Assembly: GCF_000315915.1 (NCBI RefSeq)
Contig: NC_020185.1
Location: 310,001-374,000, forward strand
Length of the DNA: 64,000 nucleotides
Source of the DNA: Henningerozyma blattae CBS 6284
Lineage: Eukaryota > Ascomycota > Saccharomycetes > Saccharomycetales > Saccharomycetaceae
Direction: 5' to 3'
Shown: positions 1-64,000 of the stretch, piece after piece
Layout: every line of letters starts with the position of its first letter
Numbering within the stretch: the stretch's first letter is position 1
The notes under the pieces: model-generated
The model's input: the letters and a program-made list of their open reading frames with translations, nothing else
Databases searched by the model: none
What the model was told of the DNA's origin: nothing
Program-made: the position numbers and the translations under genes

Positions 1-158
1 TTGGAGTTTGAATTCCAGAATTGTTAATAGCAGGAGATATAGTAAGACAAAAATTAAATATATTTCTTTATGTATCATTAAAACACAACTTCATATCATT
101 GGAGGCGATATATTGAATAAAAATCACGTGATAAGACAAAGATTTAGTAAAAAAATAA

Positions 159-230
159 TAGCGCCGCCTAGTTTCGATCTAGGGACATCAGGGTTATGAG
201 CCCTGCGCGCTTCCACTGCGCCACGGCGCT
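159..230 (-). tRNA. tRNA-Met initiator (CAT)
   Basis: The minus strand folds as a 72-base intronless tRNA with an AGCGCCG/CGGCGCT acceptor stem, a CTCATAA anticodon loop and the eukaryotic initiator-type T loop ATCGAAA instead of TTCGA. It is nearly identical to the S. cerevisiae initiator tRNA-Met. A T-rich Pol III terminator follows on the minus strand at about 145-158. The initiator tRNA starts translation and also primes reverse transcription of many yeast Ty elements. LTR remnants lie on its upstream side. Confidence 0.97.
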
Positions 231-239
231 TCCAAATCT

Positions 240-720
240 CGAAAGTTGAGGAGATATTAGTGAAAGGGATGACAAAGGAGATATCTACTGTTCGTATGGA
301 ATCAAAAATAAGCTACTTGGAACAAACTACGCTATCTGATATACAAACTGCTAAAACAAGCACATATGAAGAGACCTACTTTATCCAAAAATAGCACAAT
401 TCAGCTCAACTAAGCTCCCTGAAGTACACTTGCTACCTCTAACACACTCACTGCATCCAAGTATATAAAGGGAATTAATATATTCTAATACTTTCCCTAA
501 AGCTTCCTCTTATAGTTCCTTTCAATAAAAAAGAAACCACCTAAAAAGACTCGAATTACCTTTCAATAATCTTTATAACTAGTTAGTACTAGCTATCTCT
601 ATCTAAACTGAACCATTACTTTCTATTATTATATCGTTTGAATCAACCTCACCTTCTAAAGTATTATATCTCTCTACAATTAATCATTCATAGTGTTGTT
701 GACTTACTGTTGTCAACAAA
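240..720 (+). mobile_element. degenerate solo LTR (copy A)
   Basis: A TATATAAAG box at about 471 is followed about 65 bases later by a TTCCTTTCAAT plus AAACCACC block (515-560). The block recurs in two other copies of this window with the same spacing: copy C (minus strand, 860-1286) and copy B (2724-3250). No clean ends or target-site duplication are visible, so the limits are approximate. The copy lies directly upstream of the initiator tRNA gene, a usual target for Ty integration. Confidence 0.4.
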
Positions 721-859
721 GAAAGATATTAGGTAAAAGGGAAAATATTGAGCAATAGTAACAGCAATAAGAGAGTATGCCAGAATTGTCAATATTAAAC
801 ATAAAATGAAGTTAAAGTGACGCAAACAAAATAGAGATGAGGATGTTAAAGGTATAAAC

Positions 860-1286
860 AGAATAGATAGTATATATTGTAGAGAGAAGATCCTTGCTTC
901 TTTGCTTGGTGGTTTCTTTTTCTTTCTATATAAAGAAATCTAAGAGAAGTTCACGATGAAATAAAGAAATCTTACCCCTTTATATATGTTTTATTTTTGT
1001 ATGTAGGCACGCTAATAGTTGTAATTGACTATTAGCAATTGGTCAATTACTTATTAGTTTTTGTATTAATTAGGGGTGTAATATTCTTAGATTGGCATTA
1101 ATGACTCATCAATTTACCCCATACGTGGCACTAATTACATGTGTTGATATATTTGGTATTGTTTATGGTTTATAGTAGCGATATCGGAGATCGATAAGGT
1201 TCAATCAGTGGACATAGGCGCTTGTGTTTTGTAATTGGGTTAGTGACGTTGGATCCAAGAAGTTAATTCTTGGTTCTATGTCAACA
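860..1286 (-). mobile_element. degenerate solo LTR (copy C)
   Basis: On the minus strand the copy begins TGTTGACATAG at 1286. It carries a TATATAAAGG box at about 976-987 and the GAAACCACC block near 908-920. Its first 50 bases (1236-1286) match, in inverted orientation, the start of copy B at 2724-2775, including the GGATCCAA core. The left end is not defined. It is probably a Ty LTR relic. Confidence 0.45.
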
Positions 1287-1533
1287 GTGTCTCATCTTAC
1301 TCTAGATACCATTGCTTCCTTATCTCCTTTTAATTTTACAGCCTTTTACTTTGTTGAACCTAATTTTCCAACAATATGCGATAAATTGAATTACTTTTTT
1401 AAGTACTATATAAACAGCATATGTTGTAAATAATAGATATTCTGTATACTTTACAGAAAGATATCGTTAAAACAATAAATAACTGAAGCATACAAACACC
1501 TAAGAATGTGATAAAGGTAAATTTTAGAATATA

Positions 1534-1567
1534 ATTGGATATCTAGTAATATTACTCGATATCCAAT
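1534..1567. repeat. 34-bp near-perfect palindrome
   Basis: Each half is 17 bases, starting ATTGGATATC, with one mismatched pair. Both halves meet at an AGTAAT/ATTACT centre with no spacer. Partial pairing extends a few bases further on each side. It lies in gene-free DNA between LTR relics, and no function is assigned. Confidence 0.8.
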
Positions 1568-1572
1568 TGTAT

Positions 1573-2723
1573 ATATCAGGCCAGCTTCAACGTCATTTAG
1601 AAAGTTCTATAATACTTTTTAGAGTAACTTGGGAATAAACCACTTTTGAGAATATAACTTAAATAATTTTTTTAATTATGTTTTAACGCAACTTTAAATA
1701 AAATGGTTTTCTCGTTTTCTTTAGTTCTACCTTTTTATGGGAAAACTATACATGAATGAGAAAGTTAAGTAAACTATTAGTTCTATTCTTTTATTTACAG
1801 AAATAAAACTGCTCAACAAGCTACTAACTAGGATTAAGCTAATAATGTACGAACAAGTAGTAATAACCAGTAAGAGCCCTACTTGCTTGTATGAATAATG
1901 CATTAATAATTTATTAAGAGATACATCACTATATGGTACTATGCTTTATTTATTAAAACACAGTTTACCATATAATAATGCGTTAAGATGCATTTGAGAA
2001 TATAATTAAAAAGATATTAAATTCTAGATTATTAACCAAGACTTGTCAAAAATATCTAATTGACTTCTACTGAGAAATATTTCAAATATTGGTTTATTTT
2101 TTTTATTTTGAAATCTAAATTTATCACTAAAGAAACAAATAAAATGTTAGATATATTTACATAAAGTTAAAGGAAATTATTTTATTTTAGACTTAATAAA
2201 TGGCTAAATCACTTAAATTACTATAATTAGCGGAAGTATCTTATACTAAAGAAACCCATACCCTTTTATTCTCTTCATTTTACGCCTACTTTCTGCTGGA
2301 ATATGATTATATCATTTCCTTTATAGTAGTAAAATATTAGAAGTACAGGACAATATTATATGTTCATTGCTTGGAATTTGTCCAAATCATTATTTAAGAA
2401 ATATCTTGAAAAATATAATACATGTTTACATATATTCTTAATTGTGACTATAAGCATAACAGAGTTTACAAAAATTTCTCTTGAAAACCAACATAGGAGA
2501 ACAATACAAACCATTAGTAACTTATAGTAAATGATTAGTGCACAGCAAATTTTACTTATCACTAAGTTAATAGTCTTTCGAACTTGTGAAATATTGTTTA
2601 CTGGTTGGTATGAGTTATGCATCGATAAGATATCAACAATTATGCTACTAACAGTCACTTAGATTTAAGTATAATTCATCGCCAGCAGTTTGTAGATGAG
2701 CATAGGTTCAATACTATCTACAA
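1573..2723. other. gene-free AT-rich DNA
   Basis: This stretch between LTR copies C and B holds only short chance ORFs with no recognisable protein. I see no tRNA or snoRNA signature in it. Confidence 0.6.
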
Positions 2724-3250
2724 TGTTGACTTGGAACCAATAATTAACTTCTTGGATCCAACGTAAGTAAGCCAACTTCAACACTCAAATACGTACACAC
2801 ACTAATGCTATATATAGTACCAATCTCTTCAACAAAACTCTCCTCTATTTGTACATTACCTTAACACGGGAGCTTCCTGCTTATCATCCTGTAATATTCA
2901 ATTCTCATTAGTTCTCCAACACTGTCTTAATATACAAGCCATACTAATTATAAACCTCATGACCAAGGGGAAAGTGCTAATGTTAAATATATGGTGTTTA
3001 CATAACACCTTTGCTTAACTCACCCCGCACGAGATGTCCCTGTCGTCCAGAAACTTAGACATATATAAGTAAATAAAATTATTGCCCACTATACCATTCA
3101 ATTATATTTCCTTTCAATAGAAAGAGAACCACCCAAATAATACTCGGATCATCTCTATATCCTTTATATTTATCTCTTATCTAAATCATATTATAATCTG
3201 TTAACAATATTGTTTTGCGCTAATCTCACTATTTCTGCTCTTCTTTATTA
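2724..3250 (+). mobile_element. degenerate solo LTR (copy B)
   Basis: The copy starts TGTTGACTTGGAACC. It has a TATATAAG box at about 3062 and the TTCCTTTCAAT plus AACCACCC block at 3107-3135, with the same internal spacing as copies A and C. The 3' end is uncertain and no target-site duplication was found. It is probably an old Ty LTR upstream of the tRNA-Gln gene. Confidence 0.45.
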
Positions 3251-3397
3251 CTAACCTAGTATGGTATCCTATACGATTCTAGAAACTTACTGGGATTCAA
3301 GAGAGTTAGACATTGTTAAACAGTGTTTAAGATGTAAAGACGATTATTTTATTTAGACATATATAGTAAATACTATAACTAAAATGAATATATTTCT

Positions 3398-3508
3398 TAA
3401 ATAGTGTTTTTCGATATAAAAAGAAAAACACATTTTAAACAATGAGTCACGTGATAAAAAAGTCTTTTACCACTTAATAGAAAATGATATAATCATATTC
3501 CAGCAAAA
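3398..3508 (+). repeat. dispersed repeat, copy 1 of 2
   Basis: About 110 bases, from AAATAGTGTTTTTCGATATA to CCAGCAAAA, recur in the same orientation at 48927-49032 with a few substitutions and small indels. The repeat includes a CACGTGATAA motif. Both copies lie a few hundred bases upstream of a tRNA gene. It is most likely a fragment of a Ty LTR or internal region, but the family is not identified. Confidence 0.75.
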
Positions 3509-3523
3509 CTGATCCTTTTCTCT

Positions 3524-3865
3524 ATGTTTCTATTTCTCAACTCTTCCTTTGTTGTCATATCTTTGTTAACAACAAAAATTTCTGTTGTAAAACTGGCTAA
3601 GCGCCGTCGCCTTTCACGTAATACTTACAAGAAATCAGTACAAGAGAAGCCTCGAGAGAGGACAGATCAGCTGACCACAGCTGAGAAACAACTATTCAGC
3701 AGCCGTGGAACATCAACCGTAACCACTGAATCTGCACCCACTTCTGGTTCATCTTGGACACCTATTAGTAAGAATGACACCCAGGTTTCAATGAGTGTAC
3801 CGCATCTTGTAACTATGACCCCAGAACTATCCAGCTCCAAAGAAGTATATAAGGAGCCTGTATAG
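3524..3865 (+). CDS. doubtful small ORF, possible retroelement relic
   Basis: This 113-codon ATG-started frame encodes a hydrophobic start, a basic KRRR stretch and a Ser/Thr-rich tail. I recognise no domain. Its Ser/Thr/Pro-rich tail and its position next to LTR relics and a tRNA gene would fit a remnant of a Ty gag region. It could equally be a chance frame, as an overlapping minus-strand frame of similar length also exists. Confidence 0.15.
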   Translation: MFLFLNSSFVVISLLTTKISVVKLAKRRRLSRNTYKKSVQEKPRERTDQLTTAEKQLFSSRGTSTVTTESAPTSGSSWTPISKNDTQVSMSVPHLVTMTPELSSSKEVYKEPV

Positions 3866-4019
3866 ATCAATATACTGTTATATACTATATAGAGAAGAAC
3901 CAAGGGGAGATACAATAATCTTGTATAATACAACCTGTAACTACTGATCTCAGTACCATCTGAACTCTGAAACACCATCCTTGTCCTGTCAGTCTGGTAT
4001 TACAAAAATTTCCAAAAAG

Positions 4020-4090
4020 GGTTTTATAGTGTAGTGGTTATCACTTTCGGTTTGATCCGGACAACCCCGGTTCGAATCCGGGTAAGACCT
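4020..4090 (+). tRNA. tRNA-Gln (TTG) gene with 6-base anticodon loop
   Basis: The sequence matches yeast tRNA-Gln(UUG) almost base for base, including the acceptor stem GGTTTTA/TAAGACC, the D arm, and the T arm with GGTTCGAATCC. The anticodon loop between the TTCGG and CCGGA stem strands is TTTGAT, six bases instead of the normal seven (TTTTGAT). The gene is therefore 71 bases rather than 72. Either one T was lost, making a likely non-functional tRNA, or the T run was miscalled in the assembly. A T-rich terminator follows at about 4092-4105. Confidence 0.85.
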
Positions 4091-4126
4091 ATTTTTAATT
4101 TTTTTGACCAAGATCACATGATGATA

Positions 4127-4474
4127 TGTAACTATTTTAAGCTTTGCTACTCCCAGTAGTATATCTTTTTGCTGCTAGTTTAATACCAACTGTTTATCAA
4201 ACCATACAACTATATACCTGAACCTATGTAAGTTAAATATTATTATTATTACGTTCCGATTTGTTCACTATACACTTCCATCTTTTGTATCTCGTCCTTT
4301 TTGTTTTCTGGTTCTTACCTCTTTGTTCTACCTTAACCCTCTAGTTTATTCTTTTAGCTTTAGATTCTTAAATAGAATTTATGTTCATGATTCACTTGTT
4401 AACCTACAAGTTCATTCCGTTATCATGTGATCCTGATTTATACACGTGACTAACGTAGCTCACACTACGTGACA
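4127..4474 (-). mobile_element. solo LTR with target-site duplication TGATA
   Basis: On the minus strand the element reads TGTCACGTAG...TAGTTACA, 348 bases, with the short inverted ends typical of LTRs. It is flanked by a perfect 5-bp duplication, TGATA, at 4122-4126 and 4475-4479. A near-identical copy lies at 49437-49798 in the opposite orientation. There is no internal region, so it is a solo LTR left by LTR-LTR recombination. It begins 36 bases past the 3' end of the tRNA-Gln gene. Confidence 0.92.
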
Positions 4475-4479
4475 TGATA

Positions 4480-5222
4480 TACGTTTTTTTATGGTACTAA
4501 CCTCTACAGGTGTCACCAATAATAATTTTGCCATTGAAATTATTAATGTTAATACATATTTATTTCAAATACAGTAAGGAAGTTTACCTCCAAGATTACT
4601 GATCTTCTCCTTTATTCAATTAGTTTAAGTTCCATAACTAACATTGAATTAACAATTACCAATCCATAGACATTTCTGTTTATAATCGAATATTTATATT
4701 TTGAGATTCAAAATATTTTTGTAGCTACCATTAGAAACTTAGTGAGTTTTTTTCTGATATGTAATACTCACCTGACTTCTTGAACTTTAATATTTTTAGC
4801 TTGGAAATCAAAGTGAGTTTACTGCTATTATACATATCTTAACTCAAGGTGAGATAAATACTTAAGATGTATATAGCCTCTTAAATAAAAACAGATGTTT
4901 AGTGTATCTAACCTAAATAGGATATAATTTGTTTAAGAAGTACACTAATAAATTAAATTTATGAAATAGAATAATAAAAAGAATTAAGAAATGAAAAAAA
5001 AAAACGAAATTTCTTGAAATTTGTAAATAATTATGAGCCCGTCCCTATGTATATAATCCAACAAACATAAAGAAATTCGATTATAAGTGAAATAAACTTT
5101 AAAACTTGGTAATGAATCGCTACAATTAATCGACTAGAAATCCATCTATCAATTAAAATGCAACTAACAAATTGTAATGATGAGTTTAACAATGAAAAAT
5201 GACTAATGAAAAGCCACAGGGG
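4480..5222. other. gene-free AT-rich DNA
   Basis: The stretch lies between the solo LTR and the 3' end of VAC8. I see only AT-rich sequence and A runs, with no supportable gene. Confidence 0.7.
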
Positions 5223-6989
5223 TTATATCAAAAATTGCAAAATTTGTTGAGTAATGTTATATAGATCAACGGTGTTATCCTCTTGTTGATCAGTAGAGCC
5301 CGATGTAGTCAAATCATCATTATTAATTATATTTGAACTGTTAATATTATTTTTATCCAGAGTTGAGCCATTATTACCGTTCATATCATTATCTTTATTA
5401 ATAGTATTTGATTTCTTTGTTCTTTCATAAGTGGACTTGGCCATTTTCTTAACACCATCAATCAATTCTGTATCGTTTTTTACCAATTCTAAGACTCTTG
5501 CATTATGACTTTCTAAAAGTTGTAAAATCGTCCACAATGCTATGTGTTCAAATGTGGCATAATTACTGTTCAGAAAATTGACTAAGAAGCCGCGGATACC
5601 AGTAGAAGGGCTTTCCCAAGCATCCAGTATTTTTTCATAGTTATTAATTCGAGAACATAGATTAGCCAATGCAGCAGCAGCATTTCCTGATACTTCTTGA
5701 TTATCAGAAAATGTCATTGGTATTAATGCATCCAAGATACCAGCATCTAATAAATCTAGTTTTGAAACATCAGCTAGAGCTAAAATAGCAAAACAAGCAG
5801 AAATTTCACTTTGCACACTTATTGGAGAGGACAATGCCAATTCTTTACATTTTTCAACTGCACCACTTTCTAAAAATTCCTTACGGTTTTTTTCAGAAGA
5901 TGCAGCCAAGTTTCTTAAGGTGGAAACTGCATGACATTGTATTTCTTCGGAGTCTGTGTAATCTAATAATTTTACTAATGGTTTTAAGAAACCAGCATCC
6001 ACAATTAAACCTTCATTTAATGGATGAATAGAGATATTTCTAATACAAGCAACACTTGCTAAAATTAGAGGCATTGAATCACTTTGAATGGATCTAACTA
6101 AATGAGGTAACCCACCAGCACGAACAATTTCCAACTGATAGCTAGTATCTGAAGCCAAATTTCTCAATGCCAAAGTGGCTTGACATTTAACTCTCGCTGA
6201 GGGAGAGTCCATTAAGGATACTAATTTTGAAACTAATCTTGGTTCTGTTTGAGACAACTTCTTTCTGTTTTCTTCATCTACAGCAATATTCGATAATGCA
6301 GTGGTACAATAATATTGAACATCTGGATCTACAGAAGATAATAGGGAAACCAGAACGGGAACAGCACCTGCATTTACAAGTTCCTTTCTATTTTCTCCAG
6401 AATGCGTCATATTTAACAAAGCACCCGTAGCATTCCTCTGTACTCTGATGTGTTTGGATTTTGCTAATTTAGCTAAAGGCACCAGGGCTCCTGAAGTAGC
6501 AATTTTATGCTTATTATCATCCTGCGTAGCTAAGTTTGTAATACAACCGACAGCATTACATTGAACCTCCACATTATTGCCCATCATTTGCTTTATCAAA
6601 GGTTCTAAACCACCCATATCAACGATTAAAACTTTATTTTCATTATTGACAGCCAAGTTACCCAAGGCCGCACAAGCAGCAACTTGAATTTGAGGATCCT
6701 GACTTTGTAATAATATTAAAATTGGTTCTAAAACATCTCTAGAAACAGGTCTAACATATTTTTCAGTAATTTCAGCAAATGCTAATGCTGCACTTTTTTG
6801 AAGATTTAAATTATCTGAATATACTAACGTCGTTAAAGCTTTTAATGGACCGCCAGAATAAAAATCATAATGATCTTTATCTTCTAGATAGCCTAACAGA
6901 AGAGTTACAGCCTCACGCTCATTATCAGCAATTGGTAAAATTGTAGTCTCATCGGTTGACTTTTTAAGACAACTACAGCATTTACCCAT
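5223..6989 (-). CDS. VAC8: Vac8, vacuolar armadillo-repeat protein
   Basis: Vac8 is a vacuole-membrane scaffold. In S. cerevisiae it binds Vac17 for vacuole inheritance, Nvj1 for nucleus-vacuole junctions, and Atg13 for the Cvt pathway. The 588-residue product starts [10 protein letters not shown]: Gly2 fits N-myristoylation, and Cys4, Cys5 and Cys7 fit palmitoylation, the known membrane anchor. Residues from about 45 to 520 are consecutive armadillo repeats with recurrent ALxNLA and ALRNLA helices. A Ser/Asn-rich linker and tail follow. The length is close to S. cerevisiae Vac8 (about 578). EDC3 lies upstream on the same strand, as the two genes neighbour each other in yeast (YEL013W/YEL015W). 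Confidence 0.97.
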
Positions 6990-8019
6990 TTCTAATATTG
7001 GTACACAGTTTTATTGGTTTCTTTATTGTTATTATAAGTATACTGCTAATTGAATACAATACAATTTTTGCTGGTATAAATTGTTATTTCAATTGAAATT
7101 GTATTGATTTCCAGTACTTTGGTGTCTCAGTATTAACTAATAATTCTTAAGAAGTGGATTATTCTAACAAATCAAATAGTATGGATAATACAAGTGATTG
7201 TATAGTGTGAATAATAGTATAATGTATTTTATCAAATAAAGGAAATATTTGAAATTAAAAAAAAAAGAAAAAGATAGTTTTTATTTTTCTCTATACAATC
7301 AATTAAAGGAAAACAAACAGCTGACTATATAATTAGGGATTCCAGTTTCCAAAACAAATCAATTAGGATTCAGTAAACAATTTACACTTCTGAAATTGCT
7401 AGTGCTATTTGTGGGGTAAGGCTCTTATTTCCTAATGTCTATCTGTCTTCGAGTAAAGGTATAAACTTGAATTGAAAATGAAGTTACTTTTCACTGTTTT
7501 AGTCTGGCAACGACTTTTTGTTTTTTTTTTTTTTTTTTGNNNNNNNNNNNNNNNNNNNNCAATCCCGGCGGGTTCGAAGCCCAGGCGAGGTGCAGTTTGG
7601 GTGAAGATTGAATTATATTAAACCCTTTAATATTTACCATTGTTGTCATGCCAGGACTTAACGTGGTGAAAATAATTACATAAGAAGCTATACTGAAAAA
7701 ATCTGAGGATAGTTTGTTATATCTAGAAAAGTATTTGTGGGTAATGGCTAAAGTATTAAAAGCTATATATAGCGGTTTACTATCACATATAGCTATAAAA
7801 TTAATATACAGTACGAGCAGCTATGCATTTATATAGATGTGTATCAACCTTTAAATAGGACCAAAAGTTCAAAAACAATGAAGTGAAAATAAAATAAAAA
7901 AATAACAACGAATGTATGCGAAAAAAAATAGTAGTAAAACAATGGATATTTATGTGATTGATAACAAGGGTCAAAATTTAAAGGGAAAGTTAAACTGTAT
8001 CATTAAGTGCATTCACTAT
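6990..8019. other. intergenic region with assembly gap and B-box-like motif
   Basis: This is the VAC8 promoter side and the EDC3 3' flank. A T run at 7520-7538 precedes a 20-base run of N at 7540-7559, so length and sequence here are uncertain. Immediately right of the gap is a GC-rich patch containing GGTTCGAAGCC (7571-7581), which resembles a Pol III B box. I could not build a full tRNA from the visible bases. Confidence 0.7.
7540..7559. other. assembly gap (20 N)
   Basis: Twenty undetermined bases follow a T homopolymer, so the true distance between VAC8 and EDC3 is unknown. Confidence 0.99.
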
Positions 8020-9957
8020 TCATGCTGGTAAAGTTAAAGTAATTGAACCATCAGTTACAAATGCATCACATAGCATGAATTTTCTTAAAGAAGGTTTTTG
8101 AGCATATACTGCTTTCGGTGTACCCATATCAATCATGACAACTTCATGCAATGAGGATAAATTATCTTTTAAAGAATTCAACAGATATAATGGCCAACCT
8201 GAACAAATTATACCTGTTGAGTTTACAACATCTTTGAAGTTCTGGAAACCAGAACCTGTATCAAACCCACTTGATAAATCTAAGGACCAAATTTTTCTAT
8301 TTTGATCATGCTGCTGGTTGCACCATTCGATGACACTTAGAATATGAGATTCTGTAGCCGAGATAATTTCTTTAGAATTAATATGTGAGTTAGAGTCATT
8401 ATTAGAGCCATTAGATTGTAAATTGTTTTGGGGAACATTATCATTATCCACTAAATCATTCAAGTTACCATCAAAGCCCTGGATAGCGTCAATTACAATT
8501 TCTACCGGACTATTTAATTGAGCAACAGTATTTTTCAAAGTTGATAAATTATTGACAACTTTACCACCACAGTTCTTAAATAATTCTAATTGTTCCTTAA
8601 TTTGAGTATCCTGAATGTCAACCAAAGATGGTGAATTGGCAAATAGCACCATAACACGTACTTGACCAGATTGACACAAATGTCTACCCAATGCTAAAGC
8701 TCTTGTACCAACCCTATTTGAGTCCGACGTTAGTATAACAACCAATGGTTCTGGATTCGAATTATTTTGATGTAGTCTTGTACGACCACCTAATTTCTGC
8801 TTTATAAAATAGCTTGCATTAATCGCAAAATTTTCAAGCATAATGTTTGTATTAATTTTGAAATTTTCTAATGCAATTCTCTCAATTTCCAATAATTGAA
8901 TTGGAGTAGCCAATGGAATTGTTAAATTTGGAATATCTTTAGTTTTGAAATATGTTGGATATGCAGGTTGATTAGCTGAACCCTTCCTGCTTGCACCATA
9001 ATTACCAGATTGATTAATTATCATTTTTTCTAGTTTATCCATTATATCACCATTTTTGTGTTTAGTATTTTTATGACCATCTTTCAAAATTGGAGAATTA
9101 GCTGTGTGCAATAAGTGAGTAATGTTGATAGATTTGGTAATGGGTAAGTATGCACCATTCTCATCTACTTCTTCAAATTCGTTATCGGATGAACCTGAAG
9201 ACAACGAAGAACCCACAGATTTACGTTGTTTTGTTCCGGATACTTCTTTTAGCAGTTCTTTATTTGAAACTGTATTTGGAGCTGTTGTAGATGCCAGTGT
9301 TGTGTGATTGGAAGAAATTTTGTCCCAAATATCGCTTTTAGCATTAGGCAGGACTAACTCGTCGTTGTCAAATTTAGTTTTATTAGAATTATCATTGTTA
9401 TTAGTTGGTGAATGGTCATTACCATCCTTATTTAGTTTGTTATGCGATACTAATCTATCAGTAGGTTTAATAGAATCATTTTGCTTCAATTGAGCAAAAA
9501 CATCTTTCTTGTTGAACATTCTTAAATTACCTTGAAAATCGAAGTCGTCTTGCATCTTAATTTTAGAAACATCATCATTTTGCCAATCGATATTGCTATT
9601 AGTTTTACCATCATATCTATGTGAACCATTTCCATAGCTGTTAGAATTGTTAGAGGTTACATTGCTACCATTATTATTACTACTGTTATTAGCATCAGTG
9701 TTAGAATTGCTATTAGTATTATTGTTTTCATTATCACTAGATTGTTGGAAAAACATGTGATGCTTTTTAGGAACATTTAATACTTCTAAATCTTTTAATC
9801 TTGAAGCACGGACCTTAAAAGCTTGTGAAGTCCCACCATCTCCAAATTTCACGTCATGCAAGGTTAAGCCCTTTGAAGTTACCTTTGCAATTTTACCCTG
9901 TATAAGTTTACCGTCTTTTAGTTCTAATTGAACACCAAATCCTACAAATTGAGACAT
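8020..9957 (-). CDS. EDC3: Edc3, enhancer of mRNA decapping
   Basis: Edc3 is a P-body scaffold that activates Dcp1/Dcp2 decapping and binds Dhh1. The 645-residue product has an N-terminal divergent LSm domain (about 1-63). Asn-rich linkers surround an FDF motif (residues 139-141, followed by FNKKDVF), the Dhh1-binding element. The C-terminal half (about 355-645) is a YjeF-N/Rossmann dimerisation domain, with the block PLVVILTSDSNRVGTRALAL at its start. It is longer than S. cerevisiae Edc3 (about 551) because of Asn/Ser-rich linker expansion. The start is supported by the conserved MSQFVGF opening. It is divergent from RHB1. Confidence 0.95.
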   Translation of the reverse strand: MSQFVGFGVQLELKDGKLIQGKIAKVTSKGLTLHDVKFGDGGTSQAFKVRASRLKDLEVLNVPKKHHMFFQQSSDNENNNTNSNSNTDANNSSNNNGSNVTSNNSNSYGNGSHRYDGKTNSNIDWQNDDVSKIKMQDDFDFQGNLRMFNKKDVFAQLKQNDSIKPTDRLVSHNKLNKDGNDHSPTNNNDNSNKTKFDNDELVLPNAKSDIWDKISSNHTTLASTTAPNTVSNKELLKEVSGTKQRKSVGSSLSSGSSDNEFEEVDENGAYLPITKSINITHLLHTANSPILKDGHKNTKHKNGDIMDKLEKMIINQSGNYGASRKGSANQPAYPTYFKTKDIPNLTIPLATPIQLLEIERIALENFKINTNIMLENFAINASYFIKQKLGGRTRLHQNNSNPEPLVVILTSDSNRVGTRALALGRHLCQSGQVRVMVLFANSPSLVDIQDTQIKEQLELFKNCGGKVVNNLSTLKNTVAQLNSPVEIVIDAIQGFDGNLNDLVDNDNVPQNNLQSNGSNNDSNSHINSKEIISATESHILSVIEWCNQQHDQNRKIWSLDLSSGFDTGSGFQNFKDVVNSTGIICSGWPLYLLNSLKDNLSSLHEVVMIDMGTPKAVYAQKPSLRKFMLCDAFVTDGSITLTLPA

Positions 9958-10381
9958 ATTTTCCTGATTAATCTTAAAATAAGGAATATATTTTTGATAC
10001 TTTGTCTTTAATTCGGAATAATTCTACTCTGTTCCAAAATACCTAGTTGTTATATCTTTTATCTAATTAATAATTTGCTTCTAGTCAAACTTTCAACAGA
10101 CTTAGAGTCAAAGTTAAGTTATAGGTTAAGTAGCACTAATTATTCAACCTTAGTCTCTTTTTATTACAATTTTTTTTTTTATTTCTAAATCTTAACGCAA
10201 ACTGAAAATCTCCAAAGAACGAAAAAATTTCCACGTGACGAAGGTTTATTTTTACCTTTTTCAGGTAATAAGACTAAGTGAAAGACTTGAAACTTTTGGA
10301 ATCGAAGAATGTTAAAACAATAGAAGAAAAATAAAACTGATTATCCTTATAGAAGTATTATAAACCACTCTCAAATATAAT
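9958..10381. promoter_or_regulatory. EDC3/RHB1 divergent promoter region
   Basis: This 424-bp divergent promoter contains a CACGTG E-box at 10232-10237, a possible Cbf1- or Pho4-type site, and a poly-T tract at about 10170-10180 that would disfavour nucleosomes. No direct evidence of use is available. Confidence 0.5.
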
Positions 10382-11452
10382 ATGTTTTCAAACTCAATTA
10401 GAAATAAAGAAAACTTTCATCCTAAGATTGCCATTCTAGGCTCTCCAAACGTAGGAAAAACCGCCCTCACGATACAATATGCTGAATCAAGATTTTTAGA
10501 ATCTTATTATCCATCTATTCAAAATGAGTTTACCAAAATTATACGATTTGATAATGAGGGAAATTGTTCAAATGATGGAGTATATGAACTTGAAAGTACT
10601 TCTACAGGAATAGGAAATACAGGATTAGGAAGAAATGATAACACGATTGGTACGATTCCAAACAATATATCTAATACTAGTGGAATAGGCCAATCTTCTA
10701 ATAGTAATAATATCCTAATGGAAAATTTATCAAATTCATATCATGAAGGACAATTAGTGCAAATTATTGATTTGGGGGGTATTACCAGTGACTCATTTAT
10801 AAATTTAAAGAATTTAGTGGATATTAATGGTATAATGCTAGTTTATAATGTAATAAACAGGTCAAGTTTTGAATCTATTAAACTAATTTGGAATAAACTA
10901 CTGGATCAATCTGGTATTATTGAATTATTATACAAACTTCAAAAATCATATAGTGAAAGTAAGGTAAAGTTTAAACCCATTATATTACCTGTAGTTATTG
11001 TTGGGAATAAGATAGATCTAAGAGATATTCCAAATGATAAGAACATAAGAGACACTAAAGTTACGTTTAAAGAAGGACAAGCAATTACTAAGCTATTATG
11101 CGAATCCCTAAACAAAAGAATTGCAAAAGAGATAGAAAAAGGAAATAAATCAAAAAGTACATCAAAAACCAAAAATACAATCAATTTACCCATTCAGTTA
11201 GATGTAGGCTTTATAGAAACTAGTGCAAAATTAAACATTAATGTTAACGAGTCCTTTAGTCTAATCTTAAAGAAAATTTATAAGAATTTTAATAAGAATG
11301 ATGCTGCAAGCAATTTAATCAATAACGACAAGATGTATAAATATGGTTTTAATTTTAATTTCAATGAATATAATTTCAACCTACCAAACAAAAATGATGA
11401 CGAGAATAACTTTGTCAATAACGAAAATGAAGAAAGCTGTAATATTATGTGA
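10382..11452 (+). CDS. RHB1: Rheb-like small GTPase Rhb1, divergent
   Basis: This is a Ras-superfamily GTPase whose yeast ortholog RHB1 (YCR027C) affects arginine and lysine uptake. Visible motifs are a P-loop GSPNVGKT (20-27), an effector region YYPSIQNEFT, NKID (209-212), TSAK (280-283) and a C-terminal farnesylation box CNIM (353-356). The protein is 356 residues against about 209 in S. cerevisiae. An Asn/Ser/Gly-rich insert of about 60 residues splits switch I from switch II, and a second basic insert lies before TSAK. The switch II motif reads DLGGITSD (130-137) where Rheb proteins have DTAGQDE, so the Gln and Asp/Glu are missing. It is still an intact frame with all nucleotide-binding motifs. 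Confidence 0.9.
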   Translation: MFSNSIRNKENFHPKIAILGSPNVGKTALTIQYAESRFLESYYPSIQNEFTKIIRFDNEGNCSNDGVYELESTSTGIGNTGLGRNDNTIGTIPNNISNTSGIGQSSNSNNILMENLSNSYHEGQLVQIIDLGGITSDSFINLKNLVDINGIMLVYNVINRSSFESIKLIWNKLLDQSGIIELLYKLQKSYSESKVKFKPIILPVVIVGNKIDLRDIPNDKNIRDTKVTFKEGQAITKLLCESLNKRIAKEIEKGNKSKSTSKTKNTINLPIQLDVGFIETSAKLNINVNESFSLILKKIYKNFNKNDAASNLINNDKMYKYGFNFNFNEYNFNLPNKNDDENNFVNNENEESCNIM

Positions 11453-11975
11453 ATTATTTAGAGTTTTGTATCATCTTATAAGGACTGCTCTTTTCTAAAT
11501 AATTAGATAGTTTTGTATTTTGTTATTCATTTAAATATTCATAAACCCTATATAGACGCATAAAAATACATCTATCTAAATCAACTCAGATAATACTCAT
11601 CTAAATAAAGTTCCCAGATTAACATTACCACTTACTTAATAAACTTTTTTTCGTCTACCTTGTTTGGAATATTTATTGGAATTAAAAATGAGGTATAATA
11701 ATATTATTAATACACTTAATACCAATGTTTTGGTGACACAAATGAATATTTCCCTTGAAATAACTCCGTCGGAGATCAAATTGTGGATTACTAGCCTCGA
11801 AGAAAACCCCGCTATCTTTTTCCAGATTAAAAGAAACTCCATTTTATAAAAAAGGATAGCTAATGAGATAAATTATCGAAGATTTTTATTTTTATTTTAG
11901 TTGAAGATTGCGATCAATATCTTAATAATAAAAGCTACATTTTCCTAAAGGTTATAAGACCAATATTGGGCTAAT
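11453..11975. other. RHB1-NPP intergenic region with a small candidate ORF
   Basis: This AT-rich spacer contains a 53-codon ATG frame at 11688-11849 (+). Its last 35 codons, MNISLEITPSEIKLWI onward, use C-ending codons unlike random AT-rich DNA. An overlapping antisense ATG frame of 68 codons (11636-11842) has one hydrophobic segment. I recognise neither, and at most one is real. Confidence 0.4.
11688..11849 (+). CDS. unrecognised small ORF
   Basis: The frame encodes 53 residues with an amphipathic, protein-like C-terminal part (EITPSEIKLWITSLEENP) and no membrane segment. It lies 127 bases before the start of the NPP-family gene on the same strand, so it could instead be part of that gene's leader. 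No family is assigned. The call rests only on composition. Confidence 0.2.
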   Translation: MRYNNIINTLNTNVLVTQMNISLEITPSEIKLWITSLEENPAIFFQIKRNSIL

Positions 11976-14540
11976 ATGGAATCAATAGATGATGATTTGA
12001 ATGATTATTTGGACAACCCAATGAATGTCCCACCAATATTTGATAATGATTTAGTGTCAAGTTACCAATCAAATAATAGAAATCGGAACATAATTAATAA
12101 CATAAAATATTGGTATTATAGAGGACGTAATAGTTTATTAAATCAGATCTCCACTTTCAATCGTACAGGCCCGATATTGAATGATGTACCATTATACGAG
12201 CTAGATGAAAATGGAAACGGTTTATTTAATGATGATCTGGCTGACGATGATATTGAATGGAATCGTCATTATAGAAGAGGTACATGGAATACTAAGAAAT
12301 TAAGTAAGAATATAAGTAAACTGATTGCTATTATATTGTTTGTTTGTATTAGTGCATTTCTTTTAAAAAATGCATTCAGCAAGGGGTCGAGGGAGAATAG
12401 AGTTTATAGCCAAAGGGTTCGCAATAAATTGAATAAATTTAATCCATTTCTTAAATATAATAATGGTACCTTGGACTTTAATCCAATAAACATTATTATC
12501 TCTATAAATGGATTACAAGGAGGTATGATTAATAAGTACAATTTCCCATATTTGAGTAAAGTCTTCCAATTGAACTTAGATGGGTTTAATGTTACAAGTA
12601 CTCCTTATATGGAAAGCAATTTTCCATTTGAAAGAATTCCAAATCTTTGGAGTATGATAACAGGTGAAATACCAATTAAACATGGTATGATTAGTGATGA
12701 ATTTTATGATGGTGAACTCAATAAAGAATTCTTAGGAAATGATAAAACACATAATTATAATGATATTGATATTTGGAGAAATGATAAATATAATGACACC
12801 CAAATACCGATCTGGGAATTATTACAAAGAGATTATAAGTTTGAATTCAAAGTAGGTATCGTTGATTGGCCCGGATCTAATCTTGACTATACTGAAGAAG
12901 TTAAATCAAAGTATATCCCCAAGCACAAAAATAAAAAGAAGAAAGATAAGACATTTACCAAAGAAATCTATGAGGCAAAAGTGAAGATGCCATATTATAT
13001 GGGGGATTCTGTCTCTAAGGAGAAATCTAAGCATGATAAGAAAACATTTTCTGATAGTTTACACAAGATATTCAGTTATATTGATATGAATAAGATTGAC
13101 ACACGTCCTCAAATGGTTTTAAGTTCAATCAATCCATTCCATGGAATACCATTTCAAAGTGAACTATATGATTCTAAATGTCAAGATATTGATGAATTTA
13201 TTAAATTATTAATTGAAGGTATTGAGACACGTCAATTAAGTCAGTTTACTAATATACTGCTTGTTAGTGATAGTAGTATCAAGAGTGTTCAATTTAAACA
13301 GATTGCAATTGAAGATGGAATTATTTCAAAAGATTTTAAAAAGAAGAAAATATCAAACATGTATTTAAATGAAGAGGGGAACATTTTAAAGATTTATCCA
13401 CAAAAGAGTAATCAATTGAATGAGATTTATCAAGAAATCAAGACAAATTTACTTTCTTTAAATGATTTTGAAGATCATGGTGATGATGATAATAAAGATG
13501 AAATGGCGGAAGAGAAATTCAATGTCGAAGAATCAATTGGTGCTAATTATAAGGTATACTTGAATAATAAGTTCCCCATCGAATGGAACTTTAATGTAAA
13601 GAAAGATAACCATCGTATTGCACCCATATATATTGTTAGTGAACCTGGCTATGGTATGATAATGAAATCCAAAAAAATATCTAAATCTAAATCCAAGAAT
13701 AAAAATAAAAATAAAAATAAAAATGAAATCAAGAAAAACAGTATTACTGATCGTGGGTTATTTATTGGTATTGGGCCATATTTCAACAATGAGTATGTTG
13801 AACCATTTAACAATATTCAAATGTATGATATTATGAAGGAAATCAATGGGATTTATGATAAGGATAAAGAACTGGAAATTTTCAAACATGTCTTGGTGCC
13901 AATTAATGGTAATCAATCCAATACGATTGAGAATGAGTCTGAAAATAAACAATCTGGATATTTGTTTGTGGATGATTATGATTTAATACGTCATGACTAC
14001 GGGGAAGGTAATATGTATAATCATATCTTTGCAGGAGAGACTGACGAATATTATAAATCTGTACCAGCTTTTGACGATTTGGAGTTAAGTACGGATAATT
14101 CTGAGCATGAAGAAGAGAATGATCAACACGAAGAACATGAAGAAAATGAAGAGACTGATGATTCAGAGAATGAAGATAACGTCATTGAAAGTGATGACGA
14201 CAGTTCAAAAGGTAAGGGCGGAAGCATAAGTGAAGAAGGCAAGATATATTTGGAGGACACGAAAGCATTATTGGAGAACGCAACCTCGGCAGCATCTGAG
14301 GCAATCTCTGGGTTAGGACAAGCTATAAGCGGGTTGGTACACGGTATCCTAGGCAGTCAAGAAGATGCAAATGGCAAAGATAGTAATAGCAACACAGGAG
14401 AAGGAAACTCTGGAACTTCCGAGTCGGGTAACGACAAGGAAAGAACCGATAATGATAATAAAGAGCCTGTAAATATGGACACTCTCAAAGATAAACTCAC
14501 AGATCTGATCGACAACGTCTTGGGCAATATCCATAACTAG
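11976..14540 (+). CDS. NPP-family protein lacking catalytic residues (pseudoenzyme)
   Basis: By position and fold this is the homolog of yeast NPP1/NPP2, type II membrane nucleotide pyrophosphatases/phosphodiesterases of the alkaline-phosphatase superfamily. The 854-residue product has a cytosolic N-terminus, one membrane segment (about 115-131), then a lumenal/extracellular domain. Conserved scaffold pieces remain: YMESNFP, MITGEIPIKHGMISDEFYD, VDWPGS (296-301) and FIGIGPYF. Active enzymes have DGF, FPT...PNHW, DxxGH, SDHGM and HGY. Here these read NGL (Asn178), FPF...PNLW (Phe218 at the Thr nucleophile, Leu224 at the His), INPFHG, SDSS (431-434), and no HGY. The last ~170 residues are very acidic and Ser/Gly-rich. 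The long intact frame argues for a retained non-catalytic function. PMP and RHB1 as neighbours match NPP1/NPP2 synteny. Confidence 0.85.
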   Translation: MESIDDDLNDYLDNPMNVPPIFDNDLVSSYQSNNRNRNIINNIKYWYYRGRNSLLNQISTFNRTGPILNDVPLYELDENGNGLFNDDLADDDIEWNRHYRRGTWNTKKLSKNISKLIAIILFVCISAFLLKNAFSKGSRENRVYSQRVRNKLNKFNPFLKYNNGTLDFNPINIIISINGLQGGMINKYNFPYLSKVFQLNLDGFNVTSTPYMESNFPFERIPNLWSMITGEIPIKHGMISDEFYDGELNKEFLGNDKTHNYNDIDIWRNDKYNDTQIPIWELLQRDYKFEFKVGIVDWPGSNLDYTEEVKSKYIPKHKNKKKKDKTFTKEIYEAKVKMPYYMGDSVSKEKSKHDKKTFSDSLHKIFSYIDMNKIDTRPQMVLSSINPFHGIPFQSELYDSKCQDIDEFIKLLIEGIETRQLSQFTNILLVSDSSIKSVQFKQIAIEDGIISKDFKKKKISNMYLNEEGNILKIYPQKSNQLNEIYQEIKTNLLSLNDFEDHGDDDNKDEMAEEKFNVEESIGANYKVYLNNKFPIEWNFNVKKDNHRIAPIYIVSEPGYGMIMKSKKISKSKSKNKNKNKNKNEIKKNSITDRGLFIGIGPYFNNEYVEPFNNIQMYDIMKEINGIYDKDKELEIFKHVLVPINGNQSNTIENESENKQSGYLFVDDYDLIRHDYGEGNMYNHIFAGETDEYYKSVPAFDDLELSTDNSEHEEENDQHEEHEENEETDDSENEDNVIESDDDSSKGKGGSISEEGKIYLEDTKALLENATSAASEAISGLGQAISGLVHGILGSQEDANGKDSNSNTGEGNSGTSESGNDKERTDNDNKEPVNMDTLKDKLTDLIDNVLGNIHN

Positions 14541-14827
14541 AGACAGTAAATACCAGTTATTATTTGATAACATTGTGCCATTAAAGGGGGAAGCCTGGCA
14601 ACCAAAATCCAAATGTCAAAATGACGAATAAACACAACGTTTAGAACATCACTCAGGTGTACTGAAATAGATAGGTAATGAATAACCGGAAGATCGTGGA
14701 TAACCAATTAACCGTCCCGATCTGCAAGTCCATGCACCAATTTAATGTAAATAGAAATAGACATTACCATTAAACTGCTACTTCTGTTTCTATTTCTGCT
14801 TCCGCTCCCGCTCCCGCCTGAGAAAGC

Positions 14828-14853
14828 ATGGGCGTGGGCTTGCCCACGCCCAT
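14828..14853. repeat. 26-bp GC-rich perfect inverted repeat
   Basis: Twelve-base arms, ATGGGCGTGGGC and its exact complement, are separated by TT. The arms are very GC-rich in an AT-rich setting, about 290 bases past the NPP-family stop codon. It could be a dyad binding site for a zinc-finger factor or a structured 3' element. Confidence 0.85.
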
Positions 14854-15713
14854 ATAGTTGTAATTAGTCTGACAATTAAGTAGACTCTGTAGCATATAGT
14901 AGGTAACTTACCACCTTACCACGGCACAGCCGGATGACAAACACACAAAACACACAAAACACGGCACTGTATCTGGATCACTTTCAACAAACGGCTCAGC
15001 AGTAATTCATTCTACCGAACAACACCGAACAACACCAAACACACACCTCTTGTTCCTGAATGTTCCGACAATACGTCTACCACAATACGAATACCTTTCA
15101 ACCAATATTCTTTACTCTGACATACTCGAACAATAATTATCACCATTCTCTCACACAGAAACACACGCAGGGCGGTCATTCCGTTTTCGGCATTCCGCTA
15201 TGCTCGGCTCGCGGCGTTCGGCATCTCCGACCCGAGAGTTTTGTTTTGCGGCTGTCTTGTTTTGGTTGTAAGTTGTTGTTATCTGGAAGAATTGCTGGTA
15301 GATTTCTATTGTTCATTACATTTGCGAATGTACTTTTTTTTCAAGTTTATTTTCTTGATGTTTAGGGTGATAGAGATTCCGTATTGGTAAAGGAAACAAT
15401 GACAAAAGAATGTATGACAAAGGAAGGAATGCATGCATGCTTAATAGAGTGAGTGAAAAAAAAAAAGAATGAAAAAAAAATGAAAAAATGAAAAAAAAAT
15501 AAAAAAAGAGTGACAAAAGAAATGGATGCTTAATGGAATTCCGATGGGCGGGCAAACAAAAAATTATTTGCTCCGAGGGACATTCGTTCTTATGTGCTTG
15601 TACCGTGTGAAGCTGTTTTCGTTTTGTTTGTGTGTAGGCAGATTGGGTAATCGTTATCGTGTCTTGCAGTTTTGTTTTGGTTGTGGTTTGTAAGAATCTT
15701 TCGTTCGTTCCAC

Positions 15714-15721
15714 TATATAAA
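15714..15721 (+). promoter_or_regulatory. TATA box of PMP gene
   Basis: TATATAAA lies about 210 bases before the PMP start codon. A pyrimidine-rich tract and then an A/C-rich leader follow, the arrangement of highly expressed yeast genes. Confidence 0.55.
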
Positions 15722-15930
15722 CATCATCCATCAATTGGAAATTTTTCAATTGGTTTGCCACCGTTCCCTCTTCTTGCTTGTATAGCTAATCAGATACAAT
15801 CTCTCATTCAATTCAATATAACGTCGAATTAAATAACTCCTGTTGATCTTCCAATCATCAAGAAACACACACAAACCCTTATTTCCACACACAAAAAAAC
15901 AAACTTCCTCCCCTCCATTTAGTATACATA

Positions 15931-16050
15931 ATGTTCCCAGGTGGTGTTATCTTAGCTATTATTTTAATGGGTTTAGCCGTATGTGCTGTCATTGGTGTTA
16001 TCATCTACAGAAAGATGGAAGCCAGAAAGAAGGGTTTACAAAAGTTTTAA
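15931..16050 (+). CDS. PMP1: Pmp1/Pmp2 proteolipid of plasma-membrane H+-ATPase
   Basis: This is a 39-residue single-pass membrane proteolipid that associates with and modulates the plasma-membrane H+-ATPase Pma1 in S. cerevisiae. The product begins MFPGGVILAIILMG and has one membrane segment (about 5-25). A basic IYRKMEARKKGLQKF tail follows, almost the same layout as yeast Pmp1/Pmp2 (LPGGVIL...IIYRKWQARQRGLQRF). The gene is too short for normal ORF cut-offs. Yeast PMP2 (YEL017C-A) and PMP1 (YCR024C-A) sit by NPP2 and NPP1, as here. A single copy exists in this window, so it stands for both paralogs. Confidence 0.93.
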   Translation: MFPGGVILAIILMGLAVCAVIGVIIYRKMEARKKGLQKF

Positions 16051-16863
16051 ATAATTAAAAATTAATTAAAATTTTCTTTATTATAAAACTCCTTCTAAAT
16101 AAACTTTGTTTTTTGATTTGCCTTTGCCTCAATGGCTTACAAATATTTTTTTCTAATAACTTTTAATTAAGTTATGTTGTGTCATTAACATTTTCTTTTT
16201 ATTTTCTATCCCGTCTATGAAACTATACCTCCTTTTCAAAAGTGTCGTTCAACTTTATTCAATACCATTTTGGTGAGTCGTACTGCTGTAGGACATGCTT
16301 GAAGTCTTATCGTGTGTGGATAAGCATTTCAATGCATAGCTGATAGTTGTAATTCTTCAAATGAATTTTGTTTTGAAAACATAAATGCCCAGTCGTGTGT
16401 GTGTTGATTGGTTCCGTTTATGCTTTTAACTTTCTGATCTTTTGATACTACCTTTTTCATGAAAAGGCTTAGTACTGTTTGTAATTATCTCTCCCTATGT
16501 CTATAGTTTAATTTATAATTTTTTGTGTGTGTTATAATTTAATACTATTTTCTAATGATGTCAAAGCCTTAAACAGCTGAAAGGGATCGGCGTTCTGTAT
16601 ATCTTCATTCTTAAAGAGCGAATAAACTATTTTTAGGGGTTCTCCACATGTGTAGTTATTTTCCCGATATATGAAAAAACCTTTACTTGAAAAATGAATG
16701 TTTAAAGTCTGCTTACAAATATTTTTTAAGTAATATATATATATATATATCTCACTACCTTTTTTTATATATTTCGTATATGGCATGCTTTTAGGAAAGC
16801 CTTAGAATTGGCTCTCATAATGCCCCATATTTATGCTAAATAACAAACAACAACCCCTCTACC
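16051..16863. other. convergent PMP-EAF5 3' region
   Basis: The region holds the 3' ends of two convergent genes. An 84-codon minus frame at 16532-16786 includes a (TA)n-encoded YIYIYI run and matches nothing I recognise. I consider it chance. A CTGA box is present, but I could not define a snoRNA. Confidence 0.6.
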
Positions 16864-17577
16864 TTATTCTAATGCTCTTCTCATAAACTCTACGGTTTCA
16901 TCAAATTCTTTTTGAACCTGGCTACCAATCTCCCATCCTCGACTACCTATTGGATTTTTCATGATACATTCAGTGATGCATATTTGAATATTTAATTGTA
17001 ATTCATGAACACTTTTGGGCGTACTTCCTTTGATCCGATTAATTTTCTCTTGAATCTCTTTATTCTCTTGATTAACAGCATACATCTCATCTAAGATTTT
17101 ATTTTTACCTTGTAATTTATTAACAACAGTATCCCTATATAAACGTAACAATTTTTCTCTTTTATCCTCAACTTTAGAAGTTCCTCTTAATTTTATGATT
17201 TTATTATCATAATCTTCAATTTCTTTAATCATCTCTTCTTTATATTCTTTATATTTATTATTAATTTTATTTACAATGTCTTTATCATTTAAATTGTAAA
17301 ACGTTATTAATCCATCTTTTATTTCAGTTTTCTCTTTATCACCGGGGAAAATTACTTTAATCATTTTTAATACATCAATAATATCTAATTTTTTCTCTTT
17401 TTGATTCAATATTCGTTTGATCAACTCATTATTTTGAATTTCATTTGTGATTTTAACTAATGACACTCTATTACTGTTAGATCCTTCTCGGAGGAATGTA
17501 TAAATTAGTTGTAATACTATTAGTTCCCCAATCTTGTTAGTGCTGCTAGTTGCAATATTTGCAACATTATTACTCAT
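16864..17577 (-). CDS. EAF5: Eaf5, NuA4 acetyltransferase subunit
   Basis: Eaf5 is a non-catalytic subunit of the NuA4 histone H4 acetyltransferase and forms a small module with Eaf7 and Eaf3. The 237-residue product shares with S. cerevisiae Eaf5 (279 aa) the ELIVLQLIYTF opening, RVSLVKITNEIQNN, KREKLLRLYRDTVVNKL, SVHELQLNIQ, and the C-terminus ending EFMRRALE. I chose the ATG at 17577 (MSNNVAN). The frame stays open upstream to 17595 but has no ATG there. It is convergent with PMP and divergent from MMS21, the order found around YEL018W/YEL019C. Confidence 0.93.
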   Translation of the reverse strand: MSNNVANIATSSTNKIGELIVLQLIYTFLREGSNSNRVSLVKITNEIQNNELIKRILNQKEKKLDIIDVLKMIKVIFPGDKEKTEIKDGLITFYNLNDKDIVNKINNKYKEYKEEMIKEIEDYDNKIIKLRGTSKVEDKREKLLRLYRDTVVNKLQGKNKILDEMYAVNQENKEIQEKINRIKGSTPKSVHELQLNIQICITECIMKNPIGSRGWEIGSQVQKEFDETVEFMRRALE

Positions 17578-17819
17578 CTTTATCTTATCAAGCAAAACGA
17601 ATTGATTGCTTTTAGTTTTGATCTTATCAATATCATCACTTTTTTTTCTACTATTTAAAAAAATACAGTTTATCAGTTGAACTTTATTTTTTTTTTTTGT
17701 TATTTTTTAATAGTAATGAGAAAACGCGATGTGTACATTTTTTAAGAATTTATACAATTCTATACATACGTACTAATCACTATTAGAAAGAAAATTAATC
17801 GGATTAAATTATTAAAAAA

Positions 17820-18620
17820 ATGTCCCAAAATGCAGTTCCTACAACTTTACCAATCCATAAAAATTCTATTAGAAATTTTCATGAATTAAGACCACAAGAC
17901 ATTTCCAAAGATTTCAACACAATTATTGAAAATTTATATGACACTTTACTATTGATTTTAGATAATGCCATTGTAATGGGTGATAATTCATCTATTGATG
18001 AATTAGTAGAAAATCTCTCTTCACAATATCAAGAAGTTATAAATTCAATAAATTTAAATCTACAAAAAAAAAACATTACTAAAAATATTCTTCAAGAATA
18101 TAAGACATTATCGGACGCCTGCCCTCAAATCTCTTTAGATAACTGGGATGATTATCGTACAGGGAATTTAACAGCACCTTCCTTATTTGAAATGGTAGAA
18201 AAATCATTTAAAACTGTAATTGAGAACCCAATCCCCATTGAAGAAAAATCATCCAAGGCCAAAATATTGAAATATGTTTCTCAAATTTGGAAAGATCCAC
18301 ATTGTGTTATCACATCCGATAATACTACCGAAGATGATTTAATGATTGAAGGTGGTAGAATTGAATTGACGTGCCCGATTACAGTTAAGGTATTTGAACA
18401 TCCAATGATTTCTAACGTATGCCATCATACTTTTGATAAATCTGGGCTTGTTGATTATTTTAAAGGATATAGAACAAGAGAATGTCCGGAAAGCGCGTGC
18501 AGTCAACATTTACAATTTAGTGATTTTAAATTCGATGATGTCATGTCTTTACGTTGTAAGATTGCAGCTATTAAGAAAAATGCATTAAATAATGATGATA
18601 CTGATATTGATAGTCTATAA
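17820..18620 (+). CDS. MMS21: Mms21/Nse2, SUMO E3 ligase of the Smc5/6 complex
   Basis: Mms21 attaches SUMO to Smc5 and to other repair and kinetochore proteins, and docks on the Smc5 coiled coil. The 266-residue product matches the yeast length (267). The N-terminal half is helical, for Smc5 binding. The SP-RING lies at about residues 183-240: CPITVKVFEHPMIS, then CHHTFD, then CPESACSQHL. This is the Cys/His spacing of the family, with Zn held by CxHxxC-type ligands. It is divergent from EAF5 as in S. cerevisiae. Confidence 0.95.
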   Translation: MSQNAVPTTLPIHKNSIRNFHELRPQDISKDFNTIIENLYDTLLLILDNAIVMGDNSSIDELVENLSSQYQEVINSINLNLQKKNITKNILQEYKTLSDACPQISLDNWDDYRTGNLTAPSLFEMVEKSFKTVIENPIPIEEKSSKAKILKYVSQIWKDPHCVITSDNTTEDDLMIEGGRIELTCPITVKVFEHPMISNVCHHTFDKSGLVDYFKGYRTRECPESACSQHLQFSDFKFDDVMSLRCKIAAIKKNALNNDDTDIDSL

Positions 18621-18788
18621 TGTATGCTAATCATTAATTCTATTAAATTTTTGGCATATTTTCAATGCCCGAATAATTTTGAAAATTTCCAAATAATAAT
18701 AACAAAAAAAAGCATGTAATAATAATAGTATTATTATTATTTATTATTATTTAATGAGGGAAAATCACAGAGCAGAATAAATACCATC

Positions 18789-20315
18789 ATGTTACGACAA
18801 TTATTTGGTAAAAATATTGTTTCTAAATATCATACTCAAACATTCAAATCTATTTATAATACAGTTCAACAACAATCACAACAAAATGCTCAAAAACCTT
18901 TAACAAGCCTTAAAGAGATCAATGGTTGGATTAAATCGATTCGATTGTTTAAGAATATTTGTTTTATTGATATCAATGATGGTACGATAAATTCTTCTTT
19001 AAAAATTGTTATTCCTGAATTAGTTTCATATGAGAATTCAATCAAGTTTTTAAAAGATTTAAAAGTAGGCCAAAGCATATCTATAAAGGATTTACTGATC
19101 CAATTGACACCCACAAAAGCACAACAACCTTTTGAATTGAAATTGTTGAATGATCCCACAAAGTCCATTAATATATTGGGAGGTATCCCTGCTGGTGAAG
19201 ATTTCCCATTACAAAAAAAGAATCATACCATGGCATTTTTAAACAGTTTACCCACACTAAAATTTAAATCTAATTATTTAAATAATCTTTTGAAGTTTCG
19301 GTCATTCGTTGATACACAATTAATTAATTTTTTTAACAAAAATGATTTCATAAAGACCACCCCACCAATTTTAACCTCTAATGATTGTGAAGGTGGAGGT
19401 GATTTATTTACTATTAAGGATTCGGAAAAATATTTCAATAAGTCTACTTATTTAACTGTATCGACTCAATTACATCTAGAAATCTTGGCATTATCATTAA
19501 ATAGATGTTTTACAATCTCTCCATGCTTTAGAGCAGAAAGAAGTAACACTACAAGACACTTATGTGAATTTTGGATGCTTGAAGCAGAATTATGTTTTAC
19601 TAAAGATTTAAACGAAGTGATGGATCTTGTTGAGAATATGATCAGATCCATCGTCAATGAAGCACTAAAAAACGAACAATCACTATTGCCAAATTATTAT
19701 CCTGGAGATGTATTGAATAAAGAACAAATCTTAGAAAGATGGCAATCGTTAACTAATCCAGCTAGTTGGCCAAGAATCACATATTCAGATACTATCCGCC
19801 TTTTGCTGAAACAACATATGAAAGAACCGTTTACTAATGGTATTATTCCTTCATGGGGGATGGACTTATCGACAGAACATGAGAAGTGGATATCAGGTAA
19901 ATATTTCCAATCACCTGTCTTCATTACTGATTATCCTAAATCTCTGAAACCATTTTATATGAAACAAAATCCACCTTCTGAATTCAAGATTCAGGATAAT
20001 CAAGGTAATATCCAACAAACTCAAATTCAAAATACAGTAGCATGTTTTGATCTATTAGTACCAGAGATTGGAGAAATAGTTGGCGGATCTTTAAGGGAAG
20101 ATAACTATAAGGTACTTGCTGATGAGATGAAACTAAGAAACATGAATAAGGACAGCAATTTAGACTGGTACTTGGACACAAGACGCTATGGATCTGTACC
20201 TCATGGTGGGTTTGGCCTAGGAATGGAGAGACTGCTTACATATCTCTATGGTAATACAAATATAAGAGAAGCCATCCCATTTGCCAGGAGTGCTTCTGAC
20301 AACATCCAATTGTAA
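18789..20315 (+). CDS. SLM5: mitochondrial asparaginyl-tRNA synthetase
   Basis: This class IIb synthetase charges mitochondrial tRNA-Asn. The 508-residue product has a basic, acid-free N-terminus (MLRQLFGKNIVSKYHTQTFK) fit for mitochondrial import. An OB-fold anticodon-binding domain follows (about 40-130). The class II core has motif 2 around FRAERSNTTRH...EFWMLEAEL and motif 3 as GGFGLGMERLLTYLYG near the C-terminus. Yeast Slm5 (YCR024C) is 492 residues. It is placed between MMS21 (a chromosome V gene in S. cerevisiae) and the YCR023C pair (chromosome III), part of the interleaved order of this block. Confidence 0.95.
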   Translation: MLRQLFGKNIVSKYHTQTFKSIYNTVQQQSQQNAQKPLTSLKEINGWIKSIRLFKNICFIDINDGTINSSLKIVIPELVSYENSIKFLKDLKVGQSISIKDLLIQLTPTKAQQPFELKLLNDPTKSINILGGIPAGEDFPLQKKNHTMAFLNSLPTLKFKSNYLNNLLKFRSFVDTQLINFFNKNDFIKTTPPILTSNDCEGGGDLFTIKDSEKYFNKSTYLTVSTQLHLEILALSLNRCFTISPCFRAERSNTTRHLCEFWMLEAELCFTKDLNEVMDLVENMIRSIVNEALKNEQSLLPNYYPGDVLNKEQILERWQSLTNPASWPRITYSDTIRLLLKQHMKEPFTNGIIPSWGMDLSTEHEKWISGKYFQSPVFITDYPKSLKPFYMKQNPPSEFKIQDNQGNIQQTQIQNTVACFDLLVPEIGEIVGGSLREDNYKVLADEMKLRNMNKDSNLDWYLDTRRYGSVPHGGFGLGMERLLTYLYGNTNIREAIPFARSASDNIQL

Positions 20316-20965
20316 TATTTCGTGACGCCTCAACGGAAAGGACATCACGTGAATGCATACTCACGTGCAACGTCATGTTGTTTATCTCCGACATCGTGGG
20401 TTTCCGTGACATAACCCGATGACTATAACCCGCGGACACAATGATGGAACAAGAAGGGTATTTCATTGCCTATATTTCAACAGCTTATCTCCCGTCCATG
20501 GATATTGTATAATAAAGTTACTTTTTTGTAGGGTGTAATTTGATTGGATGCCTTTTGACGTTTTTTTCTTGGAGATTCTATATTTTGTAATCATGTATAT
20601 ATAGTATAACAAACGGTGAATAGATAAAATAGTGGAATTTTGAGAATAAAATAAGTATTTAAAACAAGTCTAATTCGAAGCTTTGCTATTACTGTCTTAT
20701 TTCTCATTTACTACATGACTCATAGATTTTCAAATTTCCAAGATATTCAAATCTGAAATTTCGTCGAGTCATACCTATCATCTGATCTACTTTTAGATTC
20801 GAAAACATATATAAAATAAAGGAAAAAAAAGTAAACCATACATAAGAAAATACAAGACCATCTTAGTTGAGATTATCTTGTCAAATGAAATTAAACCTAT
20901 TTTAATAAGTTTAAGTTTATTTCAGTTTTAACATTTCGGATAATAATTTTTTTTAAAGCTCCAGA
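20316..20965. other. SLM5-YCR023C-like intergenic region
   Basis: Two CACGTG motifs occur near 20346 and 20362, close to the SLM5 stop. The rest is AT-rich promoter DNA of the first transporter. I looked here for the RNase P RNA gene, which lies near TIM9 in S. cerevisiae, and did not see its conserved core. Confidence 0.6.
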
Positions 20966-22888
20966 ATGGCTGCTCCCAAGTTAACTTTTAAGCAGCAGAT
21001 GTCTGGGTTCCCCTGGGCTCAACTGCTAGTTGTCTCATTGGTCCGTTTTAGTGAACCTATTGCATTTACCTCTTTATTCCCATATGTTTATTTTATGGTG
21101 AAAGATTTCCACATTGCTCCAAATGACGCCCAAGTATCTAAATATTCAGGTTATTTGTCATCCACTTTCTCTTTATGTCAGGTGCTTGCTGCTTTCCATT
21201 GGGGTAGATTTGCCGATAGAGGTGGTAGAAAGATTACTTTAGTCTGTGGATTGATCGGTACTTCTATGGCGTTATTAACGTTAGGTTTTGCCAAGCATTT
21301 TTATCAAGCCTTGCTTGCTAGATCTATGATGGGTCTTTTAAACGGGAACGTTGGTGTTATTAGAACTATCATTGGTGAATTAGCTACAGAAAGAAGACAT
21401 CAAGCAATTGCATTTAGTACTATGCCATTACTATTTCAATTCGGTTCAGTTATCGGTCCCATGATTGGTGGGTTTTTAGTTTTCCGTCAACAAACTGGTG
21501 ATGTGATACCCAATTGGTATCCAAATTGGTTAAGGAAACTTATAACTATTTATCCTTATTGTTTACCAAATATTGTTATTTCATGCTTATTAATGTTTGG
21601 TATGTTCTGCTGTATTGTATTCTTAGAAGAAACTCACCCTAAATTCAAGGACCAAAGAGATAGAGGCATCGAATTGGGTGACTGGATTTTAAAAGTGTTT
21701 TTTGGTGTGAAACCCAAAATTAGACCATGGCAAAATAAATATCATGAATCAGGACTTGGCTCAAGTTCTACTTCTGCAAGCAACACTAGCTTAAACACCT
21801 CTTCCAATACAAGTGTTGGAACAAGTATCGGTACTTCCAATAATAATTCAACAGATGCTTTGAATCATGCTCCAGTAGCTGTAACAGAAAACACTCCTTT
21901 AATTAGAAGTAATAGCGATGATGAAATCAGTGAAACTGATAGTATTCAATCAGTAACTGGATTATTGACAAGAAGACAGTCTGCTAGTTTAATCAGAACA
22001 TACTCGATACATGAACCTACCGATATGGTAGAACCAGAGAATGTCAAGGCTCCTGATGGTTGTACTGAAGCAAGTATGTGGCATCATGTTTTCCATACTC
22101 CTGTATTTTACCCAATCTCAATCAATTTTATTCAAGGATTACACCTGATTGTTTATAACGAATTTCTACCTGTGTTTTTAGCTTATGATTTAGCCAAGGA
22201 TCCAAATGATCCAACTAGACTAGCTTCCAAATTCCCATGGAAGATCACAGGTGGGATTGGGTATACTCCAGAGCAAACAGGTACCCTTTTATCATCAACA
22301 GGTATATTTGGCTGTTTTGTTGTGCTTGCCATTTTCCCTTATGTGGATCGTAATTATGATTGTTTAACTATTTTCCGTACTTTAGTGAAATTCTATCCAA
22401 TCATGTATATTATGATTCCATACGTTATTTTCCTACAAGTCGATTTCATACCAAGATGGGTTACCATCCTTTACTTATATACAATTACTGGTATTAAAAC
22501 CTTATGTGGTGCATTAACATCCCCACAAATCATGCTATTGATTCATCATAATAGTCCCTTGAGCTGCCGTGCATCCATAAATGGTGCAACAATTAGTATC
22601 TCTGCATCAGCAAGGTTCATAGGCCCACTAGCTTGGGGGTTTATAATGGCTTGGTCACAACAAAATGATGTTGCATGGCTATCTTGGTGGACTCTAGGTT
22701 TCTTCGCAATGGTAGCATTGTACCAAAGTTACAAGATTGCTCCAATCGATGAAGAAGATAACACAACTGAACAGGAAAACAGTGCTATCGAAGATATGGA
22801 AGAAGATGGTCACGAAGAGGAGTTGCAATACGGCTCTTCGAATGACACTATACATAGATCTTCACAGCAAAAAGCCGGTTCATCGTAG
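20966..22888 (+). CDS. YCR023C-type MFS transporter, copy 1
   Basis: This is a major facilitator superfamily membrane protein related to S. cerevisiae YCR023C, a vacuolar-membrane protein of unknown substrate (611 aa). The 640-residue product has six N-terminal membrane segments, with the MFS motif GRFADRGGRK between segments 2 and 3. A long Ser/Thr/Asn-rich cytosolic loop (about 255-375) follows, then six more segments and an acidic tail (EEDNTTEQENS onward, about 60 residues). A paralog follows 819 bases downstream on the same strand. In the N-terminal region (checked by eye at the 5' end) the two are about 70% identical at DNA level, but one internal block is about 94% identical, suggesting gene conversion. 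Confidence 0.92.
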   Translation: MAAPKLTFKQQMSGFPWAQLLVVSLVRFSEPIAFTSLFPYVYFMVKDFHIAPNDAQVSKYSGYLSSTFSLCQVLAAFHWGRFADRGGRKITLVCGLIGTSMALLTLGFAKHFYQALLARSMMGLLNGNVGVIRTIIGELATERRHQAIAFSTMPLLFQFGSVIGPMIGGFLVFRQQTGDVIPNWYPNWLRKLITIYPYCLPNIVISCLLMFGMFCCIVFLEETHPKFKDQRDRGIELGDWILKVFFGVKPKIRPWQNKYHESGLGSSSTSASNTSLNTSSNTSVGTSIGTSNNNSTDALNHAPVAVTENTPLIRSNSDDEISETDSIQSVTGLLTRRQSASLIRTYSIHEPTDMVEPENVKAPDGCTEASMWHHVFHTPVFYPISINFIQGLHLIVYNEFLPVFLAYDLAKDPNDPTRLASKFPWKITGGIGYTPEQTGTLLSSTGIFGCFVVLAIFPYVDRNYDCLTIFRTLVKFYPIMYIMIPYVIFLQVDFIPRWVTILYLYTITGIKTLCGALTSPQIMLLIHHNSPLSCRASINGATISISASARFIGPLAWGFIMAWSQQNDVAWLSWWTLGFFAMVALYQSYKIAPIDEEDNTTEQENSAIEDMEEDGHEEELQYGSSNDTIHRSSQQKAGSS

Positions 22889-23706
22889 TAAAATGCAACA
22901 ACAACAAAAATAGACGATTATTTATTATCTTAAGCAATTTACGATACATTTGCATCTGTCTTCTATACTATTAGTATTCAATACACATGCATTTATTTGA
23001 TTCAATGAACATTCAATCACTGTTACCTGATGTATAATATATCAAAACGACTAGAAATAAAAATCTATTACGAAACTGTAAACACTATTAAGTTGAATAT
23101 TTTTTTATTCTATATATATACATTCCCTTTCACTCAAATTTGGTGTACGTAATTGGTAAACGTATACACACACACACATATATATATATATATATTAATA
23201 TTTATATATTCAATTAGGAAATTTAAAAAAAAAATACAAAAAAAATCGATAACCTAACCCTTTTTACATTTCTCTTTTTGGGTTAGTTATTTATCGTATT
23301 ACTAAATTTATTAGGTAACTTCCATTTTTGCATTTAAATGTATGAAATTTCCGAATTTCCTAATTCTTGGCAAATTAATTTCTTCAGGGCATCTGTGAGA
23401 TCTCGGCTCATATACAATCGTTTACAAATACTTGTTATGTTATGGTAAATGAGACTAAATCCGATGACTACAATTTTTTTTTTTTAAAATAAAAGGAAAA
23501 GATAAATTCACCGGATTATCGATATCATTACAACTCCTGCTTGATAAGATATAAGAAATGAGGGAATTTGTAATACAATTTATTTCATTTCCAATTTTAT
23601 ATAATGCTACTCATGAAGTAACTATTTAAAAACTTACAATATTTTTGTATACCTATGAAAAATAATCATTAAGAATCCAAATAATTATATTTTATTAATA
23701 ACATAA
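22889..23706. other. spacer between tandem transporter genes
   Basis: It contains an (AC)n(AT)n microsatellite at about 23165-23196 and an imperfect hairpin, CTAACCC (23254-23260) with GGGTTAG (23280-23286). A T run lies near 23471-23484. No gene is visible. Confidence 0.7.
23165..23196. repeat. (AC)n(AT)n microsatellite
   Basis: A short dinucleotide tract changes from AC to AT units in the spacer between the tandem transporters. Confidence 0.9.
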
Positions 23707-25425
23707 ATGCCATCAAGGACACCCTCCAATCTTACGTTTAAACAACAGATGGAAGGATTCCCATGGCCACAAATACTTGTTGTGTCCATTGTACGATTTA
23801 GCCAACCAATTGCATTTACCTCTTTATTTCCATATGTTTATTTTATGGTAAAAGATTTTAACATTGCACCCAATGAAGCTCAAGTATCCAGATATTCAGG
23901 TTATTTGTCTGCAACATTTTCTTTATGTAAATTCTTAGCCGCATACCATTGGGGAAGATTTTCTGATGAATATGGTAGAAAGTTAACCGTTATTCTTGGT
24001 ATGCTGGGAACCTGCATATCTCTATTAATTCTTGGATTTTCCAAACATTTTTATCAGGCAATGATTGCTAGATCAATGATGGGTCTTTTGAATGGTAATA
24101 TTGCTGTGATTAGAACAATTGTTGGTGAATTAACTACAGAAGGAAGACATCAAGCAATTGCATTTAGTACCATACCTTTATTATTCCAATTCGGAACTGT
24201 TATTGGGTCTATAATTGGTGGGTTTTTAGTTTTCCATAAGGATAATGATAATACTATTTCTATCCCTAATTGGTATCCTAATATATTAAAAGATTTGATT
24301 TCTAAATATTCATATTGTTTACCCAACATTGTGATATGTTTCTTATTAATGTTTGGCATATTGAATGCTATTTTTTTCTTGGAAAAAACTCATCCAACAT
24401 TAAAATATCGTTNNNAAGATTATGGTATTAAAGTAAGCGATTTATTTAAGAGATATATTTTATGTATAACTCCTAAAAGAAGAGAATGGGATCAGCTTTT
24501 AAGTATTGAAGAAGATTTCCAAGAAACTATTAATAATAGGAAGATTCAAGAATATGAGGATTTTGAAAATGATAGAAAATATCCACTCAGATTGAAACCT
24601 ACAAAAGAAATTTCTTCTATTTCAATGAAAAGCTTTACATCTACTGAAATGGAACAGTCACCAAGTACCCTAGGTGAAACACATAGCATCCCAGATGAAG
24701 AAACTTCAATGTTAATAATGACATCTGATGGGTGTTATGAGAATAGTATGTGGCATCATATTTTCCATACTCCTGTATTTTACCCAATCTCAATCAATTT
24801 TATTCAAGGATTATACCTGATTGTTTATAACGAGTTTTTACCTGTGTTTTTAGCTTATGATTTGGTCAAGGATTCACATGATCCAACTAGACTAGCTTCC
24901 AAATTCCCATGGAAGATCACAGGTGGGATTGGTAATACTCCAGAGCAAACAGGTACCATTTTATCATCAACAGGGATATTCGGTTGCTTTGTTGTCATAC
25001 TGATACTTCCTTATGTTTCAAGAAACTATGATTGTTTAAAAATATTCCAATTTTTAACTAAATTGTATCCAATCATGTATATCATGGTACCATACGTTAT
25101 TTTCTTACAAGTCGATTCCATACCGAGATGGGTTACTATCATATATCTTTATTTAATTACATGCATCAAGACACTTTGTGGATCATTGTCGGCACCACAA
25201 ATTATGCTATTAGTGCATCAAAATTCTCCTTCAAATATCCGTGCATCCATAAATGGTGCATTTATTAGTATAGCAGCATTAGCAAGATTTGTAGGACCAT
25301 TATGTTGGGGTACAATCATGGCATGGTCACAACAGAACGATTTGGCTTGGGTTAGTTGGTGGTCATTGGGCTGTTTTTCCATGGTTGCATTATATCAAAG
25401 TTATAAGATTACTCCAATTGATTAG
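23707..25425 (+). CDS. YCR023C-type MFS transporter, copy 2
   Basis: The second member of the tandem pair is 572 residues, with the same FKQQMEGFPWPQILVVSIVRF opening split by small changes, the MFS motif GRFSDEYGRK, and 12 predicted membrane segments. Three undetermined bases (24413-24415) affect two residues but keep the frame. The central loop differs fully from copy 1, and the acidic C-terminal tail of copy 1 is missing (it ends KITPID). Block 24745-24996 is almost identical to 22073-22324 of copy 1. Substrate unknown. The separate loop and tail suggest different regulation or sorting of the two copies. Confidence 0.9.
   Translation: MPSRTPSNLTFKQQMEGFPWPQILVVSIVRFSQPIAFTSLFPYVYFMVKDFNIAPNEAQVSRYSGYLSATFSLCKFLAAYHWGRFSDEYGRKLTVILGMLGTCISLLILGFSKHFYQAMIARSMMGLLNGNIAVIRTIVGELTTEGRHQAIAFSTIPLLFQFGTVIGSIIGGFLVFHKDNDNTISIPNWYPNILKDLISKYSYCLPNIVICFLLMFGILNAIFFLEKTHPTLKYRXXDYGIKVSDLFKRYILCITPKRREWDQLLSIEEDFQETINNRKIQEYEDFENDRKYPLRLKPTKEISSISMKSFTSTEMEQSPSTLGETHSIPDEETSMLIMTSDGCYENSMWHHIFHTPVFYPISINFIQGLYLIVYNEFLPVFLAYDLVKDSHDPTRLASKFPWKITGGIGNTPEQTGTILSSTGIFGCFVVILILPYVSRNYDCLKIFQFLTKLYPIMYIMVPYVIFLQVDSIPRWVTIIYLYLITCIKTLCGSLSAPQIMLLVHQNSPSNIRASINGAFISIAALARFVGPLCWGTIMAWSQQNDLAWVSWWSLGCFSMVALYQSYKITPID
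24413..24415. other. three undetermined bases in transporter copy 2
   Basis: NNN inside the second YCR023C-type gene. The reading frame is kept if exactly three bases are missing. Confidence 0.99.
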
Positions 25426-25663
25426 GAATATTTGGATATGCGAATATGATGATATATTAATACTTGATACATATACATATATATATACATAATGATAAAT
25501 AAAAATGTTTGCTTTTTTTATTTTTTTCTTTTATTTTTTTCTTTTACTTCTTCTTTTTTTATTTTACTTTCAAAAAAAAGGTCAAAAATATGATTAATAT
25601 AAAACAAAATACAAAAAAAAATTGATATTTACATGCAAATGAATTTAACTATATGATTTTGAA

Positions 25664-25930
25664 TTATTTACCAAAAGTTTGTTGACCTAAAGCAGCATTT
25701 TGTTCCTGGAATCTTTGACCTACTCTTTCTGAATGCTTCAAGAATTTCTCAGAACATTTCAATATACAGGAGGTTTCCTTGGAAGTCAGCTTATTGGATG
25801 TGAAATCATTAACACAATCACTAAAACAACGTTCTACTAGATTGGAATAAAGACGCATGAAATCTTTCATTTGCTTTTGTTCAACTAGTTTTTGGAATTC
25901 TTGTTGTTCCTTGGCATTTAATTGATCCAT
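25664..25930 (-). CDS. TIM9: Tim9, small Tim chaperone
   Basis: Tim9 forms the Tim9-Tim10 hexamer in the mitochondrial intermembrane space, which guides carrier and outer-membrane precursors. The 88-residue product carries the twin CX3C motif, Cys35/Cys39 and Cys55/Cys59, oxidised by Mia40 in yeast. The length matches S. cerevisiae Tim9 (87). In S. cerevisiae TIM9 (YEL020W-A) is close to MMS21. Here SLM5 and the two transporters lie between them. Confidence 0.96.
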
Positions 25931-26641
25931 GTTTATTGTAATATATGTGTGATTGTGGGAATGTTTTAACTTGTTAAAACTATTGCTAATGTATAACTAT
26001 TCAATGTTCTTTTTTATCTCTATAGATGTAGTTGTAATTTAAATTAAATATTAAATAATTTGTTTCGATAATTAATTAAAATTCGGTATTCAGACTTTAC
26101 ACGGCGCTACCATGTGCGAAAACTGAAAAAAATAACTTAAATTCTTTGTTACAAACTTGGAGATACGATAAAGCATGAAAAAATAAAAAATAAAAAAAAA
26201 AAAAAGAAAAAGAAAACAAAAAAAAAAAAGTAGTAGGTCACACCGAATAATCGATCGATTTCCGCATTGTGAAATCCACACGGCAAAAATATCGTTTATG
26301 GCCAGCCTGTATCCGTGTGACTACAGCAATTAAACAACAAGTTAGTAATGCCAACATATACAGATGAAATATATTTTATTTCCTTAGATATTTTTATAAC
26401 TCATCACAGACATTCTTAAACTCCGTCATTATGCATATAATCGAAAATTTCTTTTAAATATTTAATTTTTTTTAAGTTGGTCTTGGATTTATGGAAAGTT
26501 ATAAATTGAAAAAGACATATAATTGTGTTGGTGAATAAGAAAACGATTCTTATTTGAAAGTTTCTGTAATAGTATTAAATACATATAAAAGAAAAAACAA
26601 AAAAAACAAAATAAAATACAATACCCAATCGTTTGCACAGC
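25931..26641. other. TIM9/HEM1 divergent intergenic region
   Basis: This 711-bp divergent promoter is AT-rich, with a long A-rich tract at about 26178-26229. The step from chromosome V/III-type genes to HEM1 marks a synteny break relative to S. cerevisiae. No gene is visible. Confidence 0.65.
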
Positions 26642-28210
26642 ATGCTTAAGTCTAGAGTCATTACACATTTAAATACTAGACCCTTTAACTATGCTAATAT
26701 TAGGACGTTGGCATCAGCTACTGCTACAGCCCCTTCTACAAATAATAAAGTTGTTGTAGATCCTGTTGTTAGCCATGGCACTCAAGATTCACCATTTGAT
26801 TATAACGGATTATTTGAAAAAGAAGTGATGGCCAAACGATTAGATAAATCTTATAGATATTTTAATAATATTAATCGTTTAGCTAAAGAATACCCTATGG
26901 CACATCGTAAACAAGAAAATGATAAAGTGACTGTTTGGTGTTCTAATGATTATTTAGCATTAACACGTCATCCAGATATTATTTCCAAGATGAAATTATC
27001 ATTAGATAAATATGGGTCTGGTTCTGGTGGTACAAGAAATATTGCAGGTCATAATAATTCTACATTAAAATTAGAAGCTGAAATTGCTACATTACATAAA
27101 AAGGATGCTGCATTGGTATTTACGTCATGCTTTGTTGCCAATGATGCAATCATTTCCTTATTTGGTAAGAAATTACAAGATTTGGTGATCTTTTCTGATG
27201 AGTTGAATCATGCATCAATGATTCAAGGGATTAAACACTCTAAAGCCAAGAAACATATTTTTAAAAATAATGATCTTGAAGAATTAGAATCATATTTACA
27301 ATTATATCCTAAATCTACACCTAAATTAATTTGTTTTGAAAGTATTTATAGTATGACAGGTAAAGTATCTAATATTTCTAAAATATGTGATTTGGCCGAC
27401 AAATATGGTGCTATGACCTTTTTAGATGAAGTCCATGCTGTTGGTTTATATGGACCACATGGTGCTGGTGTAGCAGAACATTTAGATTTTGAAAAACATT
27501 TGAAATTAGGGATATCCAAGGATCCTGAAAGAAGTAGTATCTTGGACCGTGTTGATATGATCACTGGGACTTTAGGTAAATCATTTGCCACAGTAGGTGG
27601 TTATGTTGCTGCTTCAAGAAACTTGGTAGATTGGTTAAGATCATATTCACCTGATTTCATCTTTACCACTACATTGCCACCACATGTAATGGAAGGATCA
27701 GCAGAAACTATTAGATATCAACGTCATCATTTGGAATTGAGAACTATTGAACAAACCAATGTAGAATATTTGAAACAAGGAATGAGTGATTTAGGAATTC
27801 CAATAATACCAAATACAAGTCATGTCATCCCTGTTTTAATTGGTAATGCTGAATTAGCTAAAAAAGCAAGTGATATTTTAATGAATAAACATCGTATTTA
27901 TGTACAAGCCATCAACTTCCCTACAGTGGCAAGAGGTACAGAAAGATTAAGAGTGACACCTACACCAGGACATAGTTTGAAACAATGCCAAGATTTCCTT
28001 GAAGCATTGGAAGATGTTTTTAATACATTACAATTACCAAGAATTAAAGATTGGGCTTTACAAGGTGGATTCTTAGGATCTGAAAATGGATATGACAAGA
28101 GTATGAATCTTTGGACACCTGAACAACGAGCTTTAACTAATGATGATTTAAACAAGAATGTGTTCGATCCCATTATTGATGATATTGATATTTCTAGTGG
28201 TGTTGCATAA
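26642..28210 (+). CDS. HEM1: 5-aminolevulinate synthase
   Basis: This pyridoxal-phosphate enzyme of the mitochondrial matrix condenses glycine with succinyl-CoA, the first step of heme synthesis. The 522-residue product starts with a basic presequence ([20 protein letters not shown]). The catalytic core has [38 protein letters not shown], and the PLP lysine at residue 313 in [14 protein letters not shown] use the ATG at 26642, as the frame continues upstream without an ATG. S. cerevisiae Hem1 is 548 residues. It is convergent with RTN1, as for YDR232W/YDR233C. Confidence 0.97.
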
Positions 28211-28305
28211 ATATTTAAGACATGATATAATTTGTAAATACATTTGTAAATTATAATAAATTAAATTTTTTTTTGTTCAATATAAGAAAAAAAATACAAA
28301 GTGAT

Positions 28306-28337
28306 CGTAAATAAATAAATAAATAAATAAATAAAAA
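28306..28337. repeat. (AAAT)n microsatellite
   Basis: A tetranucleotide AAAT tract in the short HEM1-RTN1 convergent spacer, followed by a poly-A run. Confidence 0.85.
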
Positions 28338-28376
28338 AAAAAACTATATATAAATCTTTATAAAAACATATAAATC

Positions 28377-29156
28377 TTACAAAGCAGAAGCAGAAGCACC
28401 TGTAGTATGAGCTACTGGAGCAGCAGCAGCTACAGGAGTGGAAGTGGAAGTTGGTTTCTTGTTGAATCTTGAACCGACTTTTTGTAAGACTGGAGAAGCC
28501 TTTTTGTAGGCCATGGAACCAGCAATCTTACCTTGCTTCTTGGCATGTAAATAACCTTTGTTTACAGCAGTGTCAATTTCAACTTGGTAAATGTGATAGA
28601 TTAAAGGTAAAGTGAAGGCAGCAATAACAGAGATGAAAAGAACAGTCCAGATAGATAAAACAGAAAATAATTTATGTAAAACCCAAACGACACCAGCAGC
28701 TTTGAAAGTATTTTTTGGAGAATGAGCAAAGACTAAACCTCTCATTTTAGCTTGTTTAACAGGCAATTGTTTTAAAAGAGCGTCAATTCTTGGTTTCAAA
28801 AATCCGACGGTGTTAGGGCATTCCTTGATACCGTATTTAGTAACTAACCCTTGACCCAAGAATAATTTTGTTAAGAATTCTACGGATCCAGATATGAAAA
28901 ATACTGTATAAAACAATCTTAAAAAGAAAGTGATGATGTTAACTTTCTTTAAGACTAATAGAGACACTAGAGCACCTCCTAAAATTTTACCAGAATTAAT
29001 TGGATTTTTCCATAATAACAAATCACAAACTGGAGAATCGGAAGTATGTGGTTTAGAGATTGGAGCGGTGGCTTGAGGAGCAGTGGTGTGAGGAACAGCA
29101 GGAGCAGAAGACATGTTGGATGAGGTGCTGGTAGTAGTTGCGAATTCTTTATCCAT
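28377..29156 (-). CDS. RTN1: reticulon Rtn1
   Basis: Rtn1 shapes tubular endoplasmic reticulum and nuclear-pore membrane. The 259-residue product has a Ser/Thr/Ala-rich N-terminus (1-40). The reticulon domain (about 44-220) has two long hydrophobic hairpins, SGKILGGALVSLLVLKKVNI and LFSVLSIWTVLFISVIAAFT, separated by a hydrophilic loop. A basic, Ala-rich tail follows. It is convergent with HEM1 and followed by LYS4, the S. cerevisiae order YDR232W-YDR233C-YDR234W. S. cerevisiae has a second copy, RTN2. Only one is seen here. Confidence 0.94.
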   Translation of the reverse strand: MDKEFATTTSTSSNMSSAPAVPHTTAPQATAPISKPHTSDSPVCDLLLWKNPINSGKILGGALVSLLVLKKVNIITFFLRLFYTVFFISGSVEFLTKLFLGQGLVTKYGIKECPNTVGFLKPRIDALLKQLPVKQAKMRGLVFAHSPKNTFKAAGVVWVLHKLFSVLSIWTVLFISVIAAFTLPLIYHIYQVEIDTAVNKGYLHAKKQGKIAGSMAYKKASPVLQKVGSRFNKKPTSTSTPVAAAAPVAHTTGASASAL

Positions 29157-30054
29157 TGACTATTTTGTGATGGCGCAAGATTAAAGTGTCAATGGATCTA
29201 CGATTGTTCTTGTGAAATCAAGCTACTTATATATCGATGGATGCCGCGCAAAACAAGAAACGGGGTGAAACTCGGACGCGACGGATCACGAAAAACACGT
29301 CAAGTAGAAAAAAAAAAAGGTCTGAGTAAGCCGGGTAGAACACTTTGTCAGTCGAATATGACAAATCCAAGATAGAAAATTTAAAATGATTTTTTTTTTA
29401 AAAAAAAATAAACAAACAAACAAAAAAAGAGAAGCTTGATAAGATTAGAGTTACAAACTGATTTTGTAGTTGTATTAGATAATCGATTTGTTACCATCAG
29501 AAGTGAATGAATGAGTATATATATACTTATTTTTCTTTGAAAATACACTTGCATGACAAAGGTTCAGACGACGTTTGATTTTTTTTTTAAAAAAAAAAAA
29601 AAAAAACTAAATAAAAGGTAGGAGAAATCAATAGCGTTGTTCCTACTAGTATACGTTGTTGCCGTGACAAACACGTTGAATTTACGTGGGGTTAGTGAAC
29701 ACTTTGCCTTTGCTCAAGGCAGAGCCGATTCGTTTTGCGTTATATACTTAGCACTGTTGAATAATTGTTTTTTTTTATTTTTATTTTTTGTATTGTCCAG
29801 TATAGAAAACTGACCTAAATATGCGTAAGCGTAGGGTTAGCCGCTGGGCCATTGCAACAGGTTATGAGCCCTGCCCCGCATGCTCAACGGCGAATGCCTC
29901 GGGATCATGATTGCGTATTTCCGAGGGAACTCAAGATGCAGTAGAAAAAAAAAGACAAAAAGAGTCATTCCCAAGTGATGAGATAAAAAGTATAAAAGAC
30001 ACACAGCACAAGCACAAGCACAAGCACAATACAACTCAACACGACGATACCACA
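29157..30054. other. RTN1/LYS4 divergent region, start of the GC-rich island
   Basis: The left half has A/T homopolymers (29389-29410 and 29580-29605). The right half turns GC-rich from about 29690. It includes GGTTATGAGCCCTGC (29860-29874), identical to 15 bases of the initiator tRNA-Met gene, and a CAAGCA hexanucleotide repeat at 30007-30029 in the LYS4 leader. No gene is called. Confidence 0.65.
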
Positions 30055-32106
30055 ATGCGTTTAATAAGAACAATACACAGCTGCCCACCGAGGTATGCAC
30101 AGAATTTGATCGAAAAGATCGTCCAACGGTACAGTGTTGATGGGTTGGAAAAACCAGATGTGGAGTTGCACAGTGGGGATTATATCAATTTGAAACCCAG
30201 TTATTGTATGTCGCACGACAACACATGGCCCATAGCGTTGAAGTTTCTACAATTGCAAAGCGAGAAATTGTATGACGCGAATCAGATTGTTAATACGATT
30301 GACCACGATGTTCAAAACAAGTCGGAAGCGAACTTGCAAAAATACGACAACATGCGGAAATTGGCTGGGCGGTTAGGCAGTCATTTCTATCCTGCAGGAA
30401 GAGGAATTGGCCATCAGATTATGATAGAAGAAGGGTTTGCGTTCCCGTACCGGTTGGCGGTGGCCAGTGATTCACATTCTCCGATTTACGGCGGGGTGGG
30501 GTGTTTAGGGGTGTCTGTTGTGAGGTCTGATGCTGCTTGTATATGGGCTACGGGGAGGACATGGTGGAGAATACCTCCAGTGGCCAAAGTGGAATTGAAA
30601 GGCCAGTTGCCGCGGGGACTTAGTGGGAAAGATGTGATCATAGCGTTGTGTGGTATTTTCAAGAAGGATGAAGTGTTGAACCATGCGATCGAGTTCACCG
30701 GAGAAGGTGTGGGGAGTTTGAGCATAGATGATCGATTGAGTATTGCCAACATGTGTACTGAATGGGGGGCGTTGGCCGGGTTGTTTCCTGTGGATAGGCG
30801 CACGGTGGAATACTACCGGGGCCGATTGGGAGATGTGGAGGCAAGCCACCCTCGAATCAACAAAGAGAGTGTGAGTCAAGTTGAGTCTCGAATGGCGACG
30901 ATGGTGGGTGATGTGGATGCAAGTTACAACAAGACATTGCAGATTGATTTATCGCGATTGACACATTACGTTGCCGGGCCGAATTCTGTCAAAGTGATGG
31001 AATGTGCCGATAAGTTGTCGCGCCAAGAAATCGCTGTGAACAAGGCGTATCTGATCTCATGCACGAATAGTCGATTATCCGATTTGCAGAATGCAGCTGA
31101 GGTGTTCAAACGATCCGGCCGCCAAGTTGCTTCTGGTGTACAATTCTATCTTGCAGCAGCGTCGTCTATTGTACAAAGACAGGCTGAATTGGATGGTAGT
31201 TGGAAAGTCTTGGTAGATGCAGGAGCCATTGTGTTACCATCTGGCTGTGGACCATGTATTGGTCTTGGGATGGGGTTGTTGAAAGAAGGAGAGGTTGGAG
31301 TTAGTAGTAGCAACCGTAATTTCAAAGGACGTATGGGTGATGTGAAGGCCCGAGCATATTTGAGTTCGCCGGCGGTAGTTGCGGCCAGTGCTATTCTGGG
31401 GAAGATCGGGACACCAGAGGAGGTTTTTGGGGAGCCAAGAGAGATTTCCGGCGATCTTTCCGGCGATCTTTCCGCGGAATGTGTGGAGAATGCAAAGTCC
31501 GGGATGCCACCGCAACCGAAAATGCCGCCACAAGGAGAAGTCATCGAAGGGTTCCCAGAACGTATACAAGGCAGGATTGTGTTCTGCAACAATGACAATA
31601 TCAACACTGACGGGATCTACCCGGGCAAGTATACGTACAACGAGAACATCACACGCCAAGAGATGGGCGAGATAGTCATGGAGAATTACGATACCGAGTT
31701 CACCAAGATAGCACAGGCTGGCGACATTCTGGTTTCTGGGTACAATTTTGGCAGTGGGTCTTCACGGGAACAAGCTGCCGTGGCTCTGTTGGCCAAGGGG
31801 ATTCCACTGGTGGTTGCTGGCTCGTTTTCCAATATTTTCTGCAGAAACGCCATTAACAATGTCTTGTTGACGCTGGATGTGCCTGAGCTGGTGGAATATT
31901 TGAAGGAGAAATACAAGGGCGATGCGAGGTTGACGATCCGTAGTGATCTGAAGCTTACGTGGGATATTCGCGACGGAGTGGTCGATATAAGCGAGAATGA
32001 CAAGGTAGTGTTCAGCAAGAAGGTGAATGCACTGGGTCGGATAGTGCAAGAGATTGCCGTGCAGGGTGGATTGGAAGGCTGGATCCGTAACGAGATAGCG
32101 AGGTAG
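30055..32106 (+). CDS. LYS4: homoaconitase, lysine biosynthesis
   Basis: This mitochondrial [4Fe-4S] enzyme converts homocitrate to homoisocitrate in the fungal alpha-aminoadipate pathway to lysine. The product is 683 residues (yeast 693). I chose the ATG at 30055 because MRLIRTIHSCPPRYAQN looks like a mitochondrial presequence; the frame is open upstream to 29911 but encodes a HKHKHKH repeat. Cluster cysteines appear in ISCTNSR and SGCGPCIGLG. The C-terminal swivel domain contains GSGSSREQAA. Codon use is unlike that of HEM1 and RTN1, with many CGG, CGA, GTG and GGG codons, as part of a GC-rich island. It is divergent from RTN1 as in S. cerevisiae. Confidence 0.97.
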   Translation: MRLIRTIHSCPPRYAQNLIEKIVQRYSVDGLEKPDVELHSGDYINLKPSYCMSHDNTWPIALKFLQLQSEKLYDANQIVNTIDHDVQNKSEANLQKYDNMRKLAGRLGSHFYPAGRGIGHQIMIEEGFAFPYRLAVASDSHSPIYGGVGCLGVSVVRSDAACIWATGRTWWRIPPVAKVELKGQLPRGLSGKDVIIALCGIFKKDEVLNHAIEFTGEGVGSLSIDDRLSIANMCTEWGALAGLFPVDRRTVEYYRGRLGDVEASHPRINKESVSQVESRMATMVGDVDASYNKTLQIDLSRLTHYVAGPNSVKVMECADKLSRQEIAVNKAYLISCTNSRLSDLQNAAEVFKRSGRQVASGVQFYLAAASSIVQRQAELDGSWKVLVDAGAIVLPSGCGPCIGLGMGLLKEGEVGVSSSNRNFKGRMGDVKARAYLSSPAVVAASAILGKIGTPEEVFGEPREISGDLSGDLSAECVENAKSGMPPQPKMPPQGEVIEGFPERIQGRIVFCNNDNINTDGIYPGKYTYNENITRQEMGEIVMENYDTEFTKIAQAGDILVSGYNFGSGSSREQAAVALLAKGIPLVVAGSFSNIFCRNAINNVLLTLDVPELVEYLKEKYKGDARLTIRSDLKLTWDIRDGVVDISENDKVVFSKKVNALGRIVQEIAVQGGLEGWIRNEIAR

Positions 32107-33148
32107 GGTAGGGGAGGGGAGTGTGTAGGGGAGTGTGGTGTGTATAGTGTGGTGTGTATAGTGTAGTGTAGTGTAGTGTAGTGTATAGTGTATAGTGTAG
32201 TGTACTGTCCTGTAGTATTGTATAGTCGTAATGTCACCACACCACCCTGCCTGCTCTGCCTGCTCTGCCTGCTCTGCCTGCTCTGCCCGCTCTGCCCGCT
32301 CTGCACTACTGCACTACTGCACCCACTGACACCACATTGCTCTGCACCCAGATCAGCCCTGCCATTTGCCACAGAGCCACTCCGGCTAAGACCGAGCTCT
32401 CCGAGAGGCCCCGGATCTGCAGGCACGGCGCGCCGGCCGAGATATCCGGGCCTGCAGGCGAGGTATATAAAGAGGAGCACACCGGGAACACAGAGAAAGC
32501 AAGGTCCAGGACACAGGCCAAGGTCCAGTTGCTGCGTTTATGCAAGAGGTGTAGGACAGTCGTCTGCTGGGTTTGGGGGTTTTCGGATTGGCCAAACGGG
32601 ACGGCTGGCATGGTCTGGGTGAAATAGACCCCGCTGTGTTGCCGCCGAGACTGCGGGTGTCACGTGGTGTGCGTGGGTGCGGTTTGTCGGTTGTTTGTCG
32701 GTTGTTTCCCGCCTGCTTCTCGTCTGCTTCTCGCCTGTTTCCCCCTGCTTCCCCCTGCTTCCCGCCTGCTTCCCGCTGGTTTCCCGCGGCCGCGGTGTCC
32801 CGTCTGTTTTTCCGTGCGCCCCGCCGCCCGCACTTGCCGGTCCGGAGATGCCCGCCTTACTAACACACGCCTTTTCTCGCCCAAGGGCCTAGGGCCCGCC
32901 GCACCGTCTCCCGTCTGCGTCGTTTGTCACTCGTTCCAACGGGCTTCGTATTGCGGTTGCTTTTTTGCAGTGTGGTGTGCTGTGCGCTTCGCCTTGCTCT
33001 GCACATTACTCACTTTACACATCATCATTGGGCCACGCCGTGATTCCAGTGTGCTTCTGTTGTGCTTCTGTTGTGCTTCGTCGTGCTTTGTCGTGCTTTG
33101 TCGTGCTTCGACTTGCCTCGCTCGTGGTTGTTCTATCCTTGGTGCTTG

Positions 33149-33156
33149 TATAAAAG
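33149..33156 (+). promoter_or_regulatory. TATA box of HEM3
   Basis: TATAAAAG lies 178 bases before the ATG at 33334, but only 34 bases before the in-frame ATG at 33190. Yeast initiation usually falls 40-120 bases past the TATA box, which favours the downstream start. Confidence 0.6.
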
Positions 33157-33202
33157 ATACTATAAACCAATACTCCACCCCAATATCCTATGTCGCCAGG
33201 CT

Positions 33203-33313
33203 CTATTGCACCCGGCTCCATTGCACCAAGCTCCATTGCACCAAGCTCCATTGCACCAAGCTCCATTGCACCAAGCTCTATTTCACCAAGCTCCATTGCA
33301 CCAAGCTCTATTT
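33203..33313. repeat. 15-bp tandem repeat before HEM3
   Basis: About seven tandem units of TCCATTGCACCAAGC, some changed to CTATTTCACC, keep a 15-base period. They are in frame with HEM3 and would encode SIAPS units if translated from the ATG at 33190. They are probably leader sequence. Confidence 0.9.
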
Positions 33314-33333
33314 CTCTCGCCCCACCCCACGTC

Positions 33334-34437
33334 ATGACTCAAGAAAATATACTCATCGGTAGCAGAAGATCGAAGTTGGCCATCTACCAATCGAACCAGG
33401 TCAAAGCACTCATAGAAGCTCATTTCCCGCAGTACAACTGTGTTGTGATCACCCATCAGACCCTTGGTGATCAGAAGCAGATGAAACCGCTCTATTCGTT
33501 TGGTGGGAAATCCCTGTGGACCAAAGAGCTGGAAGACTTGTTGTACACCCCAGATAAATCGTCCAGACTCGATTTGATTGTCCATTCTTTGAAAGACATG
33601 CCCACTCAAATCCCCACAGGCTTCGAGCTTGCAGGCATCACCAATAGAGTAGACCCTTCCGACTGTTTGATAATGGCCAAGGGGTCCCCGTACCGTACTT
33701 TGGCCGATTTGCCGGATGGCGCCGTCGTCGGCACTTCCAGTGTCCGTAGATCAGCTCAACTAAAGAAACTATATCCCAAACTACAATATATCAGTGTCAG
33801 AGGTAACATCCACACAAGATTGAGGAAACTAGACGACCCAGATACTCCCTTCCAATGTATCATCCTTGCCACTGCAGGTCTCATCAGAATGAACCTCCAT
33901 CACCGTATCACACAACGTTTCGATTCAAACACAATGTACCATGCAGTCGGACAAGGTGCTCTGGGCATAGAAATCCGTAAAGGCGACACCAAGATACAAA
34001 ACATCATACAATCCATTTCAGATTGGCAGACTGCCGTCTGTTGCACTGCAGAAAGATCTCTGATGAGCGGCTTGGAAGCAGGCTGCTCCGTGCCCCTCGG
34101 TGTCAACACTAACTACGACTTGACTACAAAGCTTTTGACCTTGGAAGGCTGTGTGATAGATATCGATGGGACAGGCCAAATCATCTGTCGTGTGGAAACC
34201 TATATAGAAACCTTGCACGACGCAAGAGCATGTGGCCAACTGTTGTGTGATAAAATGATTGCCAATGGTGCAAGAGAGTTGCTCGACTGTATCGACGAAC
34301 AATTGAACGAGGCAAACGCAACCTCAAGCGAATCCACCACATCCTCCATCAAAGACGAACATTTAAACCAACATTTGGATACCGACCCTTTGAATGAAAA
34401 AATAGCCATACCTACTACAAGTAAAGTAAGTAGTTGA
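33334..34437 (+). CDS. HEM3: porphobilinogen deaminase (hydroxymethylbilane synthase)
   Basis: This enzyme joins four porphobilinogen units into hydroxymethylbilane, the third step of heme synthesis, in the cytosol. The 367-residue product from the ATG at 33334 aligns from its first residues with yeast Hem3 ([16 protein letters not shown]; yeast 327 aa). It has [36 protein letters not shown], and the dipyrromethane-cofactor cysteine at residue 251 in [10 protein letters not shown] Ser/Thr-rich C-terminal tail of about 40 residues is extra. The frame is also open up to an ATG at 33190 through the SIAPS repeat. HEM1 lies 5.1 kb away. In S. cerevisiae the two are on different arms of chromosome IV. 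Confidence 0.96.
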
Positions 34438-34554
34438 GGGTTTTTTCTGTATATACGGGGGACGCCCCGCCCCCTCCCCATCTTGCACAACTTATGATTT
34501 ATTATTATCCATACCCCCTTCGTGTGTGTGTGTGTGTGTGGCTTATTTAATGAC

Positions 34555-34585
<31 letters not shown>

Positions 34586-34850
34586 TTTCAAATACGCACA
34601 GTATAAAATTGGTTCATCTTTTTTGTTTCCGGGGATCCCCCAACTTAATCTATTAAAAGATTTATTTGAGGGGGCGTTAACATCAACCCGAAAACTTGTA
34701 CTACTTTAAAACAGCTTTGAAAAAAATAAAAAATAAAAAATAAATAAATAAATAAATAAGTAAATTCTCAACGCTTAGCATACCAACAGTTTCGACATTA
34801 ATCGAGAGTCTCTTAGTGTCAAACTCAGCAAACCAAACTCACTCAATCAA
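34438..34850. other. HEM3-ARC40 intergenic region
   Basis: It contains a (GT)n tract at about 34522-34540, a (TTTA)n tract at about 34552-34588 and an (AAAT)n tract near 34728-34762. The GC-rich island ends here. No gene is visible. Confidence 0.7.
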
Positions 34851-36026
34851 ATGTCCTCAGATAAATCAATCGTCGCCTCCTTCAAACTGGTCAAAGGCCC
34901 CATCTACTCCCATTGTTTCAATGCTGACCGCACTATCTTGGCAATCACCAGTGACACCAATTGTTTGGTGTATCGTATGAACGGTACCAAAAAACCAATC
35001 TTACACGCCACTTTAAATAACCATGACAAAACCGTCACGGCCGTCGACATTTCCATTCATGGTCGTATTGTCACTTGTTCACAAGATAGAAATGCCTACG
35101 TTTGGGAACCATTGAGCAACGGTACTTATAAACCCACTTTGGTTCTGTTACGTATCAATAGAGCTGCCACTTGTGTCTCTTGGGCTCCAAACGGTTACAA
35201 ATTCGCTGTTGGTTCCAGTGCAAGAATCATCGCTGTTTGTTATTACGAACAAGAAAACAATTGGTGGGTTTCCAAACATATCAAAAAACCCATCAAATCC
35301 ACTGTCAATTGTGTGGCTTGGCATGACAACGGTATCATCTTGGCCGCTGGTGGGACCGATGGTGTTGCCAGAGTCTTCTCCGGATTCATTAAAGGCTTGG
35401 ATTCCAAAGATGCTGTTGTCAATTCTCCATGGGGTGCAAAATTCCCATTCGGTTTCTTATTGAAGGAATTTTATGAAGGCTCCTATATTAATGACATTAA
35501 ATGGAGATGTAACTTGGAACAATTGGCCTTTGTCACTCATGATGGTGCTTTGAACGTTGTTGATTCTCAAAATTATTATGCTCAAGTCGATTCTCCAGAA
35601 GGTTTGCCATACAGAGCTTTGACATGGATCAATGACTCTAGTATCTTGACTGCAGGTTATAATTGTCATCCAGTTTTATTCAAATTCAACGGTTCCAATT
35701 GGGCTTTTGCTAAAAATTTCGATAAAGTGGCAAACACTGCAAGTGTTGGTGCTTCAAAAAAAGCTGGTCCACCTGTAGTACCACAAAAGCCTAAATCTTT
35801 TAACACTAATGATGATAATGATGAAGAGCCTCAATCCTTTGGTATTTCTGCCTTGAAGAAGTTCAAAGAATTGGATTTGAAAGGTACTGTTACCACCAAC
35901 AAGGTTGAAAAAGGTGCACATGATAACGCAATCTCTGAATTGGCCGTCTTTTATGAAAGTAATGGCAACGTCACTCAAGTGTCTTCATGTGGGTTAGATG
36001 GTGAAATTGTGATTTATTCTATTTAA
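34851..36026 (+). CDS. ARC40: Arc40, Arp2/3 complex WD40 subunit (ARPC1)
   Basis: Arc40 is the WD40 subunit of the Arp2/3 complex, which nucleates branched actin at cortical patches. The 391-residue product (yeast 384) has WD-type repeats along its length, for example ITSDTNCLVYRM, TCSQDRNAYVWEP and AAGGTDGVARVFS. A loop at about 300-330 rich in Pro/Asp corresponds to the ARPC1 insert. The last blade ends SCGLDGEIVIYSI. Its neighbour DAD3, on the opposite strand, matches S. cerevisiae (YBR234C/YBR233W-A). Confidence 0.95.
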   Translation: MSSDKSIVASFKLVKGPIYSHCFNADRTILAITSDTNCLVYRMNGTKKPILHATLNNHDKTVTAVDISIHGRIVTCSQDRNAYVWEPLSNGTYKPTLVLLRINRAATCVSWAPNGYKFAVGSSARIIAVCYYEQENNWWVSKHIKKPIKSTVNCVAWHDNGIILAAGGTDGVARVFSGFIKGLDSKDAVVNSPWGAKFPFGFLLKEFYEGSYINDIKWRCNLEQLAFVTHDGALNVVDSQNYYAQVDSPEGLPYRALTWINDSSILTAGYNCHPVLFKFNGSNWAFAKNFDKVANTASVGASKKAGPPVVPQKPKSFNTNDDNDEEPQSFGISALKKFKELDLKGTVTTNKVEKGAHDNAISELAVFYESNGNVTQVSSCGLDGEIVIYSI

Positions 36027-36075
36027 CTAAATTAATAAATGCTACTTGTTTGCATTGTAGTAAAATAAAATACAT

Positions 36076-36079
<4 letters not shown>

Positions 36080-36140
<61 letters not shown>
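36080..36140. repeat. (AC)n(AT)n microsatellite
   Basis: About 25 bases of AC units run directly into about 30 bases of AT units in the ARC40-DAD3 convergent spacer. Confidence 0.95.
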
Positions 36141-36143
<3 letters not shown>

Positions 36144-36255
36144 CATTCTATAAATAATAAAAAAATTTTTTTGATCTAATATACTATTATTCTTAATATG
36201 ATAAGGAATGCCCCTCTTTTATGAATATAAAGTTGTAATTGTTTTTTTTTGCTAT

Positions 36256-36591
36256 TTAATCTCTTTTATCGCTACTATCTTCACTAGTCTTGTTGAGATA
36301 ATTATTTTCATACGTTTGTAAAACTGAATACACACTACTTTTCAGAAGGGTGCCCACTAGATTTAATTTCATCTCAATTTGTCTCATCTGTAAATTAAGA
36401 TTAGCAATATCATTATTTTTATAAAGATTAGTATTTGTAGGTTGTTCACCCGCATCGACTATTATATCCTTATTACTTTGTGTGTTTTCTGATGTTATTT
36501 CTTCTAAAGACTTATCTATCGATTGCAGAATCTTCAGTAATCTGCTATATTTTGCAAGGATTTCGTATTGTAATGAAGACATATCTTCCAT
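36256..36591 (-). CDS. DAD3: Dad3, DASH/Dam1 complex subunit
   Basis: Dad3 is a small subunit of the Dam1/DASH ring that couples kinetochores to microtubules. The 111-residue product (yeast 94) has an N-terminal helix (SSLQYEILAKYSRLLKILQS) and the conserved MRQIEMKLNLVGTLLKSSVY segment shared with yeast Dad3 ([20 protein letters not shown]). An acidic linker between them is longer than in yeast. It is convergent with ARC40, the same arrangement as in S. cerevisiae. Confidence 0.9.
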   Translation of the reverse strand: MEDMSSLQYEILAKYSRLLKILQSIDKSLEEITSENTQSNKDIIVDAGEQPTNTNLYKNNDIANLNLQMRQIEMKLNLVGTLLKSSVYSVLQTYENNYLNKTSEDSSDKRD

Positions 36592-37013
36592 TTTTGGTTT
36601 GCTTTTTATTGTTTGATTAATTTAAAAAGAAAAATAAAAAATAAAAAATAAAAAATAAAAAATAAAAATATTACTATCACTATATATCACATCAACCCAA
36701 TCATAACTAAAAGAATTGTAATCAATTTAAATTTCTTTCTCTTCTTATATTTTCATTATTATTATACATAATATTGATTTTTCTTGATTTTTCAACAATT
36801 AGCGAAAACCGATTTCCATTTGATATTTCTAAAGTTTTAAAATAATAAAGATTTTTTTTAAAAAAAAAAACAAAAAAAAAAATAATAATATAAAACACAA
36901 TATATTAAAAGGTAATCGACACTCAAGAGTTTCGTAGAAAGATTATTGTTATTACTATTATTATTGTTTATTTTTTTTTATTATAGACCAAGAAAAATAC
37001 AACTCATCTCTGA
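36592..37013. other. DAD3/TAF6 divergent promoter
   Basis: AT-rich spacer with an (AAAAAT)n tract at about 36628-36668 and A runs near 36858-36885. No gene is visible. Confidence 0.7.
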
Positions 37014-38783
37014 ATGTCTAATCAACAAACTTCCTACACTTTATGGTCTCCTCAGGATACCGTCCAAGATGTTGCAGAATCATTAGGTATTGATAATGTT
37101 CCTGAAGATGTCTTAAAAGCCTTAGCTATGGATGTTGAATATCGTATTTTAGAAATCATTGAGCAAGCTGCCAAATTTAAAAGACATGCAAAGAGAAACG
37201 TATTAAGTACTAATGACATTGCCAAATCTCTAACTGTATTAAATGTCGAACCTTTATATGGATACCATAATCATCAAGTATTGAATGGCCATTCTAACCA
37301 AAGCTCCATTGGATTTACCCGTTGTCAAGTACCAGGGGCACCAGACCGTCCTGTATATTTCATATCTGGTGATGAAGAAGCTGATTTAGAAAAGTTATTA
37401 CAACAGCCACTCCCGCCAATTCCAAGATTACCAACTTTCTCAGCTCATTGGTTAGCCGTTGAAGGTGTTCAACCTGCAATCCCACAAAACCCTCGTTTGC
37501 AGGAAATTCGTATGGCTCAACCTCCAGCAATTCGTGGGGCTATAGTGACCGCATTAAATGATAATTCTATTCATGCAGAAGGTGATAATGGTACGGGTTC
37601 TGGTACTGGAAGCACAAACAACGTTCTAGATGGTCCTGATTCGTCAACAATAGCTGGCGCTAATAATTCAATTAATGGCTTATCTAATCCAAATATACAA
37701 TCTTCAAGACCTAGAGTTACATCGAGAGTAAAACCTGGTTCCCATTCAAATACTCAATTAAAACCATTAGTACGTCATGTTTTATCTCGTGAACTGCAAT
37801 TGTATTTCGATAAAGTCGTTGAAGCTTTAACTTCATCTTCTTCATCCCCAGATTCATCTCATTTGAGATCTGCTGCACTTACTTCTTTGCGTACTGATAG
37901 TGGTCTACATCAATTAGTCCCATACTTTATTCAATTTATTGCAGAACAAATTACTCATCATTTAAATGATTTAGATCTTTTAACATCTATCTTAGAAATG
38001 ATTTATTCATTACTGAGCAATGAATCTATATTTTTAGATCCATACATCCATTCATTAATGCCATCTATTTTAACACTTTTATTAGCAAAGAAATTAGGCA
38101 CACCTCCCAATAATCTACCGAAATTAACTTCAAATAATAATAATAATAATAATATTAATAATAATATTAATAATAATAATAATACAGATAAATCAGATGT
38201 GTCATCGTCTTCAACAAAGAATGAAAATAAAGATAAAGATAATGACATAGAAATGAAAGATACTGATACTACTACCACTAATCCACAAGAAGATGACTTA
38301 AAGGGATATTTGGAAAAGACAAACGCCTTACGTGATTTTGCTGCTTCAATGTTAGATTATGTATTAAAGAAATTTCCACAAATTTATAAATCGTTGAAAC
38401 CTCGTGTAGCAAGAACGCTATTGAAAACTTTTTTGGATTTAAATCATGTATTTGGAACTTATTATGGTTGCCTGAGGGGTATTGCAGTTTTGGGAAATGA
38501 AACTATAAGATTTTTCTTGGGCAATTTAAATAATTGGTCAAATTTGGTATTAAACGATAATAAATTTACTGAGTTGGAAGAAAGATATTTGATTGATTGT
38601 ATATTAGATATTCTAGTATTGTTAAAATGTGATTTACCAATGGTTTATAAAGGAAAAGAAGAGGAAGTCACTGATGAAGAAAGGACAAACTTGGAAAGCA
38701 GATGTGGATTAACTATTTCTAAGGAAGTATTGAAACGTGACGATAAAAAGGAATTAATTTGTGCCATCTTCTTTGGAGAATAA
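37014..38783 (+). CDS. TAF6: Taf6, TFIID and SAGA subunit
   Basis: Taf6 pairs with Taf9 through a histone fold and is shared by TFIID and SAGA in yeast. The 589-residue product (yeast 516) has the H4-like histone fold at about 5-72 ([15 protein letters not shown]...[21 protein letters not shown]). The conserved middle domain starts [15 protein letters not shown]. The HEAT-repeat domain reaches to about 560, with [14 protein letters not shown] and [12 protein letters not shown]. Low-complexity inserts, a Gly/Ser/Asn linker (190-240) and a poly-Asn tract (about 370-395), account for the extra length. It is divergent from DAD3 and convergent with SLD3. Confidence 0.96.
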
Positions 38784-39098
38784 TACCAAGTAAAGATAAT
38801 AAGGTAATGCAAGAACTTGAAGAAAGAAACTAAATAAATGATAATAATTTTGGTTAAATTAATGATGCGAAGTATGTGATTATATATGTGTGTGTGTATT
38901 TATTTATAAATATTTTAAACATGTAATATAACTTGTTTTTTTTATTTATTTATTTATTTATTTCTTTGTTTCTGTCTTATATCAAAATTTGATCTGTATT
39001 TTACATGAATATGGGTATGACTAATATTGTTGGATAGGTACAGTTTAATACCATCCAAATGCAGTGGATTTAGGAGAAAGAAAGTTTTATCAATATCA
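38784..39098. other. TAF6-SLD3 convergent spacer
   Basis: A 315-bp 3' region with short (GT)n (38888-38898) and (TTTA)n (38940-38963) tracts. No gene is visible. Confidence 0.7.
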
Positions 39099-41087
39099 TT
39101 AAGGGCCAAATAACCTTCTACGAACTTTTTTCTTCTTATCTTCAGGCGAAGTTACTCCATGTGTAGTTAGTAAAGGTGAAATAATAACGTTTTCTAAAAA
39201 TGCTCTCTTTCTAGTAGAAGTAGTAGTTGTCTTTAAGTTTACAGCAGGTGTAGCAAGAACTTGAATATCAGATTCGTGATCCTTAGTTGGAGTACCAAGA
39301 TCTGTTGATTGTTGAGCTGATAATATTGACGTGTTTTTCATTTTACCAACTCTTTTAAAGGAATGTTGTTGGAATATATTTTTATTCCCAACATTGTTTT
39401 TGTTCCTATTTGAAATAGTACTAGAGTTCATAGATAGTTCAGATACAGAAAGTTGCCTCTTTTGTAGAATTGATAAATCTGAGTTTGTTCTCAGATTGTT
39501 TGTTAGCTTTCTTGAAGAGGAATGACTTGAAGAAGTTTCTAATAATTCATTCAAAGTAGATTTTGTTCTATTATTTAAATTCTCCATTGTTAATGTACCT
39601 GCTGTTGTAGAAGAGAGGGCAGGATTATGCAATGAATATCTTTTTCTGGAACCTGATTGGGTGGATGAAGTCTTCCCACTTATAATACTATCTGAAACTG
39701 TATCATTATGCTCAATTACAACATCAGAATGATACTTATTGGTTTGTACTTTTTGTATTTCCTTTTTCGGTCTTTTCTGCATTAAATTTACACCTTTAAT
39801 CTTTTTGATAATGAACTTGACAGCATTTGGTAATTTTTTACCATAGTAAGGAATAATAACATATTTAATATAGCCAATTGATGAAGTCTCCTTATTGTGA
39901 TTCATTAAATTGTATTTATTTTCGATAAGTTTATCTTGAATATCTTCTTTATCAATTTGGCTTGTAAAAATTGATAATATAACGTCTAAGATAGATAGTT
40001 TATCTAGATATAAATCCAGTTGCTCACAATAATCCAATGACAAATTCTTGTCATTAGTTGATCCTTTAACTGGTAGTGATAGATTATGTACTTTTTTCTT
40101 CGATTTAATTTTTTGCCTTCTCCCCAGAAATCTAGTATCTTTTCTAGTAATATTAATTGATCTTTTCTTCAAATTTTTTTTATATCGTTTGTCAAAATCT
40201 TCAAAGTTTTTATCTATTTTTGAAATATCAATTAACTCTAATAATAGAATAATTTGTAGTTTAATTTCCCTAGCTTTTATAATCGTAATAAAATCATTTA
40301 TCCTTGCTTGTGATAATTCATCTGAATTTTTTGATATTTGTAATTTAGATAATGCAATGGTTAGTGGTTCTTTTGAAAATTCATTTTTTTCCCATGAAGT
40401 TATAATATTATCGGGACGATCATCGAAATTAGGTTTATTTAAACATTGCTCGTTTAATATTGAATTGATTATGGTTGAATCTTTAGCAGTTGAAAGGCAC
40501 ATGTTTTTAAATCTAATCATATTGCTTTTAACAAAATATGCTAATTGAATATTTGTCCAAAATAAAGTTTCATAGTATTTACTTTTGAAATATGAAGAAG
40601 GATCTTTATATTTTTGAACTTGAGAATTGGTACTGACGGGACAATCTGGTGGAGTCATATCAATTGTTGATTCAATATAATCTTTTTTTTTCAATTTTGA
40701 AATTGACTTAGATGTCTCTTGCCAAATTGCAAGTAATTTTTTTGGATCTTCAAGTTTAGAGTAATCAATAATTTCAATTGGTGCATTGTTTTTTGATAAT
40801 TTTTCTTTATAATTTTGGCAATCTATTGTTGATTCATTTAATGAAATATTCCATACAAGCCAAAGATCATTAGTATATCGCTCTACTAGTTTATACTGGT
40901 TAAGCATTTTATTATCTAAGGATAATGACTTCAGAATTAACTTATCATTATTTGGACAATTTATATTGTGAAGTTTTAAAGAGGAACAAAGCGAGGCAGT
41001 TTCGATAATGTTAAAATCTGAAGATGTTTTAGAAACATGGAGGTTTGTTTGTGTATCAAGAATGGCGACCAATTCACATTCTTCCAT
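39099..41087 (-). CDS. SLD3: Sld3, replication initiation factor
   Basis: Sld3 brings Cdc45 to licensed origins and, once phosphorylated by CDK, binds Dpb11. The assignment rests on position next to TAF6 (YGL112C/YGL113W), length (662 against 668 in yeast) and layout. An N-terminal Sld7-binding-type region is followed by a helical Cdc45-binding core (about 160-440), and then a disordered basic Ser/Thr-rich C-terminus. CDK-type sites are visible near the end, GTPTKD and LATPAV, in the region where yeast Thr600 and Ser622 lie, plus TSPEDKKKK. Sequence conservation of Sld3 is low across yeasts, so context carries much of the call. Confidence 0.88.
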   Translation of the reverse strand: MEECELVAILDTQTNLHVSKTSSDFNIIETASLCSSLKLHNINCPNNDKLILKSLSLDNKMLNQYKLVERYTNDLWLVWNISLNESTIDCQNYKEKLSKNNAPIEIIDYSKLEDPKKLLAIWQETSKSISKLKKKDYIESTIDMTPPDCPVSTNSQVQKYKDPSSYFKSKYYETLFWTNIQLAYFVKSNMIRFKNMCLSTAKDSTIINSILNEQCLNKPNFDDRPDNIITSWEKNEFSKEPLTIALSKLQISKNSDELSQARINDFITIIKAREIKLQIILLLELIDISKIDKNFEDFDKRYKKNLKKRSINITRKDTRFLGRRQKIKSKKKVHNLSLPVKGSTNDKNLSLDYCEQLDLYLDKLSILDVILSIFTSQIDKEDIQDKLIENKYNLMNHNKETSSIGYIKYVIIPYYGKKLPNAVKFIIKKIKGVNLMQKRPKKEIQKVQTNKYHSDVVIEHNDTVSDSIISGKTSSTQSGSRKRYSLHNPALSSTTAGTLTMENLNNRTKSTLNELLETSSSHSSSRKLTNNLRTNSDLSILQKRQLSVSELSMNSSTISNRNKNNVGNKNIFQQHSFKRVGKMKNTSILSAQQSTDLGTPTKDHESDIQVLATPAVNLKTTTTSTRKRAFLENVIISPLLTTHGVTSPEDKKKKVRRRLFGP

Positions 41088-41279
41088 GATTTTGATACAC
41101 TGATTTTTTTTTGTTTTTTTTCAATGTCTTTATAATTTGGGAGATATTAATTTCTTGTTTTTAGAATTTCTGTTATACTAAAAGATCATGTTATTATCGG
41201 GAATGTTAAAAATCAAATAAATCGATGATATATTAAAAATAATTGAATATATAAAGGTCAGAAGGATTAAGTGAAATCA

Positions 41280-42203
41280 ATGATAGCAAAAGAAAGTATA
41301 GATTTAAATAATAAACAAGAGAAGGAAGATGTTCTTACGAATGAGGAAGACGATTATAATGAGGAGGAAGATGAAGATTTTGATCCATCCAAAAAGGAGC
41401 TAATCAATAATGAGCCTAGTGAGGAAGAGAATGATGAATATGTCTCATCAGAGGACGAAAAGACAAATGTTGATTATTCTAATATTACTAGTGATGTTGG
41501 AGGATTTATTAAAACCAGAAAGGCGAGACAACTTGAAGAAGAGAATAGAAAAAAACATAAATACGAATCATTAGATGTCTCAACAATATCAGATAACGCC
41601 AACTCTATATGGGAAGAATTAAAAAAAGATGCTAATAATCGTTTACAGAACAGTCTAAGTAACAATAGCAAGTCAGTGATTGCAGACCCAAATTCTACAG
41701 ATATCGGTCAAGACACGAATGACGAATTGAATGAAGAATTAATATGGATTGAAAGATCGTACAAATTCGCCGGGGAAATGATACATGAAAGGAAGCAAGT
41801 GCCAAGATCTAGTGCTGCAGCTCAGGAATATTTAAATAATTTAAAATTTGATTCCAATAAGACTCCTAATGAAAAAGTGGCAACTCCCTCAGTAAAAGTT
41901 AATGAAGCAAAACCTACTGAAGTTGAGAAACAATTAAGAAGGCCATTAAAGAGACCTTCAATCTTAGAGCAGATTATCTCTGGGACATTGAAACCTAAAT
42001 TAACTACATTAGAGAAATCTCAAATGGACTGGGCTACATATGTCGATAAAGAAGGCATCAATGATGAATTAACGTTACATAATAAAGATGGGTATTTGGC
42101 AAAACAAGATTTCTTAAATAGAGTGGAAATGAATGAAGATGAAAAGTACAAGGCCTTTAGACAGAAGCAATTGGCATTAGAACTGCAGGAACAAAAAAAG
42201 TAA
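41280..42203 (+). CDS. SWC5: Swc5, SWR1 complex subunit
   Basis: Swc5 belongs to the SWR1 remodeller and is needed for H2A.Z exchange. The 307-residue product (yeast 303) has a very acidic N-terminal half (EEDDYNEEEDEDFDPSKKE), which binds histone H2A-H2B in the yeast protein. The C-terminal BCNT domain (about 220-305) contains KLTTLEKSQMDWATYVDKEG and HNKDGYLAKQDFLNRV. I use the ATG at 41280, because the frame before it begins with GTG. It is divergent from SLD3. In S. cerevisiae SWC5 (YBR231C) lies close to LSR1, as here. Confidence 0.95.
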   Translation: MIAKESIDLNNKQEKEDVLTNEEDDYNEEEDEDFDPSKKELINNEPSEEENDEYVSSEDEKTNVDYSNITSDVGGFIKTRKARQLEEENRKKHKYESLDVSTISDNANSIWEELKKDANNRLQNSLSNNSKSVIADPNSTDIGQDTNDELNEELIWIERSYKFAGEMIHERKQVPRSSAAAQEYLNNLKFDSNKTPNEKVATPSVKVNEAKPTEVEKQLRRPLKRPSILEQIISGTLKPKLTTLEKSQMDWATYVDKEGINDELTLHNKDGYLAKQDFLNRVEMNEDEKYKAFRQKQLALELQEQKK

Positions 42204-42783
42204 AAAGAACATGTGTTTATTTATATATATATATGTTTATGAACCGTATTTTAAGGAACATACTGATAACGTTATCGATTCTAGAATTTTACAGTGAAAA
42301 TTCCGTTGATAAAGAACAATGTTAGCAGAGCACCAGAAATTGAATAAGTTAAAGAACAATAAGAACAAATTTCAGCAATTCGTCATGATACTTATTCTTG
42401 TTGTTTCATTTATGGAAATGGTTGTTATATCTATTGTTGTTGTTTTTACCTAATTAGATACAGTCTAATCTATAAGTGTATATCATTACGTAACATTATA
42501 TAATATCGAATACAACTAAAGGTTCAACAATTAATCATTACAATCAATAATGGAAGATAGCAGTAAGATGAGTGAAGGAGTATAATGTATTAGATTTTGT
42601 TGGTGTTAAGTGTTAGGTGAATTTGTACTACTGCAATGAAGGTTTAATAAATTGATTAGTAATAATAAAGGCAAAAAAAAAAAAGAAAAAACAAAAAAAA
42701 AAGAAACACAAAGTGATAATAATAGTTAATACATTAGATTTCATAAAATAAAAAGAAAAGGTGGAACTGTTATAGATAATTAA
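42204..42783. other. SWC5-SNF4 convergent spacer
   Basis: AT-rich 3' region with A-rich tracts at 42673-42703. No gene is visible. Confidence 0.65.
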
Positions 42784-43770
42784 CTATAATGGTGAATTAG
42801 TAGAGCCACCGAGAAGTAAATATTTTAAAATATCACTCAAACTCAACACACCAAGCAATTTATAGTTGTCATCTACAACAAAGAATCTGTGCACACTTGC
42901 TCTTCTAACAGTGTTCATGATATTGGATAACTTATCATTTGGCGTACATGTGCAAACACCTTCGAAATTTTCACTTCTTCTTAATAAAGTTTCACCAACA
43001 CTTAACGAAAGATCGTTGTAGATACCACCTTTAATTAGTCCCAAAACATCAACAGCTTCATAAACATTAATTAAAACACCATTTTCATCAACAATAGGAA
43101 TTGATGATAGTTTTTCTTGAGTTAAGCAATCAATGACATCAATTACAGGTGTTGTCATTTGGCAACTATGAATATTATCTGTAGATATTATACCTAGTTC
43201 TGATATAGGGATTTGTAATAAATGAGTTTCTCTACAATTCAAGGCAATAAATTTTAAAATACGATACTGAGTTAAAACACTTACCACGATTTCTCTATTG
43301 GTACCTTCATCTTGATCGATTAGAGGGATTCTACCACTTCTTGATTCTAACATTTTCAAACATGCATCAAATAGAGGTTTTGATGGATGAATGGATATCG
43401 TATCCATTGATGGTGCCCCAATAGTTCTTTCTAATTCTTCTAATCCACCAAGAGTCATTGTATCAACTATTTCTAATCTATCGGGATTTGAGAAATAATA
43501 TTTAATTATATTGATGAAGTCACCAGTAGTTAATAACCCAGCAAATTTAGATGTTTTGGCATCCCATAACGGAGCCGAAACGATATTATGTTGTAGTAAT
43601 AAGTTTAATGCACGTTTAACAGATAGTGTAGTGTCGAAGACCACTAACTTAAAAGAAACCGGTAGCATGTCATATGAAGTTTTAGATCCTAGCATTCGTC
43701 TAATTGCTGCTAGACCAACATTTTGATTTTCTATCAAAGCCTTAATTTCTTCTTCGTTTTGGTAATTCAT
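42784..43770 (-). CDS. SNF4: Snf4, AMPK gamma subunit
   Basis: Snf4 is the regulatory gamma subunit of the Snf1 (AMPK) kinase, which acts in glucose derepression. The 328-residue product (yeast 322) is built of four CBS motifs, with visible pieces YDMLPVSFKLVVFDTTLSVK, APLWDAKTSKFAGLLTTGDF, SGRIPLIDQDE, LSSIPIVDENG and HRFFVVDDNYKLLGVLSLSD. The start ATG is at 43768-43770. In S. cerevisiae SNF4 (YGL115W) is next to CDC20 (YGL116W). Here the U2 gene lies between them. Confidence 0.97.
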   Translation of the reverse strand: MNYQNEEEIKALIENQNVGLAAIRRMLGSKTSYDMLPVSFKLVVFDTTLSVKRALNLLLQHNIVSAPLWDAKTSKFAGLLTTGDFINIIKYYFSNPDRLEIVDTMTLGGLEELERTIGAPSMDTISIHPSKPLFDACLKMLESRSGRIPLIDQDEGTNREIVVSVLTQYRILKFIALNCRETHLLQIPISELGIISTDNIHSCQMTTPVIDVIDCLTQEKLSSIPIVDENGVLINVYEAVDVLGLIKGGIYNDLSLSVGETLLRRSENFEGVCTCTPNDKLSNIMNTVRRASVHRFFVVDDNYKLLGVLSLSDILKYLLLGGSTNSPL

Positions 43771-44252
43771 TTTGCTATTGATATCTGATCAATAGTTCTT
43801 TTGTGTACGTTTTTTTTTTGGATATCTGTAAGGGAAAAGAGGGGAAAGACTAAGATTTCAATTCTCTTCTGATGTTATGTTAAGGAATATGATCACTGGT
43901 TATATTCTTAATACTAATATTTAAATCACAGTTCTGTCCTTCTTATTATTCAAGTTTAAGATCGTTTGTCTTGGGGGAGAACTGGCTTTTTATCCATTAA
44001 TTTATTTGACAAACTAAAATTCCAAAATCTCAATTGATTACTCTTATTGTTCACCGCCAATATTTTAGAATTTCCAAATTCCAAAACATCACGTGAACTC
44101 CAAAAAAAAAAAAAAAAAAAAAGAAAAAGAATTTTAGAAATTTTTTAGAAATGAAAACTATAAAAGCCGGCGATTTGGTAATGATGAGCTATAACAAAAA
44201 TTCCTTTGAACGATTCTTGATAATTTTTTTTTCTTGTTTATTTTTTAAAAAA
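43771..44252. promoter_or_regulatory. SNF4/U2 divergent promoter region
   Basis: TATAAAAG at 44159-44166 lies 94 bases before the inferred U2 5' end, a normal distance for a yeast Pol II snRNA gene. A 20-base A run begins at about 44102, just after an ATCACGTGA motif near 44089. Confidence 0.6.
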
Positions 44253-45150
44253 ACCAAATCTCTTTGCCTTTTGGCTTAGATCAAGTGTAGTATCTGTTCT
44301 TTTCAGTGTAACAACTGAAATGACCTCAAAGAGGCTCATTACCTTATTTTTGTTACAACACATTTTTTGGAAACAATCAGTTGCCATTTGTACTGTTATT
44401 CAGATGGATTCATTGATAGGGGAGATAAATATTTTGTTTTCTTTTCGGAGGATTTAAATCGTTTTTTTCTCATTAATGTTTTCAGACCAATGCTGGGCAG
44501 GTGGCAGGTGAGGAGAGGTCTTTATATTTATGGTTTTCGGGTCAGCAATGGCTTTATAGTTTCGTTGGATTGTTTGTTATAGTTAGAATTTTTTTTGATT
44601 AGACCTTTGTGATCTTTCGGTTTTTAGCCCCATTTGAGATTGTTGGTTGAGGATTCTGATGATGTTAAGGGATGGAATTTTTGAATTGGATAGTGATATC
44701 TAATTTTAGATTGAAAACTATTTTGCGATGTATTTATGGTTTGCTTGAAGCCAGCTTCGGCTGTGTAGATCGCCGTAATAGATCAGGCTTGCTTGATCCC
44801 CACATTTATTATTTCAAAATTGTTTTCTTTTTTGAATTTCATTACTATTCGGTTTGGTGAGGAAATCCTGTTTGAGATATTATTGGTATCTTTGATCATG
44901 CTCTTTTGGAGTGATTCCTTTGGATGAGGGTACACTTTTCTACTCTGTCTGTGAGGTTGCCTAGGACATCGGGAATTATTTTTACTGTTTCAACTTTTCT
45001 TCGTGCTTGAGAGCCATGGTATCTAGGTTAGAAGTGTCGCGATCCTTACACTTCAAGAGGTTATAGGGTCTTATGGTTCTATAATCTTGGGTTAATCTTT
45101 CGAGTTTAGCCTATATTTTTGTCGCTTGATGCATCTCTAGTCTCCCCATC
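44253..45150 (+). ncRNA. LSR1: U2 spliceosomal snRNA
   Basis: U2 pairs with the intron branch point. The 5' part is nearly identical to S. cerevisiae U2: ATCTCTTTGCCTTTTGGC, then the branch-site pairing element GTAGTA (44287-44292), the stem IIa region CAGTGTAACAACTGAAATGA, and the Sm site ATTTTTTGG (44362-44370). A long yeast-specific middle and a structured 3' domain follow. The 3' domain has hairpins GAAGTGT/ACACTTC (45031-45054) and GGTTATAG/CTATAATC (45059-45086). Total length is about 0.9 kb against 1175 nt in S. cerevisiae. The 5' end is good to a few bases. The 3' end is inferred to lie before the Rnt1-type hairpin at 45181. LSR1 is also close to SWC5 in S. cerevisiae. Confidence 0.95.
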
Positions 45151-45164
45151 GTCTACTCTTTTTC

Positions 45165-45220
45165 TTTTTTGGATTACTTTTGAATGAGTTCATTCAGTGT
45201 CTCAAAAAGGAAAAAAAGAA
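45165..45220 (+). promoter_or_regulatory. candidate Rnt1 (RNase III) processing hairpin of U2
   Basis: The stem TGAATG/CATTCA (45181-45186 with 45191-45196) is capped by AGTT (45187-45190), an AGNN tetraloop, the recognition signal of yeast Rnt1. A looser outer stem of T-rich and A-rich strands extends it. In S. cerevisiae Rnt1 cleaves the 3' extension of pre-U2. Confidence 0.6.
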
Positions 45221-45417
45221 AAATTAAGTGTTATATTTTATTTTGTATTTCTCTCTAACAAAACCCTTTTTGGTAAAATTGTTATATTTTTTGTTTTATA
45301 TATATGAGTGTTATATATGGTTGGTACTTATGTAAATGGGAATACCAATAATGCAAATATTTAATGTTATGAAGAATGAATGAAGTTACGTAATAAAAAG
45401 AAAGATTCTTTAACTGT

Positions 45418-47592
45418 TTATCTAATAATATATTCGTTTATATTGTTGGCGGTTCGATTGTTAGAATTTTCATCGATAATATTATCATCAGTTTCTGAAT
45501 CATCGTCGTCATTTTGGTAATCATAATTATAATTTTCGTCCAAGTTAGCTCCACCTCTTGGTCTTCTCAATTTAAAAGAGCTATTATGGTTATTAATTAA
45601 ACTTAGCATTTCGTCACTAATTATACCTTTTGATCGTTTCTTGAATCTTTTCTTTGAATCAAATACTCTAAAAAATTTCAAATTTTCATCACCACCAACA
45701 GTAGCTAAAGTTGTGCCGTCTGGTGACAATTGTGAGCAGTTAATTCTTGAGTCATGAGCGTTTTCAATTTCTGCAACTTTAAATTTTGTATCATAATTGA
45801 ATATTGAAATTGAGTTACTTGGGCTACCACCTGTAGCAATGATTTCTTTATTAAATGATGATGATGAATTAGCAGAATTTAAAGTTTTTGAATAACTTTG
45901 GCCCCAATGTAATGAACTAACTTGAGATCCCGTCTGAATGGTTCCAACTCTTGCACCATTTGTGGTATTCCAAAAATTAATCGATTTATCATATTGGCCA
46001 CCTCCTGTCGCTAATAAATTTGGTATATATGGACACCAGCTTAAAGCCTTAACAGCAGCATTATGATTTCTTTTAATAAATTGTGGTAAAGAAGTTCTTG
46101 TATCCCAAATCATGACAGTATTGTCATTACCTCCAGAAGCCAATTGTAATCCATCTGATTTGTAAGATAGACCACAAACTTCACCTTTATGATTATCCCA
46201 AGTGGAAACAATGTGATTTTTAATTCTAACATCATTAATTTGAATTTCTCCACTCTTGGATCCAGTAGCAATTAAAGTTTCAAGCCACGATTGTGATCCA
46301 ATTCTAACATTTAAATGGGATTTCATTGTTCTAACCAACGACATAGAATCAATATCCCAAATCTCTAAAGTTCCATCATTTTTACCAATGGAAATATGGC
46401 AATCATCATCAGACCAAACAATACTTGTTATTAAAATATTGTTGAAATCAACAAGCATTGATACATCCCCAGTATTACCATCCCAAAGATATAATGCAGT
46501 TTCTAGTGCAATAGCTAGAATATTTTTGGATGACCAACTTAGAAGATTTAAATAAAAGTCATCCTGGAAGCCTGGAGCGTCTAAGATTCTTTCAGGTGTT
46601 GAATTAATTTTTCTAATCTTTAATAGATCTTGTGTGAATTTCAATTGGTTTTGGTTGTATGTATTGTAGTTGTAGTGAGTTCTTTTTTTTAGATTGTAAG
46701 TTTGAGAACTATTATTATTACTATTTAGTTTTAAAGGTGGTTCTTTCATATACTGCAATACTCGTTGGTTCATTGAAAGGCCACAGGCTTCTGCCACTGT
46801 TTGTTTAAAGACTAATTTTGTCTGAGCTCTTAGATGAGCTGTTGGTGATGCATTTGGAGAAGGTAATTTATCTTCCAATGTTTGTGGATCAATTTTATTC
46901 TGATCCCTATTTTGAATTGTGGGGAAAAACCTGTCAATAATTTTTTTATTTTCATTATTATTAGCATTATTGTTTGAATCTTCATTATTATCTTGACTCG
47001 GTTCATCCTTATTTGATGTGGAGACAGTTTGCATTAAAGAGGCTGTAGAAGTTGGTGCTGCTGATGAATTGGAATCTATTGGTTTTATGGTTGTGTTAGT
47101 AGTAATATGCGAAGATGAATATGAAAGGGAAGGTTTGGTCGTTATAGTTGGTATGTTATTACTTGAATTAGAACTTAGAAAGGAATGGCTCGGAAGTTCA
47201 TCCTTAAAGAATGAGGAATTTCTCCTTAGTAAAGGTGGGGCTGGTAAGGAGATTTTTGGCCTTGTGAGTAAAATTTTTGAATTATCTAATTTAGTATTAT
47301 TTGAACTATGAATATTTTGCTTGATTGGTGAAGATGGCACATAAGTTTGTTGATGATTGCTATATGATTTATAATTTGGAATTGAATTTTTGTTCATTGA
47401 GATATAGTTTGTCAATGATTGAGTTCGAATTAAAGAGGGTTTACCATTCTTCATAATTTTACCATTCAAAGTTGAATTTGAGTTAGACAGTGATGTTCTT
47501 TTCCAATCGCATGCTTGGATATTCAATTTAGTTGGGGAGGTTTGCGTTAATACATTTCTTGTACTAGTATTAGTATTTGTTTTATCTAGCAT
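45418..47592 (-). CDS. CDC20: Cdc20, APC/C activator
   Basis: Cdc20 recruits substrates to the anaphase-promoting complex and is the target of the spindle checkpoint. The 724-residue product (yeast 610) has a long Ser/Asn-rich N-terminus. A C-box-like DRFFPT comes next, then RVLQYMKEPP (the family KILR/K-R-x-L-Q block). Seven WD40 blades run from about 335 to 650, with RILDAPGFQDDFYLNLLSWS at the start and ASGGNDNTVMIWD and ATGGGQYDKSINFWN inside. The protein ends NEYIIR, the IR tail that docks on the APC/C. Its position beside SNF4 fits CDC20 rather than CDH1. Confidence 0.95.
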   Translation of the reverse strand: MLDKTNTNTSTRNVLTQTSPTKLNIQACDWKRTSLSNSNSTLNGKIMKNGKPSLIRTQSLTNYISMNKNSIPNYKSYSNHQQTYVPSSPIKQNIHSSNNTKLDNSKILLTRPKISLPAPPLLRRNSSFFKDELPSHSFLSSNSSNNIPTITTKPSLSYSSSHITTNTTIKPIDSNSSAAPTSTASLMQTVSTSNKDEPSQDNNEDSNNNANNNENKKIIDRFFPTIQNRDQNKIDPQTLEDKLPSPNASPTAHLRAQTKLVFKQTVAEACGLSMNQRVLQYMKEPPLKLNSNNNSSQTYNLKKRTHYNYNTYNQNQLKFTQDLLKIRKINSTPERILDAPGFQDDFYLNLLSWSSKNILAIALETALYLWDGNTGDVSMLVDFNNILITSIVWSDDDCHISIGKNDGTLEIWDIDSMSLVRTMKSHLNVRIGSQSWLETLIATGSKSGEIQINDVRIKNHIVSTWDNHKGEVCGLSYKSDGLQLASGGNDNTVMIWDTRTSLPQFIKRNHNAAVKALSWCPYIPNLLATGGGQYDKSINFWNTTNGARVGTIQTGSQVSSLHWGQSYSKTLNSANSSSSFNKEIIATGGSPSNSISIFNYDTKFKVAEIENAHDSRINCSQLSPDGTTLATVGGDENLKFFRVFDSKKRFKKRSKGIISDEMLSLINNHNSSFKLRRPRGGANLDENYNYDYQNDDDDSETDDNIIDENSNNRTANNINEYIIR

Positions 47593-47632
47593 GGCTTAAG
47601 CTTGATGGTTGTTTAAATTGCAATAAAAACGA

Positions 47633-48036
47633 ATGAATAAAATGCGTTCGTTAGTAAACACATATATATATATAATTTTTCTATATATATTACTCCTTAT
47701 ACGTAAAAATGAATGGATAAGAATTTTTAATAAGGATTCAATTGTTAACCACAATCAAACAAATTCTTTGATTTACAGGTTTTATTCAAATAAATTGGTA
47801 AAAAAAAATAATAATAATGATAATAATAATAATGATAATAATAATAATAATAAAAAAAAAGTGAATTGAATGATGGAAAATTAATAGAATATAGAAATAT
47901 ACCTTCTAATAACTATTCTGGTAATAAAGTAAATAGAGATTTGCTCTTTGCTAAACTCAATGGAAACGAACGTGAAATCTTATTCTGGGACACCTATTCT
48001 GACAATTCTTGTTCAGAAATTCTCTGGGAAACATAA
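47633..48036 (+). pseudogene. possible frameshifted gene, family unknown
   Basis: An open frame from 47633 encodes a hydrophobic then basic stretch with YRFYSNKLVKK, like a mitochondrial presequence, and a poly-Asn tract. It stops at 47867. The frame that starts just after the nine-A run (47852-47860) reads SELNDGKLIEYRN...ILWET for 58 codons to the stop at 48034. It looks like protein. One base more in the A run would join them into about 134 residues. It could be a pseudogene, a sequencing error at the A run, or chance. It begins 41 bases from the CDC20 start on the other strand. Confidence 0.3.
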
Positions 48037-48926
48037 TTCACATCTTTCATTATTTGATCTTGGGCAACCTAAAGAATAAAACTAAAAATTACAACCTTAA
48101 CTTCAAAGTTATTCTGGGAATTCTAGGTTTTTCCTGTACCTAAAATGGTGAATAATTTTACAAATTGGCATCGAAATTTGACAAATTTGTGACATTGAGA
48201 GTATGTGTTTACCTTTAACTTAAAATGGAAATCATATTAAATAAATCGCCTCAAATGGAAATTACCCAATTTGCAAAGTTTGTTTTTGTCCCGTGTTCGA
48301 TTCTTCAACTAAGTATATATGTTAAAATAATAATATATATGCTAGGGTAAAACTAAACATTGAATATCACCTAAAAAAAAGATTATTTGAAAAAAATAGT
48401 ATGTATGTTTATTAATTCAACAATTTAAAGTAGTATTTATTTAAAATTGTTTTAAAGTCCGATACCTTGTATATATTGTGAAATATGTAGATTATTCTTA
48501 GTAATATTTTGAGAAATTATACTAAAATAACAATTTTACAAAGGGGTGTAAAAGAACATTCAAAATGATTTATAGTTTAATACTATTTTTCAGTTTTAAG
48601 GAGTGATTCAAAAACGCTTCTGGAAATTTTAATTGTGTATTATTTTTTTTACTTATTGGGATTCTGAATTGCTAAACATTATTTTCAAATTAAGACAAAC
48701 AGTATTTCTCCAAGGAAAGTTTATTTATTCAACATTTTTAAAAAGTATAGCTATATGAACAAAGTTTGAAAATACTATCTATATTATGAAGCCTAGTGTT
48801 AGTTAAAACTACTGGAATTTCAGAGAGTCTGACATTATTTAATAAGGATGTTTTTGATGTAATATTGGATTACTTCTTTTACATACTTTATGAGCATATA
48901 TATCTATTCACAAAATATGATCTTAC
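48037..48926. other. gene-free AT-rich DNA
   Basis: No supportable gene is visible. The stretch lies between the candidate frameshifted gene and the dispersed repeat. Confidence 0.65.
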
Positions 48927-49032
48927 TAAAATAGTGTTTTTCGATATAAAAAAAACACATTTTAAACAATAAGTTACGTGATAAAAAGTCTTACCACTTA
49001 ATAGAAAATGATTTAATCATACTCCAGCAAAA
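48927..49032 (+). repeat. dispersed repeat, copy 2 of 2
   Basis: This is the second copy of the roughly 110-bp repeat also found at 3398-3508, in the same orientation and about 290 bases upstream of the tRNA-Trp gene. It has small deletions relative to copy 1, for example in the A run. Confidence 0.75.
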
Positions 49033-49319
49033 AGAACTATAAATTTATGTCTTAAGTCTGAAAAGCTGGCCTTTAAATACTTTTCAAAGGTCAACGCCAG
49101 CTTTCCCATTTTACTTTAATTGGACTGTTTGTAAACTTACTTATAAGGGTAGGAGTGCACAGTTTGAGTAATGCTGGCTAACTAGTAGAGATTATGCATT
49201 GAACCGATATTCACAGGTATGCAACTAGCAGTTGCTCAGTGTTATGTATAATTTCTGGTTAGCAACTTGTAGATGAGTATAAAGTCAATCTCGTCTACAA
49301 CAAATATCAATAGAAAGGT

Positions 49320-49423
49320 GAAGCGGTGGCTCAATGGCAGAGCTTTTGACTCCAATTAAAGTTTGGAATTTCCGGAATAAGGTTGCAATCAAAGGGTTGC
49401 AGGTTCGATTCCTGTCCGTTTCA
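49320..49423 (+). tRNA. tRNA-Trp (CCA) with intron
   Basis: The 72-base mature form is split by a 32-base intron (49356-49387) one base after the anticodon CCA (49352-49354), the standard position. Exons match yeast tRNA-Trp closely (GAAGCGGTGGCTCAATGG... and ...GGGTTGCAGGTTCGATTCC), and the intron is a shortened version of the yeast one. A T-rich terminator follows at about 49424-49434. Confidence 0.97.
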
Positions 49424-49436
49424 TTTAATTTTTGAT

Positions 49437-49798
49437 TGCCACGTAGTGTGAGCTACGTTAGTCACGTGTATAAATCAGGATCACATGATAACGGAATGAA
49501 CTTGTAGATTAACAAGTAAGTGAATCATGAACATAAATTCTATTTAAGAATCTAAGGCTAAAAGAATAAACTAGAGGGTTAAGGTAGAACAAAGAGGTAA
49601 GAACCAGAAAACAAAAAGGACGAAATACAAAAGATGGAAGTGTATAGTGAACAAATCGGAACGTAATAATAATAATAATAATAATATTTAACTTACATAG
49701 GCTCAGGTATATAGTTGTATAGTTTAATAAACAGTTGGTATTAAACTAGCAGCAAAAAAGATATACTACTAGTAGTAGCAAAGCTTAAAATTGTTACA
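49437..49798 (+). mobile_element. solo LTR with target-site duplication TTGAT
   Basis: The element reads TGCCACGTAG...TTGTTACA, 362 bases, and is nearly identical to the inverted copy at 4127-4474. Most of the length difference is an expanded TAA microsatellite near 49666-49686. A perfect 5-bp duplication, TTGAT, flanks it at 49432-49436 and 49799-49803. The third base has changed from T to C. It lies 13 bases past the tRNA-Trp gene and has no internal region. Confidence 0.92.
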
Positions 49799-49803
49799 TT
49801 GAT

Positions 49804-50646
49804 CAAAAACGGATAATCACGTGACACAATTTTCTTGTCAAATGTTTCTCAATAGCAGTTTTGTTTTTACTACGAAGATCAACAGTCATGAAATTATATT
49901 AGGACAGATCATGAAACGTATGTGATTAGAGAATAGAACCGAGTCCTACTACACATGGGCAAAATCATTCGAATAGAAGCAAATAACTAGTAACAATAGT
50001 TTCTGAGCTAGTAATACATTCTCTAAAGCATACTTTCCACATGAAGGTGTAAAACTGTTTTACTCAAGTCAAGGTCATTCATGCAGATCGATAAAAAGAG
50101 ATAGAATATAATCTTGTAAATAGGTGTATAGCTTTGGACATATAGAGATGTATTCAATGATAAATGATATGTATTGTGATATGATAACAATATGTCTTTC
50201 AGGCAAACTTGTGACTGAGAAACCCCGAGTGTTTTATGAGGAGGGTTTTCTGCAATGATAACTATTTATAAATAATTCTTGGTTTAAGTTAGAGCCAGGG
50301 AAACTTCTATAACTTTATATTAAGAATTAGTGCATATCGTGGTTTAGTCACTCAAGTGATGTTTTTTTTTGCTTTAACTGGTGTTATGAAAGTATTAGCT
50401 AAATGAACGTCTCAGCAGTCTTTATTCAGTATTTTTAGTATAGTTTTCATTTACTATAAATATACAACTGTATCTTTTATTGAGTTTTTGAACAGATATT
50501 TCTATTCGGTCTTTTTTTAAGGGACTGATGGAAAGCAATCAAGTGATGTGAAAAAGGAATATTGAATAATATAAAGACATTAAATAAAAAAAAAAAGAAT
50601 AGTAATAATAACATATAGCTAAATCTGATTACCTATTCAACGAAAT
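49804..50646. other. LTR-RMD5 intergenic region
   Basis: AT-rich DNA with an ATCACGTGAC motif near 49817. I see no tRNA or protein gene. The left part probably contains older repeat relics, and the right part is the RMD5 promoter. Confidence 0.6.
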
Positions 50647-52164
50647 ATGACAGAACTATTAGAATCAATACAAAAGGAAATCGAAGGGTTTTCTCTGCCA
50701 GACAAACCATCAGAACCTTTAATAAAGCAATGTTTAATAGACACCCATGACTTTAAAACACAACTGAAAAAATTAAAAGCACATTTGAATAAAAATATCC
50801 AAGATTATGACAAAATTAATAAAGATTCTTCTACTTCAAAAGACTCAAAAGATATCCAGATTGAAAAGTTATTGAAAAAAAGATTAATTATTTCAGATAA
50901 GCTAGTCAAATCACAAAAGCAATGGGATCATTCAAATAAAAAAAATACAAAGGCAATTCATCAACAAAATAGTAGATTTAAGAAAAATGTGATTCATAAG
51001 TTGTATTCCGATTTTAAATTAGATGATATAAGTTTAGAGACTTTTTACAACATAAATACTGGTAAAAGTAATAAAAAAAGTCATTTAGGTGATTCCTCTA
51101 TAGATAACGAAATTAAAAATATTGATGATGACGATTATTCTAATGGCATTAGAAATGGAAATATTAAAAACCGAATGGATTTAATTGAAATTAAAAGCCA
51201 TGTTAATAGTGCAATTGATTTCCATATTTCAAGATATATCATTGAAAATCTTCCAATAGATATTAATTTAAATGATACAAATTCAATGACAAATTATTTA
51301 AAAAATACTTATAATATCGATGAAAATACATCTTCACAATTCTTTCAAATGGGGAAATTGATTCATGATATGAAAAATACCAATTTTGATTCATGTATTA
51401 ATTGGGCAAAGCCAAATTCAAATTTACATTTTGAATTATACTTGTTAAAATTTTTAAATTTAGCAAAAGACTCAAATCCTAACTCACCAACTCCAATTGT
51501 TGAAATTATTAATTTTCTACAAAATGGGTTTGGCCAAGATTCTTTAGTTTTAAAATTTAATCAAATTTTATTGAAAATTTCCCCATTATTAACACAACTG
51601 TTATTAAATGAAAACAATAAAAATAATGCAGATCTTGTTGAAGATACTCCAGTTGAAGAAAACTCATCAAAATCTACTTATATTAATAAAGATGAAAAAT
51701 TAATGAAAAAAGCAATACTAGTAACAAATAACGTGATCAATAAACAATTACAAAAGTGTGTATCATTATTCACCAAAGAATATTGCCAAAGGAATAAGCT
51801 ATCATTTGATTCTCCATTATTTTTAATTACTTTAAGCGGCATTATTTCATTTAGTGATTTCATTAGATGCAAATTGATTAAATCTGTTAAAAATGTAGGT
51901 TGGTCAACAACTGATGAATTACCATTTAATGTTGATTTACCAGATATGCTATCTCATTTCCATCCAATATTCATATGCCCTGTTCAAAAAGAGGAAACTA
52001 CAAGGGAAAACCCGCCTTATTCATTACCATGCCACCATGTCATCTGTAAGAAAGCGTTGGATAGATTAACCAAGAATACGTCAAATACTACATTTAGGTG
52101 TCCTTATTGCCCAGCTACAGCATCATTGTCAAGGGTTCAAAAAGTGAGATTTATAATGCTATAA
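50647..52164 (+). CDS. RMD5: Rmd5/Gid2, GID ubiquitin ligase subunit
   Basis: Rmd5 pairs with Fyv10/Gid9 as the catalytic RING dimer of the GID (CTLH) ubiquitin ligase, which degrades gluconeogenic enzymes. The 505-residue product (yeast 421) has a helical N-terminus, a LisH/CTLH region (about 180-270: ISRYIIENLPID, FDSCINWAKPNS), and a C-terminal variant RING: CPVQKE...SLPCHHVICKKALDRL...FRCPYCP. It ends VRFIML, like yeast (SFINL-type end). Asn/Lys-rich linkers explain the extra length. It is convergent with CHL4, as for YDR255C/YDR254W. Confidence 0.94.
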   Translation: MTELLESIQKEIEGFSLPDKPSEPLIKQCLIDTHDFKTQLKKLKAHLNKNIQDYDKINKDSSTSKDSKDIQIEKLLKKRLIISDKLVKSQKQWDHSNKKNTKAIHQQNSRFKKNVIHKLYSDFKLDDISLETFYNINTGKSNKKSHLGDSSIDNEIKNIDDDDYSNGIRNGNIKNRMDLIEIKSHVNSAIDFHISRYIIENLPIDINLNDTNSMTNYLKNTYNIDENTSSQFFQMGKLIHDMKNTNFDSCINWAKPNSNLHFELYLLKFLNLAKDSNPNSPTPIVEIINFLQNGFGQDSLVLKFNQILLKISPLLTQLLLNENNKNNADLVEDTPVEENSSKSTYINKDEKLMKKAILVTNNVINKQLQKCVSLFTKEYCQRNKLSFDSPLFLITLSGIISFSDFIRCKLIKSVKNVGWSTTDELPFNVDLPDMLSHFHPIFICPVQKEETTRENPPYSLPCHHVICKKALDRLTKNTSNTTFRCPYCPATASLSRVQKVRFIML

Positions 52165-52351
52165 AAAAATAAATTCATATTTATCACTTTTTGTATAAAT
52201 ATATACTTCCATATTCATTTTCAAACTTTTCTTTACCATCATCTTTTTTTTTTATTTTTTTGTTATATACTCCCTCTCTATTTCTCCATATAATTACTCT
52301 ATATACTTATTTATACCCCTATTTACCGTAAGTGTTGCATAATACGTTTAT

Positions 52352-53797
52352 TTATATTAAACCTCCTCTTTTTTTCTGCACGTCAATATCAAAATCACCA
52401 TCAGTTATTGTTCCTGAAGAAACCCCATTTTCTCCAGTTAACCATCCAGGGACACGACTAATATCAATAAATTTTTTATCTACCAATTCATGTAATCCAC
52501 CAAAGATATCATTACCTGTAAATCTAAATTGCAGATTTATTTCCTCTTTGGTTTCTTTTATTGTGTTTCTTATGGTGAATTTAGCTCTTTCACATGGAAT
52601 TAGTGATTTATAATATTTTTCGTCCCTTAAATGATCTTTTATTTTCCTTGGCATATCATTAACTGCGCTAGGTATTGTTTCATAAAAGTTTCGAATTCGA
52701 TTATAACCATTTTTTGTGCCTTTAAATTTCAACATGCTCATTTCTAATCGTAATTTTTTACGATCGTAGTCATCTCTACCTGAACTATCTGATTGTGACT
52801 TGGTTCTTTTTAACCCCATTTTCCCAACTATTGAAGGATGATTATCAATTGTATTACTAGCGTTATATTGGTTATAAGAACTTAGTGGTGAGATTTCAAA
52901 CAATGCATCCGCATATGCAGCCCATTGACCCATTGCACCAGAATATCTTGATGCACCTTGTAAAATATAAATATTTTCTAAGGATTTAATTGGTATGCTT
53001 TCATTCTGTTTCAAAGTAATCGGTTCTCTGGTTGATATGGACCTTTGAATACATTGCATAATTAATTTGGAATATATATCTTTTCCACAGGAATGAATAA
53101 TTGTTGGGGAATTCATTGGAAATGCAACGTAAAACGGTTTTCTTGACACATATTCTTTTTCAGATATTCGTCCCAATAAAAGTGATGTACTTTCCTGATC
53201 TTTAGATTTATCATCCTTCTTTAAATTACTTTGATCATTATTTTCATTAGGGGAGTTATCCATTTTTCGAGAATCTTTCATATTTCCTCTTGAACTAGAC
53301 AGGAAAGAACTGTTATAATCAAATAATTGAATTCTGCATATTATCAAAGGTAGACTTTTATGTTTGAATATATATATAGTAGAAATATATAATTTATCAA
53401 TATCTTCTTGCAAATTTGTCATAAATTTCTCTGGCTCAATCTCGATGAAATATTTTTCATTATTAGAATCCCAAGCAGTCGAAGAATTCCAAAAGTAAGA
53501 AGAAGGCTTAAGAATCATCGTACATGCTTCAATTTGTGCTAGTTGATATAAGTTAAGTCCTTCTGGCCACATTTTTTCAATTACATAATCTATCAAAAGT
53601 TTTTTGGTATTTTCAGTTTGATTCAAAATCTTTAAATCTTCTAACAAAGCTTCCTTAGTAATTTCTTCATTAATGCTTCCAAACTTGATGAACCAATTAT
53701 AGACTAAATCACATAAAGAAGCCAATGGAAGTTTTGCTAGTTTCTTGATACGATGTGATTTAGTAGTCAGTGGTATATACGTTTCTTGAAGGCCCAT
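52352..53797 (-). CDS. CHL4: Chl4, CENP-N homolog of the inner kinetochore
   Basis: Chl4 pairs with Iml3 in the Ctf19/CCAN complex and supports chromosome transmission. The 481-residue product (yeast 458) opens with a helical pyrin-like region (KLAKLPLASLCDLVYNWFIKFG), as in CENP-N proteins. It continues through IEACTMILKPSSYFWNSSTAW and a variable Ser/Lys-rich loop (about 170-200). It ends with the Iml3-binding part, which holds FRFTGNDIFGGLHELVDKKF and VPGWLTGENGVSSG. Its position beside RMD5 supports the call. Confidence 0.92.
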   Translation of the reverse strand: MGLQETYIPLTTKSHRIKKLAKLPLASLCDLVYNWFIKFGSINEEITKEALLEDLKILNQTENTKKLLIDYVIEKMWPEGLNLYQLAQIEACTMILKPSSYFWNSSTAWDSNNEKYFIEIEPEKFMTNLQEDIDKLYISTIYIFKHKSLPLIICRIQLFDYNSSFLSSSRGNMKDSRKMDNSPNENNDQSNLKKDDKSKDQESTSLLLGRISEKEYVSRKPFYVAFPMNSPTIIHSCGKDIYSKLIMQCIQRSISTREPITLKQNESIPIKSLENIYILQGASRYSGAMGQWAAYADALFEISPLSSYNQYNASNTIDNHPSIVGKMGLKRTKSQSDSSGRDDYDRKKLRLEMSMLKFKGTKNGYNRIRNFYETIPSAVNDMPRKIKDHLRDEKYYKSLIPCERAKFTIRNTIKETKEEINLQFRFTGNDIFGGLHELVDKKFIDISRVPGWLTGENGVSSGTITDGDFDIDVQKKRGGLI

Positions 53798-54732
53798 ACT
53801 TTTATCAATATTTGATTAATCTAGATGCACTTTTATCAAATTATTAACCTTCGTCATTAAAATAGGAAAGAGACAGTCGTCTTATTCCATTCCCTGTAAA
53901 ATAAATTTATAAAATAACCAACATATACCCAATACTATACTACTGTTCTTTCAATTGATTAGAAGTACTTATACTTTATTCTACTTATTTTTTTTTCATT
54001 TACAACATATTATTTTTAATATTTTCTCTACGAAGCGTATTCCATAGAAAAGATTATAGAAATACAAAAATCATTCAACTAAACAGAAATTTAGTAAACA
54101 CGAATGGAATTAGCTGGTCTCTTAAATTACCTAAATGACAAGCTTTCACAACACATTTTGTATTGAATTGAATTAATTAATATAAATTAAGTAACTTTGC
54201 AATTTATTTTCATATAGACTAACATATATATTTACTATCATTCAAATTTGTATAAAGTTATCATAAGCATAGAGAGATCTAAAAATAAGTAAATATTATA
54301 ATTAGCTAAATGTAAAGTATCTTTGGAAGATTATTGATATTACTAAGAAATAAACGTTCAAGACAGTTTGCATATCTTGGCTTGTAATATCATTTTATCC
54401 ATCTAGTACTATAATAATTTGGAGATCGCTGGATTAGATGTAGTTTTTGCATTTTTTATTTCTTATTTTTTTATTAAAGTTGGCAGATAAAGGGCGTATA
54501 TGTGAATTTCAAATTCTTGACGTACAACACGATCCAGGGAATTTGAAAAATTTTCGGAATAAGCTCATCTCATCTCATCGCTTTTCTAAGGTATTATTTT
54601 GTTTCCTCTATAAAAGAACATTAAAATATTTATCAAAACACTTCTTTTGGCTTGAAACATGATTAATATTTAGCTACTCTTAAAGAATAAGGTTTAATAG
54701 TCTGCACATTCGTAACATTCAGAGTTATAATT
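53798..54732. other. CHL4/NOP4 divergent region
   Basis: This 935-bp AT-rich region carries clear ribosome-biogenesis motifs on the NOP4 side (see the RRPE/PAC entry). Small frames here are not credible genes. It marks a synteny break between a chromosome IV-type and a chromosome XVI-type block. Confidence 0.65.
54544..54581 (+). promoter_or_regulatory. RRPE and PAC elements of NOP4
   Basis: TGAAAAATTTT (54544-54554) is a full RRPE site. CTCATCGC (54574-54581) is the reverse complement of the PAC core GCGATGAG. They lie 152-189 bases before the NOP4 start, the usual RRPE-then-PAC order of yeast ribosome-biogenesis genes (Stb3 and Dot6/Tod6 sites). Confidence 0.8.
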
Positions 54733-56961
54733 ATGTCTGAAGCTGTTGTAGAAAAAACCACGAAGGTTGAAAATCCTGTTACTAAAAACAATAAAAATGA
54801 CTCGAACTCCACGGATAATGACTTAGATTTTAAAACGTTATTCGTAAGATCAATTCCATTAGATACCACTGATGGAGAATTAGCAGATTATTTCTCCAAT
54901 TTTGCACCCATTAGACATGCTGTTATTGTTAAAGATGATCAAAAACGTTCAAGAGGTTTTGGTTTTGTTACATTTGCAGTTGAAGAAGATACAAAAGAAG
55001 CATTAAAGCAAGCTAGAAAGACTAAGTTGAAAAACCATTTAATTAGAGTTGATATTGCTAAAAGAAGAGATCGTAATAAAACTAAAGCTTCATCTGAGCA
55101 GATTAGTAATGATCAAAATTCTGAAAAGAAACAGGTTATAGATAATCATGGCGAATATAATAATGACAACGAAGATCCTGAAGATTCTGAATTCAAAGGG
55201 AAGCCTAAATTAATTATTAGAAATATGCCTTGGAGCTGTAGAGATCCAATTAAGTTAAAGAAGATATTTAGTAGATTTGGTAACGTAGTTGATGCTAGTA
55301 TTCCAAGAAAGAGAGATGGTAAATTATGCGGGTTTGCTTTTGTCACTATGAAAAAAATCAGCAATTGTAGAATCGCACTAGAAAATACTAAGGATTTAAA
55401 AATTGATGGTAGGGCAGTTGCTGTAGATTTTGCTATACAAAAAAATAGATGGGAAGACTATAAGAAAACTCATAACGATATCCAAGAAGAAGATCAAAAA
55501 GATGATTCTAGCACATCAGAATCTTCGAATAGCAGCGATTCTTCTTCAGATAATGACTCCAATGATGATGATACTTCTGATAGTGATATTGAATTAGATG
55601 ACGATGAAGAAGTCACTGAAGAAGAAAATAAAATTGAACAACAAGAAAAATCAAAACAGAATAGAAGAGAAGATTTTTCAGTATTTGTTAGAAATGTTCC
55701 ATATGATGCAAGTGAAGAATCTTTGGTCGAACATTTTACTAAATTTGGACCAGTAAAGTATGCTCTGCCTGTTATTGATAGGGAAACTGGGTTAGCCAAA
55801 GGTACTGCATTTGTCGCTTTTCGCAACAAAGATGCTTATGAAAAGTGTGTTACTAATGCACCAGCTGCGGGATCTACCTCTCTTTTGATTGGTGATGATG
55901 TGCTGCCTGAATATGTTTATGAAGGTCGTGTACTATCCGTTACTCCCACATTAGATAGAGAAAATGCTAACCGTATGGCTGAAAAAAATGCTGAAAAGAG
56001 AAAAGTTACTTTAGGTAAAGCTCCTACTGAACGTGATAAACGTAACATGTACTTATTGAATGAAGGTAAGATAGTTGAAGGTACCAAATTAGCTCAACTT
56101 TTGTCAAAAACAGATATGGAAGTGAGAGAAAAGTCTTATAATCTAAGAGTTGAGCAGTTAAAGAAAAACCCTTCATTACATTTATCGATGACTAGATTGG
56201 CAATCAGAAATATACCAAGAGCTATGACTGAAAAATCATTAAAAGCATTAGGTCGTAGAGCAGTCGTCGAATTTGCTACCGAAGTTAAAAATGGAGTAAG
56301 GCATCAATTAAGTAAAGAAGAAATTCAAAGATCAACCAAGGAAAAGTATAAATTTATGACTGAAGAGCAAATTGAGCAACAAAAGAAAAAGGATAAAAAA
56401 CAAGGTCTTGTTAGACAAGCCAAAATTATTATGGAAGTCAAGGGATCCACTATTGGTAGAAGTAGAGGTTATGGTTTTATTGAATATAGAGATCATAAGA
56501 GCGCCTTAATGGGTTTAAGATGGTTGAATGCACATAAAATTACTACTGAAGAAATCTTAGAAGGTCTAACAGATGATGAAAAGAAATCTATTTCAACAGA
56601 ACAATTACAAAGCAGACGTTTAGTTGTTGAATTTGCTATTGAAAATGCTAACGTCGTTAAGAGAAGAAGAGAGAATACTCTTAAAGCTAGAGAAGGTGGT
56701 CAAAAGAGAACTCGAGAGGATGATAATGATCACACAGGTGGATACAGAGGCGTACCTAGAGACGACAAAAAAAGTGATCGTAAAGGTAAACGTGATGGCA
56801 GACCAGCATTTAAAAAAGGTAAGTTCAATGATAGAACTGATAAAATGCAAAATAATGATAGAGAAAATAGAAATAAATCATCTAAAAAAGACAGTGGCTT
56901 AAGTGATGATGTCAAGAAAATCATCGGCATGAAACGTAAAAGAAGAAATACCAGAAAATAA
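54733..56961 (+). CDS. NOP4: Nop4, nucleolar RRM protein for 60S assembly
   Basis: Nop4 is an essential nucleolar protein that binds early pre-60S particles. The 742-residue product (yeast 685) has four RRM domains: LFVRSIP...RGFGFVTF (about 27-110), [12 protein letters not shown]...CGFAFVTM (about 157-235), VFVRNVP...KGTAFVAF with an insert (about 315-420), and [12 protein letters not shown]...GYGFIEY (about 490-640). Acidic Asp/Ser-rich linkers and a basic C-terminus ([10 protein letters not shown]) complete it. Long blocks are identical to yeast Nop4. RRPE and PAC sites in its promoter fit co-regulation with ribosome synthesis. It is convergent with SSN3, as for YPL043W/YPL042C. Confidence 0.97.
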
Positions 56962-57369
56962 TCATTCATAATCTATTCTTTACTTTATTAACCAGTAATT
57001 AAAACTAAATTATTAAATAGAAATACTTGTATACTACTAATAACATAATACTAAAATCATTTCGTAAAATTTATGCATATGAATTAAAATCTACTTTATA
57101 AATTATAAATAATTATTGTATAACATATCTAAGAATAAAGTATCTTAGTCAATAGTGACACTTAAAGAATGATAGAAGGATTTATGAGGGGAAGTAAGAA
57201 ATATGATGCTGAAAGCTGGATCAAAACTATAATGAAAAATGAAATATTGAATGCAAAGAAAATTTCAGGTATTTAAATGCAGAAAAGAAAAAAAAACATT
57301 CGAAAGTGTTTAAGACTTTCGAGTAAAATTGTCCGTATGTATTGATTGTAGATAGGTGGTACATTTATA
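56962..57369. other. NOP4-SSN3 convergent spacer
   Basis: A 408-bp AT-rich 3' region without a visible gene. Confidence 0.7.
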
Positions 57370-59976
57370 TCATCTTCTTCTCTTTCGTTGTGGCTCATAT
57401 TTTCTTGAATCTGATGAATTTCCTGTATTATTTCCCGACACTGCAGCAGCAGCAGCTGCTGCTGCTGCTAATATCCGCCTATTAACACCGAGACCCCCAA
57501 GGGCGGCAGTTGCAGAGGTATTGGAATTGGTTGAAATTTGCTGATTAAAGTTTTTATTTTTAAGGTTGTTATTCATCATACTATTATTAATATTATTCAT
57601 ATTATTATGCATATGGTTGTTACCATGATTATGCATATGGCTATTGCTATTGTTACTGTTATTATTACTGGAACTGACATTGATGCTATTAATATTGGAA
57701 TTCATATTATTAGAGTTAACATTTATGCTAGTATTAACATTGTTGTTAGTATTGTTAATTATACTACTGCTAATACTATTACTGTTAGTAAAATTATTGT
57801 TATTATTATTGTTATTATTATTGTTATTATTATTATTGTTATTATTATTAGCGTTATTATTGCCAAGATTCATAATATCATTATCATGAGTATGAATTCT
57901 TCTTGCAGGATATTTATAATTCAACCCATCAAAAACGTTATTGCAAACTGGATGATGACCATTTGTAAAATAATCATGATCTAAAGCATTAATGGCATCG
58001 ATTCTCGAAATTGGGTCATATCTTAATAATTTGTATAATAAATCTAAGACATTTCTATCTTTACCACCTGCTGAGTGGTACCAATTTGGCAAATTATCTC
58101 TAAATTTTTGAAATTTTGATAATTGGTCGAATTCAGGATATTTATATAAATTTGGCCAAGTTTTCTGAGTTGGTGTACCTAATACTTCCAGTATTCTTTG
58201 AATTTGATTAACTTGAAATGGTACAGTCTTTTTAGAATCCATTTTAGCTTCTTCACCTTTAAAAATTGGTTGTAAACCAATCAACTCAGCAAAGATACAG
58301 CCAACTGCCCATAGATCGATAGCAGGAGTATAATGACGAGCACCTAATAATAATTCTGGAGCACGATACCAGATTGTGACAACAACTTTATCACCTGTAT
58401 ATAAGGTTTGAACCATGTTATGAAATTTTCTTGCTAAACCTAAATCCCCAATTTTAACAACTCCATCAACTGTGACCATAATATTAGCTGGTTTTAAATC
58501 TCTATGTAAGATCCAATTTTGATGTAAATACGAGACGCCATCTAAAATTTGCCACATAATAGACCTAATCATTCTTTGCGGGATCATTCGCTTTTCAGGG
58601 TGTGAATGAAAATGAATGATTTGTAAAAGATCATGTTCAGCATATTCATAAACTAAATAAATGGATTTTCTTTCTAAAAAAATTTCCACTAATTTCGTTA
58701 GATGCTTATTATTTAATTCTCTACAAAGTGACATTTCTCTACATGCACTTTGAGATATACCTGTATAATGAACTTGCTCTACGCCATCTCTTTCAGTCTT
58801 AAATTTCTTAATGGCAAATAAATTATTAACTGGAGGACTTTGATGAAGATGTGGTGAATTTTGATGATTTGTTTGAGATTGAGGTGGAGATTGAACTTGA
58901 GATTGAGACTGCGGTTGCAATTGTTGTCGCAGTAATGATTGTGATTGTGATTGTGGTTGTAAATGCGAGTGTGAATGAGACTGAGACTGAGATTGGGATT
59001 GAGATTGGGATTGTGATTGAGAATGGGATTGAGATTGGGATTGGGATTGGGATTGAGATTGAGAATGAGATTGAGGCCGAACTTGAGGTTGAGTTTGAGG
59101 CTGAGTTTGAGACTGGGATTGAGATTGAGATCGAGATTGAGACTGAGATTGAGACTGAGACTGAGTTTGCCGTTGTAGTTGAGTTTGCTGTTGCAATTGA
59201 GAGTGTGCTTGGGAGTGTGCTTGAGATTGTGCTTGTGATTGAGGTTGGAGCTGAGTTTGAGATTGAGATTGAGATTGAGATTGTTGCAACTGTTGTTGCT
59301 GTTGTTGTAACTGCTGAAATTGTAACTGCTGCAATTGATGTTTTCTTGGACTTTTCATTTGAGTTAAATTATTAGACAAAGAGGTAGAATTACTATTTGA
59401 ATTTCTATCAACTCCATAAGGATGCTTTTGCATATCTATCAAAGTATTTCTATTACTATGAGATTGAGAGGAAGGATGAATCATATTATTGGAAACTGTC
59501 GTAGTGATAGGATTAGAACCATTATTCCCAAGCTCTCGAATATTGGACAATTTATTAGAGTTATTCGCTTTAGAGTTATTACTAGGTACGTTGGGCCATC
59601 TAATTGGATTTAAAAAATCATTCAAAGCACTGTTGCTACTCAACGCACCATTCAACGAATTACTACTACTTGGGTTTGTAATTGAATTTATATTTGAATT
59701 TGAATTAGTATTATTACTATTATTCGTTGAATAATTAGCTTTTACTTTCGATTTGGCCTTATAAACTTTCCCATAAGTCCCAGCAGCGATATATCCTATG
59801 ATTTCATACTTCTGTAACACTGAAATTCGATTCGAATCCTTCTTTGATCTATAAGGTGCTATGGTAAACACATCATTGTTAGCCATCAGCATAGGTGATT
59901 TCCCGTGCAGTGTGCTGGCGTTTGCATTTTTCATATTAAGCATCTGTTGTTGATGCTGGTTCGATATTCTCTGCAT
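57370..59976 (-). CDS. SSN3: Ssn3/Cdk8, Mediator kinase
   Basis: Ssn3 (Srb10) is the cyclin-C-dependent kinase of the Mediator Cdk8 module. The 868-residue product (yeast 555) keeps the N-terminal [13 protein letters not shown] and the Gly loop IAAGTYGKV (63-71). It also keeps the ATP lysine at 390 in FAIKKF, the helix SQSACREM (Cdk8-type), [16 protein letters not shown] and [10 protein letters not shown]. The end [16 protein letters not shown]...VSGNN is shared with yeast. About 300 low-complexity residues, including a long Gln-Ser dipeptide repeat (about 230-370), sit between the Gly loop and the lysine. Yeast has a shorter insert at the same place. A second poly-Asn region (about 715-830) precedes the tail. 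Confidence 0.96.
58860..59290 (-). repeat. SSN3: Gln/Ser-coding hexanucleotide repeat inside SSN3
   Basis: Tandem CARTCN units (read on the minus strand) encode alternating Gln-Ser with scattered Leu, Pro, His and Thr. The tract lies inside the kinase N-lobe insert. Such repeats vary in length between strains. Confidence 0.85.
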
Positions 59977-61256
59977 TGAATATTATGTGTATGAATTGAC
60001 AAATATACAGTTATTTCTTCTAATATTCTACTAGTTTCTGCTCTTATATCTTGCAGTTTAACTCCAATATTTGTCTAGTAATCTTACAAAGTATATTATT
60101 AAATCGAATTTCGTTAAAGGCAAAGTAATGGGTTTTTTTTTTTCCTTCTAAAAATAACTAGAAGTTAGGTTGCGATGTAGGTAAACCTGTTATTGTGATC
60201 CTAGGATCTATTGGAACTCTTACAAGGCTAGTCAGTTGTAGTTACTTTATATCCTTTGTATTCTATATTAATAATTGAAATTTGCCAACCTTTAATACGC
60301 TTACACGGTTAGCGAGTTACCAGTACCCGGTCTTTATTGTGAGAGTCAGGAATGCGCCGTGACAGCAAAGAGGCGTCGCAAATTCTATCGGCGGTAATAG
60401 CATTCACAGGGTAATTACGAGTCTAGTGATAGATTTTCCAGGCAATACTACTGGCATTTCTTCAATACTACTGGCATTTCTTCAATTATGCTAGGAAACT
60501 GGATGTTAAAGTTTCAGTTATAGGTATATCAATGAAGAAAATGATATATAAAAACAGAGAATGAGAGAAAATTCACAAGAAAAGTTGAAGAGATAAATCG
60601 AGAAAAATAGTAGCACAGTTACTAAGGAGAGATCCCTCCACTATATTTAATTTTTATTTCCAAGCGAACAATTTCAGCAATCGTATTTCTGTTAATAATA
60701 GTCTTGCTGTTTAAACGTGGAGTTACCATTTAAGCACATCACCTGACTACATAAATCATATGAAATTAGTCACTAATTTGGATACGTTCATATGCAAAGC
60801 TCACTTATCAATAAGAGGATACCTTATACAATCCTCGATGTTATCCGTACCGTAATAGTGATTTATTTTCTATCAACAGAAATGTAGGAATGTAATTCTT
60901 GTGCGATATTTTCTCGGATAAGCCTGGCTGTAAATTCTTCACTAAGCCCCGTGTCGAATAGTTTCCAAATAATAACAATTGAATTAGAATGGTTGCAAGT
61001 TTAATGGCACACATGGGTATCTTTTTCAACAGTTTTAGGAAATGATAGCAACCTTCTTTACTTTCAATTGTGAGTTTACCGAATCCCGAAAGGCAAACCA
61101 AGCAATTGCTTGTATCCCTATTTTAGATTGCTATTTTTTTTGTCAAACATTTAAAGGTTCTTAAAAAGGATGTCTTGTCACAGAATATATAAGTAGTTTA
61201 AGCATTATTGGCTTACAATTTAAACAACCAGTATCATACTACCAACAACGCCCATC
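59977..61256. other. SSN3/GRE2-like divergent region
   Basis: This is a long divergent promoter region (1.28 kb). It contains a 20-bp tandem duplication at 60443-60482, a GC-richer patch near 60295-60400, and a TATATAAG box at 61186-61193 placed 64 bases before the GRE2-like start. An 86-codon minus frame (60841-61101) resembles nothing known to me. Confidence 0.65.
60443..60482. repeat. 20-bp tandem duplication
   Basis: Two exact copies of CAATACTACTGGCATTTCTT stand in tandem, followed by CAAT of a third copy. It is probably a replication-slippage product. Confidence 0.95.
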
Positions 61257-62279
61257 ATGTCTGTATTAGTTACCGGTGCTACAGGCTTCATTGCCCAACA
61301 TATCGTCGATGCTCTTTTGAAAGAAAATTATAATGTTATCGGTACTGCTAGATCTCAGGCAAAGGCTGATAATCTACTTGCTAGTTTCAATAGCCCAAAT
61401 CTTTCCATGGAAATTGTCTCAGATATTTCTGATTTGAATGCCTTTGATGATATCTTTAAAGCTCATGCTAACAAAATTAAATACGTTCTTCATACTGCTT
61501 CACCTTTCCACTTCAACACAACAGATTATTCCAAAGATCTATTCATTCCTGCTAAAAACGGGACTCTAGGGATTTTACAATCAATTAAAAAATATGCTCC
61601 CCAAACTGTGGAACGTGTAGTTGTTACCTCCTCCCAAGCAGCAACCTTGGACTTCACTGCCCCACCAAGTAGCAAAACTGTTTATACTGAGAAAAGCTGG
61701 AATCCAGCTAATGAAGAAACAAAACAAATGAATGCCATTATGGCATATTGTACTTCTAAAAAAATTGCTGAAAAGGCTGCTTGGGATTTTTATAATGAGA
61801 ACAAATCCCAATTGAAATTCAAATTATCAATTGTGAATCCTGTATTTGTTTTTGGTCCACAATTATTTGATTCTTCTGTCTCTGCAACTTTAAACACATC
61901 TTGTGAAGTTATTAATCAAGTGTTAAAGACAACCCCAAAGGACCAATTGAAGAAAGATGTTATGGGAGAATTTATTGATGTTCGTGATGTCGCTAGAGCT
62001 CATTTAGACGCCTTCACAAAAGAAGAAACAATTGAAAAAAGATTGTTGATGAATAATGGTTTATTTAGTGAAATTACAATTGGAAATATCATCAATAATG
62101 ATTTCCCTCAATATAAAGGTAAGATTGCTCCAGTAGCGGATGACACTGATTTACAAAATGATATTGCTCCTTATAAATGTGATAACTCTGTCACTAAACA
62201 AATCTTGGGTTGGGAATTTACTTCTTTACAAAAGTCAGTAGATGATACTGTAGCCCAAATTTTAAAAATGAGCAAATAA
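61257..62279 (+). CDS. Gre2-like NADPH-dependent carbonyl reductase
   Basis: This is a short-chain reductase of the extended type related to S. cerevisiae Gre2, Ari1, YDR541C and YGL039W, which reduce methylglyoxal, isovaleraldehyde or other aldehydes and ketones with NADPH. The 340-residue product (Gre2 342) has the nucleotide motif GATGFIA (7-13) and the Ser of VVTSSQAA. The catalytic pair is Tyr164/Lys168 in YCTSK, and the C-terminal substrate domain contains FIDVRDVARAHLDAF. Which paralog it corresponds to cannot be settled from the sequence. In S. cerevisiae none of these genes lies between SSN3 and ISM1. Confidence 0.88.
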   Translation: MSVLVTGATGFIAQHIVDALLKENYNVIGTARSQAKADNLLASFNSPNLSMEIVSDISDLNAFDDIFKAHANKIKYVLHTASPFHFNTTDYSKDLFIPAKNGTLGILQSIKKYAPQTVERVVVTSSQAATLDFTAPPSSKTVYTEKSWNPANEETKQMNAIMAYCTSKKIAEKAAWDFYNENKSQLKFKLSIVNPVFVFGPQLFDSSVSATLNTSCEVINQVLKTTPKDQLKKDVMGEFIDVRDVARAHLDAFTKEETIEKRLLMNNGLFSEITIGNIINNDFPQYKGKIAPVADDTDLQNDIAPYKCDNSVTKQILGWEFTSLQKSVDDTVAQILKMSK

Positions 62280-62945
62280 TAAATTATATATGATAATTTT
62301 GAAATTTTTTATTATCACTAACTAGTTTTAATTAAGTGGTTCTCGAATTCGATTTATCATACTAGTATTTAGATTCTATAATTAGTTACCTTTATATCTA
62401 TAAATAATGACTCTCAATATCTACCATTTGATGGTAAATCATTATTATGCAAATATAATCTATTAATAAAATATAACTCCGAAATTTTTTTTAAACGGGG
62501 TATCCTTTAATGTCGAGGTTTCAACAAAATAAGTAAATAAAACGATAGTATAAAATACTAGAAATCATATACCTTTCTTGATATTATTTCTCAATTAAAC
62601 TATTCTGGCCGGTTTTATTAAAGAATTATTCTCTAAATAGCTAATGTTGCTATATTTAAAAACGGTCTATTTTACTAAGACCTTGTAAACTCGGATATAC
62701 TGATTTTCTGTTTTCCTATGCTAGAATAATTTCTTGCAAGGGAGACTACATAATATGGCCAAGTCTGATATTTATTTTATTGTTATTCATTTTTATTAAC
62801 TGAAATATGTCTGAGTTTAAGCTGTATATATAATGAACGAAAGTGCAAAATCATTGGAAAGATTTTATTGTTAAATAAATTTATAAGCTAAAACATTTTT
62901 TTTATTAATGTTATCTATTATTTACAAGTAGATTTTATTATATAA
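62280..62945. other. GRE2-like/ISM1 convergent spacer
   Basis: A 666-bp AT-rich 3' region without a visible gene. Confidence 0.65.
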
Positions 62946-64000
62946 TTACAAATCTATCCCAGTTTCTTGAATAACTTTTTCACAACGAGAACATAATTGT
63001 TCCTCCTCTTTAGAATTGGATTTCCAACATCTTGGACAAACATGATATTCGCTTTCTTCTACAGCCATTATAATGTCAATATCATTATTATTTTCATCTT
63101 TAATTGAAATTTTTTTACCAGACAGTTCATTGTTAGAAACAGTTATATTCAATTGAAATTCTATTGAGCCCACTTGCAAAATATCACATAATTCATCCTC
63201 TGTAAAAGGTAATGTGCCTGAATGAGAATATATCGTGACTTTAGTTGTCGTGGTCTTGTTAACGTTTAATTCATTAAAACTCTTTTTATATTCTTGAAGA
63301 ATTACTAATTCGTTTTGTTCGAACTTGAGAACCTCATTTTTATTAATCTCATAAGGAGCTGGCCATTTTAGTTCACTCATTCTCTTTGCATTACTACTTA
63401 AATCTTGTGATTTTGGGCTATAATCTAGAACTTCTTGAACAAGAACAGGTAGTATTGGCATTAAAATAGTGACATATGTAAATAGTACGCGTGACAATAC
63501 AGTTTGAATTTGTTTTCTCTTTGAAGAGTTGATTGAGTCGGAATATAAAGAATCTTTGGAGATATCAAAGTAAAATGATGATAATTCATTTGTAATATGG
63601 AACTGAATAGAAGTTAGAATTTTCGAAAAACTATAACTCTCATAATTAGCCTTACTTTCTTTCAAGAGATCATCTAACTTAGCCAGCATATATAGATCGA
63701 TGGGTCGTAGTTCACCCAGTCTGAGAGGTTCAGAAGAATATTCTTGTAAGTTACCCAATAAATATTTAAATGTCAATCTAATTTTTTTCAAAGATTCAGA
63801 AACTCTCATCATAATTTGTTGACTTGTAATAATATCAGTTGAAAAATCTGATTGGGCAACTAAATATCTTAACCCATCCACTCCTAAGGCAGGTAAATTT
63901 TTCTCAGTATCTCCTTCAATGAATGACTTCGGTGGTATGATATTCCCAATTGATTTGGACATTTTTCTCCCAGCTTCATCCAAAGTGAATCCATGAGTAA
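62946..64000 (-). CDS. ISM1: mitochondrial isoleucyl-tRNA synthetase, 3' part
   Basis: This is the C-terminal part (about 351 codons) of a class I synthetase that charges mitochondrial tRNA-Ile. The 5' end lies beyond the window, and the frame is open to the last base (THGFTLDEAGRK). The signature KMSKS follows at once (GRKMSKSIGN). Then come the helical anticodon-binding domain and a C-terminal zinc-finger-like CPRCWKS...CSRCEK, as in bacterial-type IleRS. S. cerevisiae ISM1 (YPL040C) is close to SSN3 and NOP4, which agrees with this order. Confidence 0.93.
   Translation of the reverse strand, partial: THGFTLDEAGRKMSKSIGNIIPPKSFIEGDTEKNLPALGVDGLRYLVAQSDFSTDIITSQQIMMRVSESLKKIRLTFKYLLGNLQEYSSEPLRLGELRPIDLYMLAKLDDLLKESKANYESYSFSKILTSIQFHITNELSSFYFDISKDSLYSDSINSSKRKQIQTVLSRVLFTYVTILMPILPVLVQEVLDYSPKSQDLSSNAKRMSELKWPAPYEINKNEVLKFEQNELVILQEYKKSFNELNVNKTTTTKVTIYSHSGTLPFTEDELCDILQVGSIEFQLNITVSNNELSGKKISIKDENNNDIDIIMAVEESEYHVCPRCWKSNSKEEEQLCSRCEKVIQETGIDL

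Follow-up and report, generated by a model that had tools for sequence, protein, structure and literature searches.

The DNA analysed here (the window) is a stretch of 64,000 nucleotides from Henningerozyma blattae CBS 6284 (contig NC_020185.1, numbered C1 in our genome search, positions 310001-374000). The gene under study is an open reading frame whose only stop codon is the terminal one and whose product has 854 residues (Table 1), as a preliminary description of the locus had claimed. PF01663 is the sole Pfam match of the protein (residues 173-567, 137.6 bits versus a cut-off of 23). On the 5' side, Pfam identifies a Ras-type GTPase, a FDF/YjeF_N protein (EDC3-like) and an armadillo protein (VAC8-like); on the 3' side, a 237-residue ORF with no Pfam match is followed by MMS21 and a class II tRNA synthetase. 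We take VAC8-, EDC3-, Rheb- and MMS21-like genes together with a class II tRNA synthetase to mark both the NPP1 and the NPP2 ohnolog tracks of S. cerevisiae. The neighbourhood of NPP1/NPP2 reported earlier is consistent with both tracks at the level of Pfam families, the gene names and the yeast gene order being our assumption. The species, also named Tetrapisispora blattae, is described as post-WGD in the available text of PMC3507789.

Table 1. Features of the NPP-family gene, in window positions
Feature	Position	Strand	Basis
Whole ORF encoding an NPP-family pseudoenzyme with predicted type II membrane topology	11976..14540	+	854 codons, PF01663
Motif R63..G65..VPLYELDENGN, residues 63-81, presumed cytosolic	12162..12218	+	relatives compared
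Single hydrophobic anchor, best 19-residue window 116-134, hydropathy 2.39	12321..12377	+	hydropathy
Pseudo-phosphodiesterase domain, ~residues 170-626 (Pfam 173-567)	12483..13853	+	Pfam, predicted model
Asn178 at metal Asp of DGF	12507..12509	+	alignments
Arg220 at catalytic Thr position	12633..12635	+	alignments, autotaxin comparison
Asp241 at active-site Asn of HGIVGN	12696..12698	+	alignments
DxxGH loop remnant SINPFHG, residues 384-390; Asp lost, His389 ambiguous	13125..13145	+	alignments
Asp432 (metal Asp retained), Ser433 (metal His lost)	13269..13274	+	alignments, autotaxin comparison
Former HGY segment, residues 580-590; His column is Asn583	13713..13745	+	alignments
Acidic low-complexity tail, ~residues 640-830	13893..14465	+	composition
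C-terminal helix, residues 834-853, modestly amphipathic	14475..14534	+	predicted model, shuffles

The Ras-type GTPase gene (10382-11452, forward strand, 356 amino acids, Rheb-like by position) gives piecemeal Pfam matches over its G domain (Roc at 15-52, best Ras match at 124-300), as if a long insertion splits the domain. The sequence upstream of the NPP-family gene (11453-11975) contains no CACGTK, the Pho4 site; this absence carries no information, as chance alone would yield only about 0.2 sites there. Two copies of CACGTG, 16 bases apart (20346-20367), lie upstream of two consecutive MFS genes, a transporter gene at 20966-22888 and another at 23707-25425.

Fold and active site

In the predicted model, the domain adopts an alkaline-phosphatase-type fold as in ENPP structures, an assignment that we make with fair confidence. 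The full-length model has a mean pLDDT of 49, which is too weak for details; a Foldseek search with it likewise ranks NPP/ENPP first.

As an intact reference we used bacterial NPPs, fetched with the pattern FPNHY..VTG, which covers none of the eight scored columns. At least 119 stretches carried this pattern, and 104 frames were retained by length. Among the matches listed, 98 of the 104 have all eight residues and 6 have seven. We take the eight columns (D, T, N, D, H, D, H, H) to be the catalytic and metal residues of the family. In two MAFFT alignments, they correspond in this protein to Asn178, Arg220, Asp241, a gap, a gap or His389, Asp432, Ser433 and Asn583. Only one of the eight residues is surely retained, with a second (His389) in one of the two MAFFT alignments and three by hmmalign. 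Compared with the bacterial reference set, the protein hence lacks six or seven of the eight residues (five by hmmalign). The two-metal site and the Thr nucleophile of the family are missing. This combination of homology to an enzyme family with the absence of required residues is that expected of a pseudoenzyme.

Most individual substitutions had been noted before, and several need correction. The DGF aspartate is indeed Asn178, SDHGM has become SDSS (431-434) with Asp432 retained and the His replaced by Ser433, and the His of HGY is gone, its column being Asn583 in three alignments. Conversely, Phe218, named earlier as the replaced catalytic Thr, stands opposite a residue that has no part in catalysis. 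In PTKTFPN of autotaxin, it is the second Thr that is catalytic (presumably Thr210, a numbering that fits the 863-residue chain), and the residue aligned with it here is Arg220. Leu224 had been read as a lost His; autotaxin likewise has Leu at this place (FPNLY), and we dropped it as evidence of site loss. The DxxGH loop, said to have become INPFHG, has lost its Asp according to both MAFFT alignments, which have a gap in that column where hmmalign places Asp375. Loss of its His is ambiguous, since His389 falls on the metal His column in two of three alignments and off it in the third. Against the relative P0010 (see below), this loop shows a six-residue gap. To the list of losses we add the Asn of HGIVGN, which is Asp241 here. 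Other conserved columns were retained in 30 of 64 cases versus 1 of 8 catalytic columns (p = 0.066, some of the 64 being fixed by the FPNHY..VTG pattern), so that an enrichment of loss at the catalytic columns is only suggestive.

The site could have been remodelled for another reaction, with one metal or none, rather than lost. Asp432, Asp241, Arg220 and possibly His389 do occupy site columns, and P0010, with Ser for Thr and five of the eight residues, might be taken as an example of such a change. Yet the nucleophile, the DGF Asp, the SDHGM His and the DxxGH Asp are all lost, and we know of no two-metal chemistry that proceeds without these four. Moreover, among the nine His within residues 156-638, His389 alone reaches a metal-ligand column. 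We consider a changed enzyme very improbable and favour a catalytically dead member of the family.

Relatives in other yeasts and the parts outside the domain

Our first search, with the whole protein, returned the protein itself alone, a result probably due to low-complexity words that crowded the list of candidates. Nine relatives (P0002-P0010; the protein studied here is P0001) then came from a region search and a profile search together. S. cerevisiae NPP1 and NPP2 were absent from the results of the whole-protein, region and profile searches. Eight of the nine relatives (P0002-P0009) have only one or two of the eight site residues each; the profile was built from dead sequences, so this proportion says nothing on the frequency of dead NPPs. 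P0010 retains five of the eight residues, with Ser for Thr and Ser and Asn for two Asp. Its cluster comprises 32 member sequences, and it could represent a half-way state. The source of P0007 is Maudiozyma exigua, and P0004 carries a source annotation of similarity to YEL016C NPP2. Four pairs of dead relatives that we compared have 60-89% identity in the domain. No NCBIfam match was obtained for P0001, P0004 or P0010, and that of P0003 was far below the cut-off.

These relatives bear on the possibility that the frame is an artefact of assembly or annotation, joined through sequence correction. According to the available text of PMC3507789, the T. blattae annotation pipeline corrected frameshifts in 418 genes. 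The changed residues, however, lie within a single-frame alignment to P0010 that spans residues 20-631, and relatives show the same kind of site loss. An artefact is therefore extremely improbable.

Like this protein, the relatives of clade B (P0002, P0004-P0009) and P0003 have PF01663, one main anchor and only one or two of the eight residues, but most of their lost sites were refilled differently. Thr became Asn, His or Lys, and the metal His became Tyr, Phe, Arg, Lys, Gly or Asn; within clade B, 17 of the 21 cells that make up the metal His columns (three in number) are Tyr or Phe. Because the replacements differ at most of the lost sites, the active sites probably decayed along separate paths. 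In a tree rooted with 12 bacteria, our protein and clade B form a group to the exclusion of P0010 (UFBoot 91), and P0003 falls outside (92). In a yeast-only tree, P0003 groups with clade B (97). If lost residues are never regained, the rooted tree implies at least two separate losses of the site, although the two trees disagree on the place of P0003.

A dead pocket might still bind nucleotides, phospholipids or other phosphorylated compounds and leave them uncut, in which case the protein would be a ligand sensor or carrier. In P0004-P0007, seven of the eight former-site columns are invariant versus 51.6% of the domain columns, as if a refilled pocket were constrained (hypergeometric p = 0.041, post hoc and from one of six groupings tried). 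The number of invariant site columns drops to one of eight when P0002 is added, however, and to none of eight across the seven members of clade B. No former-site column is common to our protein and P0010, and the replacements vary by lineage. This role is thus unlikely.

Outside the domain, residues 71-81 of the N-terminal motif have 82% identity to P0010 over 11 columns, and [VI]PLY[DE]L stands ahead of the hydrophobic segment in nine of the ten proteins, the exception being P0003. Our protein has one hydrophobic segment only (window starts 109-118). A single segment was found in nine of the ten proteins (window starts between residues 85 and 147), and P0009 has a second, short one. The charges flanking the anchor of our protein are +4 on each side and do not settle its orientation. 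The acidic C-terminal extension had been described as new; yet eight of the ten proteins are acidic over their final 220 residues (D+E 40-63 versus K+R 11-22; exceptions P0002 and P0010), and we no longer treat the tail as a novelty.

A terminal amphipathic helix was present in eight of the ten proteins (0-38 of 1000 shuffles as high), but not in P0005 and P0010. In our protein, 38 of 1000 shuffles were equally amphipathic, and the helix has only 25-28% identity to those of P0003 and P0004. Of the four close pairs, three have a helix that is better conserved than the tail: 88% versus 21% for P0004/P0006, 100% versus 57% for P0006/P0007 and 92% versus 34% for P0008/P0009. The exception is P0004/P0005, in which the C-terminus has 25% identity over 8 columns and the tail 48%. 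P0005 has a different ending, and its source contig is just 2,239 bases long. For P0002/P0004, the values are 40% for the helix and 32% for the tail. In those lineages, some segments of the dead proteins appear to be under constraint.

Possible constraint on the frame

We simulated neutral decay of the ORF by random point mutation with the composition of the flanks (200 runs per step), ignoring indels and selection for changes. At 0.3 substitutions per site, the simulated frame contained 27.4 stops and the chance that seven of the eight residues had changed was 0.028; at 1.0 substitutions per site, the values were 44.3 stops and 0.6. The frame was still open in 9 of 200 runs at 0.02, in a single run at 0.05 and in no run at 0.1 or above. 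The simulation is a rough bound in which the loop deletion enters as several changes: a six-residue deletion removes the Asp of DxxGH and, by one of the alignments, its His as well, and the independent events may number six. Because the neutral simulation breaks the frame well before the site is erased, it is unlikely that the gene escaped every constraint over the time that drift would take to remove the site.

The result also bears on whether the gene is a young pseudogene with a frame that is not yet broken. Loss of the site alone is what would be expected once selection is lifted. By the time seven of eight codons change, however, dozens of stops have accumulated in the simulation. The codon positions moreover differ in composition (GC1 0.395, GC2 0.263, GC3 0.283), and dead relatives persist in other yeasts, which makes a young pseudogene very improbable. 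By comparison, a probably maintained pseudoenzyme, as proposed in the preliminary description, is supported by the fold of the predicted model, the lost site, a frame that is open versus dozens of simulated stops, and relatives that are equally dead.

Known systems, phosphate scavenging and possible role

Our protein has both the PF01663 family and the neighbour families in common with yeast NPP1/NPP2 (YCR026C/YEL016C). It differs from animal ENPP1-7 and Xanthomonas NPP, whose metal site and nucleophile it lacks, in having a long N-terminal tail, an acidic tail and a terminal helix. ENPP1-3 have extra domains; the Pfam scan of our protein found none of these, only PF01663. Across the genome (14,041,469 bases, 10 contigs), PF01663 occurs at four loci: this gene and three genes resembling GPI ethanolamine-phosphate transferases, which we take to be of the MCD4, GPI7 and GPI13 type. 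One of the three has PigN, one has PIGO_PIGG and one has PF01663 only, the last being judged by resemblance. All three retain the metal motifs (DxxGH, DHGM and a His further on, read by eye). Two of them have the PigN or PIGO_PIGG membrane region; our protein has none, with PF01663 only and one hydrophobic segment instead of the multiple membrane spans of these transferases. The second, intact NPP gene that the preliminary description proposed to look for does not occur among the four loci, and a query with P0010 returned this gene alone.

Pseudoenzymes are known in many families. Among the titles and abstract starts listed in our searches of the open literature, none was found for ENPP or yeast NPP. 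The pseudoenzyme passage in the available text of PMC11314389 concerns other proteins, and the available text of PMC6027888 mentions neither Tetrapisispora nor NPP.

External phosphate scavenging looks reduced in this genome. Yeast Pho5 presumably belongs to PF00328 and Pho89 to PF01384. No PHO5-type phosphatase was found, PF00328 occurring at two loci only, both with a PPIP5K N-terminal domain, and PF01384 has no locus in the genome that could represent a PHO89-type transporter. PF00245 (PHO8 type) occurs at one locus, and a DIT1-family gene is present. The partners in scavenging seem to have been dropped and the dityrosine pathway retained, a correlation in one genome. The two PPIP5K genes (VIP1-type) lie at G000:C9:745051-746586 and G000:C3:500671-502191. 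As described in the available text of PMC6497811, Npp2 of S. cerevisiae hydrolyses extracellular nucleotide phosphates together with Npp1p and Pho5p, and its fusion proteins were located in the ER. Furthermore, the npp1 npp2 double deletion lowered dityrosine fluorescence, with a fall of at least 45% in all six paralog sets tested, according to the available text of PMC3744438.

Our preferred reading, with a probability of about 0.72, is that the protein is a catalytically dead member of the NPP/ENPP family that is kept by selection and that would reside in the membrane of the ER or the cell surface with its dead domain in the lumen and act by binding rather than cutting. A type II topology is predicted, and the protein would bind a partner or ligand. 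It has the layout common to its relatives: the N-terminal motif, one anchor, the NPP domain and, mostly, an acidic tail with a terminal helix. The species would have given up the phosphate scavenging that involves Npp and Pho5 and kept a non-nutritional job of Npp1/Npp2. A second job without need of catalysis is suggested because the site is lost, the frame and fold are intact, and the relatives have lost their sites too. Among such jobs, the leading candidate, put forward tentatively by analogy with Npp1/Npp2 of baker's yeast, is assembly of the outer spore wall, with a scaffold as our best guess.

Possibly, yeast NPPs have an old non-enzymatic job, perhaps in the spore wall, that depends on the N-terminal motif and on the lumenal fold together with its terminal helix, and that persisted more than once after catalysis was lost. 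On the bacterium-rooted tree, this would have happened separately in P0003 and in our protein with clade B, with P0010 half way; we regard this wider scenario, too, as speculative and rather doubtful. If these proteins are kept without catalysis, some of the effects attributed to yeast Npp, such as the spore-wall defect of the npp1 npp2 double mutant, may not stem from nucleotide hydrolysis. At the nucleophile column, two lineages have a basic residue (Arg220 here, Lys228 in P0003), and acidic residues occupy other site columns; the basic residues may stand in for the lost charge of the metals.
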